64,000 nt of DNA from Nocardioides sp. URHA0020 (GTDB lineage Bacteria > Actinomycetota > Actinomycetes > Propionibacteriales > Nocardioidaceae), in the NCBI RefSeq assembly GCF_000620705.1, contig NZ_JIAR01000033.1, positions 62,001 to 126,000 of the forward strand, read 5' to 3'. Within the stretch, counting starts at the first letter, position 1; the number at the start of each line of letters is the position of its first letter. Below, in pieces: positions 1 to 64,000 of the stretch. The notes under the pieces were generated by a model. It was not told the origin of the DNA. It saw only the letters and a list, made by a program, of their open reading frames with translations, and did no database searches. The position numbers were made by a program, and so were the translations under genes.

Positions 1-639
<639 letters not shown>

Positions 640-670
640 CTGCGGCTGGTGGGTGGTCGGGGGTCGGCCT

Positions 671-761
671 GTCCGGGGATACCCGGTTAACCGGGGATCC
701 CTGAACTTCTCGGGCAATGCAGAGCCCGAGAAGTTGGTGAAGTGCCCGAGGAGTACGGCGG
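671..761 (+). repeat. Structured repeat A1 (left inverted copy)
   Basis: Two stem-loops in series. The first is a near-palindrome at 676-701, arms GGGATACCCGGTT and AACCGGGGATCCC, with one mismatch. The second is a perfect 12-bp stem, 704-715 with 724-735 (AACTTCTCGGGC), with an 8-nt loop, followed by a tail of the type AAGTGCCCGAGGAGTA. The whole block recurs in reverse orientation at 1794-1884 and, diverged, at 24445-24520. It lies between the convergent ends of the cyclotransferase-like gene and the AbiEi/DUF559 gene, so it could also act as a bidirectional terminator. Confidence 0.75.
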
Positions 762-768
762 GTCAGCG

Positions 769-1725
769 TCAGGCCGCGGCGCGCTCGAGCGCGGCGCGGA
801 TCATCGTCGCAGTGCGATCCGGTTGCGCGAGGTCGGCCCAGGTGAGGCGGATGCACCTCCAACCGGTCAACCGGCGGATCTCGTCCTCACGCCGCTTCTC
901 CCGGATCACGACCGGCGACGCGCTCTCGCCCGGCGCGAGGAGCTTCTCGTACTTCACCTTGCCGTCGAACTCCAGGAACACCCCGAGGCTCGGCCACGCG
1001 AAGTCCACGCGGGCCACGACGACCCCGCGCTCGTCCTTGATCTCGTACTGCGGCTCGGGCATCGGGAGGCTGTGCCGGAAGCAGAGGTGGTAGGTCCGCG
1101 TCTCTCCGAGCGACTCGATCCTCGGGTCCGCGAGGCGCAGGACGACGTCGGTGTGCAGCGTGTTCGGCCAGTGGTCCATCACCGCGTAGCGCTCGGCCAG
1201 CTGCCTCAGGGTCGTGTGGCCGGCGTGCAGGAGATGGTTGACCACGGCAAGACTCGCTTCGACGCCGGCGACGGTGGTGACCTCGAGCGCCGCTCGCGTG
1301 GCGCTCATGACGTCCACGCCGTTCATGCGTACGACGTCGCCGGCCAGCACCTTTCCGCAGTGCTGATGCACCCCCGCCTCGTGCCGGCCCAGCCGCCCGT
1401 CCAGCCGGGTGACGTGCACGTCGTCGAGGTCCAGGCCCCAGTCGGGGACGTCGTACTCCAGTGCCGCCGAGACGTGGGACAGGACGACCGGCGTCTTCGC
1501 CTGCTGGACGACGGCCCGGGCCACGAGCCCGTGGCGCCCGGCGGCGGGCAGCACCTTGCCCGCCGCCCAGTCGGCGTACGCGCCGCGACGTACCCGGGCA
1601 AGGACGCAGTCCTTGACCATGCGCGAGATCGCGTAGTCGTCGTACCCCTGCTCCAGCAGCGTCCTGCGCAGGAAGACCTGCGTGTTGCGTGGGTCGTCGT
1701 CGGGCCTCACCGGTGGGCGCATCAT
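769..1725 (-). CDS. AbiEi-like N-terminal domain plus DUF559 (Vsr-like nuclease) protein
   Basis: 318 residues; starts at ATGATG (1725 or 1722). The N-terminal 60 residues (TQVFLRRTLLEQGYDDYAIS, then VLARVRRGAYA) match the winged-helix domain of type IV AbiEi antitoxins. A middle region with SHVSAALEYDVPDWGL (about 83-98) is typical of this family. The C-terminus is DUF559-like: RVDFAWP (D241), then LEFDGK (E252, D254, K256), an intact PD-(D/E)XK-type active site, then REKRREDEIRRLTGWRCIRL. This suggests a DNA-binding nuclease-like protein. No AbiEii toxin gene is adjacent, so it is not a simple toxin-antitoxin pair. The gene is bracketed by inverted repeats A1 and A2. Biological role unknown. 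Confidence 0.8.
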   Translation of the reverse strand: MMRPPVRPDDDPRNTQVFLRRTLLEQGYDDYAISRMVKDCVLARVRRGAYADWAAGKVLPAAGRHGLVARAVVQQAKTPVVLSHVSAALEYDVPDWGLDLDDVHVTRLDGRLGRHEAGVHQHCGKVLAGDVVRMNGVDVMSATRAALEVTTVAGVEASLAVVNHLLHAGHTTLRQLAERYAVMDHWPNTLHTDVVLRLADPRIESLGETRTYHLCFRHSLPMPEPQYEIKDERGVVVARVDFAWPSLGVFLEFDGKVKYEKLLAPGESASPVVIREKRREDEIRRLTGWRCIRLTWADLAQPDRTATMIRAALERAAA

Positions 1726-1793
1726 GGTGTCGATATGCCCGCTCGACGCGTGCCGGTCCCAGGGTCCCGCGCATCTGTGGACAACGCCCGAAG

Positions 1794-1884
1794 CCGCCCT
1801 ACTCCTCGGGCACTTCGTCAACTTCTCAGGGCATGCAGAGGCCCAGAAGTCCAGGGATACCCGGTTAACCGGGTATCCCTGGAC
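1794..1884 (-). repeat. Structured repeat A2 (right inverted copy)
   Basis: Reverse-complement counterpart of A1. It contains a perfect 36-bp palindrome at 1849-1884 centred on CCGGTTAACCGG, and a bulged stem 1821-1831 with 1841-1850 (ACTTCT..GGGC). The inner end CCGCCCTACTCCTCGGGCAC matches the inner end of A1. It lies downstream of the VOC gene and upstream of the AbiEi/DUF559 gene. Confidence 0.75.
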
Positions 1885-1892
1885 GGGGAGCC

Positions 1893-2285
1893 CTACCCCG
1901 GCGCCACCGTGTGACAGACAGCCTCGACGTTGTTGCCGTCCGGGTCGCGCACGAAGGCCCCGAAGTAGTGGTCGTGGTACTCCGGCCAGTGCCGCGGCTC
2001 GTGGAGGACCTCGGCGCCGAGGGCCACCGCCGCGTCGAAGAAGGCGCGTACGGCGTCCGCCGACTCGGCGACGAAGGCGATGTGGACCTCGCGGTTGGGG
2101 CCGGACGAGGGGCCGGAGCCGTCGGGCTGGGTGCCGATCCAGAAGTCGGGCTTGCCGGGAGGGCCGTAGCCCAGCGCGACCCCGAAGTCCATGATCCGGC
2201 TGAAGCCGAGGACCCCCAGGACCTTGTCGTAGAACGCCGCCGACGCGGGGAGGTCGGCGCAGTTGATGCCGAAGTGGTCGATCAT
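1893..2285 (-). CDS. VOC family (glyoxalase/bleomycin resistance-like) protein
   Basis: 130 residues, a single VOC module pair. The N-terminal MIDHFGINCADLPASAAFYD begins the first beta-alpha-beta-beta-beta unit, and the C-terminal FGAFVRDPDGNNVEAVCH ends the second. Metal-ligand positions are plausible: His4, the His of EVHIAF and the Glu of NNVEAV. Members include lyases, dioxygenases and resistance proteins; the sequence does not say which. It is divergent from punA with only 31 bp between starts, so the promoters must overlap. Repeat A2 lies just beyond its stop and may end the transcript. Confidence 0.85.
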   Translation of the reverse strand: MIDHFGINCADLPASAAFYDKVLGVLGFSRIMDFGVALGYGPPGKPDFWIGTQPDGSGPSSGPNREVHIAFVAESADAVRAFFDAAVALGAEVLHEPRHWPEYHDHYFGAFVRDPDGNNVEAVCHTVAPG

Positions 2286-2303
2286 CGCCCCATCGTGCCC
2301 GAC

Positions 2304-2309
2304 TAGAGT
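2304..2309 (+). promoter_or_regulatory. -10 box (TAGAGT) for punA
   Basis: TAGAGT ends 7 nt before the GTG at 2317, with no ribosome-binding site between. This supports the 2317 start and a leaderless mRNA. Confidence 0.45.
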
Positions 2310-2316
2310 CGTGCGC

Positions 2317-3129
2317 GTGAGTCATGCCGCCGTCCAGAGTTCCCCGTACGAGATCGCCGCCCACGCCGCCGAGCGGCTGGCCGAGCTGACCGGCGTCGAG
2401 CGCCACGACGTCGCCCTCGTGCTCGGCTCGGGCTGGCTGCCCGCCGTCGACGCGCTCGGCGAGGCGACCGCCGAGATCGACACCACCGACCTGCCCGGCT
2501 TCACCGCGGCGGCGGTGGCCGGCCACTCCGGCAAGATCCGCTCCGTCCGCGCCGGCGACAAGCAGCTCCTGGTCTTCCTCAGCCGCACCCACTACTACGA
2601 GGGCAAGGGCGTCGCCGCCGTCGTCCACGGGGTGCGTACGGCGGCCCGCGCCGGCTGCCGCGCGATCGTGCTGACCAACGGCTGCGGCGGCCTGAAGCCG
2701 AGCTGGACGCCGGGTACGCCGGTGCTCATCAGCGATCACATCAACCTCACGGGCAAGAGCCCGATCGAGGGCGCCCACTTCGTCGACCTCACCGACCTCT
2801 ACAGCTCGCGGCTGCGCACGATGTGCCGCGAGGTGGACCCGAGCCTCGACGAGGGCGTCTACGTGCAGTTCCCGGGGCCGCACTACGAGACCCCTGCCGA
2901 GGTCCGGATGGCGGGCGTCCTGGGCGGGCAGCTCGTCGGCATGAGCACGACGCTCGAGGCGATCGCGGCCCGCGAGGCCGGCATGGAGGTGCTCGGCATC
3001 AGCCTGGTCACCAACCTCGCCGCCGGCATCTCCGACCAGCCGCTCGACCACGCGGAGGTCCTCGAGGCGGGTCGCGCCGCCGCCTCGCGGATGGGCGACC
3101 TGCTGGGGCGGATCGTCCCGCGGATCTGA
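2317..3129 (+). CDS. punA: Purine-nucleoside phosphorylase
   Basis: 270 residues, usual for the trimeric PNP class. It cleaves purine (deoxy)nucleosides with phosphate to base plus (deoxy)ribose-1-phosphate. Motifs: VLGSGW (35-40) phosphate loop, GHSGK (69-73), FLSRTHYYEGKG (87-98), TNGCGGL (120-126), GPHYETPAE (187-195), GMST (208-211) and VTNLAAG (231-237). An in-frame upstream start at 2263 would overlap the VOC gene on the other strand. GTG 2317, seven nt after a -10 box, is preferred; GTG 2311 is an alternative. The product ribose-1-phosphate feeds the mutase at 12.3 kb. The TetR gene follows after 1 nt. Confidence 0.93.
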   Translation: MSHAAVQSSPYEIAAHAAERLAELTGVERHDVALVLGSGWLPAVDALGEATAEIDTTDLPGFTAAAVAGHSGKIRSVRAGDKQLLVFLSRTHYYEGKGVAAVVHGVRTAARAGCRAIVLTNGCGGLKPSWTPGTPVLISDHINLTGKSPIEGAHFVDLTDLYSSRLRTMCREVDPSLDEGVYVQFPGPHYETPAEVRMAGVLGGQLVGMSTTLEAIAAREAGMEVLGISLVTNLAAGISDQPLDHAEVLEAGRAAASRMGDLLGRIVPRI

Positions 3130-3130
3130 G

Positions 3131-3766
3131 ATGAGCGCCGCCGACGAGACGCGCACCCGCCTGGTCGAGGCGGCGACGGCGGTGTTCGCCGAGGACGGCG
3201 TCTTCACCGCCTCGCTCGTGGAGATCACCCGCCGGGCCGGCCAGCGCAACCGCGGCGCCGTGCACTACCACTTCGGCACGCGCGAGAGCCTGCTCGTCGC
3301 GGTCCTCCACCAGCACGCGTCGTTCCTCGCCGCCCGCGAGGGCGAGCTGCTCGCGAAGGCCCGGACCACCCCCGAGGACGACCTCACCGCCGTCCTCGAG
3401 GCGATCGTGCGACCGGCCGTCGAGCTGGCCGAGACCGGCCCGTCCGGCCGCCAGTACCTCGTGATCGTCGGCCAGCTAGTCGAGGAGTTCGACCGCCTCG
3501 ACGAGGCCGTCGCGGCCGAGCTCACCGCCACCGGCGGGTACGACGTCTACGCGCTCCTCGCCTCTCGGATGCCGCCCCTGGACGAGGCCCTCCACAACGA
3601 GCGGCTGGCCCTGATCACCGGCTTCATCCTGCGCTCGGTGGCCGACCGGGCCCGGGCCAGCGAGCGCTCGACCCCGGGCCGCTCGCAGCTGCCGACGGAG
3701 CTGTTCGTGCGCAACCTGGTCGCCCTGGCCGCGGGCATGGCGACCACCCCGCCCGTTGACGTGTAA
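3131..3766 (+). CDS. TetR family transcriptional regulator
   Basis: 211 residues. The N-terminal helix-turn-helix is clear: TRTRLVEAATAVFAEDGVFT, then SLVEITRRAGQRNRGAVHYHFGTRESLL with the YHFxxRExLL recognition-helix exit. The C-terminal ligand domain is variable and gives no ligand clue. It begins 1 nt after the punA stop, so the two are probably co-transcribed. The oxidoreductase and sulfotransferase follow 47 bp downstream on the same strand and are the likeliest targets besides itself; that is inference from position. Confidence 0.9.
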   Translation: MSAADETRTRLVEAATAVFAEDGVFTASLVEITRRAGQRNRGAVHYHFGTRESLLVAVLHQHASFLAAREGELLAKARTTPEDDLTAVLEAIVRPAVELAETGPSGRQYLVIVGQLVEEFDRLDEAVAAELTATGGYDVYALLASRMPPLDEALHNERLALITGFILRSVADRARASERSTPGRSQLPTELFVRNLVALAAGMATTPPVDV

Positions 3767-3813
3767 TACGCCCTCTTAGTACGGTCGGCCCAGCACCGAG
3801 TGATGGGGGTCAC

Positions 3814-4842
3814 ATGAAGGCAGTCCGCGTCGTGCGCCACGGCGAGCCGAGCGCAGCCATCGAGGTCCGCGACGACGTCGAGCCGCCGGAGCCGGCACCC
3901 GGCCAGGTCCGGGTGGCCGTCGCGGCCGCCTCGCTCAACTTCGGCGACATCGCCCGCTGCCGCGGCGGCGTGGCCGCGGTGATGGCGCAGCCGCCGTTCA
4001 CCCTCGGCATGGACGTGGCCGGCGTGGTCGACGCGACCGGCACCGGCGCCGAGGAGTGGCGGGGCCGTCGCGTCGTCGGGATCACGCCGCAGTCGCTCGG
4101 CGGGCTGGCCGAGCACTCCCTCGCCGGCAGCCTCTTCGACGCGCCGCCCGAGCTCGACGACGCCGAGGCCGCGGCGTTCACGCTGCCCTTCCACGTCGGC
4201 TACCTGGCGCTGCACGAGCGCGCCGCGCTCCAGGCCGGCGAGACGGTCGTCGTGCGCGGCGGCGCCAGCGCGGTCGGTACGGCGGCCATCCAGCTCGCCG
4301 TCGCCGCCGGGGCCCGGGTGCTGGCGATCGCCGGTGGGCCGGACAAGGCGCGGCTGTGCCGCGACCTCGGCGCGGAGGTCGCGATCGACCACACGTCCGA
4401 GGACGTCTTCGACGCGGTGATGGACGCGACCGGCGACCGCGGCGCCGAGGTGATCTTCGACCCGATCGGTGGCGAGCAGACCGAGACGATGTGGACCTGC
4501 GGCGCCCTGGGTGGCCGCTACCTCGCCGTCGGCTTCAACGACGACCCGGAGTCGGGCCTCACCGGACGACCGCTGCGCAAGCTGTCGATGGCCAACCTGT
4601 CGGTCCTCGGCGTCCTGCTGGCCTACCTCGACGTGCCGCGCGACTTCCGGCGGTTCGGCATCAACCCGTTCAGCCCCGAGACCGGGCGCCGCGTGCACGC
4701 GGCGCTGCTCGAGCTGGTCGCGGCGGGCAGCATCCGACCGGTGATCGGGCGCCGGATCGGCCTCGACGACGTCGCGGCCGCCCTCGAGGACCACGCGGCC
4801 CGTCGTACGACGGGGCGCACGGTCGTCCAGGTGACCGCATGA
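3814..4842 (+). CDS. NADPH:quinone oxidoreductase-like medium-chain dehydrogenase
   Basis: 342 residues of the MDR superfamily, zinc-independent quinone reductase branch. GroES-like N-terminus MKAVRVVRHGEPSAAIEV and FGDIARCRG; the cofactor fold is GETVVVRGGASAVGTAAIQL (about 137-156) followed by GARVLAIAGG. GGASAVG replaces the usual GAAGGVG. No structural or catalytic zinc ligand set is visible. It likely reduces quinones or enones with NADPH, substrate unknown. A GGGGGT ribosome site precedes ATG. An AT-rich stretch near 3756-3782 (TTGACG..TTAGTA) may hold its promoter or a TetR operator. The sulfotransferase follows after 16 nt. Confidence 0.88.
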   Translation: MKAVRVVRHGEPSAAIEVRDDVEPPEPAPGQVRVAVAAASLNFGDIARCRGGVAAVMAQPPFTLGMDVAGVVDATGTGAEEWRGRRVVGITPQSLGGLAEHSLAGSLFDAPPELDDAEAAAFTLPFHVGYLALHERAALQAGETVVVRGGASAVGTAAIQLAVAAGARVLAIAGGPDKARLCRDLGAEVAIDHTSEDVFDAVMDATGDRGAEVIFDPIGGEQTETMWTCGALGGRYLAVGFNDDPESGLTGRPLRKLSMANLSVLGVLLAYLDVPRDFRRFGINPFSPETGRRVHAALLELVAAGSIRPVIGRRIGLDDVAAALEDHAARRTTGRTVVQVTA

Positions 4843-4858
4843 GCAAGGGAGCCCGCCC

Positions 4859-6022
4859 ATGAACCCCGACGACCTCGAGGCCCAGGCCACCGCGCAGACC
4901 GGTCTCACCGACTTCGGTGACCCCAGCTACCGCGAGGGGCTGGAGCGCTACTGCGACGCGCTCGACCACGAGGCGCAGCTCAACGACCTCGGTGTCGTCG
5001 CGCTCCCACCCTCCCTGGTGGCGGCGCTGACCAACCGGCTCAAGGTCGTCGACCACGTGGCGCGGCACCCGGCCGTCGCCGAGGAGCGCATCGAGGCACC
5101 GGTCGTCGTGGTCGGCATGTTCCGCGCCGGCACGACCTTCCTCTCCCAGCTGCTCGACGCCGATCCGGGCAACCGCGCGCTGCTTGCCTGGGAGTCCCAG
5201 GACTCGGTCCCCCCACCGGAGCCCGGAGAGCGCCGGAGCGGACCGCGGGTCGACGCGGCGCAGGGCGGCGTCGACATGCTCGAGATGCTCAACCCCGCCA
5301 TCAGCGCCATCCACCACGAGGCGGCGTCCGACCCGACCGAGTGCATCGCCGTGATGGGGCAGGCGTTCCAGAGCATCTCCTGGGAGGCGATCGCCAACGT
5401 GCCGTCGTACGGCGCCTGGTGGCGCGCCGGCGACAACCGGGGCGCGTACGACTACCACCGGCTCGTGCTGCAGACCCTGCAGAGCGCCGGCGTACGCGGA
5501 CGCTGGACCCTCAAGAGCCCGCACCACGCGCTGGCCCTCGACGCGCTCGTCGACACCTACCCCGACGCCCGGCTGGTGCTGCTGCACCGCGACCCGGTGA
5601 CGCTGACCGGGTCCGTGTGCAGCCTGATCAACGTCATGTCGAGCACGTTCTCCGACGCCGACCACCGCCCCTACATCGCCGAGCACTGGAGCGACACGCT
5701 CGCGGAGTCGATCGACCGGATCGAGGACTTCCGGGCGCGGCGGCCCGAGCACCCGATCCTCGACGTCCACTACGCCGACCTGGCCCGCGACCCGGTCGAC
5801 ACCGTCCGCGGCGTGTACGACGCGCTCGGCCTCGAGGCCGGCGACGGGGCGTTCGAGGCGATGGCCGATCACCTCGCCGCCCACCCGCGCGGCGAGTTCG
5901 GCGGGCACCGCTACGACGTCACCGAGTTCGGGCTGAGCGAGGGCACCGTGCGCGAGCGCTTCCAGGAGTACGTCGAGCGCTACGGCGTCGAGGCCGAGCA
6001 CCTGGACGCACCCACGGGCTAG
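4859..6022 (+). CDS. Sulfotransferase family protein
   Basis: 387 residues. The PAPS 5'-phosphosulfate loop is VVVVGMFRAGTTFLSQLL (FRAGTT at 88-93, variant of PxRSGTT), and the 3'-phosphate site is ARLVLLHRDPVTLTGSVCSL. WTLKSPHH between them carries the Lys-Ser-Pro-His typical of Stf-type enzymes. It would transfer sulfate from PAPS to a small hydroxylated molecule or lipid; the acceptor is unknown. Start ATG follows an AAGGGAG site 16 nt after the oxidoreductase stop, so an operon is likely. Such sulfotransferases are numerous in mycobacteria and relatives. Confidence 0.88.
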   Translation: MNPDDLEAQATAQTGLTDFGDPSYREGLERYCDALDHEAQLNDLGVVALPPSLVAALTNRLKVVDHVARHPAVAEERIEAPVVVVGMFRAGTTFLSQLLDADPGNRALLAWESQDSVPPPEPGERRSGPRVDAAQGGVDMLEMLNPAISAIHHEAASDPTECIAVMGQAFQSISWEAIANVPSYGAWWRAGDNRGAYDYHRLVLQTLQSAGVRGRWTLKSPHHALALDALVDTYPDARLVLLHRDPVTLTGSVCSLINVMSSTFSDADHRPYIAEHWSDTLAESIDRIEDFRARRPEHPILDVHYADLARDPVDTVRGVYDALGLEAGDGAFEAMADHLAAHPRGEFGGHRYDVTEFGLSEGTVRERFQEYVERYGVEAEHLDAPTG

Positions 6023-6038
6023 CCTCCACCACGCGCCC

Positions 6039-6205
6039 CGCAATTCCGGCGAAACGCTGCAGCTGCAGCGCCGGGTGTTCGCGGCGTTCGCGGACCTGAT
6101 GGCCGAGCGCGCCGAGGCCGACGACCCGCCCACGCGGCTGCGGCTCTACGTCTGCCCCCACCTCGCCGAGGGCGAGCGCTTCCACATGGGGCTGGGCATC
6201 CGCGC
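6039..6205 (+). pseudogene. Coding-like remnant between sulfotransferase and heme oxygenase
   Basis: One forward frame reads as plausible protein with strong GC3 bias (RRVFAAFADLMAERAEADDP, then RLRLYVCPHLAEGERFHMG). It has no convincing start codon and continues into frame-degenerate sequence. I do not recognise the family. It may be a decayed gene fragment or chance. It fills most of the 305-bp gap; nothing else is visible there apart from the heme oxygenase leader. Confidence 0.25.
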
Positions 6206-6327
6206 GTGCCTGAGCCCGCGGCGCCTGCCGCCCCGGGGCGATCGAGTCGTCGTATGGACGCGGTGGACGCCGCGTCCCTCCATGCTGACAATCTGTCACC
6301 TCAGATCACCGCCGACCGGGAGCAGCA

Positions 6328-6993
6328 ATGACCGTCCTCGACCAGACCACCGACCTCGCGCTGTCGGCGGCCATGCGGGAGGGATCCCTCGCCGAGCACC
6401 GGGCGGCGGAGGACTCGTCGTTCATGTCCGAGCTCCTCGGCGGCAGGGTCAACGAGCGCGGGTACGCCGACTACCTGCTCCGCCTGCGGCTCGTCTACGC
6501 GACCATGGAGGAGATCGTCACCGCGCACGGCGACGACGCCGCCGTGGCCGCAGTGGCCGACACCGCGCTGGAGCGGCTGGCCGCGATCGACGCCGACCTC
6601 GACCACTGGCTGGCCGACACGGCGGACCCCACGCTGGAGTCCCCCGCTGCCGAGGCCTACCGGCAGCGGCTGCTCGACGCCGCGGCCGAGTGGCCGACAC
6701 TGCTGGTGGCGCACCACTACACGCGCTACCTGGGCGACCTGTCCGGCGGTCAGGCGATCGGCCGCATCCTCGACCGCACCTTCGAGCTCGACGGCGCAGG
6801 CATCGCGTTCTACGACTTCCCCGAGATCGCGAAGCCGAAGATCTACAAGGACGGCTACCGCGCCCGCCTCGACGCGATCGGGCCGACCGGCGAGGAGCAG
6901 GAGCGGATCGTCGCCGAGGTCAAGACCGCCTTCCGCCTCAACCAGGGGCTCTTCGCCGAGCTCGGGCAGCACCTCGAGAGCTACGCCCGCTGA
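6328..6993 (+). CDS. Biliverdin-producing heme oxygenase
   Basis: 221 residues, the usual size of HmuO-type enzymes. It opens heme to biliverdin, CO and Fe2+ for iron acquisition. The proximal heme ligand is His24 in SLAEHRAAEDS, and the distal helix is YLGDLSGGQAIG (YLGDLSGGQ at 134-142) with the flexible Gly pair over the heme. FYDFPEI (161-167) and KDGYRARLD follow the family pattern. GGGAGCAG precedes ATG as ribosome site. No heme transporter or DtxR box is recognisable beside it, so its iron regulation cannot be judged here. A MerR gene follows but has its own promoter. Confidence 0.93.
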   Translation: MTVLDQTTDLALSAAMREGSLAEHRAAEDSSFMSELLGGRVNERGYADYLLRLRLVYATMEEIVTAHGDDAAVAAVADTALERLAAIDADLDHWLADTADPTLESPAAEAYRQRLLDAAAEWPTLLVAHHYTRYLGDLSGGQAIGRILDRTFELDGAGIAFYDFPEIAKPKIYKDGYRARLDAIGPTGEEQERIVAEVKTAFRLNQGLFAELGQHLESYAR

Positions 6994-6996
6994 GGC

Positions 6997-7027
6997 TTGA
7001 CCTGGAGTGCACTCCAGGGGTCACACT
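6997..7027 (+). promoter_or_regulatory. MerR-type promoter/operator for the merR gene
   Basis: TTGACC at 6997-7002, a 19-bp spacer, then CACACT at 7022-7027, 6 nt before GTG 7034. The elongated 19-bp spacer is the hallmark of MerR-activated promoters. A perfect 18-bp palindrome (7001-7018, CCTGGAGTGCACTCCAGG) fills the spacer. Autoregulation is implied. Confidence 0.8.
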
Positions 7028-7033
7028 GCGGGG

Positions 7034-7426
7034 GTGACCTACTCGATCGCCGAGGCCGCCCAGGCGACCGACCTGACGCCGGACACCCTGCGCTACTACG
7101 AGCGTGACGGCCTGATGCTCCGCCCGGTCGGCCGGTCCGCAACCGGGCACCGGCGCTACACCGACGCCGACCTGGGCTGGATCGGGCTGCTCAACTGTCT
7201 GCGCGGGACCGGCATGCCGATCCGTGAGGTCCGTCGCTACGCCGAGCTGGTCCGCCAGGGCGACGGCAACGAGACGGCCCGGCTCGACCTGCTCCAGGCG
7301 CACCGGCTGCAGGTGCTCGCCCAGCTCGCGGAGGTGCAGGAGCACCTGGGCGCCATCGACCGCAAGATCGGCATCTACACCTCGAGGGTCGACGCCCTTG
7401 ACCTGGAGCGCGCTCCAAGCGCTTGA
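7034..7426 (+). CDS. MerR family regulator, probable aldehyde/electrophile sensor
   Basis: 130 residues from GTG 7034, chosen because [20 protein letters not shown] begins the MerR domain and the start sits 6 nt behind the -10 box. Winged helix: [29 protein letters not shown], followed by a dimerisation coiled coil. A single Cys (C55, [10 protein letters not shown]) sits where AdhR/NmlR-type regulators carry their aldehyde-reactive cysteine. There is no metal-binding Cys cluster at the C-terminus. Identical-geometry operators lie upstream of this gene and of the aldo-keto reductase, so it most likely activates both. The inducer is inferred, not shown. Confidence 0.9.
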
Positions 7427-7428
7427 GT
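7398..7428 (+). promoter_or_regulatory. MerR-type promoter/operator for the aldo-keto reductase
   Basis: TTGACC at 7398-7403, 19-bp spacer, TTGAGT at 7423-7428, then 6 nt to ATG 7435. The spacer starts with a perfect 14-bp palindrome (7404-7417, TGGAGCGCGCTCCA) of the same core as the merR operator. It overlaps the 3' end of the merR gene. Confidence 0.8.
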
Positions 7429-7434
7429 GGTGGC

Positions 7435-8439
<1,005 letters not shown>

Positions 8440-8469
8440 GCCGGACCGGTCACCCGCGGCGCTGGACGA

Positions 8470-11373
8470 TCACTTCGGGGCGAGGGCGATCGTCCACGCG
8501 ACGCCCCGGGTGCTCGGCGCGTCCGTGGTGGCCGTGAGGCCTCCGACCGTGCCGGGCGCCACCGTCGCGTTGCTGTCGACGAGCGCCGCCGTGACGCGAC
8601 CGGTGCCGGTGCCGTACGCCGTCGACCGGGTCGTGGTGGTCGCCGGCAGGGTCCACGCGGTCGTGGTGCCCGACTTGTCCGTCCAATAGGTCGCCAGCCA
8701 GGCGCCGGAGGGTGCGGTCACCGTCGGCGCCACGTGGGTGGCCGACGACGACGTGATGGAGGAGCCGATGGCGCTGCCCGCGACGGTGGCGTTGACGTCG
8801 CGGTAGGCCGCCAGGACCAGCGTCGACTTGATCACGGCGTTGAAGGACACCGGCACGCTCGTCGTGCTGTCGCTCGCCGTCGCGGTCCTGCTGTAGACCC
8901 CCGACCACAGGCCGTTGTTGACCCGGGAGCCGAGCAGCGTCCACCCGCCGCCCGGGAGCGTCGCACCGGGGTCGGTGACGCCGCCGGACACGAAGAGCAT
9001 CAGCTGGTCGCCCGCCTGGGTGCTGCTCGGGGTCGCGAGGCTGACGTTTTGGGCGTTGTACGCCCCTTGTGCGGAGCCGACGAAGCCGATGGTGGAGGTG
9101 GCTGGGGCCGTCGGCGCGACCTGCTTCTGCACGACGGTGGTGCCGCCGAGGTCGTCGGTCAGGGTCACCGTCGCGGTGTAGCTGCCGGCGGCGTACGTGT
9201 GCTGGACGGTGGCGCCGGTGTCGGAGCTGCCGTCGCCGAAGTCCCAGGCGTACGACGCGATGGTGCCGTCGGGATCCGTGGATCCGGCGGCGTCGAACGA
9301 GCAGACCAGGTCGCTGCACGACGCGGTGACCTGGGCGGTCGGCGGCTGGTTGTTGAAGGTCGGCGCGAGCCACAGGGCGCGGTTGCGCCAGTCGGCGGTC
9401 GAGACGGTGGTCGCCGAGCCGGACGTCGCGGCACCGTCGAAGGCGATCCGCGACAGGTTGCCGCTGGTCGTCGAGACGTAGTAGAGGTAGCCGTCGGAGA
9501 CGAACATCCCGCCGACCCGGCGGAAGTCGATCGAGCTCGAGACCGTGAAGACCTCGGAGCCGACGATGTCGCTGTCGGTGCTGAAGTAGCGGTAGCGCAG
9601 CGTGGAGCTGTTGCTGGTCGCGTAGTAGATCCGCTCGTTGCTGTACGCCAGCGCCTGGGTGCTGTTCAGCGAGCCGTAGAGGTCCGGCAGCCTGCCGTTG
9701 TAGACCGAGTTGCTGCCGGTGTCGACGCCGACCCATGCCGGGTCGAGGTAGGGGTCGATCTTCGTGGCGGCGCCGAGCACCCGACCGTCCCACGACCGCT
9801 TGTAGAGGTAGCCGTCGGTGCGGCCGTAGTAGAGGTTGCCGCCGGCGTAGAAGCCGCCACGGGCGCTGCTCCAGCCGTCACCGGTCGCGACGGTGCTCGC
9901 GGCACCGGCGGTGGTGCCGTCGAACGTACGACGCGTGAGCGTGTCGCCGCTGGTGCTCGCGGTCAGCACGTCGGCGGGCAGGCTGGCGACGGCGTCGTCC
10001 TTCTGGGTCGAGCCGGTGGCGTAGGGGAACATCGCGATCCGCGGTCGGAAGATCGCGAAGTTGCCGATCCACTCCGTGTCGCTGCCGAGGTAGAGGCCCT
10101 TCGAGCCCGCGTAGATGTCGAACACCGCCGCACCGCGGGGGTTGCGGCCGGGGTTCCAGGAGAGCGGGACACCGGTGGTGCTGTCGAGGGCGGCCAGGCC
10201 CGGACGCGGCACCGCTCCCTGGCCGGCGTAGTCGTTGCCGTCGCCGTTGTTCATCCAGCGCTGGTGGCCGCCGGCGTACACGACGTCGTTGGCGACCTCG
10301 ACGGCCCAGATGGTGTCGCCGCCGGCGTAGTCGGCCCAGGTCGGCTGCAGCTCCTGACCGCTGCCGTTGGTCTCCCAGCGGGTCGCCGAGTCGCACAGGG
10401 TCCCGTTGTTCTTGCCACCGGTGGTCCCGATGACGAAGTAGGAGCCGTCCGGCGAGTACGTCACGCTGCGCATGTAGCTGTCGTAGGCCCAGTTGAAGCA
10501 GTAGGGCTCGTAGCGCCTCGTCTTCCAGTCGGTGCGGACGACGGCGGACGGGCCGGTCAGGTCGGCCTGGAAGACCTGGTCGCGGGCCAGCCCGTCGGCC
10601 GTCTTGAAGTTGCCGACCACGACCATGCTCTGGCCCGTCGAGGCGACGTCGAGCTCCTTGACCCCGACCCCGCCCTGGGCACCACCGCCCGTGTCGTTGT
10701 GACGCTGGGCGAGCTGGATGTTGACGAAGGGGTCGAGGGCGCCGGTGCCGGCGTTGAGGGTCGCGATGCCGCCGTGGGTGACCCCGCCGACGACGGTGAA
10801 GAGCCCCCCGACGTACAGGCGACCGTCGGCGACGTCGATCGAGCTGATGACGCCGTTCATCGCGGGGGCCTTGAAGGACGGGACGACCGCTCCCGTGGCG
10901 GTGTTCAGCAGCACGAGCTTGGGGTTCTTGGTGCCGTTGACGGTGGTGAAGGCGCCGGCGACGTACACGGTGCCCGCCGTCGGGCCGGGCTCGACGTCGT
11001 TGACGATGCCGTCGAGGACCGGGGCGAAGGTGCTGCTGAGCTGCCCGCTGTCGCGGTCGAAGGCCAGGACGTAGGACCGGTCCACGGTCGGCTGGTTGGC
11101 GCCGTAGTTGGCCGCCTGGGTGAACGTGCCGCCGAGGACCATCGTGCTGCCGACCTCGGTGATGGCGTACGTCGCGCCGTTCTTCACCTGGGGCGTGGCG
11201 GCGCTGGGGGCCGTGTCCGGCACGGTCGCGGCGTCGGCCGACGTGGCGGCCAGCGGGGTGAGGGAGCCGATCAGCACCGCCGCCACGGTGGCGATGCCGA
11301 TCAGCTGGCCCGTGCTGCGACGGTGGTTCAACAAGACGCGCCCCTGATCACTCGACGCGACGTCCCACGACAT
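8470..11373 (-). CDS. Secreted beta-propeller and PKD-domain surface protein
   Basis: 967 residues from ATG 11373; an upstream GTG at 11400 or a later TTG are alternatives. After a positively charged start there is a signal-peptide core (LIGIATVAAVLIGSLTPLAA) with cleavage near ADAAT. The N-terminal half has repeated YVAGAFTTVNG / YVGGLFTVVGG units like delta-60 repeats, forming a propeller. A PKD domain follows (GSTDPDGTIASYAWDFGDGS). The last 200 residues form a Thr/Ser-rich domain (IGFVGSAQGAYNAQNV onward) seen in other actinobacterial exported proteins. No LPXTG motif or C-terminal TM anchor is seen. Probably cell-envelope or matrix associated; no enzymatic motif. Confidence 0.85.
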   Translation of the reverse strand: MSWDVASSDQGRVLLNHRRSTGQLIGIATVAAVLIGSLTPLAATSADAATVPDTAPSAATPQVKNGATYAITEVGSTMVLGGTFTQAANYGANQPTVDRSYVLAFDRDSGQLSSTFAPVLDGIVNDVEPGPTAGTVYVAGAFTTVNGTKNPKLVLLNTATGAVVPSFKAPAMNGVISSIDVADGRLYVGGLFTVVGGVTHGGIATLNAGTGALDPFVNIQLAQRHNDTGGGAQGGVGVKELDVASTGQSMVVVGNFKTADGLARDQVFQADLTGPSAVVRTDWKTRRYEPYCFNWAYDSYMRSVTYSPDGSYFVIGTTGGKNNGTLCDSATRWETNGSGQELQPTWADYAGGDTIWAVEVANDVVYAGGHQRWMNNGDGNDYAGQGAVPRPGLAALDSTTGVPLSWNPGRNPRGAAVFDIYAGSKGLYLGSDTEWIGNFAIFRPRIAMFPYATGSTQKDDAVASLPADVLTASTSGDTLTRRTFDGTTAGAASTVATGDGWSSARGGFYAGGNLYYGRTDGYLYKRSWDGRVLGAATKIDPYLDPAWVGVDTGSNSVYNGRLPDLYGSLNSTQALAYSNERIYYATSNSSTLRYRYFSTDSDIVGSEVFTVSSSIDFRRVGGMFVSDGYLYYVSTTSGNLSRIAFDGAATSGSATTVSTADWRNRALWLAPTFNNQPPTAQVTASCSDLVCSFDAAGSTDPDGTIASYAWDFGDGSSDTGATVQHTYAAGSYTATVTLTDDLGGTTVVQKQVAPTAPATSTIGFVGSAQGAYNAQNVSLATPSSTQAGDQLMLFVSGGVTDPGATLPGGGWTLLGSRVNNGLWSGVYSRTATASDSTTSVPVSFNAVIKSTLVLAAYRDVNATVAGSAIGSSITSSSATHVAPTVTAPSGAWLATYWTDKSGTTTAWTLPATTTTRSTAYGTGTGRVTAALVDSNATVAPGTVGGLTATTDAPSTRGVAWTIALAPK

Positions 11374-11504
11374 CGCTCGCAGCCAGACAAGCGTCACCAC
11401 CCCCGCGGGGCCGGGTCCGACCGCCCGAATACCCGACTTTGGCTACGACTCGTGGGCAGCAGACCCGAGGCAGTCGTCCGGGCGGCCGGGTGCGCCGCGT
11501 CGTC

Positions 11505-12244
11505 GGTGGTCGAGCAGCGAGCGCCAGCGAGCGTCGTCGAGACCTCCGCTCCCGACGTACTGCCTCGGCTGCGGAGGTTTCGAGACGGGCCTAGCGGCCC
11601 TCCTCAACCACCGGGGCTTCCGGTGGTCGAGCAGCGAGCGCCAGCGAGCGTCGTCGAGACCTCCGCTCCCGACGTACTGCCTCGGCTGCGGAGGTTTCGA
11701 GACGGGCCTAGCGGCCCTCCTCAACCACCGGGGCTTCCGGTGGTCGAGCAGCGAGCGCCAGCGAGCGTCGTCGAGACCCCCGCACCCGAAGTCGCGCCTC
11801 GGGTGCGGGGGTTTCGAGACGGGCCTGGCGGCCCTCCTCAACCACCGGTGGGGCCGAGTCCTCCTCAACCACCGGGGCTCCCGGTGGTTGAGGTGCGAAG
11901 GCCGCCAGGCCTGAGCCTCGAAACCACCCCGCACCCGACGTACTGCCTGGGCTGCGGGTCTTTCGAGACGGGCCTGGCGGCCCTCCTCAACCACCGGAGG
12001 GGCCCGCGTCCTCCTCAACCACCGGAGGGGCCGCGTCCTCCTCGACCACCGGAGCCCCCGGTGGTTGAGGTGCGAAGGCCGCCAGGCCTGAGCCTCGAAA
12101 CCACCCCGCACCCGACGTCGCGCCTCGGGTGCGGGGGTTTCGAGACGGGCCTGGCGGCCCTCCTCAACCACCGGTGGGCCCGAGCCGGGCGGGGCTCCTC
12201 AACGACCGGTCGGTCCAGGCCTGGCGGCCCTCCTCGAACACCGG
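11505..12244. repeat. B1 array of about 110-bp palindromic repeats
   Basis: Five long hairpin units start at 11505, 11622, 11739, 11883 and 12060; the first three are spaced exactly 117 bp. Each unit begins GGTGGTYGAG and ends CTCCTCAACCACC. Matched inner blocks GGCCGCCAGGCC, CTCGAAACC and CCCGCACCC pair across a short centre, so a whole unit can fold into one long imperfect stem. Half-copies (CTCCTCAACCACCGG) fill the gaps. Units 1-3 have the variant left arm with CGAGCAGCGAGCGCCAGCGA; units 4-5 the GTGCGAAGGCCGCCAGGCC arm. The array occupies the divergent gap between the PKD protein gene and the mutase gene; 11374-11504 holds nothing recognisable. Confidence 0.85.
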
Positions 12245-12259
12245 GGGGCGCGGCCCTCG

Positions 12260-12265
12260 TATCGT
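12260..12265 (+). promoter_or_regulatory. -10 box (TATCGT) for the phosphosugar mutase
   Basis: TATCGT ends 7 nt before ATG 12273. Its -35 region falls inside the last degenerate B1 repeat. Confidence 0.45.
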
Positions 12266-12272
12266 GCCCTCC

Positions 12273-13910
12273 ATGAGTGACCTGCTCGACGCCGCCCGTG
12301 CCTGGGCCGCCGACGACCCCGACGACCAGACCCGCGCCGAGCTAGAGGCCGTGATCGCGGAGGTCGAGGCGGGCGGGGACCGGAGCGATCTCGCGGACCG
12401 CTTCGACGGCACCCTCGAGTTCGGTACGGCGGGCCTGCGCGGCGAGCTCGGCGCCGGGCCCAACCGGATGAACCGGGTCGTCGTCACCCGTGCCGCGGCC
12501 GGGCTGGCCGCCTACCTCGCCGACACCGGCCACCGCGGCGGCGCCGTCGTGATCGGGTACGACGCCCGCCACAACTCCGACGTCTTCGCCCGTGACACCG
12601 CCGAGGTGATGACCGGCGCCGGCTTCACGGCGTACGTCCTCCCGCGCCCGCTGCCCACCCCGATCCTCGCCTTCGCGATCCGCGAGCTCGGCTGCGCCGC
12701 CGGCGTGATGGTCACCGCCAGCCACAACCCGCCGCGCGACAACGGCTACAAGGTCTACCTCGGCGACGGCAGCCAGATCGTGCCGCCCGCGGACGCGGAG
12801 ATCGCGGCCCGGATCGCTGCCGTCGGCGCGGTCGCCGACGTCCCGCGCGGACGGCCCGGGAAGGTGCTGCAGGAGGAGCTCGTCGACAGCTACCTCGACA
12901 CCGTCGCCGGCCTCGTCGAGGACGGCCCCCGTGACCTCGAGATCGTCTACACCCCCCTGCACGGCGTGGGCGGGGTGCCGGTCGAGCGGGTGCTCGAGGC
13001 GGCCGGCTTCGACGCACCGTCGGTCGTGGCGCGGCAGGAGCAGCCCGACCCCGACTTCCCGACCGTCGCCTTCCCCAACCCCGAGGAGCCGGGGGCGATG
13101 GACCTGGCGATGGCGCTCGCCGAGCGCAACGGCGCGGACCTGGTGGTCGCCAACGACCCGGACGCCGACCGGTGCGCGGCGGCCGTGCCGGGCCCGCACG
13201 GCTGGCGGATGCTGCGCGGCGACGAGGTCGGCGCGCTGCTCGCGTACGCCGTCCTCGCCTCGGGCAAGCACGGCACCTACGCCTGCAGCATCGTCTCCTC
13301 GAGCCTGCTCGGGAAGCTGGCGGCCGCGGCCGGTCAGCCGTACGCCGAGACGCTCACCGGCTTCAAGTGGATCAGCAAGGTCGACGGCCTGGCCTACGGC
13401 TACGAGGAGGCCCTCGGCTACTGCGTCGACCCCGACAACGTCAAGGACAAGGACGGCGTCTCGGCGCTGCTGCTCCTGTGCGACCTCGCCGCCGACGCGA
13501 AGGCCCAGGGCCGCACCCTGGTCGACATCCTCGACGACATCGCGCTCGCGCACGGGCTGCACGCCACCGACCAGCTCTCGGTTCGGGTCACCGACCTCGG
13601 TGAGATCGCGGCCGCGATGGCGCGGCTGCGGGCGACGCCCCCGACCGAGCTCGGCGGGCTGGCCGTCGAGGCCGTCGACGACCTCTCCCTCGGCAGCGCG
13701 GCGCTGCCGCCGACCGACGGGCTCCGCTACCGCCTGGTCGACGGCGCCCGCGTCATCGTCCGCCCGAGCGGCACCGAGCCCAAGCTCAAGTGCTACCTCG
13801 AGGTCGTCGTGCCGGTGGACCCCGAGGACGGCGTCGACGCCGCTCGGATCGCCGCCGTCGGCCGGCTGGACGCGCTGCGCAACGGCATCAAGGCCGCCGC
13901 CGGCATCTAG
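12273..13910 (+). CDS. Phospho-sugar mutase (phosphoglucomutase/phosphomannomutase/phosphopentomutase type)
   Basis: 545 residues of the alpha-D-phosphohexomutase superfamily, PGM2/PmmB-like branch by its N-terminus (LEFGTAGLRGELGAGPNRMN). The phosphoserine loop is TASHNPP (S150), the Mg loop DPDADR (295-300), sugar loop GFKWISK, and phosphate-binding loop RPSGTEPKLKCY near the C-terminus. ATG 12273 is preferred over an upstream in-frame start that would translate the B1 repeats. Between punA and deoC in order, a phosphopentomutase role ((deoxy)ribose-1-P to 5-P) would complete the salvage route; this is inference, hexose activity is equally possible. Its stop overlaps the stop of the converging gene. 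Confidence 0.88.
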   Translation: MSDLLDAARAWAADDPDDQTRAELEAVIAEVEAGGDRSDLADRFDGTLEFGTAGLRGELGAGPNRMNRVVVTRAAAGLAAYLADTGHRGGAVVIGYDARHNSDVFARDTAEVMTGAGFTAYVLPRPLPTPILAFAIRELGCAAGVMVTASHNPPRDNGYKVYLGDGSQIVPPADAEIAARIAAVGAVADVPRGRPGKVLQEELVDSYLDTVAGLVEDGPRDLEIVYTPLHGVGGVPVERVLEAAGFDAPSVVARQEQPDPDFPTVAFPNPEEPGAMDLAMALAERNGADLVVANDPDADRCAAAVPGPHGWRMLRGDEVGALLAYAVLASGKHGTYACSIVSSSLLGKLAAAAGQPYAETLTGFKWISKVDGLAYGYEEALGYCVDPDNVKDKDGVSALLLLCDLAADAKAQGRTLVDILDDIALAHGLHATDQLSVRVTDLGEIAAAMARLRATPPTELGGLAVEAVDDLSLGSAALPPTDGLRYRLVDGARVIVRPSGTEPKLKCYLEVVVPVDPEDGVDAARIAAVGRLDALRNGIKAAAGI

Positions 13911-14485
13911 CTGGCGACCAGCCAGACCGCGAACGCCAGCACGAGGAGCGCGCAGCCGGCGAGCTCCGGCCACGCCCAGGTACGCCGTACGCCGGGGTCG
14001 GGGTCGTGCCGCTCGCGCGCCTCGCGCGCCAGCTGGTTGATCCGGGTCTCGACGAGCTGCTGGTGGCTGTACTCGACCTTCGGCGCCGAGGCGCCGAAGC
14101 GTCCCTTGACGGCCGTGCGCGCGGTGTGGCCGATCACCGGGCTGAGGTAGCGCTTGTCACCGGTGCCGATGGCCAGCATCTGGGTGATCACCACCCGCTC
14201 GATCGCGACCAGCGGGATCCACTCGGTGCGCGTGATCCCGCGCATGGCGAGGTACTGGTGCGTGGCCCACAGGGCCGGGCGCAGCAGCGCCATCCACACG
14301 AGGAGTGCACCCAGGAGCGCCACGATCGCGACCCCGAGCGGCGTACCGGTGTCCCAGTCGAAGACGGCGATCGCGAACACCACCCCGGCGGTGACCAGGC
14401 CGAGCACCCCGGTCAGTCGACCACTCGTCGGGGCGAACCTCTCGACGACGGCGGTGTCGTCACGGGTCGGGTCGGGCTCGGTCAC
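13907..14485 (-). CDS. Two-helix membrane protein with bacterial PH-like domain
   Basis: 192 residues from GTG, with a GAAGAGGA ribosome site. Two adjacent N-terminal TM segments (GVLGLVTAGVVFAIAVF and PLGVAIVALLGALLVWMALL), a cytosolic domain including ITRTEWIPLVAIERVVI, then a C-terminal TM (LAGCALLVLAFAVWLV). The WIPLVAIERV stretch is like bacterial PH/YdbT-type domains. Function unknown. Its stop and that of the mutase share the 4-bp palindrome CTAG at 13907-13910. It is divergent from deoC. Confidence 0.7.
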   Translation of the reverse strand: MTEPDPTRDDTAVVERFAPTSGRLTGVLGLVTAGVVFAIAVFDWDTGTPLGVAIVALLGALLVWMALLRPALWATHQYLAMRGITRTEWIPLVAIERVVITQMLAIGTGDKRYLSPVIGHTARTAVKGRFGASAPKVEYSHQQLVETRINQLAREARERHDPDPGVRRTWAWPELAGCALLVLAFAVWLVAS

Positions 14486-14538
14486 GGTCCTCTTCTCGGG
14501 CCAGTTCTGCGGGTTGTGGCGCGGGGCGCAGCCAACCC

Positions 14539-14544
14539 TATGCT
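14539..14544 (+). promoter_or_regulatory. -10 box (TATGCT) for deoC
   Basis: TATGCT ends 6 nt before GTG 14551. No Shine-Dalgarno sequence is present, consistent with a leaderless mRNA. Confidence 0.5.
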
Positions 14545-14550
14545 GGGTCG

Positions 14551-15525
14551 GTGACCGCCACTCCCACCATCCTCGGCTCCGGGCTCGACGAGGTGACCCG
14601 GTCGGAGGCCTCCCTCCGGCAGTTCCTCCACGGGCTGCCGGGCGTCGACCAGGTCGGCGCGGAGGCCCGCGCCGCCGGGCTCGGCACCCGATCGATCAAG
14701 ACCACCGCCAAGGCGTACGCGCTCGACCTCGCCATCCGGATGGTCGACCTGACGACGCTCGAGGGCGCGGACACCCCCGGCAAGGTGCGGGCGCTCGCCT
14801 CCAAGGCGATGCGCCCCGACCCGGCCGACCCCGACTGCCCGTCGGTCGCCGCTGTCTGCGTCTACCCCGACATGGTCGCGACCGTGAGGGAGACGCTGGG
14901 CGGCTCCGGTGTCCACATCGCCGCCGTCGCCACGGCCTTCCCGAGCGGCCGCGCGGCCCTCGACATCAAGCTCGCCGACACCGCCGACGCGGTCGAGGCC
15001 GGGGCCGACGAGATCGACATGGTGATCGACCGCGGGGCGTTCCTCTCCGGGCGCTACCAGCAGGTGTACGACGAGATCGTCGCGGTCAAGGCCGCGTGCG
15101 CCCGTGCCGACGGGCCGAGTGCGCACCTCAAGGTGATCTTCGAGACCGGCGAGCTGCAGACCTACGACAACGTCCGCCGCGTGAGCTGGCTGGCGATGAT
15201 GGCCGGCGCCGACTTCATCAAGACCTCCACCGGCAAGGTGCAGCCGGCCGCGACGCTGCCGGTCACCATGATCATGCTCGAGGCGGTCCGCGACTTCCGC
15301 GAGCAGACCGGTCGGATGATCGGGGTGAAGCCGGCGGGTGGCATCCGCACCAGCAAGGACGCGATCAAGTACCTGGTGATGGTCAACGAGGTCGCCGGTC
15401 CGGACTGGCTCGACCCGGACTGGTTCCGCTTCGGCGCCTCCACGCTCCTCAACGACCTGCTCATGCAGCGCACCAAGATGACGACCGGGCGCTACTCCGG
15501 TCCCGACTACTTCACCTTGGACTGA
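14551..15525 (+). CDS. deoC: Deoxyribose-phosphate aldolase
   Basis: 324 residues, the long DeoC form with about 60 extra N-terminal residues compared with E. coli. It cleaves 2-deoxyribose-5-phosphate to glyceraldehyde-3-phosphate and acetaldehyde. The Schiff-base Lys is K224 in GADFIKTSTGKV and the proton-relay Lys is K260 in GVKPAGGIRTS. TLEGADTPGKV (69-79) and VCVYPDMV (102-109) are family signatures. GTG start with the -10 box 6 nt upstream. The aldehyde dehydrogenase starts 5 nt after the stop, which fits removal of acetaldehyde. Confidence 0.95.
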   Translation: MTATPTILGSGLDEVTRSEASLRQFLHGLPGVDQVGAEARAAGLGTRSIKTTAKAYALDLAIRMVDLTTLEGADTPGKVRALASKAMRPDPADPDCPSVAAVCVYPDMVATVRETLGGSGVHIAAVATAFPSGRAALDIKLADTADAVEAGADEIDMVIDRGAFLSGRYQQVYDEIVAVKAACARADGPSAHLKVIFETGELQTYDNVRRVSWLAMMAGADFIKTSTGKVQPAATLPVTMIMLEAVRDFREQTGRMIGVKPAGGIRTSKDAIKYLVMVNEVAGPDWLDPDWFRFGASTLLNDLLMQRTKMTTGRYSGPDYFTLD

Positions 15526-15530
15526 TCCCG

Positions 15531-16958
15531 ATGCCCTTCGAGTACGCCCCCGCCCCCGAGTCCCGCAGCATCGTCGACATCAAGGCGTCGTACGGCCTCT
15601 TCATCGACGGCGAGTTCGTCGACGGCCACGGCAAGTCCTTCAAGACGATCAGCCCGTCGACCGAGGAGGTCCTCGCCGAGGTCGCCGAGGCCGACGAGGC
15701 CGACGTCGACGCCGCCGTGAAGGCCGCCCGCAAGGCCTACGACAAGGTCTGGTCGAAGCTGCCCGGCCGTGAGCGCGCCAAGTACCTCTACCGGATCGCC
15801 CGGATCATCCAGGAGCGCAGCCGCGAGCTGGCCGTCCTGGAGTCGATCGACAACGGCAAGCCGATCAAGGAGTCGCGCGACGTCGACATCCCGATCGTCG
15901 CCGCCCACTTCTTCTACTACGCAGGCTGGGCCGACAAGCTCGAGTACGCCGGCCGCGGCACCGACCCGCAGCCTCTGGGCGTCGCCGGCCAGATCATCCC
16001 GTGGAACTTCCCGCTGCTGATGCTGGCGTGGAAGATCGCGCCGGCCCTGGCCTGCGGCAACACCGTGGTGCTGAAGCCGGCCGAGACCACTCCCCTGACG
16101 GCGCTGCTCTTCGCGGAGATCTGCCAGCAGGCCGACCTGCCGCCGGGCGTCGTCAACATCATCACCGGCGCCGGTGGCACCGGTCAGGCGCTGGTCGCCC
16201 ACCGGGGCATCGACAAGGTCGCCTTCACCGGCTCCACCGAGGTCGGCAAGGCCATCGCCCGCACCGTCGCCGGCACCGACAAGAAGGTCACCCTCGAGCT
16301 CGGCGGCAAGGCCGCCAACATCGTCTTCGACGACGCTCCGCTCGACCAGGCCGTCGAGGGCATCGTCACGGGCATCTTCTTCAATCAGGGCCACGTCTGC
16401 TGCGCGGGCTCGCGGCTGCTGGTCCAGGAGTCGGTCGCCGAGGAGCTGCTCGCCAGGCTCAAGCGCCGGATGTCCACGCTGCGCGTCGGCGACCCGCTCG
16501 ACAAGAACACCGACATCGGTGCGATCAACTCCGCCGAGCAGCTGGCCCGGATCCGCGAGCTCTCCGCCATCGGCGAGGCCGAGGGCGCCGGGCGGTGGTC
16601 GCCGGAGTGCGAGCTGCCGACCACCGGCTTCTGGTTCCCCCCGACGCTCTTCACCGACGTCACCCAGGCCCACCGGATCGCCCGCGAGGAGATCTTCGGC
16701 CCGGTGCTGTCCGTGCTGACGTTCCGCACGCCGTCGGAGGCGGTCGAGAAGGCCAACAACACGCCGTACGGCCTCTCCGCCGGCGTCTGGACCGAGAAGG
16801 GCTCCCGGATCCTGTCGATGGCCAACCAGCTGCGCGCCGGCGTCGTCTGGGCCAACACGTTCAACAAGTTCGACCCGACCAGCCCGTTCGGCGGGTTCAA
16901 GGAGTCGGGCTACGGCCGCGAGGGCGGCCGCCACGGTCTGGAGGCGTATCTCAAGTGA
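15531..16958 (+). CDS. Aldehyde dehydrogenase
   Basis: 475 residues, complete NAD(P)+-dependent ALDH. Oxyanion/cofactor motif PWNFPLLML (158-166), GSTEVGK (234-240), general base E256 in TLELGGK, nucleophile C290 in FFNQGHVCCAG (C291 adjacent), and C-terminal PFGGFKESGYGREGG. Placement 5 nt after deoC suggests it oxidises acetaldehyde or other aldehydes from deoxyribose breakdown; that is inference. The next gene, a shortened ALDH paralogue, overlaps by 4 nt (GTGA), so they are translationally coupled. Confidence 0.92.
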   Translation: MPFEYAPAPESRSIVDIKASYGLFIDGEFVDGHGKSFKTISPSTEEVLAEVAEADEADVDAAVKAARKAYDKVWSKLPGRERAKYLYRIARIIQERSRELAVLESIDNGKPIKESRDVDIPIVAAHFFYYAGWADKLEYAGRGTDPQPLGVAGQIIPWNFPLLMLAWKIAPALACGNTVVLKPAETTPLTALLFAEICQQADLPPGVVNIITGAGGTGQALVAHRGIDKVAFTGSTEVGKAIARTVAGTDKKVTLELGGKAANIVFDDAPLDQAVEGIVTGIFFNQGHVCCAGSRLLVQESVAEELLARLKRRMSTLRVGDPLDKNTDIGAINSAEQLARIRELSAIGEAEGAGRWSPECELPTTGFWFPPTLFTDVTQAHRIAREEIFGPVLSVLTFRTPSEAVEKANNTPYGLSAGVWTEKGSRILSMANQLRAGVVWANTFNKFDPTSPFGGFKESGYGREGGRHGLEAYLK

Positions 16959-17827
16959 GCGACCGCATCGACGTCCGCAAGACGTACAAGCTCTACATCG
17001 GCGGGGCCTTCCCGCGCTCGGAGTCGGCCTACTCCTACGAGGTCAGGGACAGCCGGGGCGCGTTCGTCGCCAACGCCGCCCTGGCCTCCCGCAAGGACGC
17101 CCGAGACGCCGTCGTCGCCGCCCGCAAGGCCTTCGGGTCCTGGTCGGCGCGCACGGCGTACAACCGCGCGCAGATCCTCTACCGGATCGCCGAGGTCCTG
17201 GAGGACCGCCGCCCGCAGTTCGTGCAGGCCGTCGTCCAGTCCGAGGGCCTTTCCTCCAGCAAGGCCGAGAAGGTCGTCGACGCCGCCGTGGACCGGCTCG
17301 TCTGGTACGCCGGCTGGGCCGACAAGATCACCCAGGTGCTCGGCAGCGCCAACCCGGTCGCCGGCCCCTTCTTCAACCTCTCGACACCCGAGCCCACTGG
17401 CGTGGTCGCCGTGCTCGCGCCCCAGGAGTCCTCGCTGCTCGGACTGATCAGCGTCGTGGCTCCGGTGATCGTCACCGGCAACACGGTCGTGGTCGTCTCG
17501 TCGTACGACCGGCCGCTGCCGGCCGTCAACCTCGCCGAGGTCCTCGCGACCTCCGACGTGCCCGGCGGCGTGGTCAACCTGCTGACCGGCTCGGCCGCGA
17601 CGGTCGCTCCGTGGCTGGCCGCTCACATGGACGTCAACGCCATCGACCTGACCGGCGTCGTCGGTGACGCGGCGCTGGCCACGGAGCTCGAGGTCGCGGC
17701 CGCCGACAACCTCAAGCGCGTACGCCGGGCGCCGGCCGTCGAGCCCGACTGGTCGGCCGACCCCGGTCTCGAGCCGATGACGACCTTCCTGGAGATCAAG
17801 ACGGTCTGGCACCCCATCGGGGTCTGA
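16955..17827 (+). CDS. Truncated aldehyde dehydrogenase-like protein lacking catalytic domain
   Basis: 290 residues, against about 480 for the family. It aligns with the N-terminal part of the preceding ALDH: KLYIGGAFPRSESAYSYEV, ARKAFGSWSARTAYNRAQIL, LVWYAGWADKITQVLGSANP (compare YYAGWADKLEYAG), and PGGVVNLLTGS. PWNFP becomes APQESSLLG, GSTEVG becomes TGVVGDAAL, and the LELGGK Glu, catalytic Cys and whole catalytic domain are absent. The reading frame is otherwise clean, so it is not an obvious frameshift relic. A structural or regulatory partner of the upstream ALDH is plausible. It ends 7 bp from the converging VWA gene. Confidence 0.8.
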   Translation: MSDRIDVRKTYKLYIGGAFPRSESAYSYEVRDSRGAFVANAALASRKDARDAVVAARKAFGSWSARTAYNRAQILYRIAEVLEDRRPQFVQAVVQSEGLSSSKAEKVVDAAVDRLVWYAGWADKITQVLGSANPVAGPFFNLSTPEPTGVVAVLAPQESSLLGLISVVAPVIVTGNTVVVVSSYDRPLPAVNLAEVLATSDVPGGVVNLLTGSAATVAPWLAAHMDVNAIDLTGVVGDAALATELEVAAADNLKRVRRAPAVEPDWSADPGLEPMTTFLEIKTVWHPIGV

Positions 17828-17834
17828 CGGAGAC

Positions 17835-19436
17835 CTACCGGTTGGCGATCGCCTCGGCGAAGACGTTCAGGATGTCCTCGGGCGTGTCGGCGCTGTAGGC
17901 CTGCCCGCCCGTCGCCTTCGAGATCCGCTTGAGGGCGGCGAAGTCGGCGTCCTGGCTGATCCCGATACCGATGATCCGCACCGGCTTGCGCGGGTTGCGC
18001 AGCGCCTTCAGCTTCTGGACCAGGCGGTTGAGCGACATCGACCCGGGGTCGTCGTTCGCGCCGTCGGTCATCAGGATGACCGAGTTGGAGTACGCCGCGT
18101 CGTAGTCCTCCAGGCCCTGCCGGTACGCCGCGAGGGTCGAGTCGTAGAGCCCGGTGCCACCGTTGGTGAGACCGAGCATCTCCTCGGCCTTGCTGTCGAG
18201 CAGGTCGCGCTGGTTGGCGCCGTCGACCGTGGCGTCGAGGCGCCGCATCGGCTCCAGCTCGCGCCAGTCCTTGCCCTTGCCACCCTGGTCGATCGAGAAC
18301 ACCCAGAGCCCGATCCGGGCCCGGTCCGGGAAGACCTCGAGGGCGGTCTTCGCCACGTTGACGGCCAGCTGCATCCGCGACTGGTTGCCGGCCATGAAGT
18401 CCATCGAGCCGGAGGCGTCGAAGACGGCGAGCACGCTGGAGGGCTGGCTCATGACCTGCCACAGGTGCAGGTCGCCGGCGGCGGCGAAGGGCACCGGCAG
18501 CGGCAGCAGCCGCACGGCGCCGACACCCTGCCGGATGGGCTGGCCGTCGGCCGGGCGGAAGCCGGCCTCCGTCAGGGCGTTCTGACCGGTCGGGGAGGCG
18601 AACCAGCGCGTGAGGACGCGCGCCGCCGCGAGGGTGCCGGCGTCCGCCTTGCTGGGTGCGTAGAGCGGGAACTGCAGCAGGGGTGCGCCCTTGGCCGGCA
18701 CGCGCGCCTCGAGACCCGCCTGCGCGCCGGCGTTCACGAGCTCCTGCTCGGTGACCGGGATCAGCCGGTCGCCGGCCAGGCCCTCGACCAGACCCTTGAG
18801 CGAGGCGTTCTCAGCCTGGCCGTCCTGCTGCTCGCCGTACCGCTGCGCCAGGGGCACCAGCGTCTCCCGCACCTGCTGGTCGGTCGCTCCGGTCGCGGTC
18901 ATCTCCGAGCGCAGCGCGAGCATCGCCAGGGCGCCCACCCCGTCGCTGCTCGGGTCACGGAGGTCGACGGTGTCGGAGTCGAACGCCGCGCGCCACGACT
19001 CCGGCGTCTTCGTCTTCGGTCCGCCGGCGAGCACCACCGGCGAGGAGGCCAGGGCCGGTCCGACGATCCGGAGCTTCACCTTCTTGTCGTAGAGACGGGC
19101 CTGCCAGGTGTTGGACTCCGCGATCCACAGGTCGGGGACGGCCTTGTTGAACTCGAAGCGTCGCGCGACCTGCACCGAGGGCTCCGACTTGACCTTGAGC
19201 ACCACGCAGTCGGCCCGGAGCGCCGAGGAGGCGCTCTGCACGATGCCGAGCATGGCGGGAGCGACGGTGAGGTTGCGGTGCGTCAGCTTGTCGCAGGCGC
19301 GGTCGTCGTCGGCGCTGGCGCCGGGAGGCCCGTTGACGACCAGCACCCCCACCGTCACCACGGCCACGAGGGTCACGCCGGCTGCGACGACGAGACCGAG
19401 CCGGCCCTTCGTCAACGACTTCACACCTGTTGCCAT
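17835..19436 (-). CDS. Membrane-anchored solute-binding and VWA domain protein
   Basis: 533 residues. An N-terminal TM/signal anchor (LGLVVAAGVTLVAVVTVGVLVV) is followed by an extracellular periplasmic-binding-like domain (VPDLWIAESNTWQARLYD, VVLAGGPKTKTPESWRAAF). The C-terminal 200 residues are a von Willebrand A domain with MIDAS residues: DASGS, the T of NGGTGLYDS, and D in LMTDGAND. MIDAS binds Mg2+ and protein ligands. This binding-protein plus VWA layout is common in actinobacteria; function unknown. No partner MoxR or transporter gene is adjacent. A TACCGT box 6 nt before ATG suggests leaderless expression. Confidence 0.85.
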   Translation of the reverse strand: MATGVKSLTKGRLGLVVAAGVTLVAVVTVGVLVVNGPPGASADDDRACDKLTHRNLTVAPAMLGIVQSASSALRADCVVLKVKSEPSVQVARRFEFNKAVPDLWIAESNTWQARLYDKKVKLRIVGPALASSPVVLAGGPKTKTPESWRAAFDSDTVDLRDPSSDGVGALAMLALRSEMTATGATDQQVRETLVPLAQRYGEQQDGQAENASLKGLVEGLAGDRLIPVTEQELVNAGAQAGLEARVPAKGAPLLQFPLYAPSKADAGTLAAARVLTRWFASPTGQNALTEAGFRPADGQPIRQGVGAVRLLPLPVPFAAAGDLHLWQVMSQPSSVLAVFDASGSMDFMAGNQSRMQLAVNVAKTALEVFPDRARIGLWVFSIDQGGKGKDWRELEPMRRLDATVDGANQRDLLDSKAEEMLGLTNGGTGLYDSTLAAYRQGLEDYDAAYSNSVILMTDGANDDPGSMSLNRLVQKLKALRNPRKPVRIIGIGISQDADFAALKRISKATGGQAYSADTPEDILNVFAEAIANR

Positions 19437-19442
19437 GGCCGC

Positions 19443-19448
19443 ACGGTA
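19443..19448 (-). promoter_or_regulatory. -10 box (TACCGT) for the VWA protein gene
   Basis: TACCGT on the minus strand ends 6 nt before ATG 19436. No ribosome site is visible. Confidence 0.45.
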
Positions 19449-19490
19449 GAACCGGTTTCAGCCCCCGTCTGCCTCCTGCCCCCAAGTCCA

Positions 19491-19545
19491 GCCGTCCGGC
19501 CCCGGTGGAGTGGCCCACCCGGGCCATGCCCGGCGGCCGGACGGC
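19491..19545. repeat. Long imperfect hairpin in divergent intergenic region
   Basis: Arms GCCGTCCGGCC (19491-19501) and GGCCGGACGGC (19535-19545) are perfectly complementary over 11 bp. They enclose GC-rich sequence with a further small dyad (TGGCCC..GGGCCA). It lies between the VWA and P-loop kinase promoters. Not similar to the A or B repeats; role unknown. Confidence 0.5.
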
Positions 19546-19613
19546 CGACACGGCGCCCGTCTGCCGGGACCCGAGGAGCGGCAACCGATGCGGTGACGAC
19601 GCGCCGCACCGTG

Positions 19614-19619
19614 CAGAAT
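19614..19619 (+). promoter_or_regulatory. -10 box (CAGAAT) for the P-loop kinase gene
   Basis: CAGAAT ends 6 nt before ATG 19626, with no ribosome site. It is a weaker match than the TANNNT boxes elsewhere in the window. Confidence 0.35.
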
Positions 19620-19625
19620 GGGCCG

Positions 19626-20237
19626 ATGCGCGCGCAGGTGATCGTCCTCGCCGGGCCGTCCGGGTCCGGCAAGTCGCGGCTCGCCGAACGCATCGGGATC
19701 CCGGTGCTCCGGCTCGACGACTTCTACAAGAGCGCCGGCGACCCCACGCTGCCGCTGATCACCGAGGGCGCCAACGCCGGCATCGTCGACTGGGACGTCC
19801 CGGAGTCCTGGCTGCTCGACGACGCGCTGGCCGCGATCGACGACCTCTGCCGCACCGGACGCGCGTCTGTGCCGATCTACGAGATCGCCCAGAACGGCCG
19901 CTGCGGCGAGCACACCCTCGACCTCGGGATGCACCGGCTCTTCATCGCCGAGGGGATCTTCGCCCAGGAGATCGTGGCTCCGTGCAGCGAGGCCGGCCAG
20001 CTCGCCGCGGCGTACTGCGTGCGCCAGCACCCGATGGTCACCTTCTGGCGGCGCCTCACCCGCGACCTGCGCGAGCACCGCAAGCCCCCGCTGGTGCTCG
20101 TGCGTCGCGGCCTCGCCCTGATGCGCGACCAGCGCCGCGTCGTCTCCCACGCCGTCGAGCGCGGCTGCACGCCGGTCACCCCGGACGAGGCGTACGCCGC
20201 GTTCGGGCTGCTCGCCGCCGCAGACGTCACGCGATGA
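19626..20237 (+). CDS. Uridine kinase-like P-loop protein
   Basis: 203 residues from ATG 19626. Walker A is LAGPSGSGKS (GPSGSGKS at 10-17); LRLDDFYK (about 33-40) is the DDFYK motif characteristic of uridine kinases and related phosphoribulokinase-like enzymes; VDWDVPESWLLD follows as in that family. It probably phosphorylates uridine/cytidine or a related nucleoside, which suits the salvage context, though substrate is not proven. The C39-like gene overlaps its stop (ATGA). Confidence 0.8.
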   Translation: MRAQVIVLAGPSGSGKSRLAERIGIPVLRLDDFYKSAGDPTLPLITEGANAGIVDWDVPESWLLDDALAAIDDLCRTGRASVPIYEIAQNGRCGEHTLDLGMHRLFIAEGIFAQEIVAPCSEAGQLAAAYCVRQHPMVTFWRRLTRDLREHRKPPLVLVRRGLALMRDQRRVVSHAVERGCTPVTPDEAYAAFGLLAAADVTR

Positions 20238-20680
20238 CCGACTGGCCGCGGCAGCCGGACGCCCGGACCTGCGGCCCGTCGTCCGTGGTGGTCGCGGAGG
20301 CCGTGCTCGCCGGGACGGCCGCCGGCCCGTGGCCGCGCTTCGCCGAGGAGGTGCGGGCCACGCACCGCCGGCTGACCGGTCTGCGTGACCGGAGCGGCCG
20401 GCTGCAGCTGCCGTGGCCGCGAGCGCTCGGCACCCCGCCGTGGGCCGTCGCGCGCGAGCTGGGCGGGAGGGTCCGCCGCTACCGCCGGGCCGAGGTGGTC
20501 GCCGCGCTCCCGACCCCGGTCCCGGTCTTCCTGGGCACCCGGTGGCTGCCCCGTCACGTCGTCCTGGTGCTGGACGAGCGTGACGGGGAGCCCCTGGCCT
20601 ACGATCCGGCGCGGGGCGCCGTCGTACCGCTGTCGTCGTCGCGGTGGAGACGCACCTGGTGGGCGGTCCTGCCGCGCTGA
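20234..20680 (+). CDS. C39-like (papain-fold) peptidase domain protein
   Basis: 148 residues, translationally coupled to the kinase by an ATGA overlap. QPDARTCGPSSVV places Cys13 in the CGP/S context of C39-type cysteine peptidases; WLPRHVVLVLDE supplies His108 and LAYDPARG Asp124, giving a Cys-His-Asp triad in the right order. There is no signal peptide or TM, unlike bacteriocin-processing C39 domains, so it would act in the cytosol. Substrate unknown. It may be a peptidase or a non-peptidase papain-fold enzyme. Confidence 0.65.
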   Translation: MTDWPRQPDARTCGPSSVVVAEAVLAGTAAGPWPRFAEEVRATHRRLTGLRDRSGRLQLPWPRALGTPPWAVARELGGRVRRYRRAEVVAALPTPVPVFLGTRWLPRHVVLVLDERDGEPLAYDPARGAVVPLSSSRWRRTWWAVLPR

Positions 20681-20689
20681 GGACTCAGG

Positions 20690-21073
20690 TCAGCTGAGGG
20701 CCTTGGCCTTCAGTGCATCGAACTCGGCCTGCGTGATGGCGCCCGAGTCGAGCAGCCCCTTCGCGCGGTGGATCTCCTCGGTCGGCGAGGCGGCCGTGCC
20801 GGTGACCGAGCGGATGTAGTCCTCCTGGCTCGCCTGCGCCTGCTTGACGGCAGTGATGTTGCGCTCCGCCATGCCCTGGCCGCGAGCGATCAGGTACACC
20901 AGCGAGGTGACCAGCGGCAGGATGATCAGGAAGAACACCCAGAACGCCTTCGCCACGCCGCTCGTGTCCCGGTCGCGGAACAGGTCCGTGAGGATCTGGA
21001 ACAGCACGACCAGGTAGGCCATGAGCAGGAAGAAGGAGATGATGAACCAGAAGAAGTCCCAGAAGCTGTCCAC
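20690..21073 (-). CDS. PLDc_N/SHOCT small membrane protein
   Basis: 127 residues. Two N-terminal TM helices (FFWFIISFFLLMAYLVVLFQI and AFWVFFLIILPLVTSLVYLI) with the aromatic-rich pattern of the PLDc_N family, a charged linker, and a C-terminal SHOCT motif (EIHRAKGLLDSGAITQAEFD). SHOCT modules mediate oligomerisation. Function unknown; this two-domain form is frequent in actinobacteria. It follows convergently on the C39-like gene by 9 bp and is separated from the upstream antiporter operon by about 50 bp. Confidence 0.85.
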   Translation of the reverse strand: MDSFWDFFWFIISFFLLMAYLVVLFQILTDLFRDRDTSGVAKAFWVFFLIILPLVTSLVYLIARGQGMAERNITAVKQAQASQEDYIRSVTGTAASPTEEIHRAKGLLDSGAITQAEFDALKAKALS

Positions 21074-21127
21074 AGCGTTCCTCTCAAATGCGTCGGGGCC
21101 GGACGCGGCCCCGCTCTCGCGTCGAGG

Positions 21128-22345
21128 CTAGTGCCCCGCGTCGGCGCCGGGATTCACCTGAACCGGGTGAGCGCGTCCGGTCAGCAGCCGCTGGGCGAGG
21201 AGCGGGCAGACCAGCACGGTCACCGCCCCGCCCGCCACCAGCACCGAGGCGTTGGTCTGCGTCATCTCGCCGGCCCGGACCGCGACCGAGGTGACCGCGA
21301 CGATGATGGGCAGCCCGGTCGCTGCGAAGAGCGCCATCGCCGCGCTCTCCCGGCCGTCGAAGACGGGACCGTCGTCCCGCGTCATCCGGCGGGTGGAGAC
21401 CAGCACCAGGCCGCCGCGCACCAGCAGGATGAGCGCCACGAACACCACCAGCGCGACCGGCTCGTCGAGCACCGCCTGCGGGTCGATGGCCATGCCCGAG
21501 GTGATGAAGAAGACCGGGATCAGCAGCCCGAAGGCGAGGCCCTCCAGCTTGTGCTCCAGGCTCTGGTGCCCGGCCGGCAGCAGCCCGCGCAGCACGAAGC
21601 CGGCCGCGAAGGCGCCGAGCACGACGTCGAGGTCGAAGGCCGCAGCGGCCACCCCCAGGGAGACCAGGAGCAGCACGACCAGTCGCACCTGCGGTTGGCC
21701 CGAGGTCTCGCCACCGCGCTGGACGACGCCCAGCAGCGCGGAGCCCTCCCGGCTCACCCGCGCGGAGAAGCGGTGCACGACCACGGCCAGCAGGAAGAAC
21801 CCGACGAGCACGAGCACGGACTCGAGGAGGCCGCGGGTGCCGAGCAGCACCGCCATCGCGACGACCGGGCCGAGCTCGCCGTACGCGCCGTGGTTCATCA
21901 GCGTGCGGCCGAACGTGGTGGTGAGCAGCCCGCTGTCCTTGAGGATCGGGAGCAGCGTGCCGAGGGCGGTCGAGGTGAGCGCGATCGCCACGGCGATCTC
22001 GGCGTGCAACGCGCCGGTGAGGCCGATCAGCCCGACCAGGCCGAGCGCGACGGCGAGGCACGCCACCCAGGTGGCGAGTGCGCGCCGGCCGCCCGTGCCG
22101 ACCAGCTCGTCGATCTCGATCTCGTAGCCGGCGAGCAGGAAGAGCATGCCGAGACCCAGCTCGCGCAGCATCTCGACGCCCTCCCCGGTGACGGCGACGT
22201 CGAGCACGTTCGGCCCGATCAGCACGCCGAGCACCAGCAGCAGCACGACCTCCGAGACCTTGCCGCGCAGGAGCAGGGCAGCGAGCAACGGCGCCAGCAC
22301 CGCACACAGCGCGATCCAGAAGATCGACTCCGCCGGCGACGGCAC
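21128..22345 (-). CDS. CPA2-type cation:proton antiporter
   Basis: 405 residues, about 12 TM helices, Na+/H+ exchanger fold (KefB/RosB-like). The unwound-helix region GVLIGPNVLDV and the motif LGMLFLLAGYEIEIDELV are typical of CPA2 members, as is VAIALTSTALGTLLPIL. No RCK/TrkA-N regulatory domain is attached. It exchanges K+ or Na+ for H+ across the membrane; ion preference unknown. It starts at GTG overlapping the DUF3592 stop (TAGTG), so it is the third gene of an add-DUF3592-antiporter operon. Confidence 0.87.
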   Translation of the reverse strand: MPSPAESIFWIALCAVLAPLLAALLLRGKVSEVVLLLVLGVLIGPNVLDVAVTGEGVEMLRELGLGMLFLLAGYEIEIDELVGTGGRRALATWVACLAVALGLVGLIGLTGALHAEIAVAIALTSTALGTLLPILKDSGLLTTTFGRTLMNHGAYGELGPVVAMAVLLGTRGLLESVLVLVGFFLLAVVVHRFSARVSREGSALLGVVQRGGETSGQPQVRLVVLLLVSLGVAAAAFDLDVVLGAFAAGFVLRGLLPAGHQSLEHKLEGLAFGLLIPVFFITSGMAIDPQAVLDEPVALVVFVALILLVRGGLVLVSTRRMTRDDGPVFDGRESAAMALFAATGLPIIVAVTSVAVRAGEMTQTNASVLVAGGAVTVLVCPLLAQRLLTGRAHPVQVNPGADAGH

Positions 22346-22821
22346 TACGAGGTCCAGACGACGAGGACCAGCACCAGCCAGGCCGCGGCGACCCCGAGCG
22401 CCACCAGGAGCACGAGCGACCCGAGCACGACGAAGGTCTGACCCGCGCCCTCGACGTCACCCTCGGTGGCGGCGACGTCGACGTGCTCGGGGTGCTCGGG
22501 GTCGTAGGCGACCTCGATCGGGTCGCCGACGCGCGGCGGCGGCGAGGGCACGTCGGTGAGCGTCTGGGCCTCGACGGCCTCGGTCGCGCCCTCCGGCACG
22601 AAGCTCACCCGCGGGAAGTAGCGGGTGTCGGGCTCCGCACCGAGGCTGAGGTCCTTGGCCTCCAGGGAGACGACCGTGGCGGTGGTCGAGACGGCGCGGT
22701 CGCGGAAGCGCTCCGCGGTCCGTCGTACGGCGCGGCCCTTGAGCAGCAGGAGCACCCCGCCGAGCAGGATCAGGAGCGCGGACCCCAGCAGCAGCACGGT
22801 GGGCACGTAGTGGATCTTCAC
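22345..22821 (-). CDS. DUF3592 domain membrane protein
   Basis: 158 residues. An N-terminal TM ([22 protein letters not shown]), a beta-rich extracytoplasmic domain with the DUF3592 hallmarks ([10 protein letters not shown]..., [30 protein letters not shown]), and a C-terminal TM ([24 protein letters not shown]). Function unknown for the family. It overlaps add by 4 nt (GTGA) and the antiporter by 1 nt, so the three are translationally coupled. Confidence 0.85.
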
Positions 22822-23912
22822 CCGAGGGGCTCCTCACGCAGGGCGGCGTACGCCGGCTTGATCACCTCGGAGATCAGCGCGAACCGTTGGTCGAAGGGCA
22901 GGAACGCCGACTTCATCGCGTTGATCGTGAACCACTCGAGGTCGTCGAGCCCGTAGCCGAACGCCTCGACCAGCGACTCCATCTCGTGACTCATCGACGT
23001 CTTGCTCATCAGGCGGTTGTCGGTGTTGACCGTGACCCGGAAGCGCAGCCGCTTCAGCAGCCCGATCGGGTGCTCGGCGATCGAGGCCGCCGCACCGGTC
23101 TGCACGTTGGACCACGGGCACATCTCGAGCGGGATCCGCTTGTCGCGCACGTACGCCGCCAGCCGGCCGAGCTCCACCGAGCCGTCGTCGTGCACCGTGA
23201 TGTCGTCGATGATCCGGACGCCGTGGCCGAGGCGGTCGGCGCTGCACCACTGGAGCGCCTGCCAGATCGACGGCAGCCCGAAGGCCTCGCCCGCGTGGAT
23301 GGTGAAGTGGAAGTTCTCGCGCTGGAGGTACTCGAACGCGTCGAGGTGCCGGGTGGGCGGGTAGCCCGCCTCGGCGCCGGCGATGTCGAAGCCCGCGACC
23401 CCGCGGTCGCGCCACGCGACCGCCAGCTCGGCGATCTCCTTCGAGCGCGCCTGGTGCCGCATCGCGGTCAGCAGCTGGCGTACGACGATCCGGCCCCCGC
23501 TCGCCGAGACTGCCTGGTCGAAGCCCTCCTGCACGGCGGCGACCACCTCCTCGAGGGTCAGGCCCGACTCGACGTGCTGCTCCGGGGCGTAGCGGATCTC
23601 GGCGTACACGACGCCGTCGGCGGCGAGGTCCTCGACGCACTCGGCGGCCACCCGGGTGATCGCGGGACCGGTCTGCATCACGCCGACGGTGTGGTCGAAG
23701 GTCTCCAGGTAGCGCTCGAGCGAGCCGGAGTCGGCGGCCTCGGCGAACCAGCGGCCGAGCGACTCCGGGGTCGGCTCGCCGCCGACGTCGGGCAGCACGT
23801 GGCCGCAGTCAGCGGCCAGGTCGATGATCGTCTGGGGGCGCAGTCCGCCGTCGAGGTGATCGTGCAGGAGCACCTTCGGCGCCCGGCGGACCTGGTCACG
23901 GGAGGGCGTCAT
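22818..23912 (-). CDS. add: Adenosine deaminase
   Basis: 364 residues. It deaminates (deoxy)adenosine to (deoxy)inosine, which PunA then cleaves. Metal ligands H17 and H19 are in LLHDHLDGG; the catalytic HAGEA, the GHGVR segment and NTDNRLMS (usual NTDDP, so Pro is replaced) follow in order. Start ATG 23912 is chosen because GGAAGGAT lies upstream and the family N-terminus begins [11 protein letters not shown]. It heads an operon with DUF3592 and an antiporter. The NTDN variation is minor and activity is expected. Confidence 0.93.
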
Positions 23913-23948
23913 GTGGTGATCCTTCCAGACCTGCTGGATCCGGCCCGC

Positions 23949-23954
23949 TAGGTT
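23949..23954 (+). promoter_or_regulatory. -10 box (TAGGTT) for the MaoC hydratase gene
   Basis: TAGGTT ends 6 nt before ATG 23961. The start of add is only 48 bp away on the other strand. Confidence 0.5.
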
Positions 23955-23960
23955 CGCTCC

Positions 23961-24413
23961 ATGCGCGTCTTCAAGACTCTCGAGGAAGTGTCCGCGGCGG
24001 CCGGCGAGGAGCTCGGCACGTCGGAGTGGCTGACGATCGACCAGGACCGGGTCAACGTCTTCGCCGACGCCACCGGTGACCACCAGTGGATCCACGTCGA
24101 CGTCGACCGGGCCAAGGACGGCCCGTTCGGGGGGACGATCGCCCACGGCTACCTCACCCTGTCGCTGGTGCCCTACCTCGGCAGCCAGGTGCTGACCTTC
24201 GAGACCCCCGGCGCCAAGCTCAACTACGGCACCAACAAGGTGCGCTTCCCGAACCCGGTCCTCGTCGGCAAGCGGATCCGCGCCCACGTCGCGCTCGCCG
24301 ACGTCGCCGAGCTGCCGAAGGGCAAGCAGGCGACGATCCGCTACACGATCGAGATCGAGGGCGAGACCAAGCCCGCCTGCGTCGCGGAGACCGTGGTGCT
24401 GCTGCTGCCGTGA
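23961..24413 (+). CDS. MaoC family (R)-specific enoyl hydratase-like protein
   Basis: 150 residues, single hot-dog domain. The hydratase-2 motif is [15 protein letters not shown] with catalytic D40 and H45, followed by [16 protein letters not shown]. Members hydrate enoyl-CoAs in fatty-acid metabolism or dehydrate 3-hydroxyacyl intermediates. No acyl-CoA genes are adjacent, so its pathway is unclear. It converges on deoA with repeat A3 between. Confidence 0.9.
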
Positions 24414-24444
24414 GGTGGGTGGGGCTCGGGCGGCCGAGCGCGGA

Positions 24445-24520
24445 ATCCCCGGTTCACCGGGGATCGCCGCACTTCTCGGCCGTTGCAACGCCCGAGAAGT
24501 GCGGGAAGAGCCCGAGAAGT
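24445..24520. repeat. Structured repeat A3 (solitary copy, terminator-like)
   Basis: Same architecture as A1: a dyad 24445-24464 (ATCCCCGGT..ACCGGGGAT around TTC), then a perfect 12-bp stem 24468-24479 with 24492-24503 (CGCACTTCTCGG), then a second CCCGAGAAGT copy at 24511-24520 that abuts the deoA stop. It lies between the convergent maoC and deoA ends, where a bidirectional terminator is expected. No gene is flanked by a second copy here. Confidence 0.7.
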
Positions 24521-25806
24521 CAGCCGATCCGGTCGATGAGCAGCGGCACCGCGACGTACGACGAGCCGGCCGCCTCGATGTCGTAGCCGCCCTCGAGCGA
24601 GGCGAGGGCCCGCTCGAAGCGGTGCTCGTCGTCGGTGAGCAGGGTGAAGAGCGGCTGGCCCGCCGTGATGGTGTCGCCGGGGCGGGCGTGCCACACGACG
24701 CCGGCACCGGCCTGCACCGGGTCCTCCTTGCGCGCCCGGCCGGCACCCAGCCGCCAGGCGGCGAGGCCGACGGCCATCGCGTCGAGGCGCGTCAGCACGC
24801 CCGACGACGGCGCCGCGACGACGTGCTGCTCGCGAGCGGTCGGGAGCGCGGCGTCGGGGTCGCCGTCCTGGGCGCGGATCATCTGCTTCCAGGCGTCCAT
24901 CGCAGACCCGTCCGCCAGCTTGTCGGCGGGATCCACGTCCGCGCGGCCGGCGCCGGCGAGCATCTCGCGGGCCAGCGCCAGGGTCAGCTCGACCACGTCG
25001 GCGGGACCGCCGCCGGCGAGCACGTCGACCGACTCCTGCACCTCGATCGCGTTGCCGGCGGTCAGGCCCAGCGGGGTCGACATGTCGGTGAGCAGCGCGA
25101 CGGTGTGCACGCCGGCGTCCTGCCCGAGCGCCACCATCGTCTCGGCAAGCTCGCGAGCCGAGGCGAGGTCCTTCATGAACGCCCCGGTGCCGACCTTGAC
25201 GTCGAGCACCAGCGTGCCGGTGCCCTCCGCGATCTTCTTCGACATGATCGACGACGCGATCAGCGGGATCGCCTCGACGGTGCCGGTGACATCGCGCAGG
25301 GCGTAGAGCTTCTTGTCGGCGGGCGCCAGGCCGTCGCCGGCCGCGCAGATCACCGCCCCGAGCGACTCCAGCTGCGCGAACATCTCGTCGTTGGACAGCG
25401 CCGCGCGCCAACCCGGGATCGACTCGAGCTTGTCGAGCGTGCCGCCGGTGTGGCCGAGGCCGCGTCCGGAGAGCTGGGGTACGGCGACGCCGCACGCCGC
25501 CACGAGCGGCGCCAGCGGCAGGGTGATCTTGTCGCCGACCCCGCCGGTCGAGTGCTTGTCGGCGGTCGGACGGGAGAGCCCGGAGAAGTCCATCCGCTCC
25601 CCCGACGCGATCATCGCGGCGGTCCAGCGGGAGATCTCGCGGCGGTTCATGCCGTTGAGCAGGATCGCCATCGCGAGCGAGGACATCTGCTCGTCGGCGA
25701 CGGCCCCGCGGGTGTAGGCGTCGACGACCCAGTCGATCTGGCTGTCGCTCAGCTCGTGCCGGTCGCGCTTGGCCGAGATCACCTCGACGGCATCGTGCTC
25801 AGGCAT
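24520..25806 (-). CDS. deoA: Thymidine (pyrimidine-nucleoside) phosphorylase
   Basis: 428 residues, normal length. It converts thymidine/deoxyuridine plus phosphate to base and deoxyribose-1-phosphate. The family signature is present: [10 protein letters not shown] (84-93) phosphate site, [21 protein letters not shown], then [24 protein letters not shown] with conserved Lys and Ser/Thr residues. It overlaps the cytochrome P450 stop by 3 nt. Last gene of the bmp-ABC-cdd-P450-deoA operon; repeat A3 adjoins its stop. Confidence 0.94.
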
Positions 25807-26962
25807 GGTGTCCTCTCACAGGCAGGCTGCGGTAGCCCCGCAGCACGAAGGTCCCCCGGCTCACCGGCTCGTCGGCCAGTGCCAGGTCGGGGAAGGTCTC
25901 GAACAACGCGGGCAGGGACTCCGCGAGCTCCATCCGCGCCAGCGGAGCGCCGAGGCAGAAGTGCACGCCGACGCCGAAGGCCAGGTGGTTGTTGGGGTCT
26001 CGGTCCACCACGAACTCGTCCGGCCGGTCGAAGACCTGCGGGTCGCGGTTGGCCGCTCCGAGCAGGGCCGCGACCTTCTGGCCCTCCTCGACGAGGACGT
26101 CACCGACCTCGACGTCCTCCATCGCGGTGCGCTCGAAGAGCTGCAGCGCGGAGTCGAAGCGCAGCATCTCCTCGACCGTCTGCGCGACGTCCTCCCCCGG
26201 GCGCAGCCCGCGGCGCAGCATCGCGGCCAGCCCGTTGCCGAAGACGTTGACCGAGGCCTCGTGGCCGGCGTTGAGCAGCAGCACGACGGCCGCCACCACC
26301 TCGTCCTCGGTGAGCTCGGTCGCGACCAGGTCGGTGATGAGGTCGTCGGCCGGCCGGGCCCGACGCTCGGCGACCAGCTCACGCACCAGCCCGGCGAAGT
26401 CCTGGGCCGCGCGTACGGCGTCGTCGACCGTCTGCGGCGACGGCGCGACCTCGTACATCCGCACGATCGCCTGCGACCAGTCGCGGAGGTCGTGGGCGTG
26501 GGAGCGGGGTACGCCGAGCAGGTCGGCGATCACCAGCACCGGCAGCGGCTCGGCGTACCCCCCGATGACGTCGAAGCCCGCCGGGTCGAGCTCGGCGAGC
26601 AGGCCGGCCGCGATCTCGCGCACCCGCGGCCGGAGCCGCTCGATGTGGCCACGGGCGAAGGCCTTGGCGACGGGACGGCGTAGCCGCGTGTGGACCGGCG
26701 GCTCGTTCTCCATCATCTGGTTGCGGTGGAGCAGGTTGAACGGCTCGAGGTGGTCCAGCGGCTCGCGCGGCGTGAAGACCCGGCCCAGCCGGCGATCGCG
26801 CTGGACCTGGCCGACGGTCGCGTGGGTGAAGGTGAGGTACGTCCCGGACGCCTCGTGCCACGCCACCGCGTGCTGCTCGCGCTCGCGGGCGAAGTGCGGG
26901 TAGGGGTCGGCGACGACGGCAGGATCGGTCAGGTCAATCGAGGTCGTCGGGACCGAACGCAT
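25799..26962 (-). CDS. Cytochrome P450 embedded in nucleoside operon
   Basis: 387 residues from ATG 26962, which overlaps the cdd 3' end by 29 nt; later starts are possible. Heme loop [15 protein letters not shown] with Cys336 as thiolate ligand; ExxR at E265-R268 (EMLR); I-helix NAGHEAS (232-237), where Ser237 replaces the usual acid-alcohol Thr. The soluble class I bacterial P450 layout ([21 protein letters not shown]) is clear. No ferredoxin or reductase gene is nearby, so electron partners are encoded elsewhere. Its overlaps with cdd and deoA imply co-transcription. Substrate unknown; a nucleoside link is only positional. Confidence 0.92.
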
Positions 26963-27326
26963 CCGGCAGCACCTCATCCATCGTCTTGATGCCGGAGACC
27001 GTCCACAGCAGGAGCTCGGGACCGCCGTTCTCGTAGAGCAGCTGGCGGCAGCGACCGCAGGGCATGATCACGTCGTGGTCGCCGTTGACGCACACGAAGT
27101 GCGTCAGCCGGCCGCCGCCGGTGATGTGCAGCTGGCTGACCAGCCCGCACTCGGCGCACAGCGCGACGCCGTACGCCGCGTTCTCGACGTTGCAGCCCGT
27201 CACCACGCGGCCGTCGTCGACGGTCGCGGCGGCACCCACCGAGAAGTGCGAGTACGGCGCGTACGCGTGGGTGACCGCCTGCTCGGCGGCCGCCTTCAGC
27301 GCGTCCCAGTCGAACTCCGCGGCCAC
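26934..27326 (-). CDS. cdd: Cytidine deaminase
   Basis: 130 residues, tetrameric small form. Hydrolytic deamination of (deoxy)cytidine to (deoxy)uridine. Zinc ligands are C57 (CAE), C90 and C93 (PCGRC), with E59 as proton shuttle; [10 protein letters not shown] (44-53) is the substrate motif. GTG start overlaps the upstream permease stop (TAGTG). Its last bases overlap the P450 start. Operonic with the nucleoside importer, and its product feeds DeoA. Confidence 0.95.
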
Positions 27327-28594
27327 TATCCGGCGCTTCCCTTGCGATAGATCTGTCCGTCGGCGGCCGGCATCCGGAGCCGTTGCGAGGCGAAGGCGAG
27401 CACCAGCAGCGTGACGACGTACGGCGTCATCGTGACGAAGTCGCTCGGCACCTCGTCGATCGCGAAGTAGACCGCCGCGATCACGACCGCGACCGCACCG
27501 GAGGCCATGGCCGTGCGGTGCGCGCCCTGCCGGGCCTGCCAGACGCCGAAGCCGAGGGCGAGGATCGCCAGCGCGAGCAGCAGTGCGTGGACGGAGTCGC
27601 CACCCTGTCGCTGGCCGAGGGTCCCGGTGTACCCGAAGAGCCCCGAGCCGGCCAGCAGGCCGCCCGGTCGCCAGTTGCCGAAGATCATCGCGGCGAGGCC
27701 GATGTAGCCACGACCGCCGGTCTGGCCGTCGCGGTAGTTGCTCGACGCGACCATCACCAGGAAGCCGCCGGCGAGACCGGCCAGACCACCCGAGACCAGG
27801 ACCGCCACGAACTTGTAGCGCAGCACGTGCACGCCCAGGGACTCGGCCGCGGCGGGGCTCTCGCCGCAGGCCCGCAGCCGCAGGCCGAAGGCGGTGCGCC
27901 ACAGCACGTACCAGGTGACCAGCAGCAGCAGCAGCGAGATCACCGTCAGCAGCGACAGGTTGGTGACCAGCGCGCGGCCGATCGCCGCGAGCTCCGAGAC
28001 CAGGAAGATGTCCCGGTCCTCGAGGTTGCCGAAGGCGTCGCTCAGCGGGCCGATCGTGATGGCCTGGACGTCGGGGATCTTCGGCGACTGGGTCGCGCCG
28101 CCGCCGGGCAGGCCGACGAAGGTCAGCGAGGCGAGGTACTGCACGGCACCGAGGGCGATGATGTTGATCGCGACGCCCGAGATGATGTGGTCGACGCCGA
28201 AGATCACGGTGGCGACGGCGTGCAGGAGGCCACCGAGCACGCCCAGCACGATCGCACCGGCGACGCCGGCCCACGCACCGTGGTGGTAGCCGAAGTAGCC
28301 GGCGCCGTACGTGCCGAGGATCATCATGCCCTCGAGGCCGATGTTGACGACGCCCGCGCGCTCCGACCAGAGGCCGCCGAGCCCGGCCAGCATGATCGGC
28401 ACGGTCGCGATGAGGGTCGCGCCGACGGTGCCGGACGACGTGAGGTCGTTGGCGCCGGTGATCATCTCGAGCAGGGACAGCCCCGCCAGGAGCGCCACCA
28501 GGGCGACGGCGAACCACCAGCGCGGCAGCCTGCGGCGGGTGAACGGCGCGGCCGGCGGCTCGACGACACCGGTGACGGTCGTGGGGACGCTCAT
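27326..28594 (-). CDS. Nucleoside ABC importer permease (second permease)
   Basis: 422 residues with about 10 hydrophobic segments, of the BPD_transp_2 family used by BMP-type nucleoside importers (YufQ/NupQ type). The EAA-like region VVNIGLEGMMILGTYGAGYFGY and SSNYRDGQTGGRGYIGLAAMIFGNWRPGG segment are family-typical. It follows the partner permease with a 4-nt overlap and precedes cdd with a 1-nt overlap. Membrane channel half of the importer. Confidence 0.9.
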   Translation of the reverse strand: MSVPTTVTGVVEPPAAPFTRRRLPRWWFAVALVALLAGLSLLEMITGANDLTSSGTVGATLIATVPIMLAGLGGLWSERAGVVNIGLEGMMILGTYGAGYFGYHHGAWAGVAGAIVLGVLGGLLHAVATVIFGVDHIISGVAINIIALGAVQYLASLTFVGLPGGGATQSPKIPDVQAITIGPLSDAFGNLEDRDIFLVSELAAIGRALVTNLSLLTVISLLLLLVTWYVLWRTAFGLRLRACGESPAAAESLGVHVLRYKFVAVLVSGGLAGLAGGFLVMVASSNYRDGQTGGRGYIGLAAMIFGNWRPGGLLAGSGLFGYTGTLGQRQGGDSVHALLLALAILALGFGVWQARQGAHRTAMASGAVAVVIAAVYFAIDEVPSDFVTMTPYVVTLLVLAFASQRLRMPAADGQIYRKGSAG

Positions 28595-29700
28595 GCGGGC
28601 ACCTCCTCGGTCTTGTCGGTCGGCCGGGCCAGCGCCCTGGCCACCTCACGCTGCTCCAGGCGTACGCCGTACCGGCGGACCAGCTCGTAGGAGATCACGA
28701 CCGTCAGCACGATCACGCCCTGGGTGATGGCGACGATCTCGGGAGCGACGCCGACCAGGATCTGCAGGGGGTTCGACTGCTCGTCGAGGAAGGCGAACAG
28801 CAGGGCGCCGAGCGCGATGCCGATCGGGTTGTTGCGGCCGAGCAGGGCGATCGCGATGCCGGCGAAGCCGAGACCGGACTGGAAGGTCGAGCCGTAGCTG
28901 TAGGCGTCGCCGAAGAGGATCGGCAGGCCCACCAGGCCCGCGATGCCGCCGGAGATGAGCATCGCGATGACGGTCATCCTCTTGACGCTGATGCCGCTGG
29001 CGACGGCGGCCGTCTGGGACTGGCCGGTGGCGCGCAGGTCGAAGCCGAAGCGGGTCCGGTTGAGCACGAACCAGAAGAGGAAGCCCGCGAGGATCGCGAT
29101 GAACACGAAGCCGTAGACCTCGGTGCCCGGCCCGTCACCGATCGAGAAGCTCGGGATCCGGCTGCCCTCCGGGATGATCTTGGTCCCGATGTTGTTGCTG
29201 CCCTTCTCGCGCACCGCGACCTCGCGCAGCAGGTAGGCGACGATGCTGGTGGCGATGAAGTTCAGCATGATCGTCGAGATGACCTCGCTGACCCCGCGCG
29301 TGGCCCGCAGGATGCCCGCGATGCCGGCCCACGCCGCGCCGACGAGGATCGCGGCCAGCACGGCCAGGGCGGTGTTGAGGTAGCCCGGCAGCCAGCCCTC
29401 GCCCGCCACGACGGCGGCGGTGAAGGCGGCGATGCGGTACTGCCCGTCGACACCGATGTTGAAGAGGTTCATCCGGAAGCCCACCGCGACAGCGAGGCCG
29501 GAGAGGTAGAGCACGGTGGCGTTGTTGATGATGTTGGCCCGGTTGCGCGGCTCCGGGAAGCGCAGGATCGTCTTCCACACCTCGCCCACCGGGTCGCCGG
29601 CGATGATCAGCACCAGGCTGGTGATCGCGAAGGCGGCGACCAGGGCGAGCAGCGCCGAGGCCACGCCGAGGACCAGCTTGAGGACACGTGCGTTGGTCAT
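28591..29700 (-). CDS. Nucleoside ABC importer permease (first permease)
   Basis: 369 residues, about 9 TM helices, BPD_transp_2 family (YufP/NupP type). Typical segments: GFRMNLFNIGVDGQYRIAAF and FGDAYSYGSTFQSGLGFAGI near the cytosolic coupling region ALLGRNNPIG. It overlaps the ATPase gene by 4 nt and the second permease by 4 nt, giving coupled translation of the whole importer. Confidence 0.9.
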   Translation of the reverse strand: MTNARVLKLVLGVASALLALVAAFAITSLVLIIAGDPVGEVWKTILRFPEPRNRANIINNATVLYLSGLAVAVGFRMNLFNIGVDGQYRIAAFTAAVVAGEGWLPGYLNTALAVLAAILVGAAWAGIAGILRATRGVSEVISTIMLNFIATSIVAYLLREVAVREKGSNNIGTKIIPEGSRIPSFSIGDGPGTEVYGFVFIAILAGFLFWFVLNRTRFGFDLRATGQSQTAAVASGISVKRMTVIAMLISGGIAGLVGLPILFGDAYSYGSTFQSGLGFAGIAIALLGRNNPIGIALGALLFAFLDEQSNPLQILVGVAPEIVAITQGVIVLTVVISYELVRRYGVRLEQREVARALARPTDKTEEVPA

Positions 29701-31247
29701 GCCTGCTCTCCTGCCCCGGTCATCGCGGAGCCCAGCTGCTGGGGGGTGACGTCCTCGGGGTCGAAGCTGCCCACGAACCCACCCCGGAGGATGACCTCGA
29801 TCCGGTCGGACAGACCGATGAGCTCGTCCAGGTCGGCCGAGATCAGGAGCACCGCCAGCCCGTTGCGACGGGCGTCCTTGATGTGCCCCCAGATGGCGGC
29901 CTGGGCGCCGACGTCGACGCCGCGGGTCGGGTGGGACGCGATCAGCAGCACCGGGTCACCGCTCATCTCGCGGCCGACGATCAGCTTCTGCTGGTTGCCG
30001 CCGGACAGCGCCCGGGCGAGCACGTCCGGCCCGGGGGTGCGGACGTCGTACTGCTCGATGATGCGGGCGGTGTCGGCGCGGGCCGCGCGCTTGTCGATGA
30101 GCCCGTGGTTGACGCTCGGCGGCCGGGACTGGTGACCGAGGATCCGGTTCTCCCACAGCGGCGAGTCGAGCAGCAGCCCGTGCCGGTGACGGTCCTCGGG
30201 GATGTAGCCGATGCCGCCCTCGCGACGCTCGTGGACCGAGCGGTCGGAGAGGTCGACGCCGTCGAGCTCGACCAGCCCCGTCGAGGTCGCACGCATGCCC
30301 ATGATGGACTCGACGAGCTCGGCCTGGCCGTTGCCCTCGACGCCCGCGATGCCGAGCACCTCGCCGCGGTGGATGGCGAACGAGATGTCGTCGAGGACCG
30401 GACGGCCCTCGGGGCTGGGCAATGACAGGTGCTCGACCCGGAGCAGCACGTGGTCGGTGACGGTGGAGGTCTCGGTGCTGGGCGAGGGCAGCTCGGAGCC
30501 GACCATCAGCTCCGCGAGCTGCCGGGCCGTGATGCCGGCCGGCTCGACGGTGCGCACGGTGGTGCCGCGGCGGATCACGGTGATCTCGTCGGCCACCGAG
30601 AGGACCTCGTCGAGCTTGTGGGAGATGAAGATGACGCTCAGGCCCTCGGCCTTGAGCTCGCGCAGGTTGCCGAAGAGCTCGTCGACCTCCTGGGGCACCA
30701 GGACCGCGGTCGGCTCGTCGAGGATGATGACGCGCGCGCCGCGGTAGAGGACCTTGAGGATCTCGACGCGCTGACGGGCGCCGACGCCGAGGTCCTCGAC
30801 CAGCCGGTCCGGCTCGATGCCGAGGCCGTAGGCGTCGGAGAGCCGCGTGATCTCGGCGCGGGCCTTGGCACCGATGCCGTGCCTCCGCTCGGCGCCCAGG
30901 ACGACGTTCTCGAGGACCGTGAGGTTGTCGGCCAGCATGAAGTGCTGGAAGACCATGCCGACGCCGGCCTTGATCGCGTCGGCGGGCGAGTGCAGCGCGA
31001 CCGGCGCGCCGCCGATCTCGATGGTGCCAGAGTCGGGGGGCTGGACGCCGTACAGGATCTTCATCAGCGTCGACTTGCCGGCGCCGTTCTCTCCGACGAT
31101 CGCGTGGATGGTGCCGCGACGGACGTCGATGTTGATGTCGTCGTTGGCGATCACACCCGGAAAGCGCTTGCCGATGCCGCGCAGGCGCACGGCCAGCTCG
31201 GTCTCGGCCGGAGCAGTCTCCGCGATGGGCGTGGCAGGGGTGGGCAC
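29697..31247 (-). CDS. Nucleoside ABC importer ATPase (two fused NBDs)
   Basis: 516 residues with two ATP-binding domains, as in carbohydrate/nucleoside importers. NBD1: Walker A GENGAGKST, Walker B VIILDEPTAVLVP, and LGVGARQRVEILK in the signature position. NBD2: GVEGNGQAELV as degenerate Walker A, signature LSGGNQQKLIVG, and LIASHPTRGVD as Walker B region. The degenerate second site is normal for this family. It powers uptake of nucleosides delivered by the BMP lipoprotein. It lies 119 bp downstream of bmpA, with a strong hairpin between. Confidence 0.92.
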   Translation of the reverse strand: MPTPATPIAETAPAETELAVRLRGIGKRFPGVIANDDINIDVRRGTIHAIVGENGAGKSTLMKILYGVQPPDSGTIEIGGAPVALHSPADAIKAGVGMVFQHFMLADNLTVLENVVLGAERRHGIGAKARAEITRLSDAYGLGIEPDRLVEDLGVGARQRVEILKVLYRGARVIILDEPTAVLVPQEVDELFGNLRELKAEGLSVIFISHKLDEVLSVADEITVIRRGTTVRTVEPAGITARQLAELMVGSELPSPSTETSTVTDHVLLRVEHLSLPSPEGRPVLDDISFAIHRGEVLGIAGVEGNGQAELVESIMGMRATSTGLVELDGVDLSDRSVHERREGGIGYIPEDRHRHGLLLDSPLWENRILGHQSRPPSVNHGLIDKRAARADTARIIEQYDVRTPGPDVLARALSGGNQQKLIVGREMSGDPVLLIASHPTRGVDVGAQAAIWGHIKDARRNGLAVLLISADLDELIGLSDRIEVILRGGFVGSFDPEDVTPQQLGSAMTGAGEQA

Positions 31248-31307
31248 GATCCATGACCTCCTCGTCAGGTTCGGGCGTGACGCTACCCGGTCGGTCGGAG
31301 AGACGGA

Positions 31308-31341
31308 ACGGGCCCGCGGGGCTTGCGCCCCGCGGACCCGT
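31308..31341 (-). terminator. Hairpin between bmpA and the importer ATPase (attenuator or partial terminator)
   Basis: Arms 31308-31322 (ACGGGCCCGCGGGGC) and 31327-31341 pair over 15 positions with one mismatch around a TTGC loop. There is no T-tract. Placed after the solute-binding gene, such a hairpin would stabilise or separately terminate the bmpA message, raising binding protein over transporter. Confidence 0.6.
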
Positions 31342-31366
31342 CGCGGTGAAGCGATCTAGCGGTCGA

Positions 31367-32428
31367 TCACTTGGCAGGCTCGGTCGGAACCGTGATCTTG
31401 CCGTCGATGATCTGCTGCTTGTAGTCGTCGAGCTTGGAGGTGATGTCGTCCACGAAGCCACCGGACGTCGAGTAGCCCACGCCGTCGACCTTGAGGTCGT
31501 ACGTCGTGACACCGGCCGGGAAGGTCCCGCCGTCGACCGACTTGAGGTACTGGTAGACCGCGACGTCGACGTTCTTCAGCATCGAGGTCAGGATGACGTC
31601 CTTCACGGACGCGTCCGCGGTCTTGTACTGGTCGGAGTCGACACCGATCGCCTTGGTCTTCGACTCGGCGGCCGCCTCGAAGACACCCGCGCCCGAGCCA
31701 CCGGCGGCGGCGTAGACGATGTCCGCGCCGGCGTCGTACATGCCCTGAGCGGTGGTCTTGCCCTTGGCCGGGTCACCGAAGCCGGAGAAGTCCGGCGGCT
31801 GCGACAGGTAGGTCGTGTCGACCTTGATGTCGGCGTTGACCGCCTGCGCACCGGCGACGTAGCCGGCCTCGAACTTCTGCAGCAGCGGCGTCTCGACGCC
31901 ACCGATGTAGCCGATGTGGTCGGTCTTGGTCTTGAGCGCGGCAGCCGCGCCCACCAGGAACGAGCCCTGCTCCTCGGCGAAGACCAGGCTGGCGACGTTC
32001 TTGACGTCGGCGAGGCTGGCGTCGTCGATGATCGCGAAGTGGACGTCGGGGTACTCGGCGGCGACCTTGGTGAGGGCCGCGGCGTAGGCGAAGCCCACGG
32101 CGATGACCGGGTCGAAGCCGTTCTCGGCGAACGTGCGCAGGCGCTCCTCGCGGGCGTTCTCCGCCTCGCCGTCCTCGGCCTCCGACTCCTCGGAGGTCAT
32201 CCCGAACTCCTTGGTCGCCTTGTCCATGCCGGCGGCGGCCGAGTCGTTGAACGACTGGTCGCCGCGGCCACCGACGTCGTACGCCATGCCGACCTTCACG
32301 TCGGACTTGGGGGCAGCCGAGCCGCCGTCGCCGGCGGCGTCGCTGCCGCCGTCGCTGTCACTACCGCAAGCCGTGAGGGCCAGGATGCCGACCGTCAGCA
32401 GAGCTGCAAACTTCGTGGTGCGCCGCAA
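31367..32428 (-). CDS. BMP family nucleoside-binding lipoprotein
   Basis: 353 residues. Lipoprotein signal peptide with lipobox LALTACGSD (Cys21), then an acidic Gly/Ser/Asp linker and the BMP fold starting SDVKVGMAYDVGGRGDQSFN; the DVGGRGDQSFNDSA stretch is the family signature for nucleoside/purine binding (TmpC/PnrA, BmpA). It captures nucleosides outside the membrane for the importer genes downstream. GAAGGAGG precedes ATG. The 153-bp upstream gap holds the presumed operon promoter; a TACAGT box near 32485 on the minus strand is a possible -10. Confidence 0.93.
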   Translation of the reverse strand: MRRTTKFAALLTVGILALTACGSDSDGGSDAAGDGGSAAPKSDVKVGMAYDVGGRGDQSFNDSAAAGMDKATKEFGMTSEESEAEDGEAENAREERLRTFAENGFDPVIAVGFAYAAALTKVAAEYPDVHFAIIDDASLADVKNVASLVFAEEQGSFLVGAAAALKTKTDHIGYIGGVETPLLQKFEAGYVAGAQAVNADIKVDTTYLSQPPDFSGFGDPAKGKTTAQGMYDAGADIVYAAAGGSGAGVFEAAAESKTKAIGVDSDQYKTADASVKDVILTSMLKNVDVAVYQYLKSVDGGTFPAGVTTYDLKVDGVGYSTSGGFVDDITSKLDDYKQQIIDGKITVPTEPAK

Positions 32429-32581
32429 GACGCCTCCTTCGTGATCTGTGGACGCCCGTCAAGGCGTGGAAAACAGATCAGACTGTATGGGTTCGCTGCG
32501 GCCCGGACAGCCCGATGACGAAGTTGTTATCGAGTCGATGCCCGGCGGGCGGACATACTCATCGGATCGGGTGCAATTTCG

Positions 32582-33778
32582 TCAAAGAACGCCGTGGAAC
32601 GCGACGGCCACCTGTGCCAGCACGCGGGCGCCGATGGCCACCGCGCGGTCGTCGACGCGCAGGTTGCCCTGGTGCAGGTCGTACGTCGGACCGCCCGGGG
32701 TGCGGGTGCCGAGCCGGCCCATCGCACCGGGGACCCGGTCGAGGTACCAGCCGAAGTCCTCCCCGCCGAGGCTCTGCTGGGTCGGCACGTGCCCGGCCAG
32801 GCCGAGCACCCGCTCGACGGCGGTCCCGAGCAGCGCGATCGAGGCGGGGTCGTTGACCACGGGCGGTACGCCGCGCTGGTAGTCGACCTGGGCGTGCACG
32901 CCGTACGGCGCCACGATCTGCTCCACGAGCAGCGGCACCAGCTTCTCGGCCTCCGACCACGCCACGGCGTCGAGCATCCGGACGGTGCCGCCGGCCCGGC
33001 CGGTCGCGGGGATCACGTTGTGGGCCGAGCCGGCCCGCACGACGCCCCAGACGACGCTGACGCCCGAGCGGGGGTCGAGGCGGCGCGACAGGATGGCGGG
33101 CAGCTCGGTGATGACCTTGCCCAGCGCGTAGGTCAGGTCCTCGGTCAGGTGCGGGCGCGAGGTGTGGCCGCCGGAGCCCGTGAGCGTCACGTCGAGGTGG
33201 TCGGCCGCGCCGGTGATCGGTCCCTCGCGCAGGCCGACGCTGCCGATGTCGAGGGTGGGGTCGCAGTGCAGCCCGAAGATGCGGTCGACGCCCTCCAGGG
33301 CACCGAGCTCGATCAGCGAGAGCGCTCCCCCGGGCATCACCTCCTCGGCGGGCTGGAAGAGGAGCCGCACGCGGCCCGGCAGCAGTCCTTGCTCGTGGAC
33401 CCGGCCGAGCGCGACGGCGGCGCCGACCAGCGCGGCGGTGTGCACGTCGTGGCCGCACGCGTGGGTCACTCCCTCGACGGTGCTCGACCACGGGTCGCCG
33501 GTCAGGTCGGGCACCGGCAGCGCGTCGAGGTCGGCGCGGAGGCCGACGACCGGGCCGGAGACGCCGATCTCGGCGACCAGGCCGGTGCGCGGCAGCTCGG
33601 TGATCCGCCAGCCCGCCTGCGCGATCCGCGCGGCGACCAGGTCGGTCGTGCGGACCTCGCGCCAGGAGAGCTCCGGATGGGTGTGCAGGTCGCGCCGCAG
33701 GGCGACGATCTCGTCCTCGACCCCGAGGATGACGTCGTCGATCACGGCTTCTGCGGGACTCGGGGCGGCGGTGGACAT
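32582..33778 (-). CDS. M20 family amidohydrolase
   Basis: 398 residues from ATG 33778; the frame stays open further upstream, but an in-frame TAGCCT box lies 8 nt before this ATG. Metallopeptidase M20D type (hippurate hydrolase, N-acyl-amino-acid amidohydrolase): ATHPELSWRE-like N-terminus (DLHTHPELSWRE), metal motifs GLRADLDALP, THACGHDVHTAAL, LFQPAEEVMPGG, and dimerisation insert DVTLTGSGGHTSRPHL. It hydrolyses N-acyl or amide bonds; substrate unknown. M20 genes (amiA1/amiB1) occur near the deoD-add-deoA cluster in mycobacteria, so position may be conserved. Confidence 0.9.
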   Translation of the reverse strand: MSTAAPSPAEAVIDDVILGVEDEIVALRRDLHTHPELSWREVRTTDLVAARIAQAGWRITELPRTGLVAEIGVSGPVVGLRADLDALPVPDLTGDPWSSTVEGVTHACGHDVHTAALVGAAVALGRVHEQGLLPGRVRLLFQPAEEVMPGGALSLIELGALEGVDRIFGLHCDPTLDIGSVGLREGPITGAADHLDVTLTGSGGHTSRPHLTEDLTYALGKVITELPAILSRRLDPRSGVSVVWGVVRAGSAHNVIPATGRAGGTVRMLDAVAWSEAEKLVPLLVEQIVAPYGVHAQVDYQRGVPPVVNDPASIALLGTAVERVLGLAGHVPTQQSLGGEDFGWYLDRVPGAMGRLGTRTPGGPTYDLHQGNLRVDDRAVAIGARVLAQVAVAFHGVL

Positions 33779-33798
33779 CACCGACGAGGCTACCGGAG

Positions 33799-33847
33799 CG
33801 TGACGGGCAGGCCCCAGGCTTCTCACCCGGGACCTGCCCACGTCACG
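33799..33847 (-). terminator. Hairpin downstream of the ScyD/ScyE-like gene
   Basis: CGTGACGGGCAGGCC (33799-33813) pairs with GACCTGCCCACGTCACG (33831-33847) with bulges around a 17-nt loop. It lies between the ScyD/ScyE-like stop and the M20 start, as expected for a terminator. No T-tract. Confidence 0.45.
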
Positions 33848-33858
33848 TCGCGGTCAGC

Positions 33859-34965
33859 TCACCTGCGGAACCTGATCAGCTTGCCGCCGGGAGGCGTGCT
33901 CGGGCTCTCCTCCGACGGCCCGACCAGGACGTTGACCGTCGCGTAGAGGCCGCGCGAGGTCCACTCGACGGCCGCCGGCTGGTTCCTCCTGGAGTAGGTC
34001 CGGACCTTCGCGGTGCCGTGCTTGATCCGCGAGATCTCGCTGCCGAAGAGCTGCGAGACGAAGAGGTCGCCGCGGGCGTTGCTGGCCAGGCCGACCGGGC
34101 CGGCGAGCTTGCCGACCAGCTTCTTGACCGCGCCGCCCCGGATGCCGATGCGGTAGATGGAGCCGAGCGGGACCTGCTCGCCGATGCCGCCGCCCTCGGT
34201 GGTGACGTAGAGCTTGCCGTTGGCCAGCGCGAGGTCGGTGGGCACCGACTCGCCGGAGTAGGTCCGTCCGACGACGCAGTCGGGCATCCCGAAGGAGGCG
34301 GCCAGCTCGGCGGTGATCTTGACGCGCGCGGGCGGGGTCACCGCCACCGTGCGGATGTGACCGCGCGGCGAGATCGCCAGCACGGCGTTCATGCCCGCAT
34401 CAGCGACGAAGACGGTCCCCTCGTCGGTCTGGAGCGTGGCGTAGGGGTGCGAGTCGAGCTGGCCCTCGTACGTCGCGGGGCCGAACTGCTCGGTGGGCCA
34501 CTGGGCGGCGCACTCCGGGCTCATCCGGCTCACGCCGTAGGTGACCCCGCGGTCGGGGTTGGTGCGGTTCTCGTAGGCCCGGAGCCGGGCCAGGGTGTGC
34601 ACCCTGCCGGACGACCCGATCCACCTCACCCAGGTCTTCGCAGGGTTGCCCTGCGCGTCGCTGGCGGTCTCGGTGAAGACGAGCTTGCCGTGGAAGACCG
34701 ACACGCCGCCGACCTCGTGGCCGCGCTTGCTGGCGTAGACGACCTTGGGCTTCTTGCCGGGCCGGATCCTGAGGAGCTGTCCGGTGAAGTTCTGCGTGAC
34801 GTACGCCGTGCCGTCGTCGTCCACGGCCGCGGTGAGCGGGCTGACGAGATGTTTGGCGAGGATCCTGGGTCGGGGTGCGGCCGCCTCGCTGGCCGGCACG
34901 AGCACGGCCGTCGTGGCCGTGAGCGCGAGGGTCGCGGTCGCCGCGACGATGCGGGTTCTGCGCAT
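33859..34965 (-). CDS. Secreted ScyD/ScyE family beta-propeller protein
   Basis: 368 residues. Signal peptide MRRTRIVAATATLALTATTA with cleavage near ASEAAAP. The mature part has repeated propeller strands (GTAYVTQNFTGQLLRI, GTVFVADAGMNAVLAI, GKLYVTTEGGGIGE, GDLFVSQLFGSEISRI), matching the ScyD/ScyE family of exported NHL-like proteins. GGGAGGTAGC precedes ATG. In cyanobacteria the name-giving members belong to scytonemin clusters, but no such cluster is here, so only the fold is claimed. Unlinked in function to its neighbours as far as I can see. Confidence 0.82.
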   Translation of the reverse strand: MRRTRIVAATATLALTATTAVLVPASEAAAPRPRILAKHLVSPLTAAVDDDGTAYVTQNFTGQLLRIRPGKKPKVVYASKRGHEVGGVSVFHGKLVFTETASDAQGNPAKTWVRWIGSSGRVHTLARLRAYENRTNPDRGVTYGVSRMSPECAAQWPTEQFGPATYEGQLDSHPYATLQTDEGTVFVADAGMNAVLAISPRGHIRTVAVTPPARVKITAELAASFGMPDCVVGRTYSGESVPTDLALANGKLYVTTEGGGIGEQVPLGSIYRIGIRGGAVKKLVGKLAGPVGLASNARGDLFVSQLFGSEISRIKHGTAKVRTYSRRNQPAAVEWTSRGLYATVNVLVGPSEESPSTPPGGKLIRFRR

Positions 34966-35077
34966 GATCTGCTACCTCCCTGAGCGGTGCTGAGACCCCC
35001 ACCATGGACCTCCCCGCGCGCGCTGCGCACGGGTTCGCGCTCACCGGCCGCCAGGAAAGCCCAATATCGGGGATATC

Positions 35078-36088
35078 TCAGCTCTCGTCGTACGCCGCGA
35101 GGATGCGGTCGGCGGCCACGGTCGCCGGCAGCTCGCCGGCGAGCACCGCGGCGCGGACCTCGTCGCGCATCGCGCGCACGCCGGCCGAGTGGCGCAGACG
35201 CTGGTCGAGCTCGTCGCGGACCAGGGCCCAGGTGAACTCCAGCTGCTGGTGGGCGCGCTTGTCGGCGAGGCCGTCGGCGCCGAGGTGGTCCCGGTGGGCG
35301 GCGACCCGGTCCCACACGTCGTCGACCCCGGAGTCCTCGAGGGCCGAGCAGGTCACGACGGGGGGCGCCCACTCGCCGTGGCCCCGCACCAGGCGGAGCG
35401 CTCCGGCGAGGTCGCGCGCGGCGACCCGCGCCTCCTGCTGGCGGTCACCGTCGGCCTTGTTGACCGCGATCACGTCGGCGATCTCGAGGATGCCCTTCTT
35501 GATGCCCTGCAGCTGGTCACCGGTGCGGGCCAGGGTGAGGAAGACGAACGTGTCGACCATCCCGGCCACGGTCACCTCGGACTGGCCGACGCCGACGGTC
35601 TCGACCAGCACGACGTCGTACGCCGCGGCCTCGAGGACCGCCATCGCCTGCACGGTCGCGCGGGCGACGCCGCCCAGGGTGCCGGCGCTGGGCGAGGGGC
35701 GCACGAAGGCCCGGGGGTCGTTCGCGAGCCGCGCCATCCGGGTCTTGTCGCCGAGCACCGAGCCCCCGGTGCGGACGCTGGAGGGGTCGACGGCGAGCAC
35801 GCCGACCCGGTGGCCGGCCGCGGTGAGCCGGGAGCCGAGCGCCTCGATGAAGGTCGACTTCCCGACGCCGGGCACGCCGGAGATGCCGACCCGGACGGCG
35901 TCCGGGTGGCCGTCGCCGGCGAGCTCGGTCAGCAGCTCCCGGGCCTGCCTGCGGTGCTTGCGGCTGGTCGACTCGACCAGCGTGATCGCCTGCGAAACCG
36001 CCGCCCGACGGCCGGCGGCGACTCCCTCGAGCAGGTCGGGCACGGTGGCGGCAGACACGGGTCGCAGGCTACTCGGGCGGGCGTTCAC
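35078..36088 (-). CDS. meaB: Methylmalonyl-CoA mutase-associated GTPase MeaB
   Basis: 336 residues, G3E-type P-loop GTPase that gates adenosylcobalamin loading and protects methylmalonyl-CoA mutase. Walker A GVPGVGKST (71-79), switch region AVDPSSVRTGGSVLGDKTRM, ETVGVGQSE (G3), and NKADG base motif. GTG start. It lies 4 kb from mutAB on the same strand, separated by three unrelated genes, instead of directly after mutB as often seen. A strong hairpin isolates it from the upstream phosphatase gene. Confidence 0.94.
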   Translation of the reverse strand: MNARPSSLRPVSAATVPDLLEGVAAGRRAAVSQAITLVESTSRKHRRQARELLTELAGDGHPDAVRVGISGVPGVGKSTFIEALGSRLTAAGHRVGVLAVDPSSVRTGGSVLGDKTRMARLANDPRAFVRPSPSAGTLGGVARATVQAMAVLEAAAYDVVLVETVGVGQSEVTVAGMVDTFVFLTLARTGDQLQGIKKGILEIADVIAVNKADGDRQQEARVAARDLAGALRLVRGHGEWAPPVVTCSALEDSGVDDVWDRVAAHRDHLGADGLADKRAHQQLEFTWALVRDELDQRLRHSAGVRAMRDEVRAAVLAGELPATVAADRILAAYDES

Positions 36089-36106
36089 CTGGAGAACCAG
36101 GCCACA

Positions 36107-36137
36107 GACCTGCCCGGGGGATGTCCCCGGGCAGGTC
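36107..36137 (-). terminator. Hairpin terminator between phosphatase gene and meaB
   Basis: Perfect 13-bp stem GACCTGCCCGGGG (36107-36119) with 36125-36137 and a 5-nt loop, 25 bp after the phosphatase stop. No T-tract follows, which is usual in actinobacteria. Confidence 0.75.
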
Positions 36138-36162
36138 GGATGGTGCTGACGATCGCAGCGGC

Positions 36163-37971
36163 CTACTTGAGCTGCTTCTGGACCGCCTTGTACGCCTTCA
36201 GCTCCGCCCTGAGGTGCGACTTCTTGGCGCCCTTCGCCTTCTTGATCTGCTTGGTGAGCCTGGCGATCTTCGCCTTCACCGAGTTCTTCACCCGGGTCGG
36301 CACGACCTCCTTGGTCACCGTCTTCGTCACCGTCTTGGTCACCGTGTTGGTGACCGTCTTGACGTCGGCCGGCGGCACGATCTGCGAGACGTCCGCCTTG
36401 TTGCGGAAGAGGCTGAACTGGTCCTGGACCGAGCCGATCGGCAGCGCCCAGTCGCTCAGCTCCGGACCGATGCCGGTCGCCTTGCCAAGGTCGACCGCCG
36501 GGTTCGGGCCCGAGCCGTCGTTGGCCCGGATGTTCTTGACCTGGACGCCCTTCTCGTTGACGGTGACCTCGAGGTAGGTCTGCACGTGCTCCTGGTTCTC
36601 CACCGAGTTGGCCCAGTGCCGGACGTGTGTCTTGGTGAGGTCGTCGGCCTGCAGCGACTGCGGGCCACCGATCTTGGTGTCGGGGCCGTAGCCGTCCTTG
36701 GACTCGTCCGGCTCGGTCAGGTCGTAGTACTTCGAGCCGGAGGCCGAGTTGGCGGTCACGTAGACGACGCCCCCCACGTTGCCGACCACCGTGGCCTGGC
36801 CGGGCTGCTCGTTGGGGTCGGCCTTGACCGGCGCCGAGCCGAGGTCGGTGCCCTTCAGTGCGTAGGTGCGCGAGTACGAGTGGTCGTGACCCTGCAGCAC
36901 CAGGTCGACGCCGAGGTCGGAGAACGCCTTGGTGAAGTCCTTGCGGCGCTGCTGGTTGTCGGCGTCGTTGGCGTGGTCGGCCGGCGAGTAGATCGAGTGG
37001 TGGTAGACGAGGACGACGTGCTTGATGTCCGGGTCGGCCGCCTTCTGTGCGGTGACCGTGTCGTTGACGAAGTCGACGTGTGCCGGGTCAGAGCCGTTGG
37101 CCGCCGAGTACGCGTTCGAGTTCAGGTCGATGAACAGCACCCCCTTCCACGTGTACCAGTAGTCGCCACCCGGCTGCGAAGTCGGGCTGACCGCGTTGGA
37201 GTTCGAGGAGTAGAGGTTGGCGTCGTTCCGCTTGGTGCCCGGCAGCGCGAAGTGCTGGTCGTAGGCGATGCCACCGTTGTCGTGGTTGCCGATGGTCGGT
37301 GCCCACGGGATCGAGCGGAGCTCGTCGGGCTGGAGGAAGTTGTCCCACTCGGTCTCGTTGTTGGCCGTGTTCACCTGGTCGCCACCGGAGACGTAGAGTT
37401 CGGCCTTGGGGCTCTGGATCCTGGTCTGGTCCAGCGCGAACTCCCAGCCCTCACCGTCCGCCTCGGCGTCGCCCGACGAACCGATCTGCGGGTCGCCGAA
37501 GAACAGGAACTGGAAGTCGCCGTCGCCGAAGGTCCCGGTCTTGAACGAGTAGGAGGTCGAGGCGTTCGACGTGCCCTTCTCGGCCACCCGGTAGTAGTAG
37601 GTGGTGTTGGCCTTGAGGCCGTCGAGCTTCGCCTTGCCGTTGAAGCTGGTGAGCGGGGTGTTCGTCGCCTTGTCGGTGGTGATGTTGGCCGCGAGGGCGG
37701 CCGGGACGACGACCTTGTTCGAGAAGTCGGCCTTGGTGGCCAGCTCCACGGTCTCGCCCGCGGCCGGCTGCGTCGCCGAGTACCAGGCGAGCGTGCGGGC
37801 GGTCTCGTCCGGGGCCACCCCGAGGACGATTCCGGTGATGCCGTCCTTGAACGGGACCGGGTCGGCACCGTTCGCAGCCATCGTCAGGCCGGTGCCGGCG
37901 ACGGCCCCGGCCGCGAGCGAGAAGGTGATGACTCCGACGCCGAGACGGCGCCGGGACAAGGTGGGCTTCAT
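36163..37971 (-). CDS. Secreted purple acid phosphatase-like metallophosphoesterase
   Basis: 602 residues from ATG 37971. An Arg-rich start (LSRRRLGVGVITFSLAAGAV) suggests export, perhaps by Tat. It has an N-terminal fibronectin-like PAP domain (GLKANTTYYYRVAEKG). Dimetal-site motifs in order: FFGDPQIG, VSGGDQVNT, TIGNHDNG, VYHHSIYSP and VLQGHDHSYSR. These match calcineurin-like phosphodiesterases and purple acid phosphatases. The C-terminus adds a VTKT repeat (about KTVTNTVTKTVTKTVTKEVV) and a very Lys-rich helical tail, unusual for the family and perhaps a wall- or polyanion-binding region. Likely phosphate scavenging; substrate unknown. Confidence 0.88.
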   Translation of the reverse strand: MKPTLSRRRLGVGVITFSLAAGAVAGTGLTMAANGADPVPFKDGITGIVLGVAPDETARTLAWYSATQPAAGETVELATKADFSNKVVVPAALAANITTDKATNTPLTSFNGKAKLDGLKANTTYYYRVAEKGTSNASTSYSFKTGTFGDGDFQFLFFGDPQIGSSGDAEADGEGWEFALDQTRIQSPKAELYVSGGDQVNTANNETEWDNFLQPDELRSIPWAPTIGNHDNGGIAYDQHFALPGTKRNDANLYSSNSNAVSPTSQPGGDYWYTWKGVLFIDLNSNAYSAANGSDPAHVDFVNDTVTAQKAADPDIKHVVLVYHHSIYSPADHANDADNQQRRKDFTKAFSDLGVDLVLQGHDHSYSRTYALKGTDLGSAPVKADPNEQPGQATVVGNVGGVVYVTANSASGSKYYDLTEPDESKDGYGPDTKIGGPQSLQADDLTKTHVRHWANSVENQEHVQTYLEVTVNEKGVQVKNIRANDGSGPNPAVDLGKATGIGPELSDWALPIGSVQDQFSLFRNKADVSQIVPPADVKTVTNTVTKTVTKTVTKEVVPTRVKNSVKAKIARLTKQIKKAKGAKKSHLRAELKAYKAVQKQLK

Positions 37972-38111
37972 GGAGGCGTGCTCGCTTTCGATGAGGTCAG
38001 ATCCTGAGAAAGGGATCAGAGGTTCCTGAACAACGCCGACCGTGTCGGTGTCAGGTGTACGACCGGTGACGACGCTGCGGACGGCAGTTGTCCGATCCCC
38101 GTCGAGTGCGG

Positions 38112-38129
38112 GCCGGTTCGTCAACCGGC
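38112..38129 (-). terminator. Small hairpin over the HupE-like stop codon
   Basis: GCCGGTT (38112-38118), loop CGTC, AACCGGC (38123-38129). It overlaps the stop codon at 38121-38123. Short stem, no T-tract; a weak terminator candidate. Confidence 0.3.
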
Positions 38130-39323
38130 GGTGATCCGCTGGACGAACCAGAGCAGGCCGAAGACGCTGACCACCGCGGCGATCGTGCCGGTGACCACGC
38201 GTCCGGCCCGCGGGCTGCGGTGACGGAGCACCGCGAGCAGCGGGAAGATCAGCGCGATCAGGCCGAGCTGGACGGCCTCGATCCCGAGGTTGAAGACGAG
38301 CAGGGACCACAGCAGCGTCCAGGACCAAGCCTGCTCGATGCCCAGCGCGCCGGCGAAGCCGAGTCCGTGGATCAGGCCGAAGCAGAACACCACGCCGAGC
38401 CGTCCCCACCCGGCACGGTCGAGCGCGAAGTGGCTGCTGCTGGTGGTGTCGATCTCCAGCGCGTCGGGGCCGTGTCGCCACAACCGCCACAGGTACCAAC
38501 CGGCGACGACGGCGATGGACAGCGCGATCAACGGCTCGACGACTCCACTGGGCACCTTGACGACGCCGAGCGCCGCGAGCAACAGCGTGACGGAGTGCGC
38601 GACCGTGAAGGTGGTCGCAGCCAGCACGATCTCGCGCAGGCTACGCGAGCCAGCGATCAGCGCTATCAGGAACAGGATGTGATCGATCCCGGTGAGCAGG
38701 TGCTCGCCCCCCAGGGAGAAGAACTCCCAGAAGCGTGCCCCGGCCGACTGGTCGGTGGAGAACGAGGTGCGCGATGAGTCCAGGGCCGCGCTGCCGTCCT
38801 TGAAGTCGAGGTCGTAGGTCACGATCGTCTTGGTGCCGCTGACATAGCCCTCGCCGTCGGGGAAGAGGGTGCTGTGGATCTCGTGCGCGGTCGCGTTCCG
38901 GGCGCAGTCATAGTCCAGCTTGACGTGGAGGTACGGCACGTCGCGGAGCTCGACGGTGAAGTCCCCCGCCTGCTTCGCGACGCACGCTTCGCCCTTCGCG
39001 CTCACCCCGAAGCGGTCCTCGACGTAGCCGAGGAGGGCGTCTGCGTGCGCATTCAGCACGGCGGCCTGCGCCGCCAGATCACCCGAGTCCCAGGCCGGCT
39101 GCCCCTCCTCGACCAGCTGGTCGTCACCTGCGTCATCGGCCGCGGAGTAGATCAGCAGGTCCTCCTCCAGCGCGAGATCGACCTGGATGCTTCCGGGGCT
39201 CGACGAGGTGATGTCGGCGTACACGACGGAGCTGAATCCGTGCGCCGAAGCCGGCGGTGACCACCAGGCGATCGCGAGGAGGAGGCCGACAAGGACAAGG
39301 GGGCGGGAGAGTTTCGTAAGCAT
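38121..39323 (-). CDS. HupE/UreJ_2-like membrane protein
   Basis: 400 residues. Signal peptide (LVLVGLLLAIAWWSPPASAHG) with mature N-terminal His, an extracytoplasmic domain of about 170 residues, then six to seven TM helices. The membrane part starts FFSLGGEHLLTGIDHILFLIAL, with the HHLxGxDHxxF pattern of HupE/UreJ metal-permease-like proteins, and includes FTVAHSVTLLLAALG and GLIHGLGFAGALG. The conserved His/Asp suggest metal (Ni, Co or Cu) handling, but no nickel or cobalt enzyme is adjacent. The nearby B12-dependent mutase makes cobalt tempting, yet that is speculation. Confidence 0.82.
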   Translation of the reverse strand: MLTKLSRPLVLVGLLLAIAWWSPPASAHGFSSVVYADITSSSPGSIQVDLALEEDLLIYSAADDAGDDQLVEEGQPAWDSGDLAAQAAVLNAHADALLGYVEDRFGVSAKGEACVAKQAGDFTVELRDVPYLHVKLDYDCARNATAHEIHSTLFPDGEGYVSGTKTIVTYDLDFKDGSAALDSSRTSFSTDQSAGARFWEFFSLGGEHLLTGIDHILFLIALIAGSRSLREIVLAATTFTVAHSVTLLLAALGVVKVPSGVVEPLIALSIAVVAGWYLWRLWRHGPDALEIDTTSSSHFALDRAGWGRLGVVFCFGLIHGLGFAGALGIEQAWSWTLLWSLLVFNLGIEAVQLGLIALIFPLLAVLRHRSPRAGRVVTGTIAAVVSVFGLLWFVQRITAG

Positions 39324-39437
39324 GGCTGGCGAAGGGTCGCGACACTGGATGAACGCGAGTCGTCCGCTGGCAGAACATCGTGTGGACCGGCCGTCCCTGG
39401 TTGGAACCGGGCCCTGCCGATCGGATAGGAAAGACGG

Positions 39438-40193
39438 GTGCCCCGCCCTCGCAGTCTCCTGGTCCTGCCCGCTCTCGCGCTGACAGCGGTGCTCGCCGCC
39501 GGTTGCGCAGGCGCCGACACCGGCGCCTCCGGCGCGGCGCCCGTCGCCGGTGCGGGGTCGAGGCTCCCGAGCGCCCCGGGGACCAGCCCGGGCGTCATCG
39601 GTGCCGACGGCGGCCCGATCCAGGCCAGCCCGGGCACGGGCTCACTCGGACCCGGCTTCGTCACCCCCAGCGCTCCCCCAGCGCCAGGTGGCACCCTCAC
39701 GCCGAGCCCGCACTCGTGGAGCGGGGTGACCGTGCCGTCCGGCTACTCGGTCGCCCTGCTCTCGACCGACGACTCCGTCTCCGCGCGCCGTCTGGCGACA
39801 GCGGTGCGGACGTGGGCCGCAGCCAACAAGGTGAGCGTCCATCCCGTCCCCGCCCACGACCCCGGCAACTACCTCCCCGCGATCCAGGCCGCGATCGACC
39901 TCGAGCCGGACCTCGTCATCAGCACGGGCGACGCCCTCGCCGATCCGCTGGCCCTGGTTACCTCGAGCTGGCTCGACCAGAAGTTCCTGCTGCTGGGAGC
40001 CGAGCTCGCGGAGCCGACCGCAAACGTCACGGCGGCCGTGTGGAAGGGCACCACCGCGCGCGGGGGCGGCTCCGGCACGGAGCCGCTCTCAGACGCGTCC
40101 ACCTTCACCGTCGAGCGCGCCCGGCGTGGCCTCGAGGCCGGGGTCGCCGGGATCCTGCGGGGCTACTCCGGATACGTCGTCAAGGTGGGCTGA
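39438..40193 (+). CDS. BMP-like lipoprotein, orphan
   Basis: 251 residues from GTG. Lipoprotein signal peptide with lipobox LAAGCAG, then a 60-residue Pro/Ser/Gly/Thr-rich spacer. From about residue 98 the sequence resembles a shortened periplasmic-binding fold: YSVALLSTDDSVSARRLATA, then LEPDLVISTGDALADPLALV, typical of BMP-family domains. It is well short of the usual 350 residues and has no transporter genes beside it. It probably acts as a surface protein of unknown ligand. Divergent from the HupE-like gene and convergent with mutB. Confidence 0.7.
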   Translation: MPRPRSLLVLPALALTAVLAAGCAGADTGASGAAPVAGAGSRLPSAPGTSPGVIGADGGPIQASPGTGSLGPGFVTPSAPPAPGGTLTPSPHSWSGVTVPSGYSVALLSTDDSVSARRLATAVRTWAAANKVSVHPVPAHDPGNYLPAIQAAIDLEPDLVISTGDALADPLALVTSSWLDQKFLLLGAELAEPTANVTAAVWKGTTARGGGSGTEPLSDASTFTVERARRGLEAGVAGILRGYSGYVVKVG

Positions 40194-40212
40194 CAGCTCC
40201 CGACCGCCGGCC

Positions 40213-42330
40213 TCAGTGGTCGAGCTGATCCCGCAGCTTGGCCAGGAGGTCCAGCGCCGACTCGGCGATCACCGTGCCGGGCAGGAACACCGAGGCGGCG
40301 CCCATCTCCCGCAGCGTGGGCACGTCGTCGGGCGGGATCACGCCGCCGATCACGACCATGATGTCGGGGCGGCCCTGCTCGGCCAGCGCGGCCTTCAGCG
40401 CGGGCAGCAGCGTGAGGTGGCCGGCGGCCAGCGACGAGACCCCGACGATGTGCACGTCGGCGTCGACCGCCTGCTGGGCGACCTCCTCGGGGGTCGAGAA
40501 CAGCGGACCCACGTCGACGTCGAAGCCCATGTCGGCGAACGCGCTGACGATGACCTTCTGGCCCCGGTCGTGGCCGTCCTGGCCCATCTTGGCGACCAGA
40601 ATGCGCGGGCGTCGGCCCTCGGCCTCCTCGAACTCCGCGGTCGCGTCGAGCACCTGCTTGAGCAGGGAGCCGTCACCGTGGCTCGACTCGTCCCTGTACA
40701 CGCCGCTGATCGTACGGATCACGGCCTGGTGGCGGCCGTAGACCTTCTCCAGCGCGTCGGAGATCTCCCCGACCGTGGCCTTGGCCCGGGCCGCGTCCAC
40801 GGCCAGCGCGAGCAGGTTGCCGTCGAGGCTGCCCTGCTCCGCACCCCGCTCGGCCGAGCTGGTCAGCGCCTCGAGCGATCTCCGTACGTCGTCGTCGTTG
40901 CGCTCCGCGCGGAGCCGCTCCAGCTTGGCGATCTGCTGGCGGTAGACGTCGTCGTTGTCGACCTTGAGCACGTCGAGCTTGTCCTCGGCGGCCAGGCGGT
41001 AGGTGTTGACGCCGATCACCTTCTGGGCGCCGGAGTCGATCCGCGCCTGGGTGCGGGCGGCCGCCTCCTCGATGCGCATCTTCGGGATGCCCTGCTCGAT
41101 CGCGGCGGCCATGCCACCGGCCCGCTCGGCCTCCTGGATGTGGGCCCAGGCGCGCTCGGCGAGGTCGTGGGTGAGGCGCTCCACGTAGTAGGACCCGGCC
41201 CACGGGTCGATCGTCCCGGTCGTGCCGCTCTCCTGCTGGAGCAGCAGCTGGGTGTTGCGTGCGATCCGGGCCGAGAAGTCGGTCGGCAGCGCGATCGCCT
41301 CGTCGAGGGCGTTGGTGTGCAGCGACTGGGTGTGGCCCTGGGTCGCGGCCATCGCCTCGATCGCGGTGCGTCCGACGTTGTTGAAGACGTCCTGGGCGGT
41401 CAGCGACCAGCCAGAGGTCTGGCTGTGGGTGCGCAGGCTGAGCGACTTCGGGTTCTGCGGCTCGAACTCGCGCACCAGCCGCGCCCACAGGGCGCGGGCG
41501 GCGCGCATCTTCGCGATCTCCATGAAGAAGTTCATGCCGATCGCCCAGAAGAAGGAGAGCCGTGGCGCGAACTGGTCGATGGTCATGCCCGTGGACAGGC
41601 CGGCGCGGATGTACTCGACACCGTCGGCGAGCGTGTACGCGAGCTCCAGGTCGGCCGTGGCTCCGGCCTCCTGGATGTGGTAGCCGGAGATCGAGATCGA
41701 GTTGAAGCGCGGCATCTTCGCGGAGGTGTAGCTGAAGATGTCGGAGATGATCCGCATGCTCGGCGCCGGCGGGTAGATGTAGGTGTTGCGGACCATGAAC
41801 TCCTTGAGGATGTCGTTCTGGATCGTCCCCGCGAGCTGCTCCGGCTTCACCCCCTGCTCCTCGGCCGCCGCGATGTAGAGCGCGAGCACCGGGAGCACCG
41901 CGCCGTTCATGGTCATCGACACCGACATCTCGTCGAGCGGGATGCCGTCGAAGAGCGTGCGGGTGTCGTAGATCGAGTCGATCGCCACGCCCGCCATGCC
42001 GACGTCGCCGCGCACCCGCGGGTGGTCGGAGTCGTAGCCGCGGTGGGTCGCGAGGTCGAAGGCGACGCTCAGGCCCTTCTGCCCGGCCGCGAGATTGCGG
42101 CGGTAGAAGGCGTTGGACTCCTCCGCGGTCGAGAAGCCGGCGTACTGCCGGACCGTCCACGGCTGGGTCGTGTACATCGTCGGGTAGGGACCACGCAGGA
42201 ACGGGCTCAGACCGGGGAAGGTGCCGAGCGCGTCGAGCCCCTCCACGTCCTCGGGTCCGTACGACGGCTTGATCTCGATGCCCTCCGGGGACATCCAGGG
42301 CTCACCGCTGAAGCTCGTCGGGACGCTCAT
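40213..42330 (-). CDS. mutB: Methylmalonyl-CoA mutase large (catalytic) subunit
   Basis: 705 residues from ATG 42330, whose ATGA overlaps the mutA stop. Adenosylcobalamin-dependent interconversion of (R)-methylmalonyl-CoA and succinyl-CoA. The TIM-barrel substrate region includes [20 protein letters not shown] and [16 protein letters not shown]; the C-terminal B12 domain has the base-off motif GQDGHDRG (D585-x-H587-xx-G590), SSLAAGH and VIGGVIPP. It is the catalytic partner of the small subunit encoded just upstream. It converges on the BMP-like lipoprotein with 19 bp between stops. Links propionate/odd-chain or branched amino acid breakdown to the TCA cycle. Confidence 0.96.
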
Positions 42331-43988
42331 GCCAGCCTCTCCCTCGTCCGGGTCAGGAAGTCCAGGGCGTCGACGCCCATCGCGCAGGAGTCGTCGGCCC
42401 AGTCGCGGGGCTTCCCGGCGACGACGACCCACTCGACCCCGCTCTCGCGGAGCGCTGCGGCGGTCTCGGCGCCCTGCTCGTCATAGGCCGCGTCGGTGCC
42501 CACCACACACGCGACCCGGTGCCCATCGACGTCCGTGGTGACGGCGATGCCGCCGGCGGCGAAGAGGTTGCTGGCGAAGGTAGCCCGCGCAGTGTGCTGT
42601 GCGACGGTGCCGAGGGCAACCAGGTGCACCGGGCCGCTCGCGGGCTCGTCGCGGAGTGCCTCGAAGCTGGCGCCGTAGCGGCGTACGTCGTCCCACTCGT
42701 CGGTCGGGCGCCGCTCGGGCAGGGTCTCGTCGAGGTTCGGGAACTCGGTCAGCCCGGTGATCGGCCGCGTCCGCTTCGCGATCTCGGCCTCCCGCCTCGC
42801 GACCGTCTCCGCGATCTCGAGCTCCAGGTCACCGCCGTCGTCCAGTCGACCGAGGACCTCCCAGGCCGCGCGAGCCAGGTCGTCGGTGAGCTTCTCGACG
42901 GCGTACGACCCGCCGGCCGGGTCGGCGACCTGCGCGACGTGCGACTCGTCGATCAGCAGGTGGGAGGTGTTGCGGGCGACCCGGCGACCCAGCGCCTCCG
43001 GTCGGCCGAGCGGGCTGTCGAAGGGCAGCACGGTCACGCTGTCCGCTCCCCCGACGCCGGCGGCGAAGGCCGCCACGGTGGTGCGCAGCATGTTGACCCA
43101 GGGGTCGTACTTGCTCATCATCGGGCGACTGGTGACGGCGTGCAGCCGCAGCTCGCGGGTGCTGGCCTGGCTGGTCTCGAGCACGCGCGCCCAGAGCCGA
43201 CGGGCCGCCCGCAGCTTGGCGATCGTCGGGAACTGCTCGTCGGTCGCGGCGTACCGGAACTCGACCAGGCCGGCCGCCTCGTCGACGCTCAGTCCGGCGG
43301 CGGTCAGGGTGCGGAGGTACGCCGCGCCCGCGGCCATCGACCAGCCGAGCTCCTGCGCGTCCGAGGCGCCGCGGTCGTGGACCGTCGTCGCGTCGATGAC
43401 GAAGCCGCGGACCTCGAGCCGCTGCGCCGCCCGGGCGGTCTCGGCGGTGGCAGCAGCGGCGGGGACGCCGAGGTTGGTGTCGGGGTGCAGCTCGCGGCCC
43501 TTCAGGTACGCCGCGGCCCTCGCCGGGTCTGCGCCGTCGAGGACGACCGGCGCGAGGTCCAGCAGCACCCGGTCGAGCAGCACGTCGAGGTCGGTGTCGC
43601 CGTCCACCTTCAGCCAGAGACTGGTCACCCCTCCGTCGAGGTCGACGAGCGCCTCCTCGTTGGCCAGCCTCGCCTCGCGACCGTCGACGAACGCCCGCAC
43701 GTCCCACGGCCCCTGGCGCTGCGGTCGGCCCGAGGTCTCGAGCGCGCTGAGGTCCTGCGGAATCCCGAGCGGGGTGACCGCGATGCCGTCGAGCGTGGTC
43801 CGCGCGAGCCTCGACCACACCAGGTCGTCCGCGTCGTCGGCACCCAGCCGGCGGGCCTTGCGGAGCACCGCGGCGGCCTCCCGCTCCCAGTCGGCCGCGG
43901 TCCACGCGTCCTCCGGCGCGGCCAGGTGCAGAGAGCCCGGCGCCGGCTCCAGCTCGCTGGGCTCGTCCAGCCCGCCCTCGACAGTCAT
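42327..43988 (-). CDS. mutA: Methylmalonyl-CoA mutase small subunit
   Basis: 553 residues. It resembles MutB throughout ([62 protein letters not shown]). The C-terminal B12-like domain has lost the DxHxxG motif ([18 protein letters not shown]), as expected for the non-catalytic subunit of the heterodimer. It starts at ATG 43988 with a TATCGT box 7 nt upstream. The B2 palindromic array begins about 85 bp further upstream. Confidence 0.94.
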
Positions 43989-43995
43989 GCTGCGA

Positions 43996-44001
43996 ACGAT
44001 A
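43996..44001 (-). promoter_or_regulatory. -10 box (TATCGT) for mutAB
   Basis: TATCGT on the minus strand ends 7 nt before ATG 43988. No ribosome site is seen, suggesting a leaderless mutA message. Confidence 0.5.
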
Positions 44002-44085
44002 GGAGCGCACCGTGACGTCGGCTACAGAGTGTGACCTTTTCGGCGTCCCCGATCGCCGTACGACTGCGTCGGCGCCCGGCCCCCC

Positions 44086-44677
44086 GGTGGTTGAGGAGGG
44101 CCGCCACTCCACCCAGTGGTTGAGGAGGACGCGGCCCCCCGGTGGTTGAGGAGGGCCGCCAGGCCCGTCTCGAAACCCCCGCACCCGAAGCAGTACGTCG
44201 CGTGCGCGGTGGTTTCGAGGCTCAGGCCTGGCGGCCTTCGCACCTCAACCACCGGAAGCCCCCGGTGGTTGAGGAGGGCGCGGCCCCACTCCGGTGGTTG
44301 AGGAGGGCCGCCAGGCCCGTCTCGAAACCCCCGCACCCGAGGCGGTACGTCGCGTGCAGGGTGGTTTCGAGGCTCAGGCCTGGCGGCCTTCGCACCTCAA
44401 CCACCGGAACCCCCGGTGGTTGAGGAGGCCGGCGGCCCCCGGTGGTTGAGGAGGGCCGCCAGGCCCGTCTCGAAACCCCCGCACCCGAGGCAGGACGTCG
44501 GGTGCGGGGGTCTCGACGGCGCTCGCTGGCGCTCGCTGCTCGACCACCGGGGCTGCGACCCCACTCCGGTGGTTGAGGAGGGCCGCCAGGCCCGTCTCGA
44601 AACCCCCGCACCCGAGGCAGGACGTCGGGTGCGGGGGTCTCGACGACGCTCGCTGGCGCTCGCTGCTCGACCACCGG
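44086..44677. repeat. B2 array of about 110-bp palindromic repeats
   Basis: Four full hairpin units (44141-44255, 44293-44407, 44441-44550, 44568-44677) with half-copies of GGTGGTTGAGGAGG between and before them. Unit structure equals B1 but the array runs in the opposite orientation: each unit begins GGTGGTTGAGGAGGGCCGCC and ends CTCAACCACC or CTCGACCACC. Units 1-2 carry the AGGCTCAGGCCTGGCGGCC arm, units 3-4 the CGCTCGCTGGCGCTCGCTG arm, so both subtypes of B1 recur. It lies upstream of mutAB and downstream of the sulfatase gene. No gene is present in 43989-44723. Confidence 0.85.
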
Positions 44678-44723
44678 AGGGGCGGGTTCGAGGGTCGAGC
44701 ACCGGTCAGGTGGTCAGGAGGAG

Positions 44724-46226
44724 TCAGCCGGCGGGGGCGAGGGGGGCGGCGGCGTAGAAGTCCTTCGGGGCGGTGGCGCCGGCGCAGGCCCGGTAGCGCT
44801 CGGTGAGGGTCGAGAGGGTGGCGCTGACGTCGGCGTACGCCGGGTCGTCGGCCAGGTTCTGGACCTCGTACGGGTCGCTGTCGCGGTTGTAGAGCTCGGC
44901 ACCGCCGCGTCGGTATTCGACGTAGGTCCACGGGCCGAGGCGGACGCCGCGGTACTGCCAGCGCGCCTGGTCGGCGGCCCAGGAGGCGATCGGCACGACG
45001 CGCACCTGGGCCGGGGCGCTGATCCACGGCAGCAGGTCGACGCCGTCGAGCGGGCGCGGTGGCTCCACGCCGGTGGCGGCGAAGATCGTCGCGACCACGT
45101 CGGGGATGGTGACCGCAGTGGGCACCACCACACCCTGCGGCAGGCCGGGGCCGCGCAGGTAGAGCGGGACCCGGAGCGACTCGTCGTAGTGGAACCGCTT
45201 GCCGTTCATGTTGTGCGGTCCGATGGCGTAGCCGTTGTCGGAGTGGAAGACGATCAGCGTGCGGTCGAGCTGCTTGGTCTTGCGCAGGGTGCGGATCAGC
45301 TTCGCCATCGCACGGTCGAGGCCCCGGGCCGCCTCGATCCGCCGCTGGTAGACGATGTCCAGGGCCCGCTTCTGGAGCGCGTCGAACCGCTTCGCGTTGG
45401 CCGGGGCGTGCGCGGGGACCAGGGCATCGCCGTCCGGGAACGAGCTGGGCAGCAGGGGCAGCGGCACCTTGCGGAAGTAGTTGCGGTCCCGCGGGTGCGG
45501 GACGGTCGTCTCGAACGCAGCCGTCGTGTCCCGGTAGAGCAGCTTGGGGTCCCCCGGACCGGCCGGGCCCCCGGTGTGCGGCGCGACGAAGTTGACCCAC
45601 GCGAACCACGGGCGACCACCCCGGTCGGCGCTGATCATCTCCTGGGCGTGCGCGGTCATCACGTCGGTCGTGTAGCCCTGGGCGCGGGCGATGACGCCGT
45701 TGCAGTTCATCTTCGGGTTGATGAAGTTGTACGTCGACGGGTCGATCGTCGCGCGCCAGTCGGTCCAGCCGGCCGGCAGGTCCTGCTCGGTGCCGTTCTT
45801 GCCGTAGCCGTTGATGTACTTGCCGGTGAAGAGCGTGTCGTAGCCCGCGGCCTGGTGCGCGGTCGCGATCGTGTCCTGGTCGGTGAACGCGGCGTACCCG
45901 CCGCTCGGGCCGGTGATGCTGAGGACGCCATGGTTCTGGGCGTACTGCCCGCTGAGCAGCGACGCCCGCGACGGTGCGCACAGCGGGGTCGGAGCCAGCG
46001 CGTCGGAGAAGGCCACCCCGCCCTTCTCCATCAGGCGGCGCACGCGCGGCAGGTACGGCATGTCGACCGAGGCCAGGTCGTCGACGGTCACCACTAGGAC
46101 GTTCGGCCGCTCGACGGGGAAGTCGTACGCCGGGGTCGGGCTCGCCTCGAGGTCGTCGATGCCGACGACCGATGGCCCGCTCACGGGGAGCATGCCGCGC
46201 AGCTCACCCGTCCGTCGTCGACCCAC
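44724..46226 (-). CDS. Sulfatase (formylglycine type)
   Basis: 500 residues from GTG 46226; ATG 46193 is an alternative, but a TAACCT box lies 6 nt before the GTG. Alkaline-phosphatase-like fold: PNVLVVTVDDLAS with metal-ligand D49/D50, and PLCAPSRASLLSGQY with Cys83 in the C-x-P-S-R formylglycine motif; YTTDVMTAHAQEMI and VFHSDNGYAIGPHNM hold further active-site residues. It would hydrolyse sulfate esters. No signal peptide is visible, so it may be cytosolic or non-classically exported. Substrate unknown. The 5' neighbours are sdh1 genes on the same strand. Confidence 0.9.
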   Translation of the reverse strand: MGRRRTGELRGMLPVSGPSVVGIDDLEASPTPAYDFPVERPNVLVVTVDDLASVDMPYLPRVRRLMEKGGVAFSDALAPTPLCAPSRASLLSGQYAQNHGVLSITGPSGGYAAFTDQDTIATAHQAAGYDTLFTGKYINGYGKNGTEQDLPAGWTDWRATIDPSTYNFINPKMNCNGVIARAQGYTTDVMTAHAQEMISADRGGRPWFAWVNFVAPHTGGPAGPGDPKLLYRDTTAAFETTVPHPRDRNYFRKVPLPLLPSSFPDGDALVPAHAPANAKRFDALQKRALDIVYQRRIEAARGLDRAMAKLIRTLRKTKQLDRTLIVFHSDNGYAIGPHNMNGKRFHYDESLRVPLYLRGPGLPQGVVVPTAVTIPDVVATIFAATGVEPPRPLDGVDLLPWISAPAQVRVVPIASWAADQARWQYRGVRLGPWTYVEYRRGGAELYNRDSDPYEVQNLADDPAYADVSATLSTLTERYRACAGATAPKDFYAAAPLAPAG

Positions 46227-46232
46227 GAACGG

Positions 46233-46238
46233 AGGTTA
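46233..46238 (-). promoter_or_regulatory. -10 box (TAACCT) for the sulfatase gene
   Basis: TAACCT on the minus strand ends 6 nt before GTG 46226 and supports that start over ATG 46193. It lies only 19 bp from the sdhB1 stop. Confidence 0.4.
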
Positions 46239-46256
46239 CTGGATAGAGATACCCAA

Positions 46257-47039
46257 CTAGGGCTGAATCTCGATACGTCCGTCGTTGTCCTTGTTGCGCA
46301 AGCCGATCTTGCTGCCCAGCCAGACGAGCGGGTCGTACTTGCGGTCGACCACGCGCTCCTTCATCGGGATGATCGCGTTGTCGGTGATCTTGATGCCCTC
46401 GGGACACACCTCGGTGCAGCACTTGGTGATGTTGCACATCCCCAGCCCGGCCGCGCCCTGGGCCAGCGCACGGCGGTCATGGGTGTCGAGCGGGTGCATG
46501 TCGAGCTCGGCGTACCGCAGGAAGAACCGCGGCCCGGCGAACGCCGGCTTGTTGTCCTCGTGGTCGCGGACGACGTGGCAGGTGTCCTGGCACAGGAAGC
46601 ACTCGATGCACTTGCGGAACTCCTGCCCGCGCTCGACGTCGATCTGCGCCATCCGGCGCTTGCCGTCGGCGTCGCGCGGCGGGAGCTCGGCGTACGGCAG
46701 CTCCTTGGCCTTCTCGTAGTTGAACGAGACGTCGGTGACTAGGTCGCGGATGACGGGGAAGGTCCGCATCGGGGTGACCGTGATCGTCTCGGTCGGCTCG
46801 AAGTCGGAGAGCCGGGTCATGCACAGCAGCTTGGGGCGGCCGTTGATCTCGGCCGAGCAGGAGCCGCACTTGCCGGCCTTGCAGTTCCACCGGATCGCGA
46901 GGTCACCGGTCTGGGTGGCCTGAAGGCGGTGCAGGGCGTCCAGGACGACCTCGCCCTCGGAGACCTCGACGGTGTAGTCGGCGAGGTCGCCGCCCTCCTG
47001 GTCACCGCGCCAGACGCGCATCTTCAGGTCGTAGCCCAC
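46257..47039 (-). CDS. Succinate dehydrogenase iron-sulfur subunit, Sdh1 type
   Basis: 260 residues from GTG with a GAAGGGA ribosome site. [2Fe-2S] ligands C53, C58, C61 and C73 (NCKAGKCGSC...LLC), then CIECFLCQDTC and CNITKCCTEVCPEG for the two further clusters. It carries electrons from the flavoprotein to quinone. Order anchor-flavoprotein-FeS on one strand equals mycobacterial sdh1 (Rv0249c-Rv0247c by memory). It is separated from its flavoprotein gene by the B3 repeat cluster, an odd position within an operon. Confidence 0.92.
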   Translation of the reverse strand: MGYDLKMRVWRGDQEGGDLADYTVEVSEGEVVLDALHRLQATQTGDLAIRWNCKAGKCGSCSAEINGRPKLLCMTRLSDFEPTETITVTPMRTFPVIRDLVTDVSFNYEKAKELPYAELPPRDADGKRRMAQIDVERGQEFRKCIECFLCQDTCHVVRDHEDNKPAFAGPRFFLRYAELDMHPLDTHDRRALAQGAAGLGMCNITKCCTEVCPEGIKITDNAIIPMKERVVDRKYDPLVWLGSKIGLRNKDNDGRIEIQP

Positions 47040-47057
47040 TGTTGCTTCCCTTCTCCG

Positions 47058-47194
47058 GGTGGTTTCGAGGCTCGCTTCGCTCGCACCTCAACCACCGCGT
47101 TGGCTCTTCGCTCGCACCTCAACCACCGCGTCGGCCCGCTTCGCTCGCACCTCAACCACCGTGTTGGCTCGCTTCGCTCGCACCTCGACCACCG
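47058..47194. repeat. B3 short repeats inside the sdh1 operon
   Basis: Four copies of CGCTTCGCTCGCACCTCAACCACC (slightly varied; split here over about 24 bases) spaced about 30-35 bp, preceded by GGTGGTTTCGAGG. The wording is that of B1/B2 unit ends, but reduced to single arms that can pair as GCGAG.CTCGC-type stems. The cluster fills the whole gap between the flavoprotein stop (47195) and the FeS-subunit leader. It could be a processing or mRNA-stability element, as REP sequences are in enteric operons. Confidence 0.8.
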
Positions 47195-49048
47195 CTACTC
47201 GAAGTACTTCTTGAGCTCGTCCGGCATCACCGGGAGCGGCTTCTCGTGCAGGTCCACCCCGGTGCCGTCGGCGTTCAGCGTGACGACGAGGTTCTTCGTG
47301 CCCCAGACCTCGTGGTCGGTCTTCGGGAAGTCGTCGCGCGTGTGGCCGCCGCGCGACTCCTCGCGCGCCAGGGCCGCCTTGGCGATGGCCTCGGAGACGA
47401 TCAGCATGTTGCGCAGGTCGATCGCGAGGTGCCAGCCGGGGTTGTACTGCCGGTGCCCCTCGACGACCATCGTCTGCGCCCGCACCTTGAACGCCTCGAT
47501 CTCCCGCAGCGACTCCTCGAGCTCGGGGCCGGTGCGGATGATGCCGACGAGGTCGTTCATGGACTGCTGCAGGTCGTGCTGGATCGTGTAGGGGTTCTCG
47601 CCGCCTTCGACCTCCAACGGCGCGAGCGCGCTCGCCTTCGCCGTGTCGATGTCGGCCTGGTCGACCGACGGGCGGGCATCGCCGAGCGAGGCCGCGTACG
47701 CCGAGGCCGCCTCCCCCGCGCGCTTGCCGAAGACCAGCAGGTCACCGAGCGAGTTGCCACCGAGCCGGTTGGACCCGTGCATGCCGCCCGAGCACTCCCC
47801 GACGGCGTACAGCCCGGTCACCGCGCTCTCCTGGGTGTCCGCGTCGACCTCGACGCCACCCATCACGTAGTGGCAGGTCGGCCCGATCTCCATCGGCTCC
47901 GCGGTGATGTCGACGTCCGCCAGCTCCTTGAACTGGTGGTACATCGAGGGCAGCCGCTTGCGGATGAACTCCGGCGTACGGCGTGACGCGATGTCGAGGA
48001 AGATGCCACCGTGCGGTGATCCGCGGCCGGCCTTGATCTCGGAGTTGATCGCCCGGGCGACCTCGTCGCGCGGCAGGAGCTCAGGCGGGCGCCGGTTGTT
48101 CTTCTTGTCGTCGTACCACCGGTCGGCCTCCTCGATCGTGTCGGCCGTCTCCGCCTTGAAGAACTCCGGGATGTAGTCGAACATGAAGCGCTTGCCCTCG
48201 GAGTTGCGCAGGATGCCACCGTCGCCGCGCACCGACTCGGTGACCAGCAGCCCCTTCACCGACGGCGGCCAGACCATGCCCGTCGGGTGGAACTGCACGA
48301 ACTCCATGTTGATCAGGGCGGCTCCGGCGCGCATCGCCAGCGCGTGGCCGTCTCCCGTGTACTCCCAGGAGTTCGAGGTCACCTTGAAGGACTTGCCGAT
48401 CCCGCCGGTCGCGAGGATCACGGTGGGGGCGTCGAAGGTGATGAAGCGGCCGGACTCGCGCCAGTAGCCGATGGCGCCGGCGATCGTGTCGCCGTCCTTG
48501 AGCAGGTCGGTGACGGTGCACTCCATGAACACGTCGATGCCGAGCTGCACGGTGCGCTGCTGGAGGGTGCGGATCATCTCCAGGCCCGTGCGGTCACCGA
48601 CGTGAGCGAGGCGGGCGTACTTGTGGCCGCCGAAGTCGCGCTGCGAGATCAGCCCGTCCTCGGTGCGGTCGAAGAGCGCACCCCAGTCCTCGAGCTCCTG
48701 CACCCGCTCGGGCGCCTCCTGGGCGTGCAGCTGGGCCATCCGCCAGTTGTTCAGCATCTTGCCGCCGCGCATGGTGTCGCGGAAGTGCACCTCCCAGTTG
48801 TCCTCGGGCCAGCGGTTGCCCATGGCCGCGGCGATGCCGCCCTCGGCCATCACCGTGTGCGCCTTGCCGAGCAGCGACTTGCAGACGACCGCCGTGCGGG
48901 CGCCGGCCTCGTGCGCGGCGATCGCGGCGCGCAGGCCCGCGCCGCCCGCGCCGACCACGACGACGTCGTACGTGTGCCGCTCCATGCCGCCCTCGCTGGA
49001 GCCGGACATCTCGTTACCGGTCATCGGGTGCCGGGTGCTGTCGGCCAT
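47195..49048 (-). CDS. Succinate dehydrogenase/fumarate reductase flavoprotein, Sdh1 type
   Basis: 617 residues. FAD Rossmann motif VVVVGAGGAGLRAA (GAGGAG at 33-38), covalent-FAD His candidate H64 in GKAHTVMAEGG, substrate residues in VQFHPTGMVWPP and SVRGDGGILRNSEGKRF, and GSNRLGGNSLGDLLVFG near the capping domain. It oxidises succinate to fumarate at the membrane. The KAHTVMAEGG rather than HSxAAQGG wording separates it from the second enzyme at 51.9 kb. It directly follows the anchor gene (stop and start adjacent) and precedes repeat cluster B3. Confidence 0.93.
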   Translation of the reverse strand: MADSTRHPMTGNEMSGSSEGGMERHTYDVVVVGAGGAGLRAAIAAHEAGARTAVVCKSLLGKAHTVMAEGGIAAAMGNRWPEDNWEVHFRDTMRGGKMLNNWRMAQLHAQEAPERVQELEDWGALFDRTEDGLISQRDFGGHKYARLAHVGDRTGLEMIRTLQQRTVQLGIDVFMECTVTDLLKDGDTIAGAIGYWRESGRFITFDAPTVILATGGIGKSFKVTSNSWEYTGDGHALAMRAGAALINMEFVQFHPTGMVWPPSVKGLLVTESVRGDGGILRNSEGKRFMFDYIPEFFKAETADTIEEADRWYDDKKNNRRPPELLPRDEVARAINSEIKAGRGSPHGGIFLDIASRRTPEFIRKRLPSMYHQFKELADVDITAEPMEIGPTCHYVMGGVEVDADTQESAVTGLYAVGECSGGMHGSNRLGGNSLGDLLVFGKRAGEAASAYAASLGDARPSVDQADIDTAKASALAPLEVEGGENPYTIQHDLQQSMNDLVGIIRTGPELEESLREIEAFKVRAQTMVVEGHRQYNPGWHLAIDLRNMLIVSEAIAKAALAREESRGGHTRDDFPKTDHEVWGTKNLVVTLNADGTGVDLHEKPLPVMPDELKKYFE

Positions 49049-49852
49049 CTAGAAGAACCTCACGTCGTCGATGGTCCCGGTCGCCAGCAGGTAGATGTAG
49101 AAGTCGACGATGGCGATCGAGAAGAGCGAGTACCACGCGAAGGCGGCGTGCCGGGCGTTCAGCTTCGACACGAGCGTCCAGGCCCTGTAGCGGACCGGGT
49201 GCTTGGAGAAGTGCCGCAGGCGGCCGCCCACGATGTGGCGGCAGGAGTGGCAGCCCAGCGTGTATCCCCAGATGAGCACCACGTTGATCAGCATGAGCAG
49301 CGTGCCGAGCCCCATGTGGATGCCGTCGGACTCGCCCTCCGCGGGGCCGAACGCGAGCACCACGTCGTACGTCAGAATCAGCGCGACCGCGACGGCGGCG
49401 TACCAGAACCAGCGGTGGACGTTCTGGAAGATCAGCGGGAAGCGGGTCTCGCCGGTGTACTTCGTGTGGGGCTCGCCGACCGCGCAGGCCGGCGGCGACA
49501 GCCAAAACGCGCGGTAGTAGGCCTTGCGGTAGTAGTAGCAGCTCATCCGGAAGCCCAGCGGGAAGATCAGGATGATCAGCGCCGGCGACAGGCTCCACCA
49601 GCTGAAGGGCTGCCCGAAGTCCGAGGACCCCGCGACGCAGGAGTCGCTGAGGCAGGGCGAGTAGAAGGGCGAGAGGTACGGCTCGGAGAAGTAGTTGTCT
49701 CCCGAGAAGGCCCGCCAGGTCGCGTAGACGATGAAGGCCGCGAAGACCACGAAGGTCGTCGCCGGATAGAGCCACCATCTGTCGGTGCGAAGCGTCTTCG
49801 CGTCGATCCGGGCTCTCGTGGGCCCGTTCACACCCGTCAGATCTGTCGCCAT
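49049..49852 (-). CDS. Sdh1 membrane anchor subunit
   Basis: 267 residues from ATG 49852 with a GGAGG site upstream. Five hydrophobic helices (about 31-48, 87-105, 150-168, 180-198 and 233-257). Context and order identify it as the SdhC-like quinone-binding anchor of a mycobacterial-type Sdh1. It has the cluster GCHSCRH (C201, H202, C204, H206) next to helix 4, and a second Cys pair between helices 1 and 2 (C67, C72). Sdh1 of mycobacteria is reported to hold a membrane-embedded Rieske-type [2Fe-2S] cluster; CHSCRH is a candidate ligand set here, by inference. It is unlike the SdhC at 51.1 kb. Confidence 0.82.
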   Translation of the reverse strand: MATDLTGVNGPTRARIDAKTLRTDRWWLYPATTFVVFAAFIVYATWRAFSGDNYFSEPYLSPFYSPCLSDSCVAGSSDFGQPFSWWSLSPALIILIFPLGFRMSCYYYRKAYYRAFWLSPPACAVGEPHTKYTGETRFPLIFQNVHRWFWYAAVAVALILTYDVVLAFGPAEGESDGIHMGLGTLLMLINVVLIWGYTLGCHSCRHIVGGRLRHFSKHPVRYRAWTLVSKLNARHAAFAWYSLFSIAIVDFYIYLLATGTIDDVRFF

Positions 49853-49903
49853 CCGCAGCCTCCGGTCGTGGTCGTGCAGTGAGTCTGCACACTTCGCGCC
49901 GGA

Positions 49904-49919
49904 TGTGAAAGGGCCCACA
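49904..49919 (-). promoter_or_regulatory. Candidate Crp/GlxR-type operator upstream of sdh1
   Basis: TGTGAAAGGGCCCACA matches the cAMP-receptor consensus TGTGA-N6-TCACA at 9 of 10 fixed positions. It lies 52 bp before the anchor gene start, in the divergent gap with the glycosyltransferase. Corynebacterial sdh is known to be controlled by GlxR, which makes the site plausible. No CRP-type gene is in the window. Confidence 0.4.
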
Positions 49920-50023
49920 CCGAGATTGCGAGAACGTGTTCCACCTGCGTGGTGGGGGCTCGGTTCATCCGACATCTGCCTGGCGGCAGCCCGTCGGCCA
50001 CCTCTCCCGGTCACCCTGGCCGC

Positions 50024-51082
50024 ATGCGGATCACCCTCGTGACCGAGACGTTCTTCCCCGCGGTCGACGGCACGACCACCACCGTGAAGGCGGTCGTGGA
50101 CCGGCTGGTCGACACCGGTCACGCGGTGCAGCTGGTCGCACCGGGGCCCGGGCTGACGACGTACCGCGGCTGCCCGGTCGCCCGGATCCGGACGCTGGAC
50201 CGGCCCGGGGCGCAGGTCCGCGACGCGCTGACGTCGTTCCGGCCCGACGTGGTGCACGTGACCTCTCCGGCCACCGTCGGGCGCAAGGCGCTCAAGCACG
50301 CCGAGCGGCTCGGCATCCCGAGCCTGGTGGTCGAGCAGTCACCGCTGCTCGACGTCGCCGCCGACTACTGGCGCACCCGCGTCGGGGAGCGTGCAGCGAC
50401 CACGCTGGTCACCTCGCGCTGGATGCTCGACCGGGTCATCGAGCTCGGTGGCGCGCCCCGGCTCTGGACTCCCGGGGTCGACACCTCCGCCTTCACCCCG
50501 GCGCTGCGTGACGGCTGGCTGCACGACCGCTGGTCGCGGGCGCGGACCCTGCCCCGGCCGCTGGTGGTCGTCGGGTACGTCGGCAGCCTGCGCAACCGGC
50601 ACGACGTACGCCGCCTCGTCGAGCTCGCCCAGGTCCCCGGCATCCGGCCGGTGATCGTGGGCGACGGTCCGCAGCGAGGCTGGCTGGAGGCGCGCCTCCC
50701 GGGCGCCAAGCTCACCGGCAGCCTGAGCACGGGCGACCTGGCCGCGGTGCTGCCGACCTTCGACCTGCTGGTGCACCCGGGCACCCGCGAGACCTGCTGC
50801 CACGCGCTGCGCGAGGCTGCGGCGTCAGGGGTGCCGGTGGTCGCGCCGCGCTCGGGCGGCGCCCCCGACGTCGTACGCCACCTCGAGACCGGGCTGCTGT
50901 ACGACGACGCGCGCCGCTTCGGCCTGCGCGACGCGGTCGACGCCCTGGCCGCGGACCGCAGCCGGGGGCTGCTCGGCGTACGCGCCCGCGACCTGGCGTC
51001 CCGCTCCTGGCCGGACGCCGTCGACGAGCTGGTCGAGCACCACTACCGGCCGGTGGTCGCACGCGAGGCCAGGGTCGGCTAA
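50024..51082 (+). CDS. GT4-type glycosyltransferase
   Basis: 352 residues from ATG 50024. GT-B fold: N-terminal RITLVTETFFPAVDGTTTTV with the glycine/threonine acceptor loop, FRPDVVHVTSPATVGRKAL, and C-terminal VGYVGSLRNRHDVRRL, GDGPQRGWLEARL, and HPGTRETCCHALREAAASGVPVV with the E-x7-E-like donor motif. It probably transfers mannose or another sugar to a lipid or glycan at the membrane, as related mycobacterial enzymes do. It stands alone between the two sdh operons and seems unrelated to them. Confidence 0.88.
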   Translation: MRITLVTETFFPAVDGTTTTVKAVVDRLVDTGHAVQLVAPGPGLTTYRGCPVARIRTLDRPGAQVRDALTSFRPDVVHVTSPATVGRKALKHAERLGIPSLVVEQSPLLDVAADYWRTRVGERAATTLVTSRWMLDRVIELGGAPRLWTPGVDTSAFTPALRDGWLHDRWSRARTLPRPLVVVGYVGSLRNRHDVRRLVELAQVPGIRPVIVGDGPQRGWLEARLPGAKLTGSLSTGDLAAVLPTFDLLVHPGTRETCCHALREAAASGVPVVAPRSGGAPDVVRHLETGLLYDDARRFGLRDAVDALAADRSRGLLGVRARDLASRSWPDAVDELVEHHYRPVVAREARVG

Positions 51083-51139
51083 CCGGATGTAAGTCACATC
51101 CCCTGCGGTCCCCAGTACCGAACGCGGGAGGTAGCGTGG

Positions 51140-51847
51140 TTGATCGTGGCAACGACGACCCTGGTCAGGGGAGCGCGAGCATCGCGCTCGACCATCACCC
51201 TCAAGCTCCTGATGGCCGTCAGCGGCATCATCTTCATCGGGTTCGTGCTCCTGCACATGTACGGCAACCTCAAGGCCTTCTCCGGCCATGACGCCTACAA
51301 CGAGTACGCAGAGCACCTCCGCATCCTCGGGGAGCCGATGCTCCCGCGCGAGGGGGCGCTCTGGATCATCCGGTCCGTCCTGATCGTGTCGCTGGTCGTG
51401 CACGTCGCCTCGGCGGCCGCGCTCTGGAAGCGCGCCCGACGGGCCCGCCGCACCCAGTACGTGATGAAGAAGAACAACGCCTCGAGCCTCTCCTCGCGCA
51501 CCATGCGCTGGGGCGGGCTGACGCTGCTGCTCTTCATCATCTGGCACCTCGTCAACTTCACCATCGGCAAGGTCAACGTGTCGGGTGGCGCGACCAACGA
51601 CCCGTACAACCTGCTCGTCGACACCTTCGACACGTGGTGGATGACGCTGATCTACCTCGCCGCGATGCTGACCCTGGCCATGCACCTGCACCACGGGGTG
51701 TGGAGCTCGGCGCAGACCCTCGGCCTCACCAACAACACCCGCGCCCGTCGCAACGCGAAGACCCTCGGCTGGATCGTCGCCGTCGTCATCGCCGGCGGGT
51801 TCTCGCTCGTCCCGATCTTCGTCCTCGCCGGCGTCATCACCAAGTAG
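51140..51847 (+). CDS. sdhC: Succinate dehydrogenase cytochrome b subunit
   Basis: 235 residues. TTG 51140 is chosen because GGGAGG lies 8 nt upstream; GTG 51146 is an alternative. Five TM helices (TLKLLMAVSGIIFIGFVLLH, WIIRSVLIVSLVVHVASAAA, WGGLTLLLFIIWHLVNF, WMTLIYLAAMLTLAMHLHHG and TLGWIVAVVIAGGFSLVPIF), the fused SdhCD form of Bacillus- and Corynebacterium-type enzymes. His in LLHMYG, HVASAA, WHLVNF and MHLHHG are candidate heme b ligands. It anchors SdhAB and reduces menaquinone. A GATGT-AAGTC-ACATC dyad at 51086-51100 may be an operator. sdhA begins 18 bp downstream. Confidence 0.93.
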   Translation: MIVATTTLVRGARASRSTITLKLLMAVSGIIFIGFVLLHMYGNLKAFSGHDAYNEYAEHLRILGEPMLPREGALWIIRSVLIVSLVVHVASAAALWKRARRARRTQYVMKKNNASSLSSRTMRWGGLTLLLFIIWHLVNFTIGKVNVSGGATNDPYNLLVDTFDTWWMTLIYLAAMLTLAMHLHHGVWSSAQTLGLTNNTRARRNAKTLGWIVAVVIAGGFSLVPIFVLAGVITK

Positions 51848-51865
51848 CCAAGGGGTTTTGCGCAC

Positions 51866-53892
<2,027 letters not shown>

Positions 53893-53893
<1 letters not shown>

Positions 53894-54636
53894 TGAAGGT
53901 GACTCTCAAGATCTGGCGCCAGCCGGACGCCGCGTCGAAGGGCGCGATGCACACCTATGAGCTCGACGGGGTCTCCGAGGACATGTCGTTCCTCGAGATG
54001 CTCGACGTGCTCAACGAGCAGCTCAACGGCAAGGGCGAGGACCCGGTCGCGTTCGACTCCGACTGTCGCGAGGGCATCTGCGGCATGTGTGGGCTGATGA
54101 TCAACGGCGAGGCCCACGGCCCCGAGGTCACCACCACCTGCCAGCTGCACATGCGGTCCTTCAAGGACGGCGACGAGATCGTGATCGAGCCCTGGCGCGC
54201 CGACGCGTTCCCGGTGGTCAAGGACCTGGTCGTCGACCGTGGCGCCCTCGACCGGATCATCCAGGCCGGCGGCTACATCTCGGTCAACACCGGCTCCGCC
54301 CCCGAGGCCCACTCCGTGCCGGTCCCCCGCGACGACGCGCTCCGCGCCTTCAACGTGGCGACCTGCATCGGCTGCGGCGCCTGCGTGGCGGCCTGCCCGA
54401 ACGGCTCCGCGTCGCTCTTCATGGGCGCCAAGATCACGCACCTCGGCGAGCTGCCGCAGGGCCAGCCCGAGCGCGACACCCGCGTCGTCGACATGGTCGC
54501 CCAGCACGACCACGAGGGCTTCGGTGGCTGCACCAACATCGGGGAGTGCACCGCCGCCTGCCCCAAGGAGATCCCGCTCGACGTGATCTCCCGCCTCAAC
54601 TGGGACCTGCACCAGGCCATGCGCCACGGCCACTGA
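53893..54636 (+). CDS. sdhB: Succinate dehydrogenase iron-sulfur subunit
   Basis: 247 residues. [2Fe-2S] ligands C58, C63, C66 and C83 ([10 protein letters not shown] ... TTTC), then [14 protein letters not shown] for the [4Fe-4S] cluster and [15 protein letters not shown] for the [3Fe-4S] cluster. Transfers electrons from SdhA to the membrane subunit. It is the last gene of sdhCAB, and a perfect 20-bp hairpin follows its stop by 14 nt. Confidence 0.96.
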
Positions 54637-54650
54637 GCCGGACCCGACGA

Positions 54651-54697
54651 CGAGTCGGCGCCAGATTGCACCGCGAGTGCAATCTGGCGCCGACTCG
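54651..54697. terminator. Perfect 20-bp hairpin, bidirectional terminator
   Basis: Arms 54651-54670 (CGAGTCGGCGCCAGATTGCA) and 54678-54697 are perfectly complementary over 20 bp with a CCGCGAG loop. It lies between the convergent sdhB and FtsX-type permease stops. Unrelated to the A and B repeats. Its perfection suggests selection, either as a terminator or as a protein-binding site. Confidence 0.8.
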
Positions 54698-54739
54698 GTG
54701 ATTTCGGGTCGTGAGCGGCTCGGTGCCGTCGGGATCCGG

Positions 54740-57436
54740 CTACCGGACGTCGCCGCTGCGCAGCAGGCGCGCCAGGTCGGTGCGCCGGATCCGGCTGCTC
54801 TGTCGCGCCGCCACCACGAGCGCCACCAGCGGCGGCGCGAGGGCTGTCAGCCCCGTCCACAGCGGGACGACGAGCTGCGGCTGCTCGCTCTGACCCGTCA
54901 CCTGCTCGAGCCCGAGCAGACCGAAGGTCGACCAGGCGGTGGCGACGCCGACCACGACGCCGACCACCACGCCGGCGAGCACCGGCACCAGCAGCTCCCC
55001 GGCGAGCACCCGCCGCAGCTCGCGCTCGCCGAGGCCGAGCGAGCGCAGGCGGCCCAGCGCGGTGGCGCGGGCGGGGGCGTCGACCGCGGCGCCCAGCACC
55101 ACCCCGAGCCCGGCGAGCAGCAGCAGGAGGAGCGATGCCGTCACGGCCAGGTGCACCAGCGCCGCGGGCAGCGGCGCGGCACGCAGCCTGGTGAGCACGT
55201 CGTCGTACGTCGTCACGGCGTCGGACGGGTCGACCTCGGCCGCCGATCGCAGTGCCTGGGGAGCACCGGGTCCCACGGCCCAGATGGTGTCGGGGTCGGC
55301 GACCGCGCCGGCCGCGGCGAAGGCGGCGGCGTCGACGACGACCACCGGGTCGGTGGCGGCATCGACCCGGGGCGCCTCGCCGACCACGTCGAGAGGGACG
55401 CTCACCCGGTCCCCCCAACGCACCTGCAGGCCGTCCTCGAGGCCCGACGGGCCGCCGAGCAGCAGGGCCGGCACCGGGGCGCCCTCGCCGCCCGCGGCCG
55501 CCAGTCGCTCGAGCTGAGGTGCGTCGGGCAGGTCGCTGGCGGCCAGCAGCCGCTCGTAGGCCCGGGCGTCGACGACGACCAGGCGCACCGAGGCGCCCGT
55601 GGACACCGCGGACACGAGCGTCCCGTCGGCGACCCGGCCGGCCACCGCGGCCACCACCCCGGGCGCCCGGCCGACCGGGCCGGCCCTCGCCGAGACCTCC
55701 TCGCCGGGCACCGACTCGAGCCGTGCGTCACCGCCGACGGCGAGCAGGGCACCGGCCTCCTGGCCGCGTTGCTGGGTGGCGGCCAGGATGCTGCAGAAGG
55801 CGACCTGCGCCACCGCGACGACCACGACGACCAGCGGCAGGGCGCTCAGCCCACCGGCCACCACCCGGGCCGCCACGAAGAACGGCAGCGCGGCGGCCGA
55901 CCGACCCGCCCCCCGCAGCAGCCGGCGCCCCAGCAGCGGGAGGAGCCGGACCAGCACCAGCGCACCGACCAGCGCCCACACGGTGGGCGTGCTGGCCGGG
56001 ACGGCGTCACCCGTGACCGGACCGCGCTGCTGCAGGGCGACGAACGTGACGCCGGCGAGCACGACGACCCCCGCCTCGAGCACCACCCGCCGCACCCGGC
56101 GCCGTCGCCCGGCGACACGTCGGGCGGCCCGGTTGGCGGGCTCCCGGCGGGCACCCGTGGCGCGGTCCGCCTCGACCGTGCCGAGCACGGGCGCGGCGAC
56201 GACCGCCACCACGACCACGGGCAGCACCCAGCTCAGGCTGAGCGATCCGAGCAGGGCCGCCGTGACCCCGACCCCGAGCGCCGTGCCGACCACCGCCACC
56301 AGCACCGCCTCGATCGTGAGCTCGGCCCCGATGCCGACCAGCGTCGCGCCCCGCTCACGGGCGAGGGTCAGCGGACCGGCGCGCCGGCGGGCCAGCAGCC
56401 GAGCGGCGAGGACCATCGTCAGCGCCGCGGTGGCGAGCAGCCCGAGGAGCACCACCTGCGCCCGGCCCCGCGCACGCGCGACCTCGGCCGACGCGTCAGC
56501 GAGCACCCGGTCCAGCGCGCCGTCCCACCCGGTCTGACCGCTGTCCAGGCCGGGCATGGCCCTCAGCTCGACCACGTCGCGGCGCAGGGCCGAGGTCTGC
56601 TCCCAGCGCACCGCCTCCGGGTCGGGCAGGTAGGTGATGCGCTGGGTCAGGTGGTCCGACGGTACGGCGACCCGCAGGTCGGGCAGCGCCTCCGACGAGA
56701 CCAGCGCCGCCACCGAGGTGCGCTCGATCCCGTCGGCGGTGCCGACCGCCGGGCTGAGCAGCTCGCGCGCCACCGCCCATGCCGGGTCGTCCGGGCGGTC
56801 CGGGGTGTAGATGCCGCTGACGCGCACGTCCACGTCCTGGCCGGACTGGTCCTCCAGGGTGAGGCGCGCACCCGGCCCGACGCCGAGCGCGGCAGCGGCC
56901 CGCTCGGAGAGCCCGACCTGCACCGGCCACGGCGCGTCGCCCTCTGCCACGACGATGTCGGCCTCGCCGGGGCCGGCACTCGACCCGGGCGCACGCCCCG
57001 CCACCCAGGTCACCGCCGGCGGCTCGGTCGGCGAGACCGCGTAGACGAGTCGCAGGGTGCGCCTCGGACCCGCGCCGTCCACCGGCAGCGACGGGGAGAC
57101 GTACGAGGCGACGCTGGGGTGCACCACCGACGCCAGCCGGTCGGGGATCTCGTTGCCGGTGAACTTCACGTCCAGCGCGAACCTCTCCGGAGCGTCCGCG
57201 TAGCGGCGCCGCTCGCCGGCGGCGGGCGGCTGCGGCAGGGTCGCCACCACCGCGGCACCCGGCCCCGCCTCCCGGACGCTCGCGGCCATGGCGTCGTCCG
57301 CGGTGCGCACGGTGAGCGGCCAGATCGCCGCGAGCAGGGCCGAGGTCAGGGCCACGATCAGCGCCGTCAGCACCAGCAGCCCACGGTCGGCGCGGAGCCG
57401 CCCGCGCACCGTGGGCCGGTGGATCCGCACGCGCAT
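54740..57436 (-). CDS. FtsX-like ABC transporter permease (second permease)
   Basis: 898 residues. An N-terminal TM (LLVLTALIVALTSALLAAIW) precedes a large extracytoplasmic domain, then FtsX-type TM triplets; a second extracytoplasmic domain and a last TM block (LVHLAVTASLLLLLLAGLGV ... LVPVLAGVVVGVVVGVATAW, LVVPLWTGLTALAPPLVALVVAA). The duplicated layout is that of 8-10 helix FtsX/LolE-type exporters. Its start overlaps the first permease stop by 1 nt. It likely exports a lipid, peptide or drug, substrate unknown; last gene of the four-gene operon. Confidence 0.87.
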   Translation of the reverse strand: MRVRIHRPTVRGRLRADRGLLVLTALIVALTSALLAAIWPLTVRTADDAMAASVREAGPGAAVVATLPQPPAAGERRRYADAPERFALDVKFTGNEIPDRLASVVHPSVASYVSPSLPVDGAGPRRTLRLVYAVSPTEPPAVTWVAGRAPGSSAGPGEADIVVAEGDAPWPVQVGLSERAAAALGVGPGARLTLEDQSGQDVDVRVSGIYTPDRPDDPAWAVARELLSPAVGTADGIERTSVAALVSSEALPDLRVAVPSDHLTQRITYLPDPEAVRWEQTSALRRDVVELRAMPGLDSGQTGWDGALDRVLADASAEVARARGRAQVVLLGLLATAALTMVLAARLLARRRAGPLTLARERGATLVGIGAELTIEAVLVAVVGTALGVGVTAALLGSLSLSWVLPVVVVAVVAAPVLGTVEADRATGARREPANRAARRVAGRRRRVRRVVLEAGVVVLAGVTFVALQQRGPVTGDAVPASTPTVWALVGALVLVRLLPLLGRRLLRGAGRSAAALPFFVAARVVAGGLSALPLVVVVVAVAQVAFCSILAATQQRGQEAGALLAVGGDARLESVPGEEVSARAGPVGRAPGVVAAVAGRVADGTLVSAVSTGASVRLVVVDARAYERLLAASDLPDAPQLERLAAAGGEGAPVPALLLGGPSGLEDGLQVRWGDRVSVPLDVVGEAPRVDAATDPVVVVDAAAFAAAGAVADPDTIWAVGPGAPQALRSAAEVDPSDAVTTYDDVLTRLRAAPLPAALVHLAVTASLLLLLLAGLGVVLGAAVDAPARATALGRLRSLGLGERELRRVLAGELLVPVLAGVVVGVVVGVATAWSTFGLLGLEQVTGQSEQPQLVVPLWTGLTALAPPLVALVVAARQSSRIRRTDLARLLRSGDVR

Positions 57437-60400
57437 CAGGAGTCACCCGTCCGCAGCCCGGCCCGGTCCGAGGCGCGCACCTGGCGCACCGCGACCGCCC
57501 AGGCGACCAGCGTCGACCCGAGCACCGCGCCGCCGAGGGCCAGGGCGGCGCTCCCCCACGGCCAGTCCAGGACCGCCGTCGGCACCGGGGCCGCGCCCAC
57601 GTCCGAGCGGACCATCAACGGTCCGAGCACCCACGCGGCGCCCAGTCCGACCAGGACGCCGAGGCACAGCAGCGGCGCCAGCGAGGCGGCGTACTCGGCC
57701 AGCATCAGCCGCTGGGCGCCGCGCCGGGGCAGCCCGAGGGCACGGAGCCGGGTCAGCTCCACCACCCGGCGCCGCTGGTCCGCCCCGGCGACCAGGGCGA
57801 TGCCGGCCAGGAGCAGCACGACCGCAGCCACCACCAGGGTCGTGAGGACGGTCGGCACGATCACCTCGAACGGGCCGCGGGCCAGGTCGGCGGTCACTCC
57901 GGCGCGGGTGACGAGCGACCCCTGCTCCAGCCGGCTCAGCGCCTGCTCCGCCGGCACGGTGGGGTCCCCCACCCACCACGCGTCCACGAACGGCTCCAGC
58001 TGTCCCCCGGCGATCAGGCTGCGGGACACGGTATCGGCGTCGGCCAGCACCGCCGGCCGGCCCGGCGCCGACGGCACGTCGGACACGACCGCGACGACCT
58101 CGAGGGGCACCCCGACGGTGCTGAGGTCGCCCTCGAGCAGGTCACCGGTCCTGGCGCCGATGGCGTCGGCGAGGTCCTCCGACAGTGCCACGGGTACGGC
58201 GTCGGGTGCGACGAACGCCGTGACCAGCAGGTCTCCCCCACCGTCCGACAGCCGGCCGGTGTCGACCACCGCGCCGGCGCGCAGCCGGATGGCGTCCGCG
58301 GCGGGCCGGACCGTGACGGACGGGTTCAGGACGGGGTCCTCGTCCTGGGGCTGAGCGTGCCAGGTGCCGCCCTCGCTCACCCCGGGCAGCGTCACGGTGA
58401 GAGCGACGTCCGCCTGGGCGAGCTGGTCGCGGCGAGGTCGCGGCGCGTCCAGGTGCAGCGCGAGCGCCACCAGCCTCAGCCCGGCCGCCGGTGCGCTCCA
58501 GACCAGCGGCCGGACCGTGCCGTCGAGCCGCACCGGCGCCGCGGTGCGCGTGTGCCGCACGCCTGCCGTGTCCTCCACGACTGCGGTGGTGGTCGCCGTG
58601 ACCGGCAGCGTGCCGGCCGCCCGCCCCTGGACGGTGGCGGTGTCGTCGGCGAGCACCAACCCCGGGACGGCCGGGCCGGGGTCCAGCCGCGCGCCGACGC
58701 CGGCCCAGGTGCCGCCGTCCAGCCGGCCACGGAGCAGGTCACCCGCCTCGTCGCTGTCCACCGCGACCAGCGTCGGCGGCGGCGCGTCGGTCGAGCCGGC
58801 GTACCGGCCGATGGCCACCGGTCGGTCGATGACCGCCGAGACGGCCGAGGACTCCCCGTCAACGGCGGCCAGCACGGCGGCCGCGTCGTCCTGCGTCGGC
58901 GTCGTGCGTACGGCGAGGCTCAGGTCGGTGCCGACGCGCAGGTCCGCCTGGTCCACCTGCGACCGCTCCCAGGTCGAGCGGAGCCCGAGCCCGAACGTCG
59001 CCGTCGCGACAGCGGTCGCGATCAGCGCCATGGCCGTGCCCGGGTGCGGACGCCGGGCCGCCTGCTGGGCCGCCAACGGCAGCACCAGGGCGGGCGAGCG
59101 ACGGGCGAGCCGGGCGAAGACGCGCAGCAGCACCGGCACCAGCCGCAGCACGACCAGGGTGGTGGCGACCACGCACACCACCGGCGCGAGGGTGAGCGCG
59201 ACGTCGCCGCGGCCGGTGGTCGTGTCCGGCTGGTCACGCAGCTGCCACCAGGCCAGGACGGCCGCCGCCCCGGCTGCCACGATCAGGGTCCAGTCGGCGT
59301 GCACGCGGTCCAGGGCCCACCGGCGGCGGGTGGCCGCGGTCGTGGTGCTCGTGTCGAAGGCCGCCAGCGCCAGCACCGGGGCGAGCACGAGGCAGCACCC
59401 GAGCACGGTCAGCACCAGCCCTGCGGTGACGGTGGGCGCCTGGGCCAACCCGGCCGCGTTCGGGCCGGCCAGGTGGGTGAGCCGGGAGTGCAGCAGGGCT
59501 GCCGCCGGCAGCGCGAGCGCCGCGGCGACGAGCGCCAGCAGCACCGCCTCCAGCCCCGTCGCGCGGAGCTGCTGACGCGGGCTGGCTCCGAAGGCGACGA
59601 GCAGCGCCCGCTCCTCGTCCCGGACCGCGGCGACGAGCCGGCCGGCCAGCAGCAGAGCCGTCAGCGAGAGCGTGCCTCCAAGCAGCACCGTGACCAGCAC
59701 GAGCGAGCGGCTGGCGGCACGGTTGGTCTCGACCCCCTCCAGGATGTCCGGCAGCGGGAAGTCCAGCCGGACAAGCTGCACGCGATCGGCCAGGTCCGCC
59801 GCGAGCCGGTCCTCGGCCCCGTCGTAGGCCTGGACCGCGGCGGTCACCGACTCGCGGTCGGCGTCGGTGATGACGGGCCGGGCCGTCACCCGCAGCCGGG
59901 CTGCCGCCGACCCGCTGGCCAGGAACGCCGCGTCGTCGATGACGAACGGGCCGTACGCCGTCGCGGTCGTCGCGCCGTCGCCGTGGTCCGGGTCCACGCC
60001 GGCGCCCGTCAGCGGGTCGCTCTCCCATCCCAGGTCCGACGCGGGGCGGAAGGTGCCGACGACCACCAGCGTCATCGGACCGGACAGGCCGTCCAGGCCG
60101 GTGGTGTCACCCAGACGGACCTCGTCACCGGCCGCGAGACCGAGACGGCGGGCCACCGCCTCGGGCACCGTCGTCTCGATCGCTCCGGTGCTGCTCGCGG
60201 GCCACCGCCCCGAGACGAGCTCGCTCCGCGGCTTGATCCCGTCCCCGGCGGAGAGGTAGCCGACCGCGGGGTCACCGGTCCCCGCGAGGCTGCGCATCGC
60301 CGACGTCTCGACCACGGTGGTCCGGGGCTCGAACGCCCCGACCACCTCGCGGAGCTGGTCCGCCGCGCTCTCGCGCACCTCCACGATGTCGTCGTTGCGG

Positions 60401-60609
60401 ACCCGGACCAGGAACGCGTCGATGGCGAAGCCCTGCGCGGCGTCCTGCTGCTGGCCGGGCTGCAGCTCGAGGTCGAAGGCTCGATCCTGGGTCGGGCCGA
60501 GGAGCAGCGCGCACACGCCGAGCAGGGTCGCGGCGACGGCGACGAGCGCGACCACGGCTGCGACCAGTCGGAGCTGCCCCCGGGCGCGCCGCAGGACCAG
60601 GCTCAGCAC
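57436..60609 (-). CDS. FtsX-like ABC transporter permease (first permease)
   Basis: 1057 residues with two FtsX modules. N-terminal TM (LRLVAAVVALVAVAATLLGVCALLL), extracytoplasmic domain of about 250 residues, TM block with SLVLVTVLLGGTLSLTALLLAGRLVAAV, a second large extracytoplasmic region, and a final TM block ([44 protein letters not shown]). Same design as its neighbour but little sequence identity, suggesting a heterodimeric exporter channel. It starts 10 nt after the ATPase stop. Confidence 0.87.
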   Translation of the reverse strand: MLSLVLRRARGQLRLVAAVVALVAVAATLLGVCALLLGPTQDRAFDLELQPGQQQDAAQGFAIDAFLVRVRNDDIVEVRESAADQLREVVGAFEPRTTVVETSAMRSLAGTGDPAVGYLSAGDGIKPRSELVSGRWPASSTGAIETTVPEAVARRLGLAAGDEVRLGDTTGLDGLSGPMTLVVVGTFRPASDLGWESDPLTGAGVDPDHGDGATTATAYGPFVIDDAAFLASGSAAARLRVTARPVITDADRESVTAAVQAYDGAEDRLAADLADRVQLVRLDFPLPDILEGVETNRAASRSLVLVTVLLGGTLSLTALLLAGRLVAAVRDEERALLVAFGASPRQQLRATGLEAVLLALVAAALALPAAALLHSRLTHLAGPNAAGLAQAPTVTAGLVLTVLGCCLVLAPVLALAAFDTSTTTAATRRRWALDRVHADWTLIVAAGAAAVLAWWQLRDQPDTTTGRGDVALTLAPVVCVVATTLVVLRLVPVLLRVFARLARRSPALVLPLAAQQAARRPHPGTAMALIATAVATATFGLGLRSTWERSQVDQADLRVGTDLSLAVRTTPTQDDAAAVLAAVDGESSAVSAVIDRPVAIGRYAGSTDAPPPTLVAVDSDEAGDLLRGRLDGGTWAGVGARLDPGPAVPGLVLADDTATVQGRAAGTLPVTATTTAVVEDTAGVRHTRTAAPVRLDGTVRPLVWSAPAAGLRLVALALHLDAPRPRRDQLAQADVALTVTLPGVSEGGTWHAQPQDEDPVLNPSVTVRPAADAIRLRAGAVVDTGRLSDGGGDLLVTAFVAPDAVPVALSEDLADAIGARTGDLLEGDLSTVGVPLEVVAVVSDVPSAPGRPAVLADADTVSRSLIAGGQLEPFVDAWWVGDPTVPAEQALSRLEQGSLVTRAGVTADLARGPFEVIVPTVLTTLVVAAVVLLLAGIALVAGADQRRRVVELTRLRALGLPRRGAQRLMLAEYAASLAPLLCLGVLVGLGAAWVLGPLMVRSDVGAAPVPTAVLDWPWGSAALALGGAVLGSTLVAWAVAVRQVRASDRAGLRTGDS

Positions 60610-60619
60610 GTCGGTGCCG

Positions 60620-61348
60620 TCACCCCTCGACGCGACCGTCGGCGATCGTGAGCACCCGGTCGGCCAGCGCCATCATCACCGGGTCGTGGGTGGCGACCAC
60701 CGCGGTCAGCCCTTCGGACTCCACGACGCCCCGGAGCAGAGCCATGATCGCGACCCCCGTCTCGGCGTCCAGCTGCCCCGTCGGCTCGTCGGCGATGAGC
60801 AACCGCGGCGAGCCGGCGAGCGCGCGGGCGATGGCCACCCGCTGCTGCTGACCTCCGGACAGCTCGGCCGGGCGCTGCTCGGCGTGCTCGCGCAGCCCGA
60901 CCAGGTCGAGCAGGAGGGCGACGCGCTCCTCGCGCTCGGGCACGGGCGTACGACGCAGCCGGAGGGGCACCCCGACGTTCTCGGCCGCGGTGAGCGGCGG
61001 CATCAGCCCGAAGGTCTGGAAGATGTACGACACGGTCTCGCGCCGCAGCCGGCTCAGCCCGGCGTCGCCGAGGGTGGTGACCTCGGTGCCGTCGACGCGC
61101 ACGGTCCCGGCGTCGGGCCGGTCGAGCCCACCCACCATGTTGAGCAGCGTGGTCTTGCCGGAGCCCGACCGTCCCACGACGGCCACCATCTCTCCCGGTG
61201 CGACGTCGAAGGAGACGTCCCGCAGCGCGTGCACGGTGCCGGCCCCGCTGCCGTACGTGCGGGTGACCCCGCGCACCTCGACCATCGCCTCCGCCGAGGA
61301 CCCCGCCGCGCGGTGCCGGCCCGGGGCGGTCTCGTCGGCGACGCTCAT
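60620..61348 (-). CDS. MacB/LolD-type ABC ATPase (ATPase 2)
   Basis: 242 residues from ATG 61348. Walker A GRSGSGKTT, Q-loop IFQTFGLMPPLTAAENV, signature LSGGQQQRVAIARAL, Walker B LLIADEPTGQLD, and H-loop VVATHDPV. It is the energising subunit for FtsX-type permeases. Its ATG overlaps the stop of ATPase 1 by 4 nt. Having two ATPases with two different permeases suggests a heteromeric exporter with asymmetric nucleotide sites; both ATPases here look catalytically complete. Confidence 0.92.
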   Translation of the reverse strand: MSVADETAPGRHRAAGSSAEAMVEVRGVTRTYGSGAGTVHALRDVSFDVAPGEMVAVVGRSGSGKTTLLNMVGGLDRPDAGTVRVDGTEVTTLGDAGLSRLRRETVSYIFQTFGLMPPLTAAENVGVPLRLRRTPVPEREERVALLLDLVGLREHAEQRPAELSGGQQQRVAIARALAGSPRLLIADEPTGQLDAETGVAIMALLRGVVESEGLTAVVATHDPVMMALADRVLTIADGRVEG

Positions 61349-62268
61349 GGGGACTCCTCGGCATCGCGGTCGGAGCGGATCTGGACGTGGTCCTCGGCGA
61401 GCGCGAGCCGGACCCGGCGGGTGAGGGCCAGCGCCTCGCGGTACTCGCGGGGCACCTGGACGCGCCCGGCACCGTCCATGACCGCGTACTCCTCGGCCAG
61501 GGCGTCGTGCGAGTCGCCGCTGCGCAGCACCTCGCTGCTGGTCCGGCCGTCGCGGATCGCCACGGTCCGGGCCACCTGCCCGCTCACCGCGGCGTCGTGC
61601 GTGACGACGATGACGGTCGAGCCCAGGTCGCGGTTGGCGGTCCGCAGCGCGGAGAAGACCTCCTGCGCGGTCTCGCTGTCCAGCTCGCCGGTCGGCTCGT
61701 CGGCGAGCAGCACCCGCGGCTCGTTGGCCAGCGCGACGCCGATCGCCACCCGCTGCTGCTCGCCGCCGGACATCTGGTCGGGCCGACGGTCGGCGCAGTG
61801 CGTCACGCCCAGGGCCTCGAGAAGCAGTGCGCTGCGCTGCGCGCGCTCGCGCCGCGGCCTGCCGGCGATCGTCATCGGCAGGTCGATCACCTGCGTCGCG
61901 GTGAGGTAGGGCACCAGGTTGCGCGCGGTCTGCTGCCGGACGAACCCGACCACGTCGCGCCGGTAGCGCACCCGCTCCCCCCGGGAGAGGTCGAGCAGGT
62001 CGTGGCCGGCCACCCGAGCCCGGCCCGCGGTCGGGGCGTCCACGCCGGCCAGCACCTGCAGCAGCGTCGACTTCCCGGAGCCGGACGCCCCGACGATCGC
62101 GATCATCTCGCCGTCGTGCACCAGCAGGTCGAGGCCCTGGAGGGCCTGCACCTCGATGCCCTCGGCCTGGTAGATCCGCACGAGGTTGTCGCACACGACG
62201 AGCGCGTCGTGCCCGTACTCCGGCTCGCGCTCCGCCGCGGCGGGCAACCGCAGACCCGACCCCGCCAC
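61345..62268 (-). CDS. ABC ATPase fused to a C-terminal AbrB/SpoVT-like domain (ATPase 1)
   Basis: 307 residues from GTG with GGAGG 4 nt upstream. ATPase core: Walker A GASGSGKST, Q-loop VGFVRQQTARNLVPYLTATQ, signature MSGGEQQRVAIGVAL, Walker B VLLADEPTGELD, VVTHDAAV. After residue 260 comes an extra 45-residue module, YAVMDGAGRVQVPREYREAL then VRLALAEDHVQIRSD, which matches the swapped-hairpin SpoVT/AbrB pattern (GRVxVPxExREALxL...VxLxxxxxxVxI). This would be a dimerisation or DNA-binding add-on. First gene of the exporter operon. The fusion is uncommon and is discussed as a finding. Confidence 0.85.
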   Translation of the reverse strand: MAGSGLRLPAAAEREPEYGHDALVVCDNLVRIYQAEGIEVQALQGLDLLVHDGEMIAIVGASGSGKSTLLQVLAGVDAPTAGRARVAGHDLLDLSRGERVRYRRDVVGFVRQQTARNLVPYLTATQVIDLPMTIAGRPRRERAQRSALLLEALGVTHCADRRPDQMSGGEQQRVAIGVALANEPRVLLADEPTGELDSETAQEVFSALRTANRDLGSTVIVVTHDAAVSGQVARTVAIRDGRTSSEVLRSGDSHDALAEEYAVMDGAGRVQVPREYREALALTRRVRLALAEDHVQIRSDRDAEESP

Positions 62269-62362
62269 CGCGCCTCCATCCGTCGTGCACGCACCCGGCG
62301 CGCGCCTGCGACCCTACCGGCAACCAGGGACCGGCGGCAGTGGATGACGTGCGCCGCCCGGG

Positions 62363-62764
62363 TCAGGTCGGCAGGAGCGCGATCGCCTCGATGGAGACGA
62401 GCAGACCCCGTGGGAGTCGCACGTTCGCGGGTGCGGAGCGCGCGGGGGGCGGGTCCGGCATGAACCGCGAGTACACCGCGTTGAGCGTCGCGAAGTCGTC
62501 GACGTCGGCGTAGAAGATCGTGGTCTTCACGAGGTCGTCCAGGGATGCGCCGGCGGCCTCGAGGACGGCCGAGATGTTGAGCAGGGCCTGCTCGGTCTGC
62601 GCCTCGATGCCCTCGAGCACCTGTCCCGTCTGCGGATCGATCCCCGCCGTGCCCGAGCAGAAGACGAAACCGCCGGCGACGATCGCCTGGCTGTAGGGAC
62701 CGAGCGCCGCCGGGGCCGCGTCGGTGGTCACCGCAGACCTCGTCGCACTTCCTCGCTCACCCAT
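62363..62764 (-). CDS. RidA family protein
   Basis: 133 residues. YjgF/Rid fold: GPYSQAIVAGGFVFCSGTAGIDP near the N-terminus, IEAQTEQALLNISAVLEAAGASLDDLVKTTIF in the middle, and PPPARSAPANVRLPRGLLVSIEAIA with the Arg that binds the enamine carboxylate. RidA hydrolyses reactive 2-aminoacrylate from PLP enzymes; several paralogues have other roles. ATG 62764 with TAGGCT 6 nt upstream. Divergent from the tautomerase. Confidence 0.9.
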   Translation of the reverse strand: MGERGSATRSAVTTDAAPAALGPYSQAIVAGGFVFCSGTAGIDPQTGQVLEGIEAQTEQALLNISAVLEAAGASLDDLVKTTIFYADVDDFATLNAVYSRFMPDPPPARSAPANVRLPRGLLVSIEAIALLPT

Positions 62765-62770
62765 CCCGTG

Positions 62771-62776
62771 AGCCTA
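62771..62776 (-). promoter_or_regulatory. -10 box (TAGGCT) for ridA
   Basis: TAGGCT on the minus strand ends 6 nt before ATG 62764. Same hexamer and geometry as for lpdA. Confidence 0.45.
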
Positions 62777-62906
62777 GAGAAGTCCGGGCCTCGCGGCCAG
62801 GGACTCGACCCGCGGATCCCCTCGCCTCACACGTCGCCTCACACGCACGCCCCGCACGGTGGGACCACCGGGACCACCAGGGTCCCGTCCACGAGAGGGA
62901 GGCACC

Positions 62907-63134
62907 ATGCCGCTGATCCAGGTGAAGCTGATCGAGGGAGTCTTCGACGACACCCAGAAGCACCAGATCGTCGAGCGTCTGACCGACGCGATGGTCGAGA
63001 TCGAGGGGGAGAACATGCGAGGGGTGACCTGGGTGGTCGTCGAGGAGGTGAAGAGCGGTCACTGGGGCATCGGTGGGAACGCGCTGTCGACCGCCGACGT
63101 CCGCGCGCTGGCTGCCGGCGTGCCGGTCGGCTGA
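62907..63134 (+). CDS. 4-oxalocrotonate tautomerase family protein
   Basis: 75 residues from ATG 62907, chosen because GAGGGAGG lies upstream and because Pro2 (MPLIQVKLIEG) must be the N-terminal catalytic base after Met removal. The beta-alpha-beta fold is usual in length for 4-OT family proteins. It tautomerises an enol or 2-hydroxydienoate, substrate unknown. No aromatic-degradation genes are nearby. It precedes the BTAD regulator with an 17-nt gap. Confidence 0.85.
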   Translation: MPLIQVKLIEGVFDDTQKHQIVERLTDAMVEIEGENMRGVTWVVVEEVKSGHWGIGGNALSTADVRALAAGVPVG

Positions 63135-63138
63135 CAGG

Positions 63139-63144
63139 TACGCT
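63139..63144 (+). promoter_or_regulatory. -10 box (TACGCT) for the BTAD regulator
   Basis: TACGCT ends 7 nt before ATG 63152. Leaderless geometry. Confidence 0.4.
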
Positions 63145-63151
63145 CACGGCC

Positions 63152-64000
63152 ATGGCCAGCCAGGTCATGATCCACCTGCTGGGTGCGCCCAGGATCGAGG
63201 TCCCGGGCGGATCCGACGCGCACCTGCGTGGTCGGAAGTCCTGGGCCGTGCTCGCCTACCTGGCGCTCACCCGGCGACCGGCATCGCGCCAGCACCTGTC
63301 CGCCCTGCTGTTCCCGGACGCGGACGACCCGCTCGGCGCGCTGCGGTGGGCGCTGGCCGACCTGCGCCGGACCCTCGGCTCGGCGATCCGCCTCACCGGG
63401 GACCCCGTCGAGCTGCACCTGGCGGCCGGCACGACCGTGGACGCCGAGCTGGTGCTGACCGGCACCGGTGAGGGCTGGCGTACGGCGGTGCCCGGCGAGC
63501 TGCTGGAAGGCATCCACCTCGAGGGTTGCCCGAGCTTCGACACCTGGCTCGAGATCGAGCGTCGCCGGGTGGGCGCCGCGTGCGAGGCCGTGCTGCACGA
63601 GCAGGCACTGCGTCACCTCGGCTACGGCCGGCTCACCGAGGCCGTGTCCTCGGCGAGCCGGCTGGTCGAGCTGAACCCGCTCGAGGAGAACAACCAGGTC
63701 CTGCTGGTGCGCTGCCTGACCGCCGCGGGGCAGACCGACACGGCCCGCGAGCAGGTCGAGCGCTGCACCCGCCTCTTCCACCGCGAGCTGGACGTCGTGC
63801 CGTCCGCCGCGCTCGAGACGGCCCTCCGGGCCGGTCGCGGCTCCACCCACACCGGGGCGTCGCGGGGCCGGGAGGCAGCGCTCGCCCAGCTGGAGGCCGG
63901 GCAGGCCGCTGTCAACGCCGGGGCCGTCGACGCCGGCCTGGAGTGCCTGCGTCGGGCGGTCGGCGACGCCGCGGCAGCAGGTGAGGACGAGATCCGCGTG
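63152..64000 (+). CDS. BTAD-type transcriptional activator, N-terminal part
   Basis: The gene runs off the right edge; 283 codons are visible from ATG 63152. N-terminus: VMIHLLGAPRIEVPGGSDAHL and SWAVLAYLALTRRPASRQHL, a winged-helix DNA-binding domain of SARP/AfsR type, with LFPDADDPLGALRWALADLR. Then a bacterial transcriptional activator domain of TPR helices (GCPSFDTWLEIERRRVGAAC ... YGRLTEAVSSASRLVELNPL, LFHRELDVVPSAALETAL). The end of the visible part starts a further helical TPR-like region. Large MalT/AfsR-like regulators have such beginnings. Targets unknown. Confidence 0.85.
   Translation, partial: MASQVMIHLLGAPRIEVPGGSDAHLRGRKSWAVLAYLALTRRPASRQHLSALLFPDADDPLGALRWALADLRRTLGSAIRLTGDPVELHLAAGTTVDAELVLTGTGEGWRTAVPGELLEGIHLEGCPSFDTWLEIERRRVGAACEAVLHEQALRHLGYGRLTEAVSSASRLVELNPLEENNQVLLVRCLTAAGQTDTAREQVERCTRLFHRELDVVPSAALETALRAGRGSTHTGASRGREAALAQLEAGQAAVNAGAVDAGLECLRRAVGDAAAAGEDEIRV

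Follow-up and report, generated by a model that had tools for sequence, protein, structure and literature searches.

The sdh1 operon of Nocardioides sp. URHA0020 raises the question of what a cluster of short repeats is doing between the genes for the flavoprotein (sdhA) and iron-sulfur (sdhB) subunits of a single enzyme complex, and of how the cluster came to be there. The operon lies within a window of 64,000 nucleotides, which is the whole stretch of DNA that was analysed, on contig 13 of the 4.68-Mb genome. The initial annotation of this DNA offered two readings, namely that the copies change the subunit ratio by setting mRNA stability or terminating part of the transcripts, or that they represent a recent insertion at a tolerated place.

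The sdhA-sdhB gap in URHA0020 and in its relatives

The repeat cluster between the two genes is real. It is made up of four tandem copies that read toward the iron-sulfur gene, as had been noted, and their 23-base core, which is found four times in the window when up to three mismatches are allowed, was absent from 100 shuffled sequences. The copies start at spacings of 31, 33 and 33 bp and are recognised by TRF as 3.9 copies with a period of 33. The repeat is a hairpin element, with O denoting its opening and C its closing half; the sdh array is accordingly written as O4C. In the mRNA sense the unit reads CGGTGGTTGAGGTGCGAGCGAAGCGAGC followed by a short linker, and the closing arm, CCTCGAAACCACC, continues the last unit. 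The gap (47040-47194) had been described as 155 bp of repeat arms. Its length is indeed 155 bp, but the repeat occupies only 137 bp, the remaining 18 bp being spacer, and a full palindrome is formed only next to sdhB, the other three copies being half-elements. Between units there are differences at up to four bases, and one unit is 2 bp shorter. The linkers show no match to the 5' flank of the array, so that the duplication step is not legible at this locus.

The coordinates of the features are collected in Table 1. The gene called directly before sdhA gave no Pfam match at E<=0.001 and is perhaps a membrane anchor, judged by its position alone. Gaps elsewhere in the window had been described as only a few bases in length. 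For the 37 co-oriented gaps, counted on the gene calls made in this analysis, this is partly true, with a median of 16 bp and 21 gaps of 30 bp or less, but four, including the sdh gap, are at least 155 bp long.

Table 1. Features of the sdh1 locus and of two related repeat clusters in the window
Feature	Coordinates	Strand	Remarks
Mixed-palindrome cluster including the 46-nt subtype, O..OC groups	11504..12250	.	between divergent genes
Related cluster with O..OC groups	44073..44680	.	between co-oriented genes
sdhB, iron-sulfur subunit	46257..47039	-	NCBIfam NF009052; GTG start
Spacer with SD-like GGAGAAGGG ahead of the sdhB GTG	47040..47057	-	18 bp
Polar O-O-O-O-C array, from the sdhA stop to the sdhB leader	47058..47194	-	137 bp
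Complete palindrome (opening and closing arms), the only one in the array	47058..47097	-	adjoins the sdhB spacer
Half unit 3	47098..47128	-	31 bp
Half unit 2	47129..47161	-	33 bp
Half unit 1 (opening half and linker)	47162..47194	-	33 bp; starts 0 bp after the sdhA TAG
sdhA, flavoprotein subunit	47195..49048	-	NCBIfam NF005866
Called gene directly before sdhA	49049..49750	-	own gene call; 0 bp gap

The comparison of gap lengths in related genomes, which had been suggested as a check, distinguishes URHA0020 clearly. A match to SdhB at E<=1e-80 was found in 60 of the 147 genomes of the genus, and the gap was measured in 58 of these, URHA0020 included, the other two being left out because the match lies at a contig end. 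With each gap taken as far as the position that aligns to residue 1 of SdhB, some true starts lying some codons upstream, 57 of the 58 junctions measure between -4 and +38 bp and are too short to hold the array, and only URHA0020 has 155 bp. The nearest genome sampled (G038, with 97% SdhB identity) has a gap of 11 bp. Of 80 named loci from a second collection, which partly overlaps the first and whose closest named match to SdhB comes from Nocardioides sp. Root1257 (94%), 78 have gaps of at most 38 bp. The other two gaps, of 74 and 203 bp, are without the repeat in their printed sequence and may reflect N-terminal extensions.

An empty site is available for a sibling array on contig C9 of the URHA0020 genome, the flanks of which are separated by only 0-1 bp in G038, G066 and G041, whilst between those of G008, G010 and G102 there are about 5 to 21 bases without a match. 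The alignment at this empty site may hint at a CCGG target duplication, but the 3' flanks of 63 elements have no comparably conserved base. A separate locus, C8, has in G041 what may be a decayed single element, too faint to serve as evidence.

On this comparative evidence the sdh repeat is a lineage-specific insertion, and the second of the two earlier readings, an insertion at a tolerated place, is supported. The word recent is more doubtful, since the differences of up to four bases between the units, together with the loss of 2 bp from one of them, indicate that the array is not very young. The 18-bp spacer that precedes sdhB is taken to be the spacer that existed before the insertion, given that close relatives have 1-26 bp at this place.

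The palindrome family and its one-sided arrays

The pattern GGTGGTTTCGAGGC-N8-24-CCTCAACCACC has 95 exact copies in the URHA0020 genome and the reversed-pattern control has none. At least one such palindrome is found in 35 of the 147 genus genomes, and G038 has none. There are two main subtypes, one of 39 nt, to which the sdh element belongs, and one of 46 nt that contains an inner stem. In 16 hand-picked variants of the 46-nt subtype, the outer arms of which are fixed by the search pattern, five of the five inner pairs are changed on both sides, with 17 such cells against 5.0 in shuffles, a value reached by none of 500. The number of pairs with two-sided changes, five, was equalled by 20 of the 500 shuffles, and four of the sixteen variants break two of the five inner pairs. 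OnC elements were found inside called genes in none of 160 cases in the URHA0020 stretches and in eight of the 105 arrays of a wider sample. The high copy number, the location outside genes and the compensatory changes in the inner stem all point to a REP-like element.

The base on the 5' side is a C in 62 of 63 exact URHA0020 elements, and no conserved tetranucleotide, including the GTAG/CGTC tag, was found on either side of these 63. A Y1 (IS200/IS605-like) transposase, sought with PF01797, was detected in none of the 147 genus genomes, including URHA0020, with five of 14 control genomes positive. Judged by these defining features, the element is outside the GTAG/CGTC and RAYT-served classes. 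A 151-bp query gave no match at E<=1e-5 in plasmids or phages, and a 27-base pattern had no exact match in viral contigs.

Of the other two clusters in the window, the mixed one is flanked by genes at 8470-11373 (minus) and 12273-13910 (plus) and contains higher-order tandem repeats of 117 and 177 bp. The other is found downstream of sdhB, in a gap of 735 bp that has a minus-strand gene on either side, and consists of OOOC, OOC, OOC and OC groups with higher-order repeats of 152 and 127 bp. In G146 and G083 several elements are found no more than a few hundred bases from the start of a contig, so draft assemblies may be fragmented at such repeats and underestimate their number. In G019 some elements form pairs separated by about 900 bp. 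These were considered as transposon ends and rejected, as they are positioned upstream of and inside paralogous genes and showed no link to mobility. The genes concerned (L178-L183) are about 80-87% alike over at least 1.5 kb, the upstream copies have a period of 48, and in L179, which encodes a DUF222 protein, the inner element forms an in-frame portion of the protein.

The most distinctive property of the family is that half-elements are repeated on one side only. Tandem O-O pairs, at 14-28 bp, are found in 47 of the 147 genomes, with 45 pairs in URHA0020, whereas tandem C-C pairs are found in none of the 147. Such C-C pairs should have appeared, since genomes such as URHA0020, with its 95, hold many exact C arms, although the exact C pattern is narrower than the variation of the C arm between species, which lowers the C-C counts. 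Whole elements also occur in tandem (OCOC, OCOCOC), so the one-sidedness concerns the half-element arrays. A different, whole-element mode of growth is seen at L007 (G000:C5:724807-724978), where three nearly whole elements follow each other at 72 and 61 bp and carry flank that duplicates the upstream gene's end.

A set of 105 distinct arrays was assembled from the window (7), other URHA0020 loci (32), 14 loci that are BLAST hits of the sdh gap (15) and 40 loci hand-chosen among the O-O matches listed (51); the sample is thus hand-picked, and the thresholds applied to it were fixed after examples had been viewed. Each array contains between 2 and 18 O, with a recognisable C at the end of 89 and none in 16, and the unit length depends upon the locus but is mostly 26-36 bp. 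Three runs in the scan ended in CC and there were five isolated extra C-like matches, of which that at L194 resembles a real partial C arm.

The linkers provide a second indication of direction. The five bases that precede the O of the first and of the last linker were compared with the five that stand ahead of the array's initial O (four genomes, n=81), and agree at 2.83 and 2.88 of the 5 positions, compared to 2.27 and 2.29 in within-genome permutations, none of 3000 of which was as high. Against the 3' flank the agreement is 1.77 compared to 1.70 (p=0.26). Because the linkers resemble the 5' flank and not the 3' flank, the repeated unit seems to carry the 5' flank with it. In G022 the linkers (for instance those of L191, L192 and L228-L244) frequently have CCCCT, or a sequence close to it, as their last bases ahead of CGGTGG; the element may prefer such targets or may itself extend further in the 5' direction.

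Ordinary replication slippage on the palindrome, coupled to selection, would offer a more familiar route to such arrays, with C-side duplications being equally frequent but subsequently lost. The near-perfect tandem units of some genomes are in keeping with slippage, the units of two arrays in G020 being 99% matching over 12.9 and 18.2 copies. This explanation is nonetheless rather unlikely, as it has to contend with the 47 to 0 imbalance between O-O and C-C genomes, with linkers that are like the 5' flank only, and with the polarity of arrays in convergent gaps that is described below.

Position of the arrays and expression signals

The position of the arrays relative to genes was determined with a codon-usage gene caller made for the analysis. 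The stop codon of a gene that runs the same way as the array is no more than 30 bp from the O end in 39 of the 105 arrays, whereas a stop facing the C end is this close in only six (p 5.4e-7). In ten of the 39 the first O itself supplies the TGA stop of the upstream called gene, and in these cases the insertion may have re-ended the upstream protein; without them the bias is 29 against 6. These ten arrays are at L190, L191, L232, L234, L240, L241 (two arrays), L250, L256 and L260. The bias is 31 against 5 in the 89 arrays that bear a C, 30 against 4 of 90 when the 14 BLAST-hit loci of the sdh gap are removed, and 33 against 4 of 66 in the other genomes. It is weak in the URHA0020 arrays (6 against 2 of 39, or 10 against 3 of 52 in a larger set), and single URHA0020 elements have no stop-codon bias (7 at the O end against 5 at the C end, of 108).

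In convergent gaps, four of which contribute two arrays each, the O end is the nearer to the stop in 22 of 25 cases (p 1.6e-4), and in 15 of 18 when overlaps are excluded (p 0.0075). Both ends of a convergent gap face stops, and hence selection exerted by a downstream start fails to explain the polarity.

For all co-oriented gaps the arrays are O-first along the mRNA in 30 cases and C-first in 20, but where no more than 60 bp remains on both sides all 11 are O-first, including sdh. Such an order would be expected if the repeats acted as a bridge akin to that of the mycobacterial MIRUs, in which, according to PMC12548453, an internal ORF is coupled to the gene that follows. Ribosomes could then cross the gap by way of the GTG codons and open frames of the O units, and O-first arrays would be tolerated in operons. 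At sdh there is a GTG 2 nt past the sdhA stop, frames from the GTGs of the array end either 48 nt short of sdhB or 16 nt inside the gene, and one TTG frame begun in the gap stops 38 nt inside sdhB. However, open frames are common by chance at 72% G+C, the 31-bp unit shifts the frame, no MIRU-type ORF coupled at -4 to the next start was found at sdh, and the bias extends to convergent gaps, in which a bridge is needless. A bridging function is consequently very improbable.

The signals within the gap itself bear on the regulatory reading of the initial annotation, according to which the array is a selected element that processes, stabilises or partly terminates the sdh mRNA and thereby sets the SdhA:SdhB ratio. 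The array is certainly placed exactly between two subunit genes, and its complete copy, the only strong hairpin of the array, is predicted to fold as RNA at -18.5 kcal/mol (z -3.28). Roles for REPs in termination and mRNA stabilisation have also been hypothesised (PMC3733652). Yet the RNA of the whole gap folds no better than shuffled sequence (z +0.50), no intrinsic terminator, in the form of a GC-rich hairpin followed by a T run, was found in 46900-47300, and no U-tract follows the hairpin of the last copy. No promoter was found in the gap either, and an Rfam search of 46800-47400 returned a single match up to E=1, which is outside the gap (46905-46974) and scores 18.4 bits compared to a gathering score of 70. 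Positive evidence for an effect of the copies on subunit ratio through termination or mRNA stability was thus not obtained from the gap. Moreover, the relatives have no room for the array at 57 of the 58 junctions, similar arrays are found in many unrelated gaps, convergent ones included, and the sdh units are diverging. A selected regulatory role is therefore improbable.

With the array present rather than absent, the in-silico accessibility of the SD changes to 0.55 from 0.39 unpaired, and that of the start to 0.65 from 0.73, with no clear direction overall. Translation of sdhB is likely to begin from its own SD-like leader, and a weaker translational coupling appears to be a likelier effect of the insert than an altered stoichiometry.

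Origin of the array and comparison with known systems

The array at sdh has probably arisen by insertion of a REP-like element after the sdhA stop and directional amplification of its O half into O4C. A palindrome of this type would have entered directly after the stop codon in the URHA0020 lineage, after which its 5' half, comprising the opening arm, the loop and a short linker, would have been duplicated several times to give the polar array. In this order of events the single element presumably came first and the duplication second. The insert parts two genes that lie almost next to each other in relatives, and is likely to weaken their translational coupling. The sdh locus would then represent one case of a process that has operated in many genomes of the genus, whereby half-element arrays grow from O and not from C.

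The observations behind this insertion and amplification are the restriction of the array to URHA0020 among 58 junctions, the polarity, the likeness of linkers to the 5' flank and the stop bias of the arrays. The 16 of 105 arrays without a recognisable C arm, the whole-element tandems and the weak stop bias in URHA0020 count against it. A directional process is favoured because selection by the next start fails in convergent gaps and slippage fails to account for the one-sidedness. Such a process is perhaps linked to the direction of transcription or replication.

What moves and multiplies the REPs that have no transposase is an open question, stated for the CGTC REPs in PMC3733652. It can be suggested, tentatively and with less than even confidence, that the genus hosts a directional form of DNA amplification in which the 5' half alone of a REP-like hairpin is copied, along with a few bases of the 5' flank, and units are added one way, mostly at gene 3' ends, and without a RAYT transposase. 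If true, this would add a novel mechanism of minisatellite formation as well as a novel type of short-element dynamics. The arrays themselves record the direction of growth, which recurs in 47 of the 147 genomes and is testable in laboratory strains, and sdh would serve as a natural case in which the genes for two core respiratory enzyme subunits have lost their near-contiguity.

Parallels can be drawn with several known types of repeat. Like bacterial minisatellites, or VNTRs, the arrays consist of tandem units of about 26-36 bp, the copy number of which varies by locus. Unlike them, the unit always contains one and the same half of the element, and its linker is specific to the locus and similar to the 5' flank. 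The BIMEs and REPINs of E. coli are built from whole REPs in alternating orientation and are served by RAYT transposases. The arrays share with them the clustering of palindromes of one family, but here half-elements are found, in one orientation, and no Y1 transposase was found in the genus genomes searched.

The GTAG and CGTC super-families of REPs are short imperfect palindromes of high copy number that are mostly extragenic and often clustered (Di Nocera et al. 2013, PMC3733652). As described in that paper, REPs are located mainly downstream of coding regions, and the CGTC class has no dedicated transposase. The Nocardioides elements are similar in being high-copy short palindromes that cluster outside genes and, as with the CGTC class, no dedicated transposase is apparent. 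They differ in length, at 39-48 nt compared to the 20-40 bp given there (PMC3733652), in having no tag but only an almost invariant 5' C (62 of 63), in forming half-element arrays in one orientation, and in the absence of a Y1 transposase from the 147 genomes. The string 'actinobacteri' does not occur in the text of PMC3733652, and among the matches listed from open-licence papers there was no recognisable description of this palindrome family or of one-sided REP arrays. The mycobacterial MIRUs, as portrayed in passages of PMC12548453, are likewise short repeats that are found in actinobacterial operon gaps and have reading frames inside, but the sdh repeat is palindromic, has locus-specific linkers and is not placed at a start codon with the -4 spacing. 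From its sequence features, the sdh element is thus best filed as new, as an apparent variant of the REP-like repeats that is distinguished by its one-sided half-element arrays.
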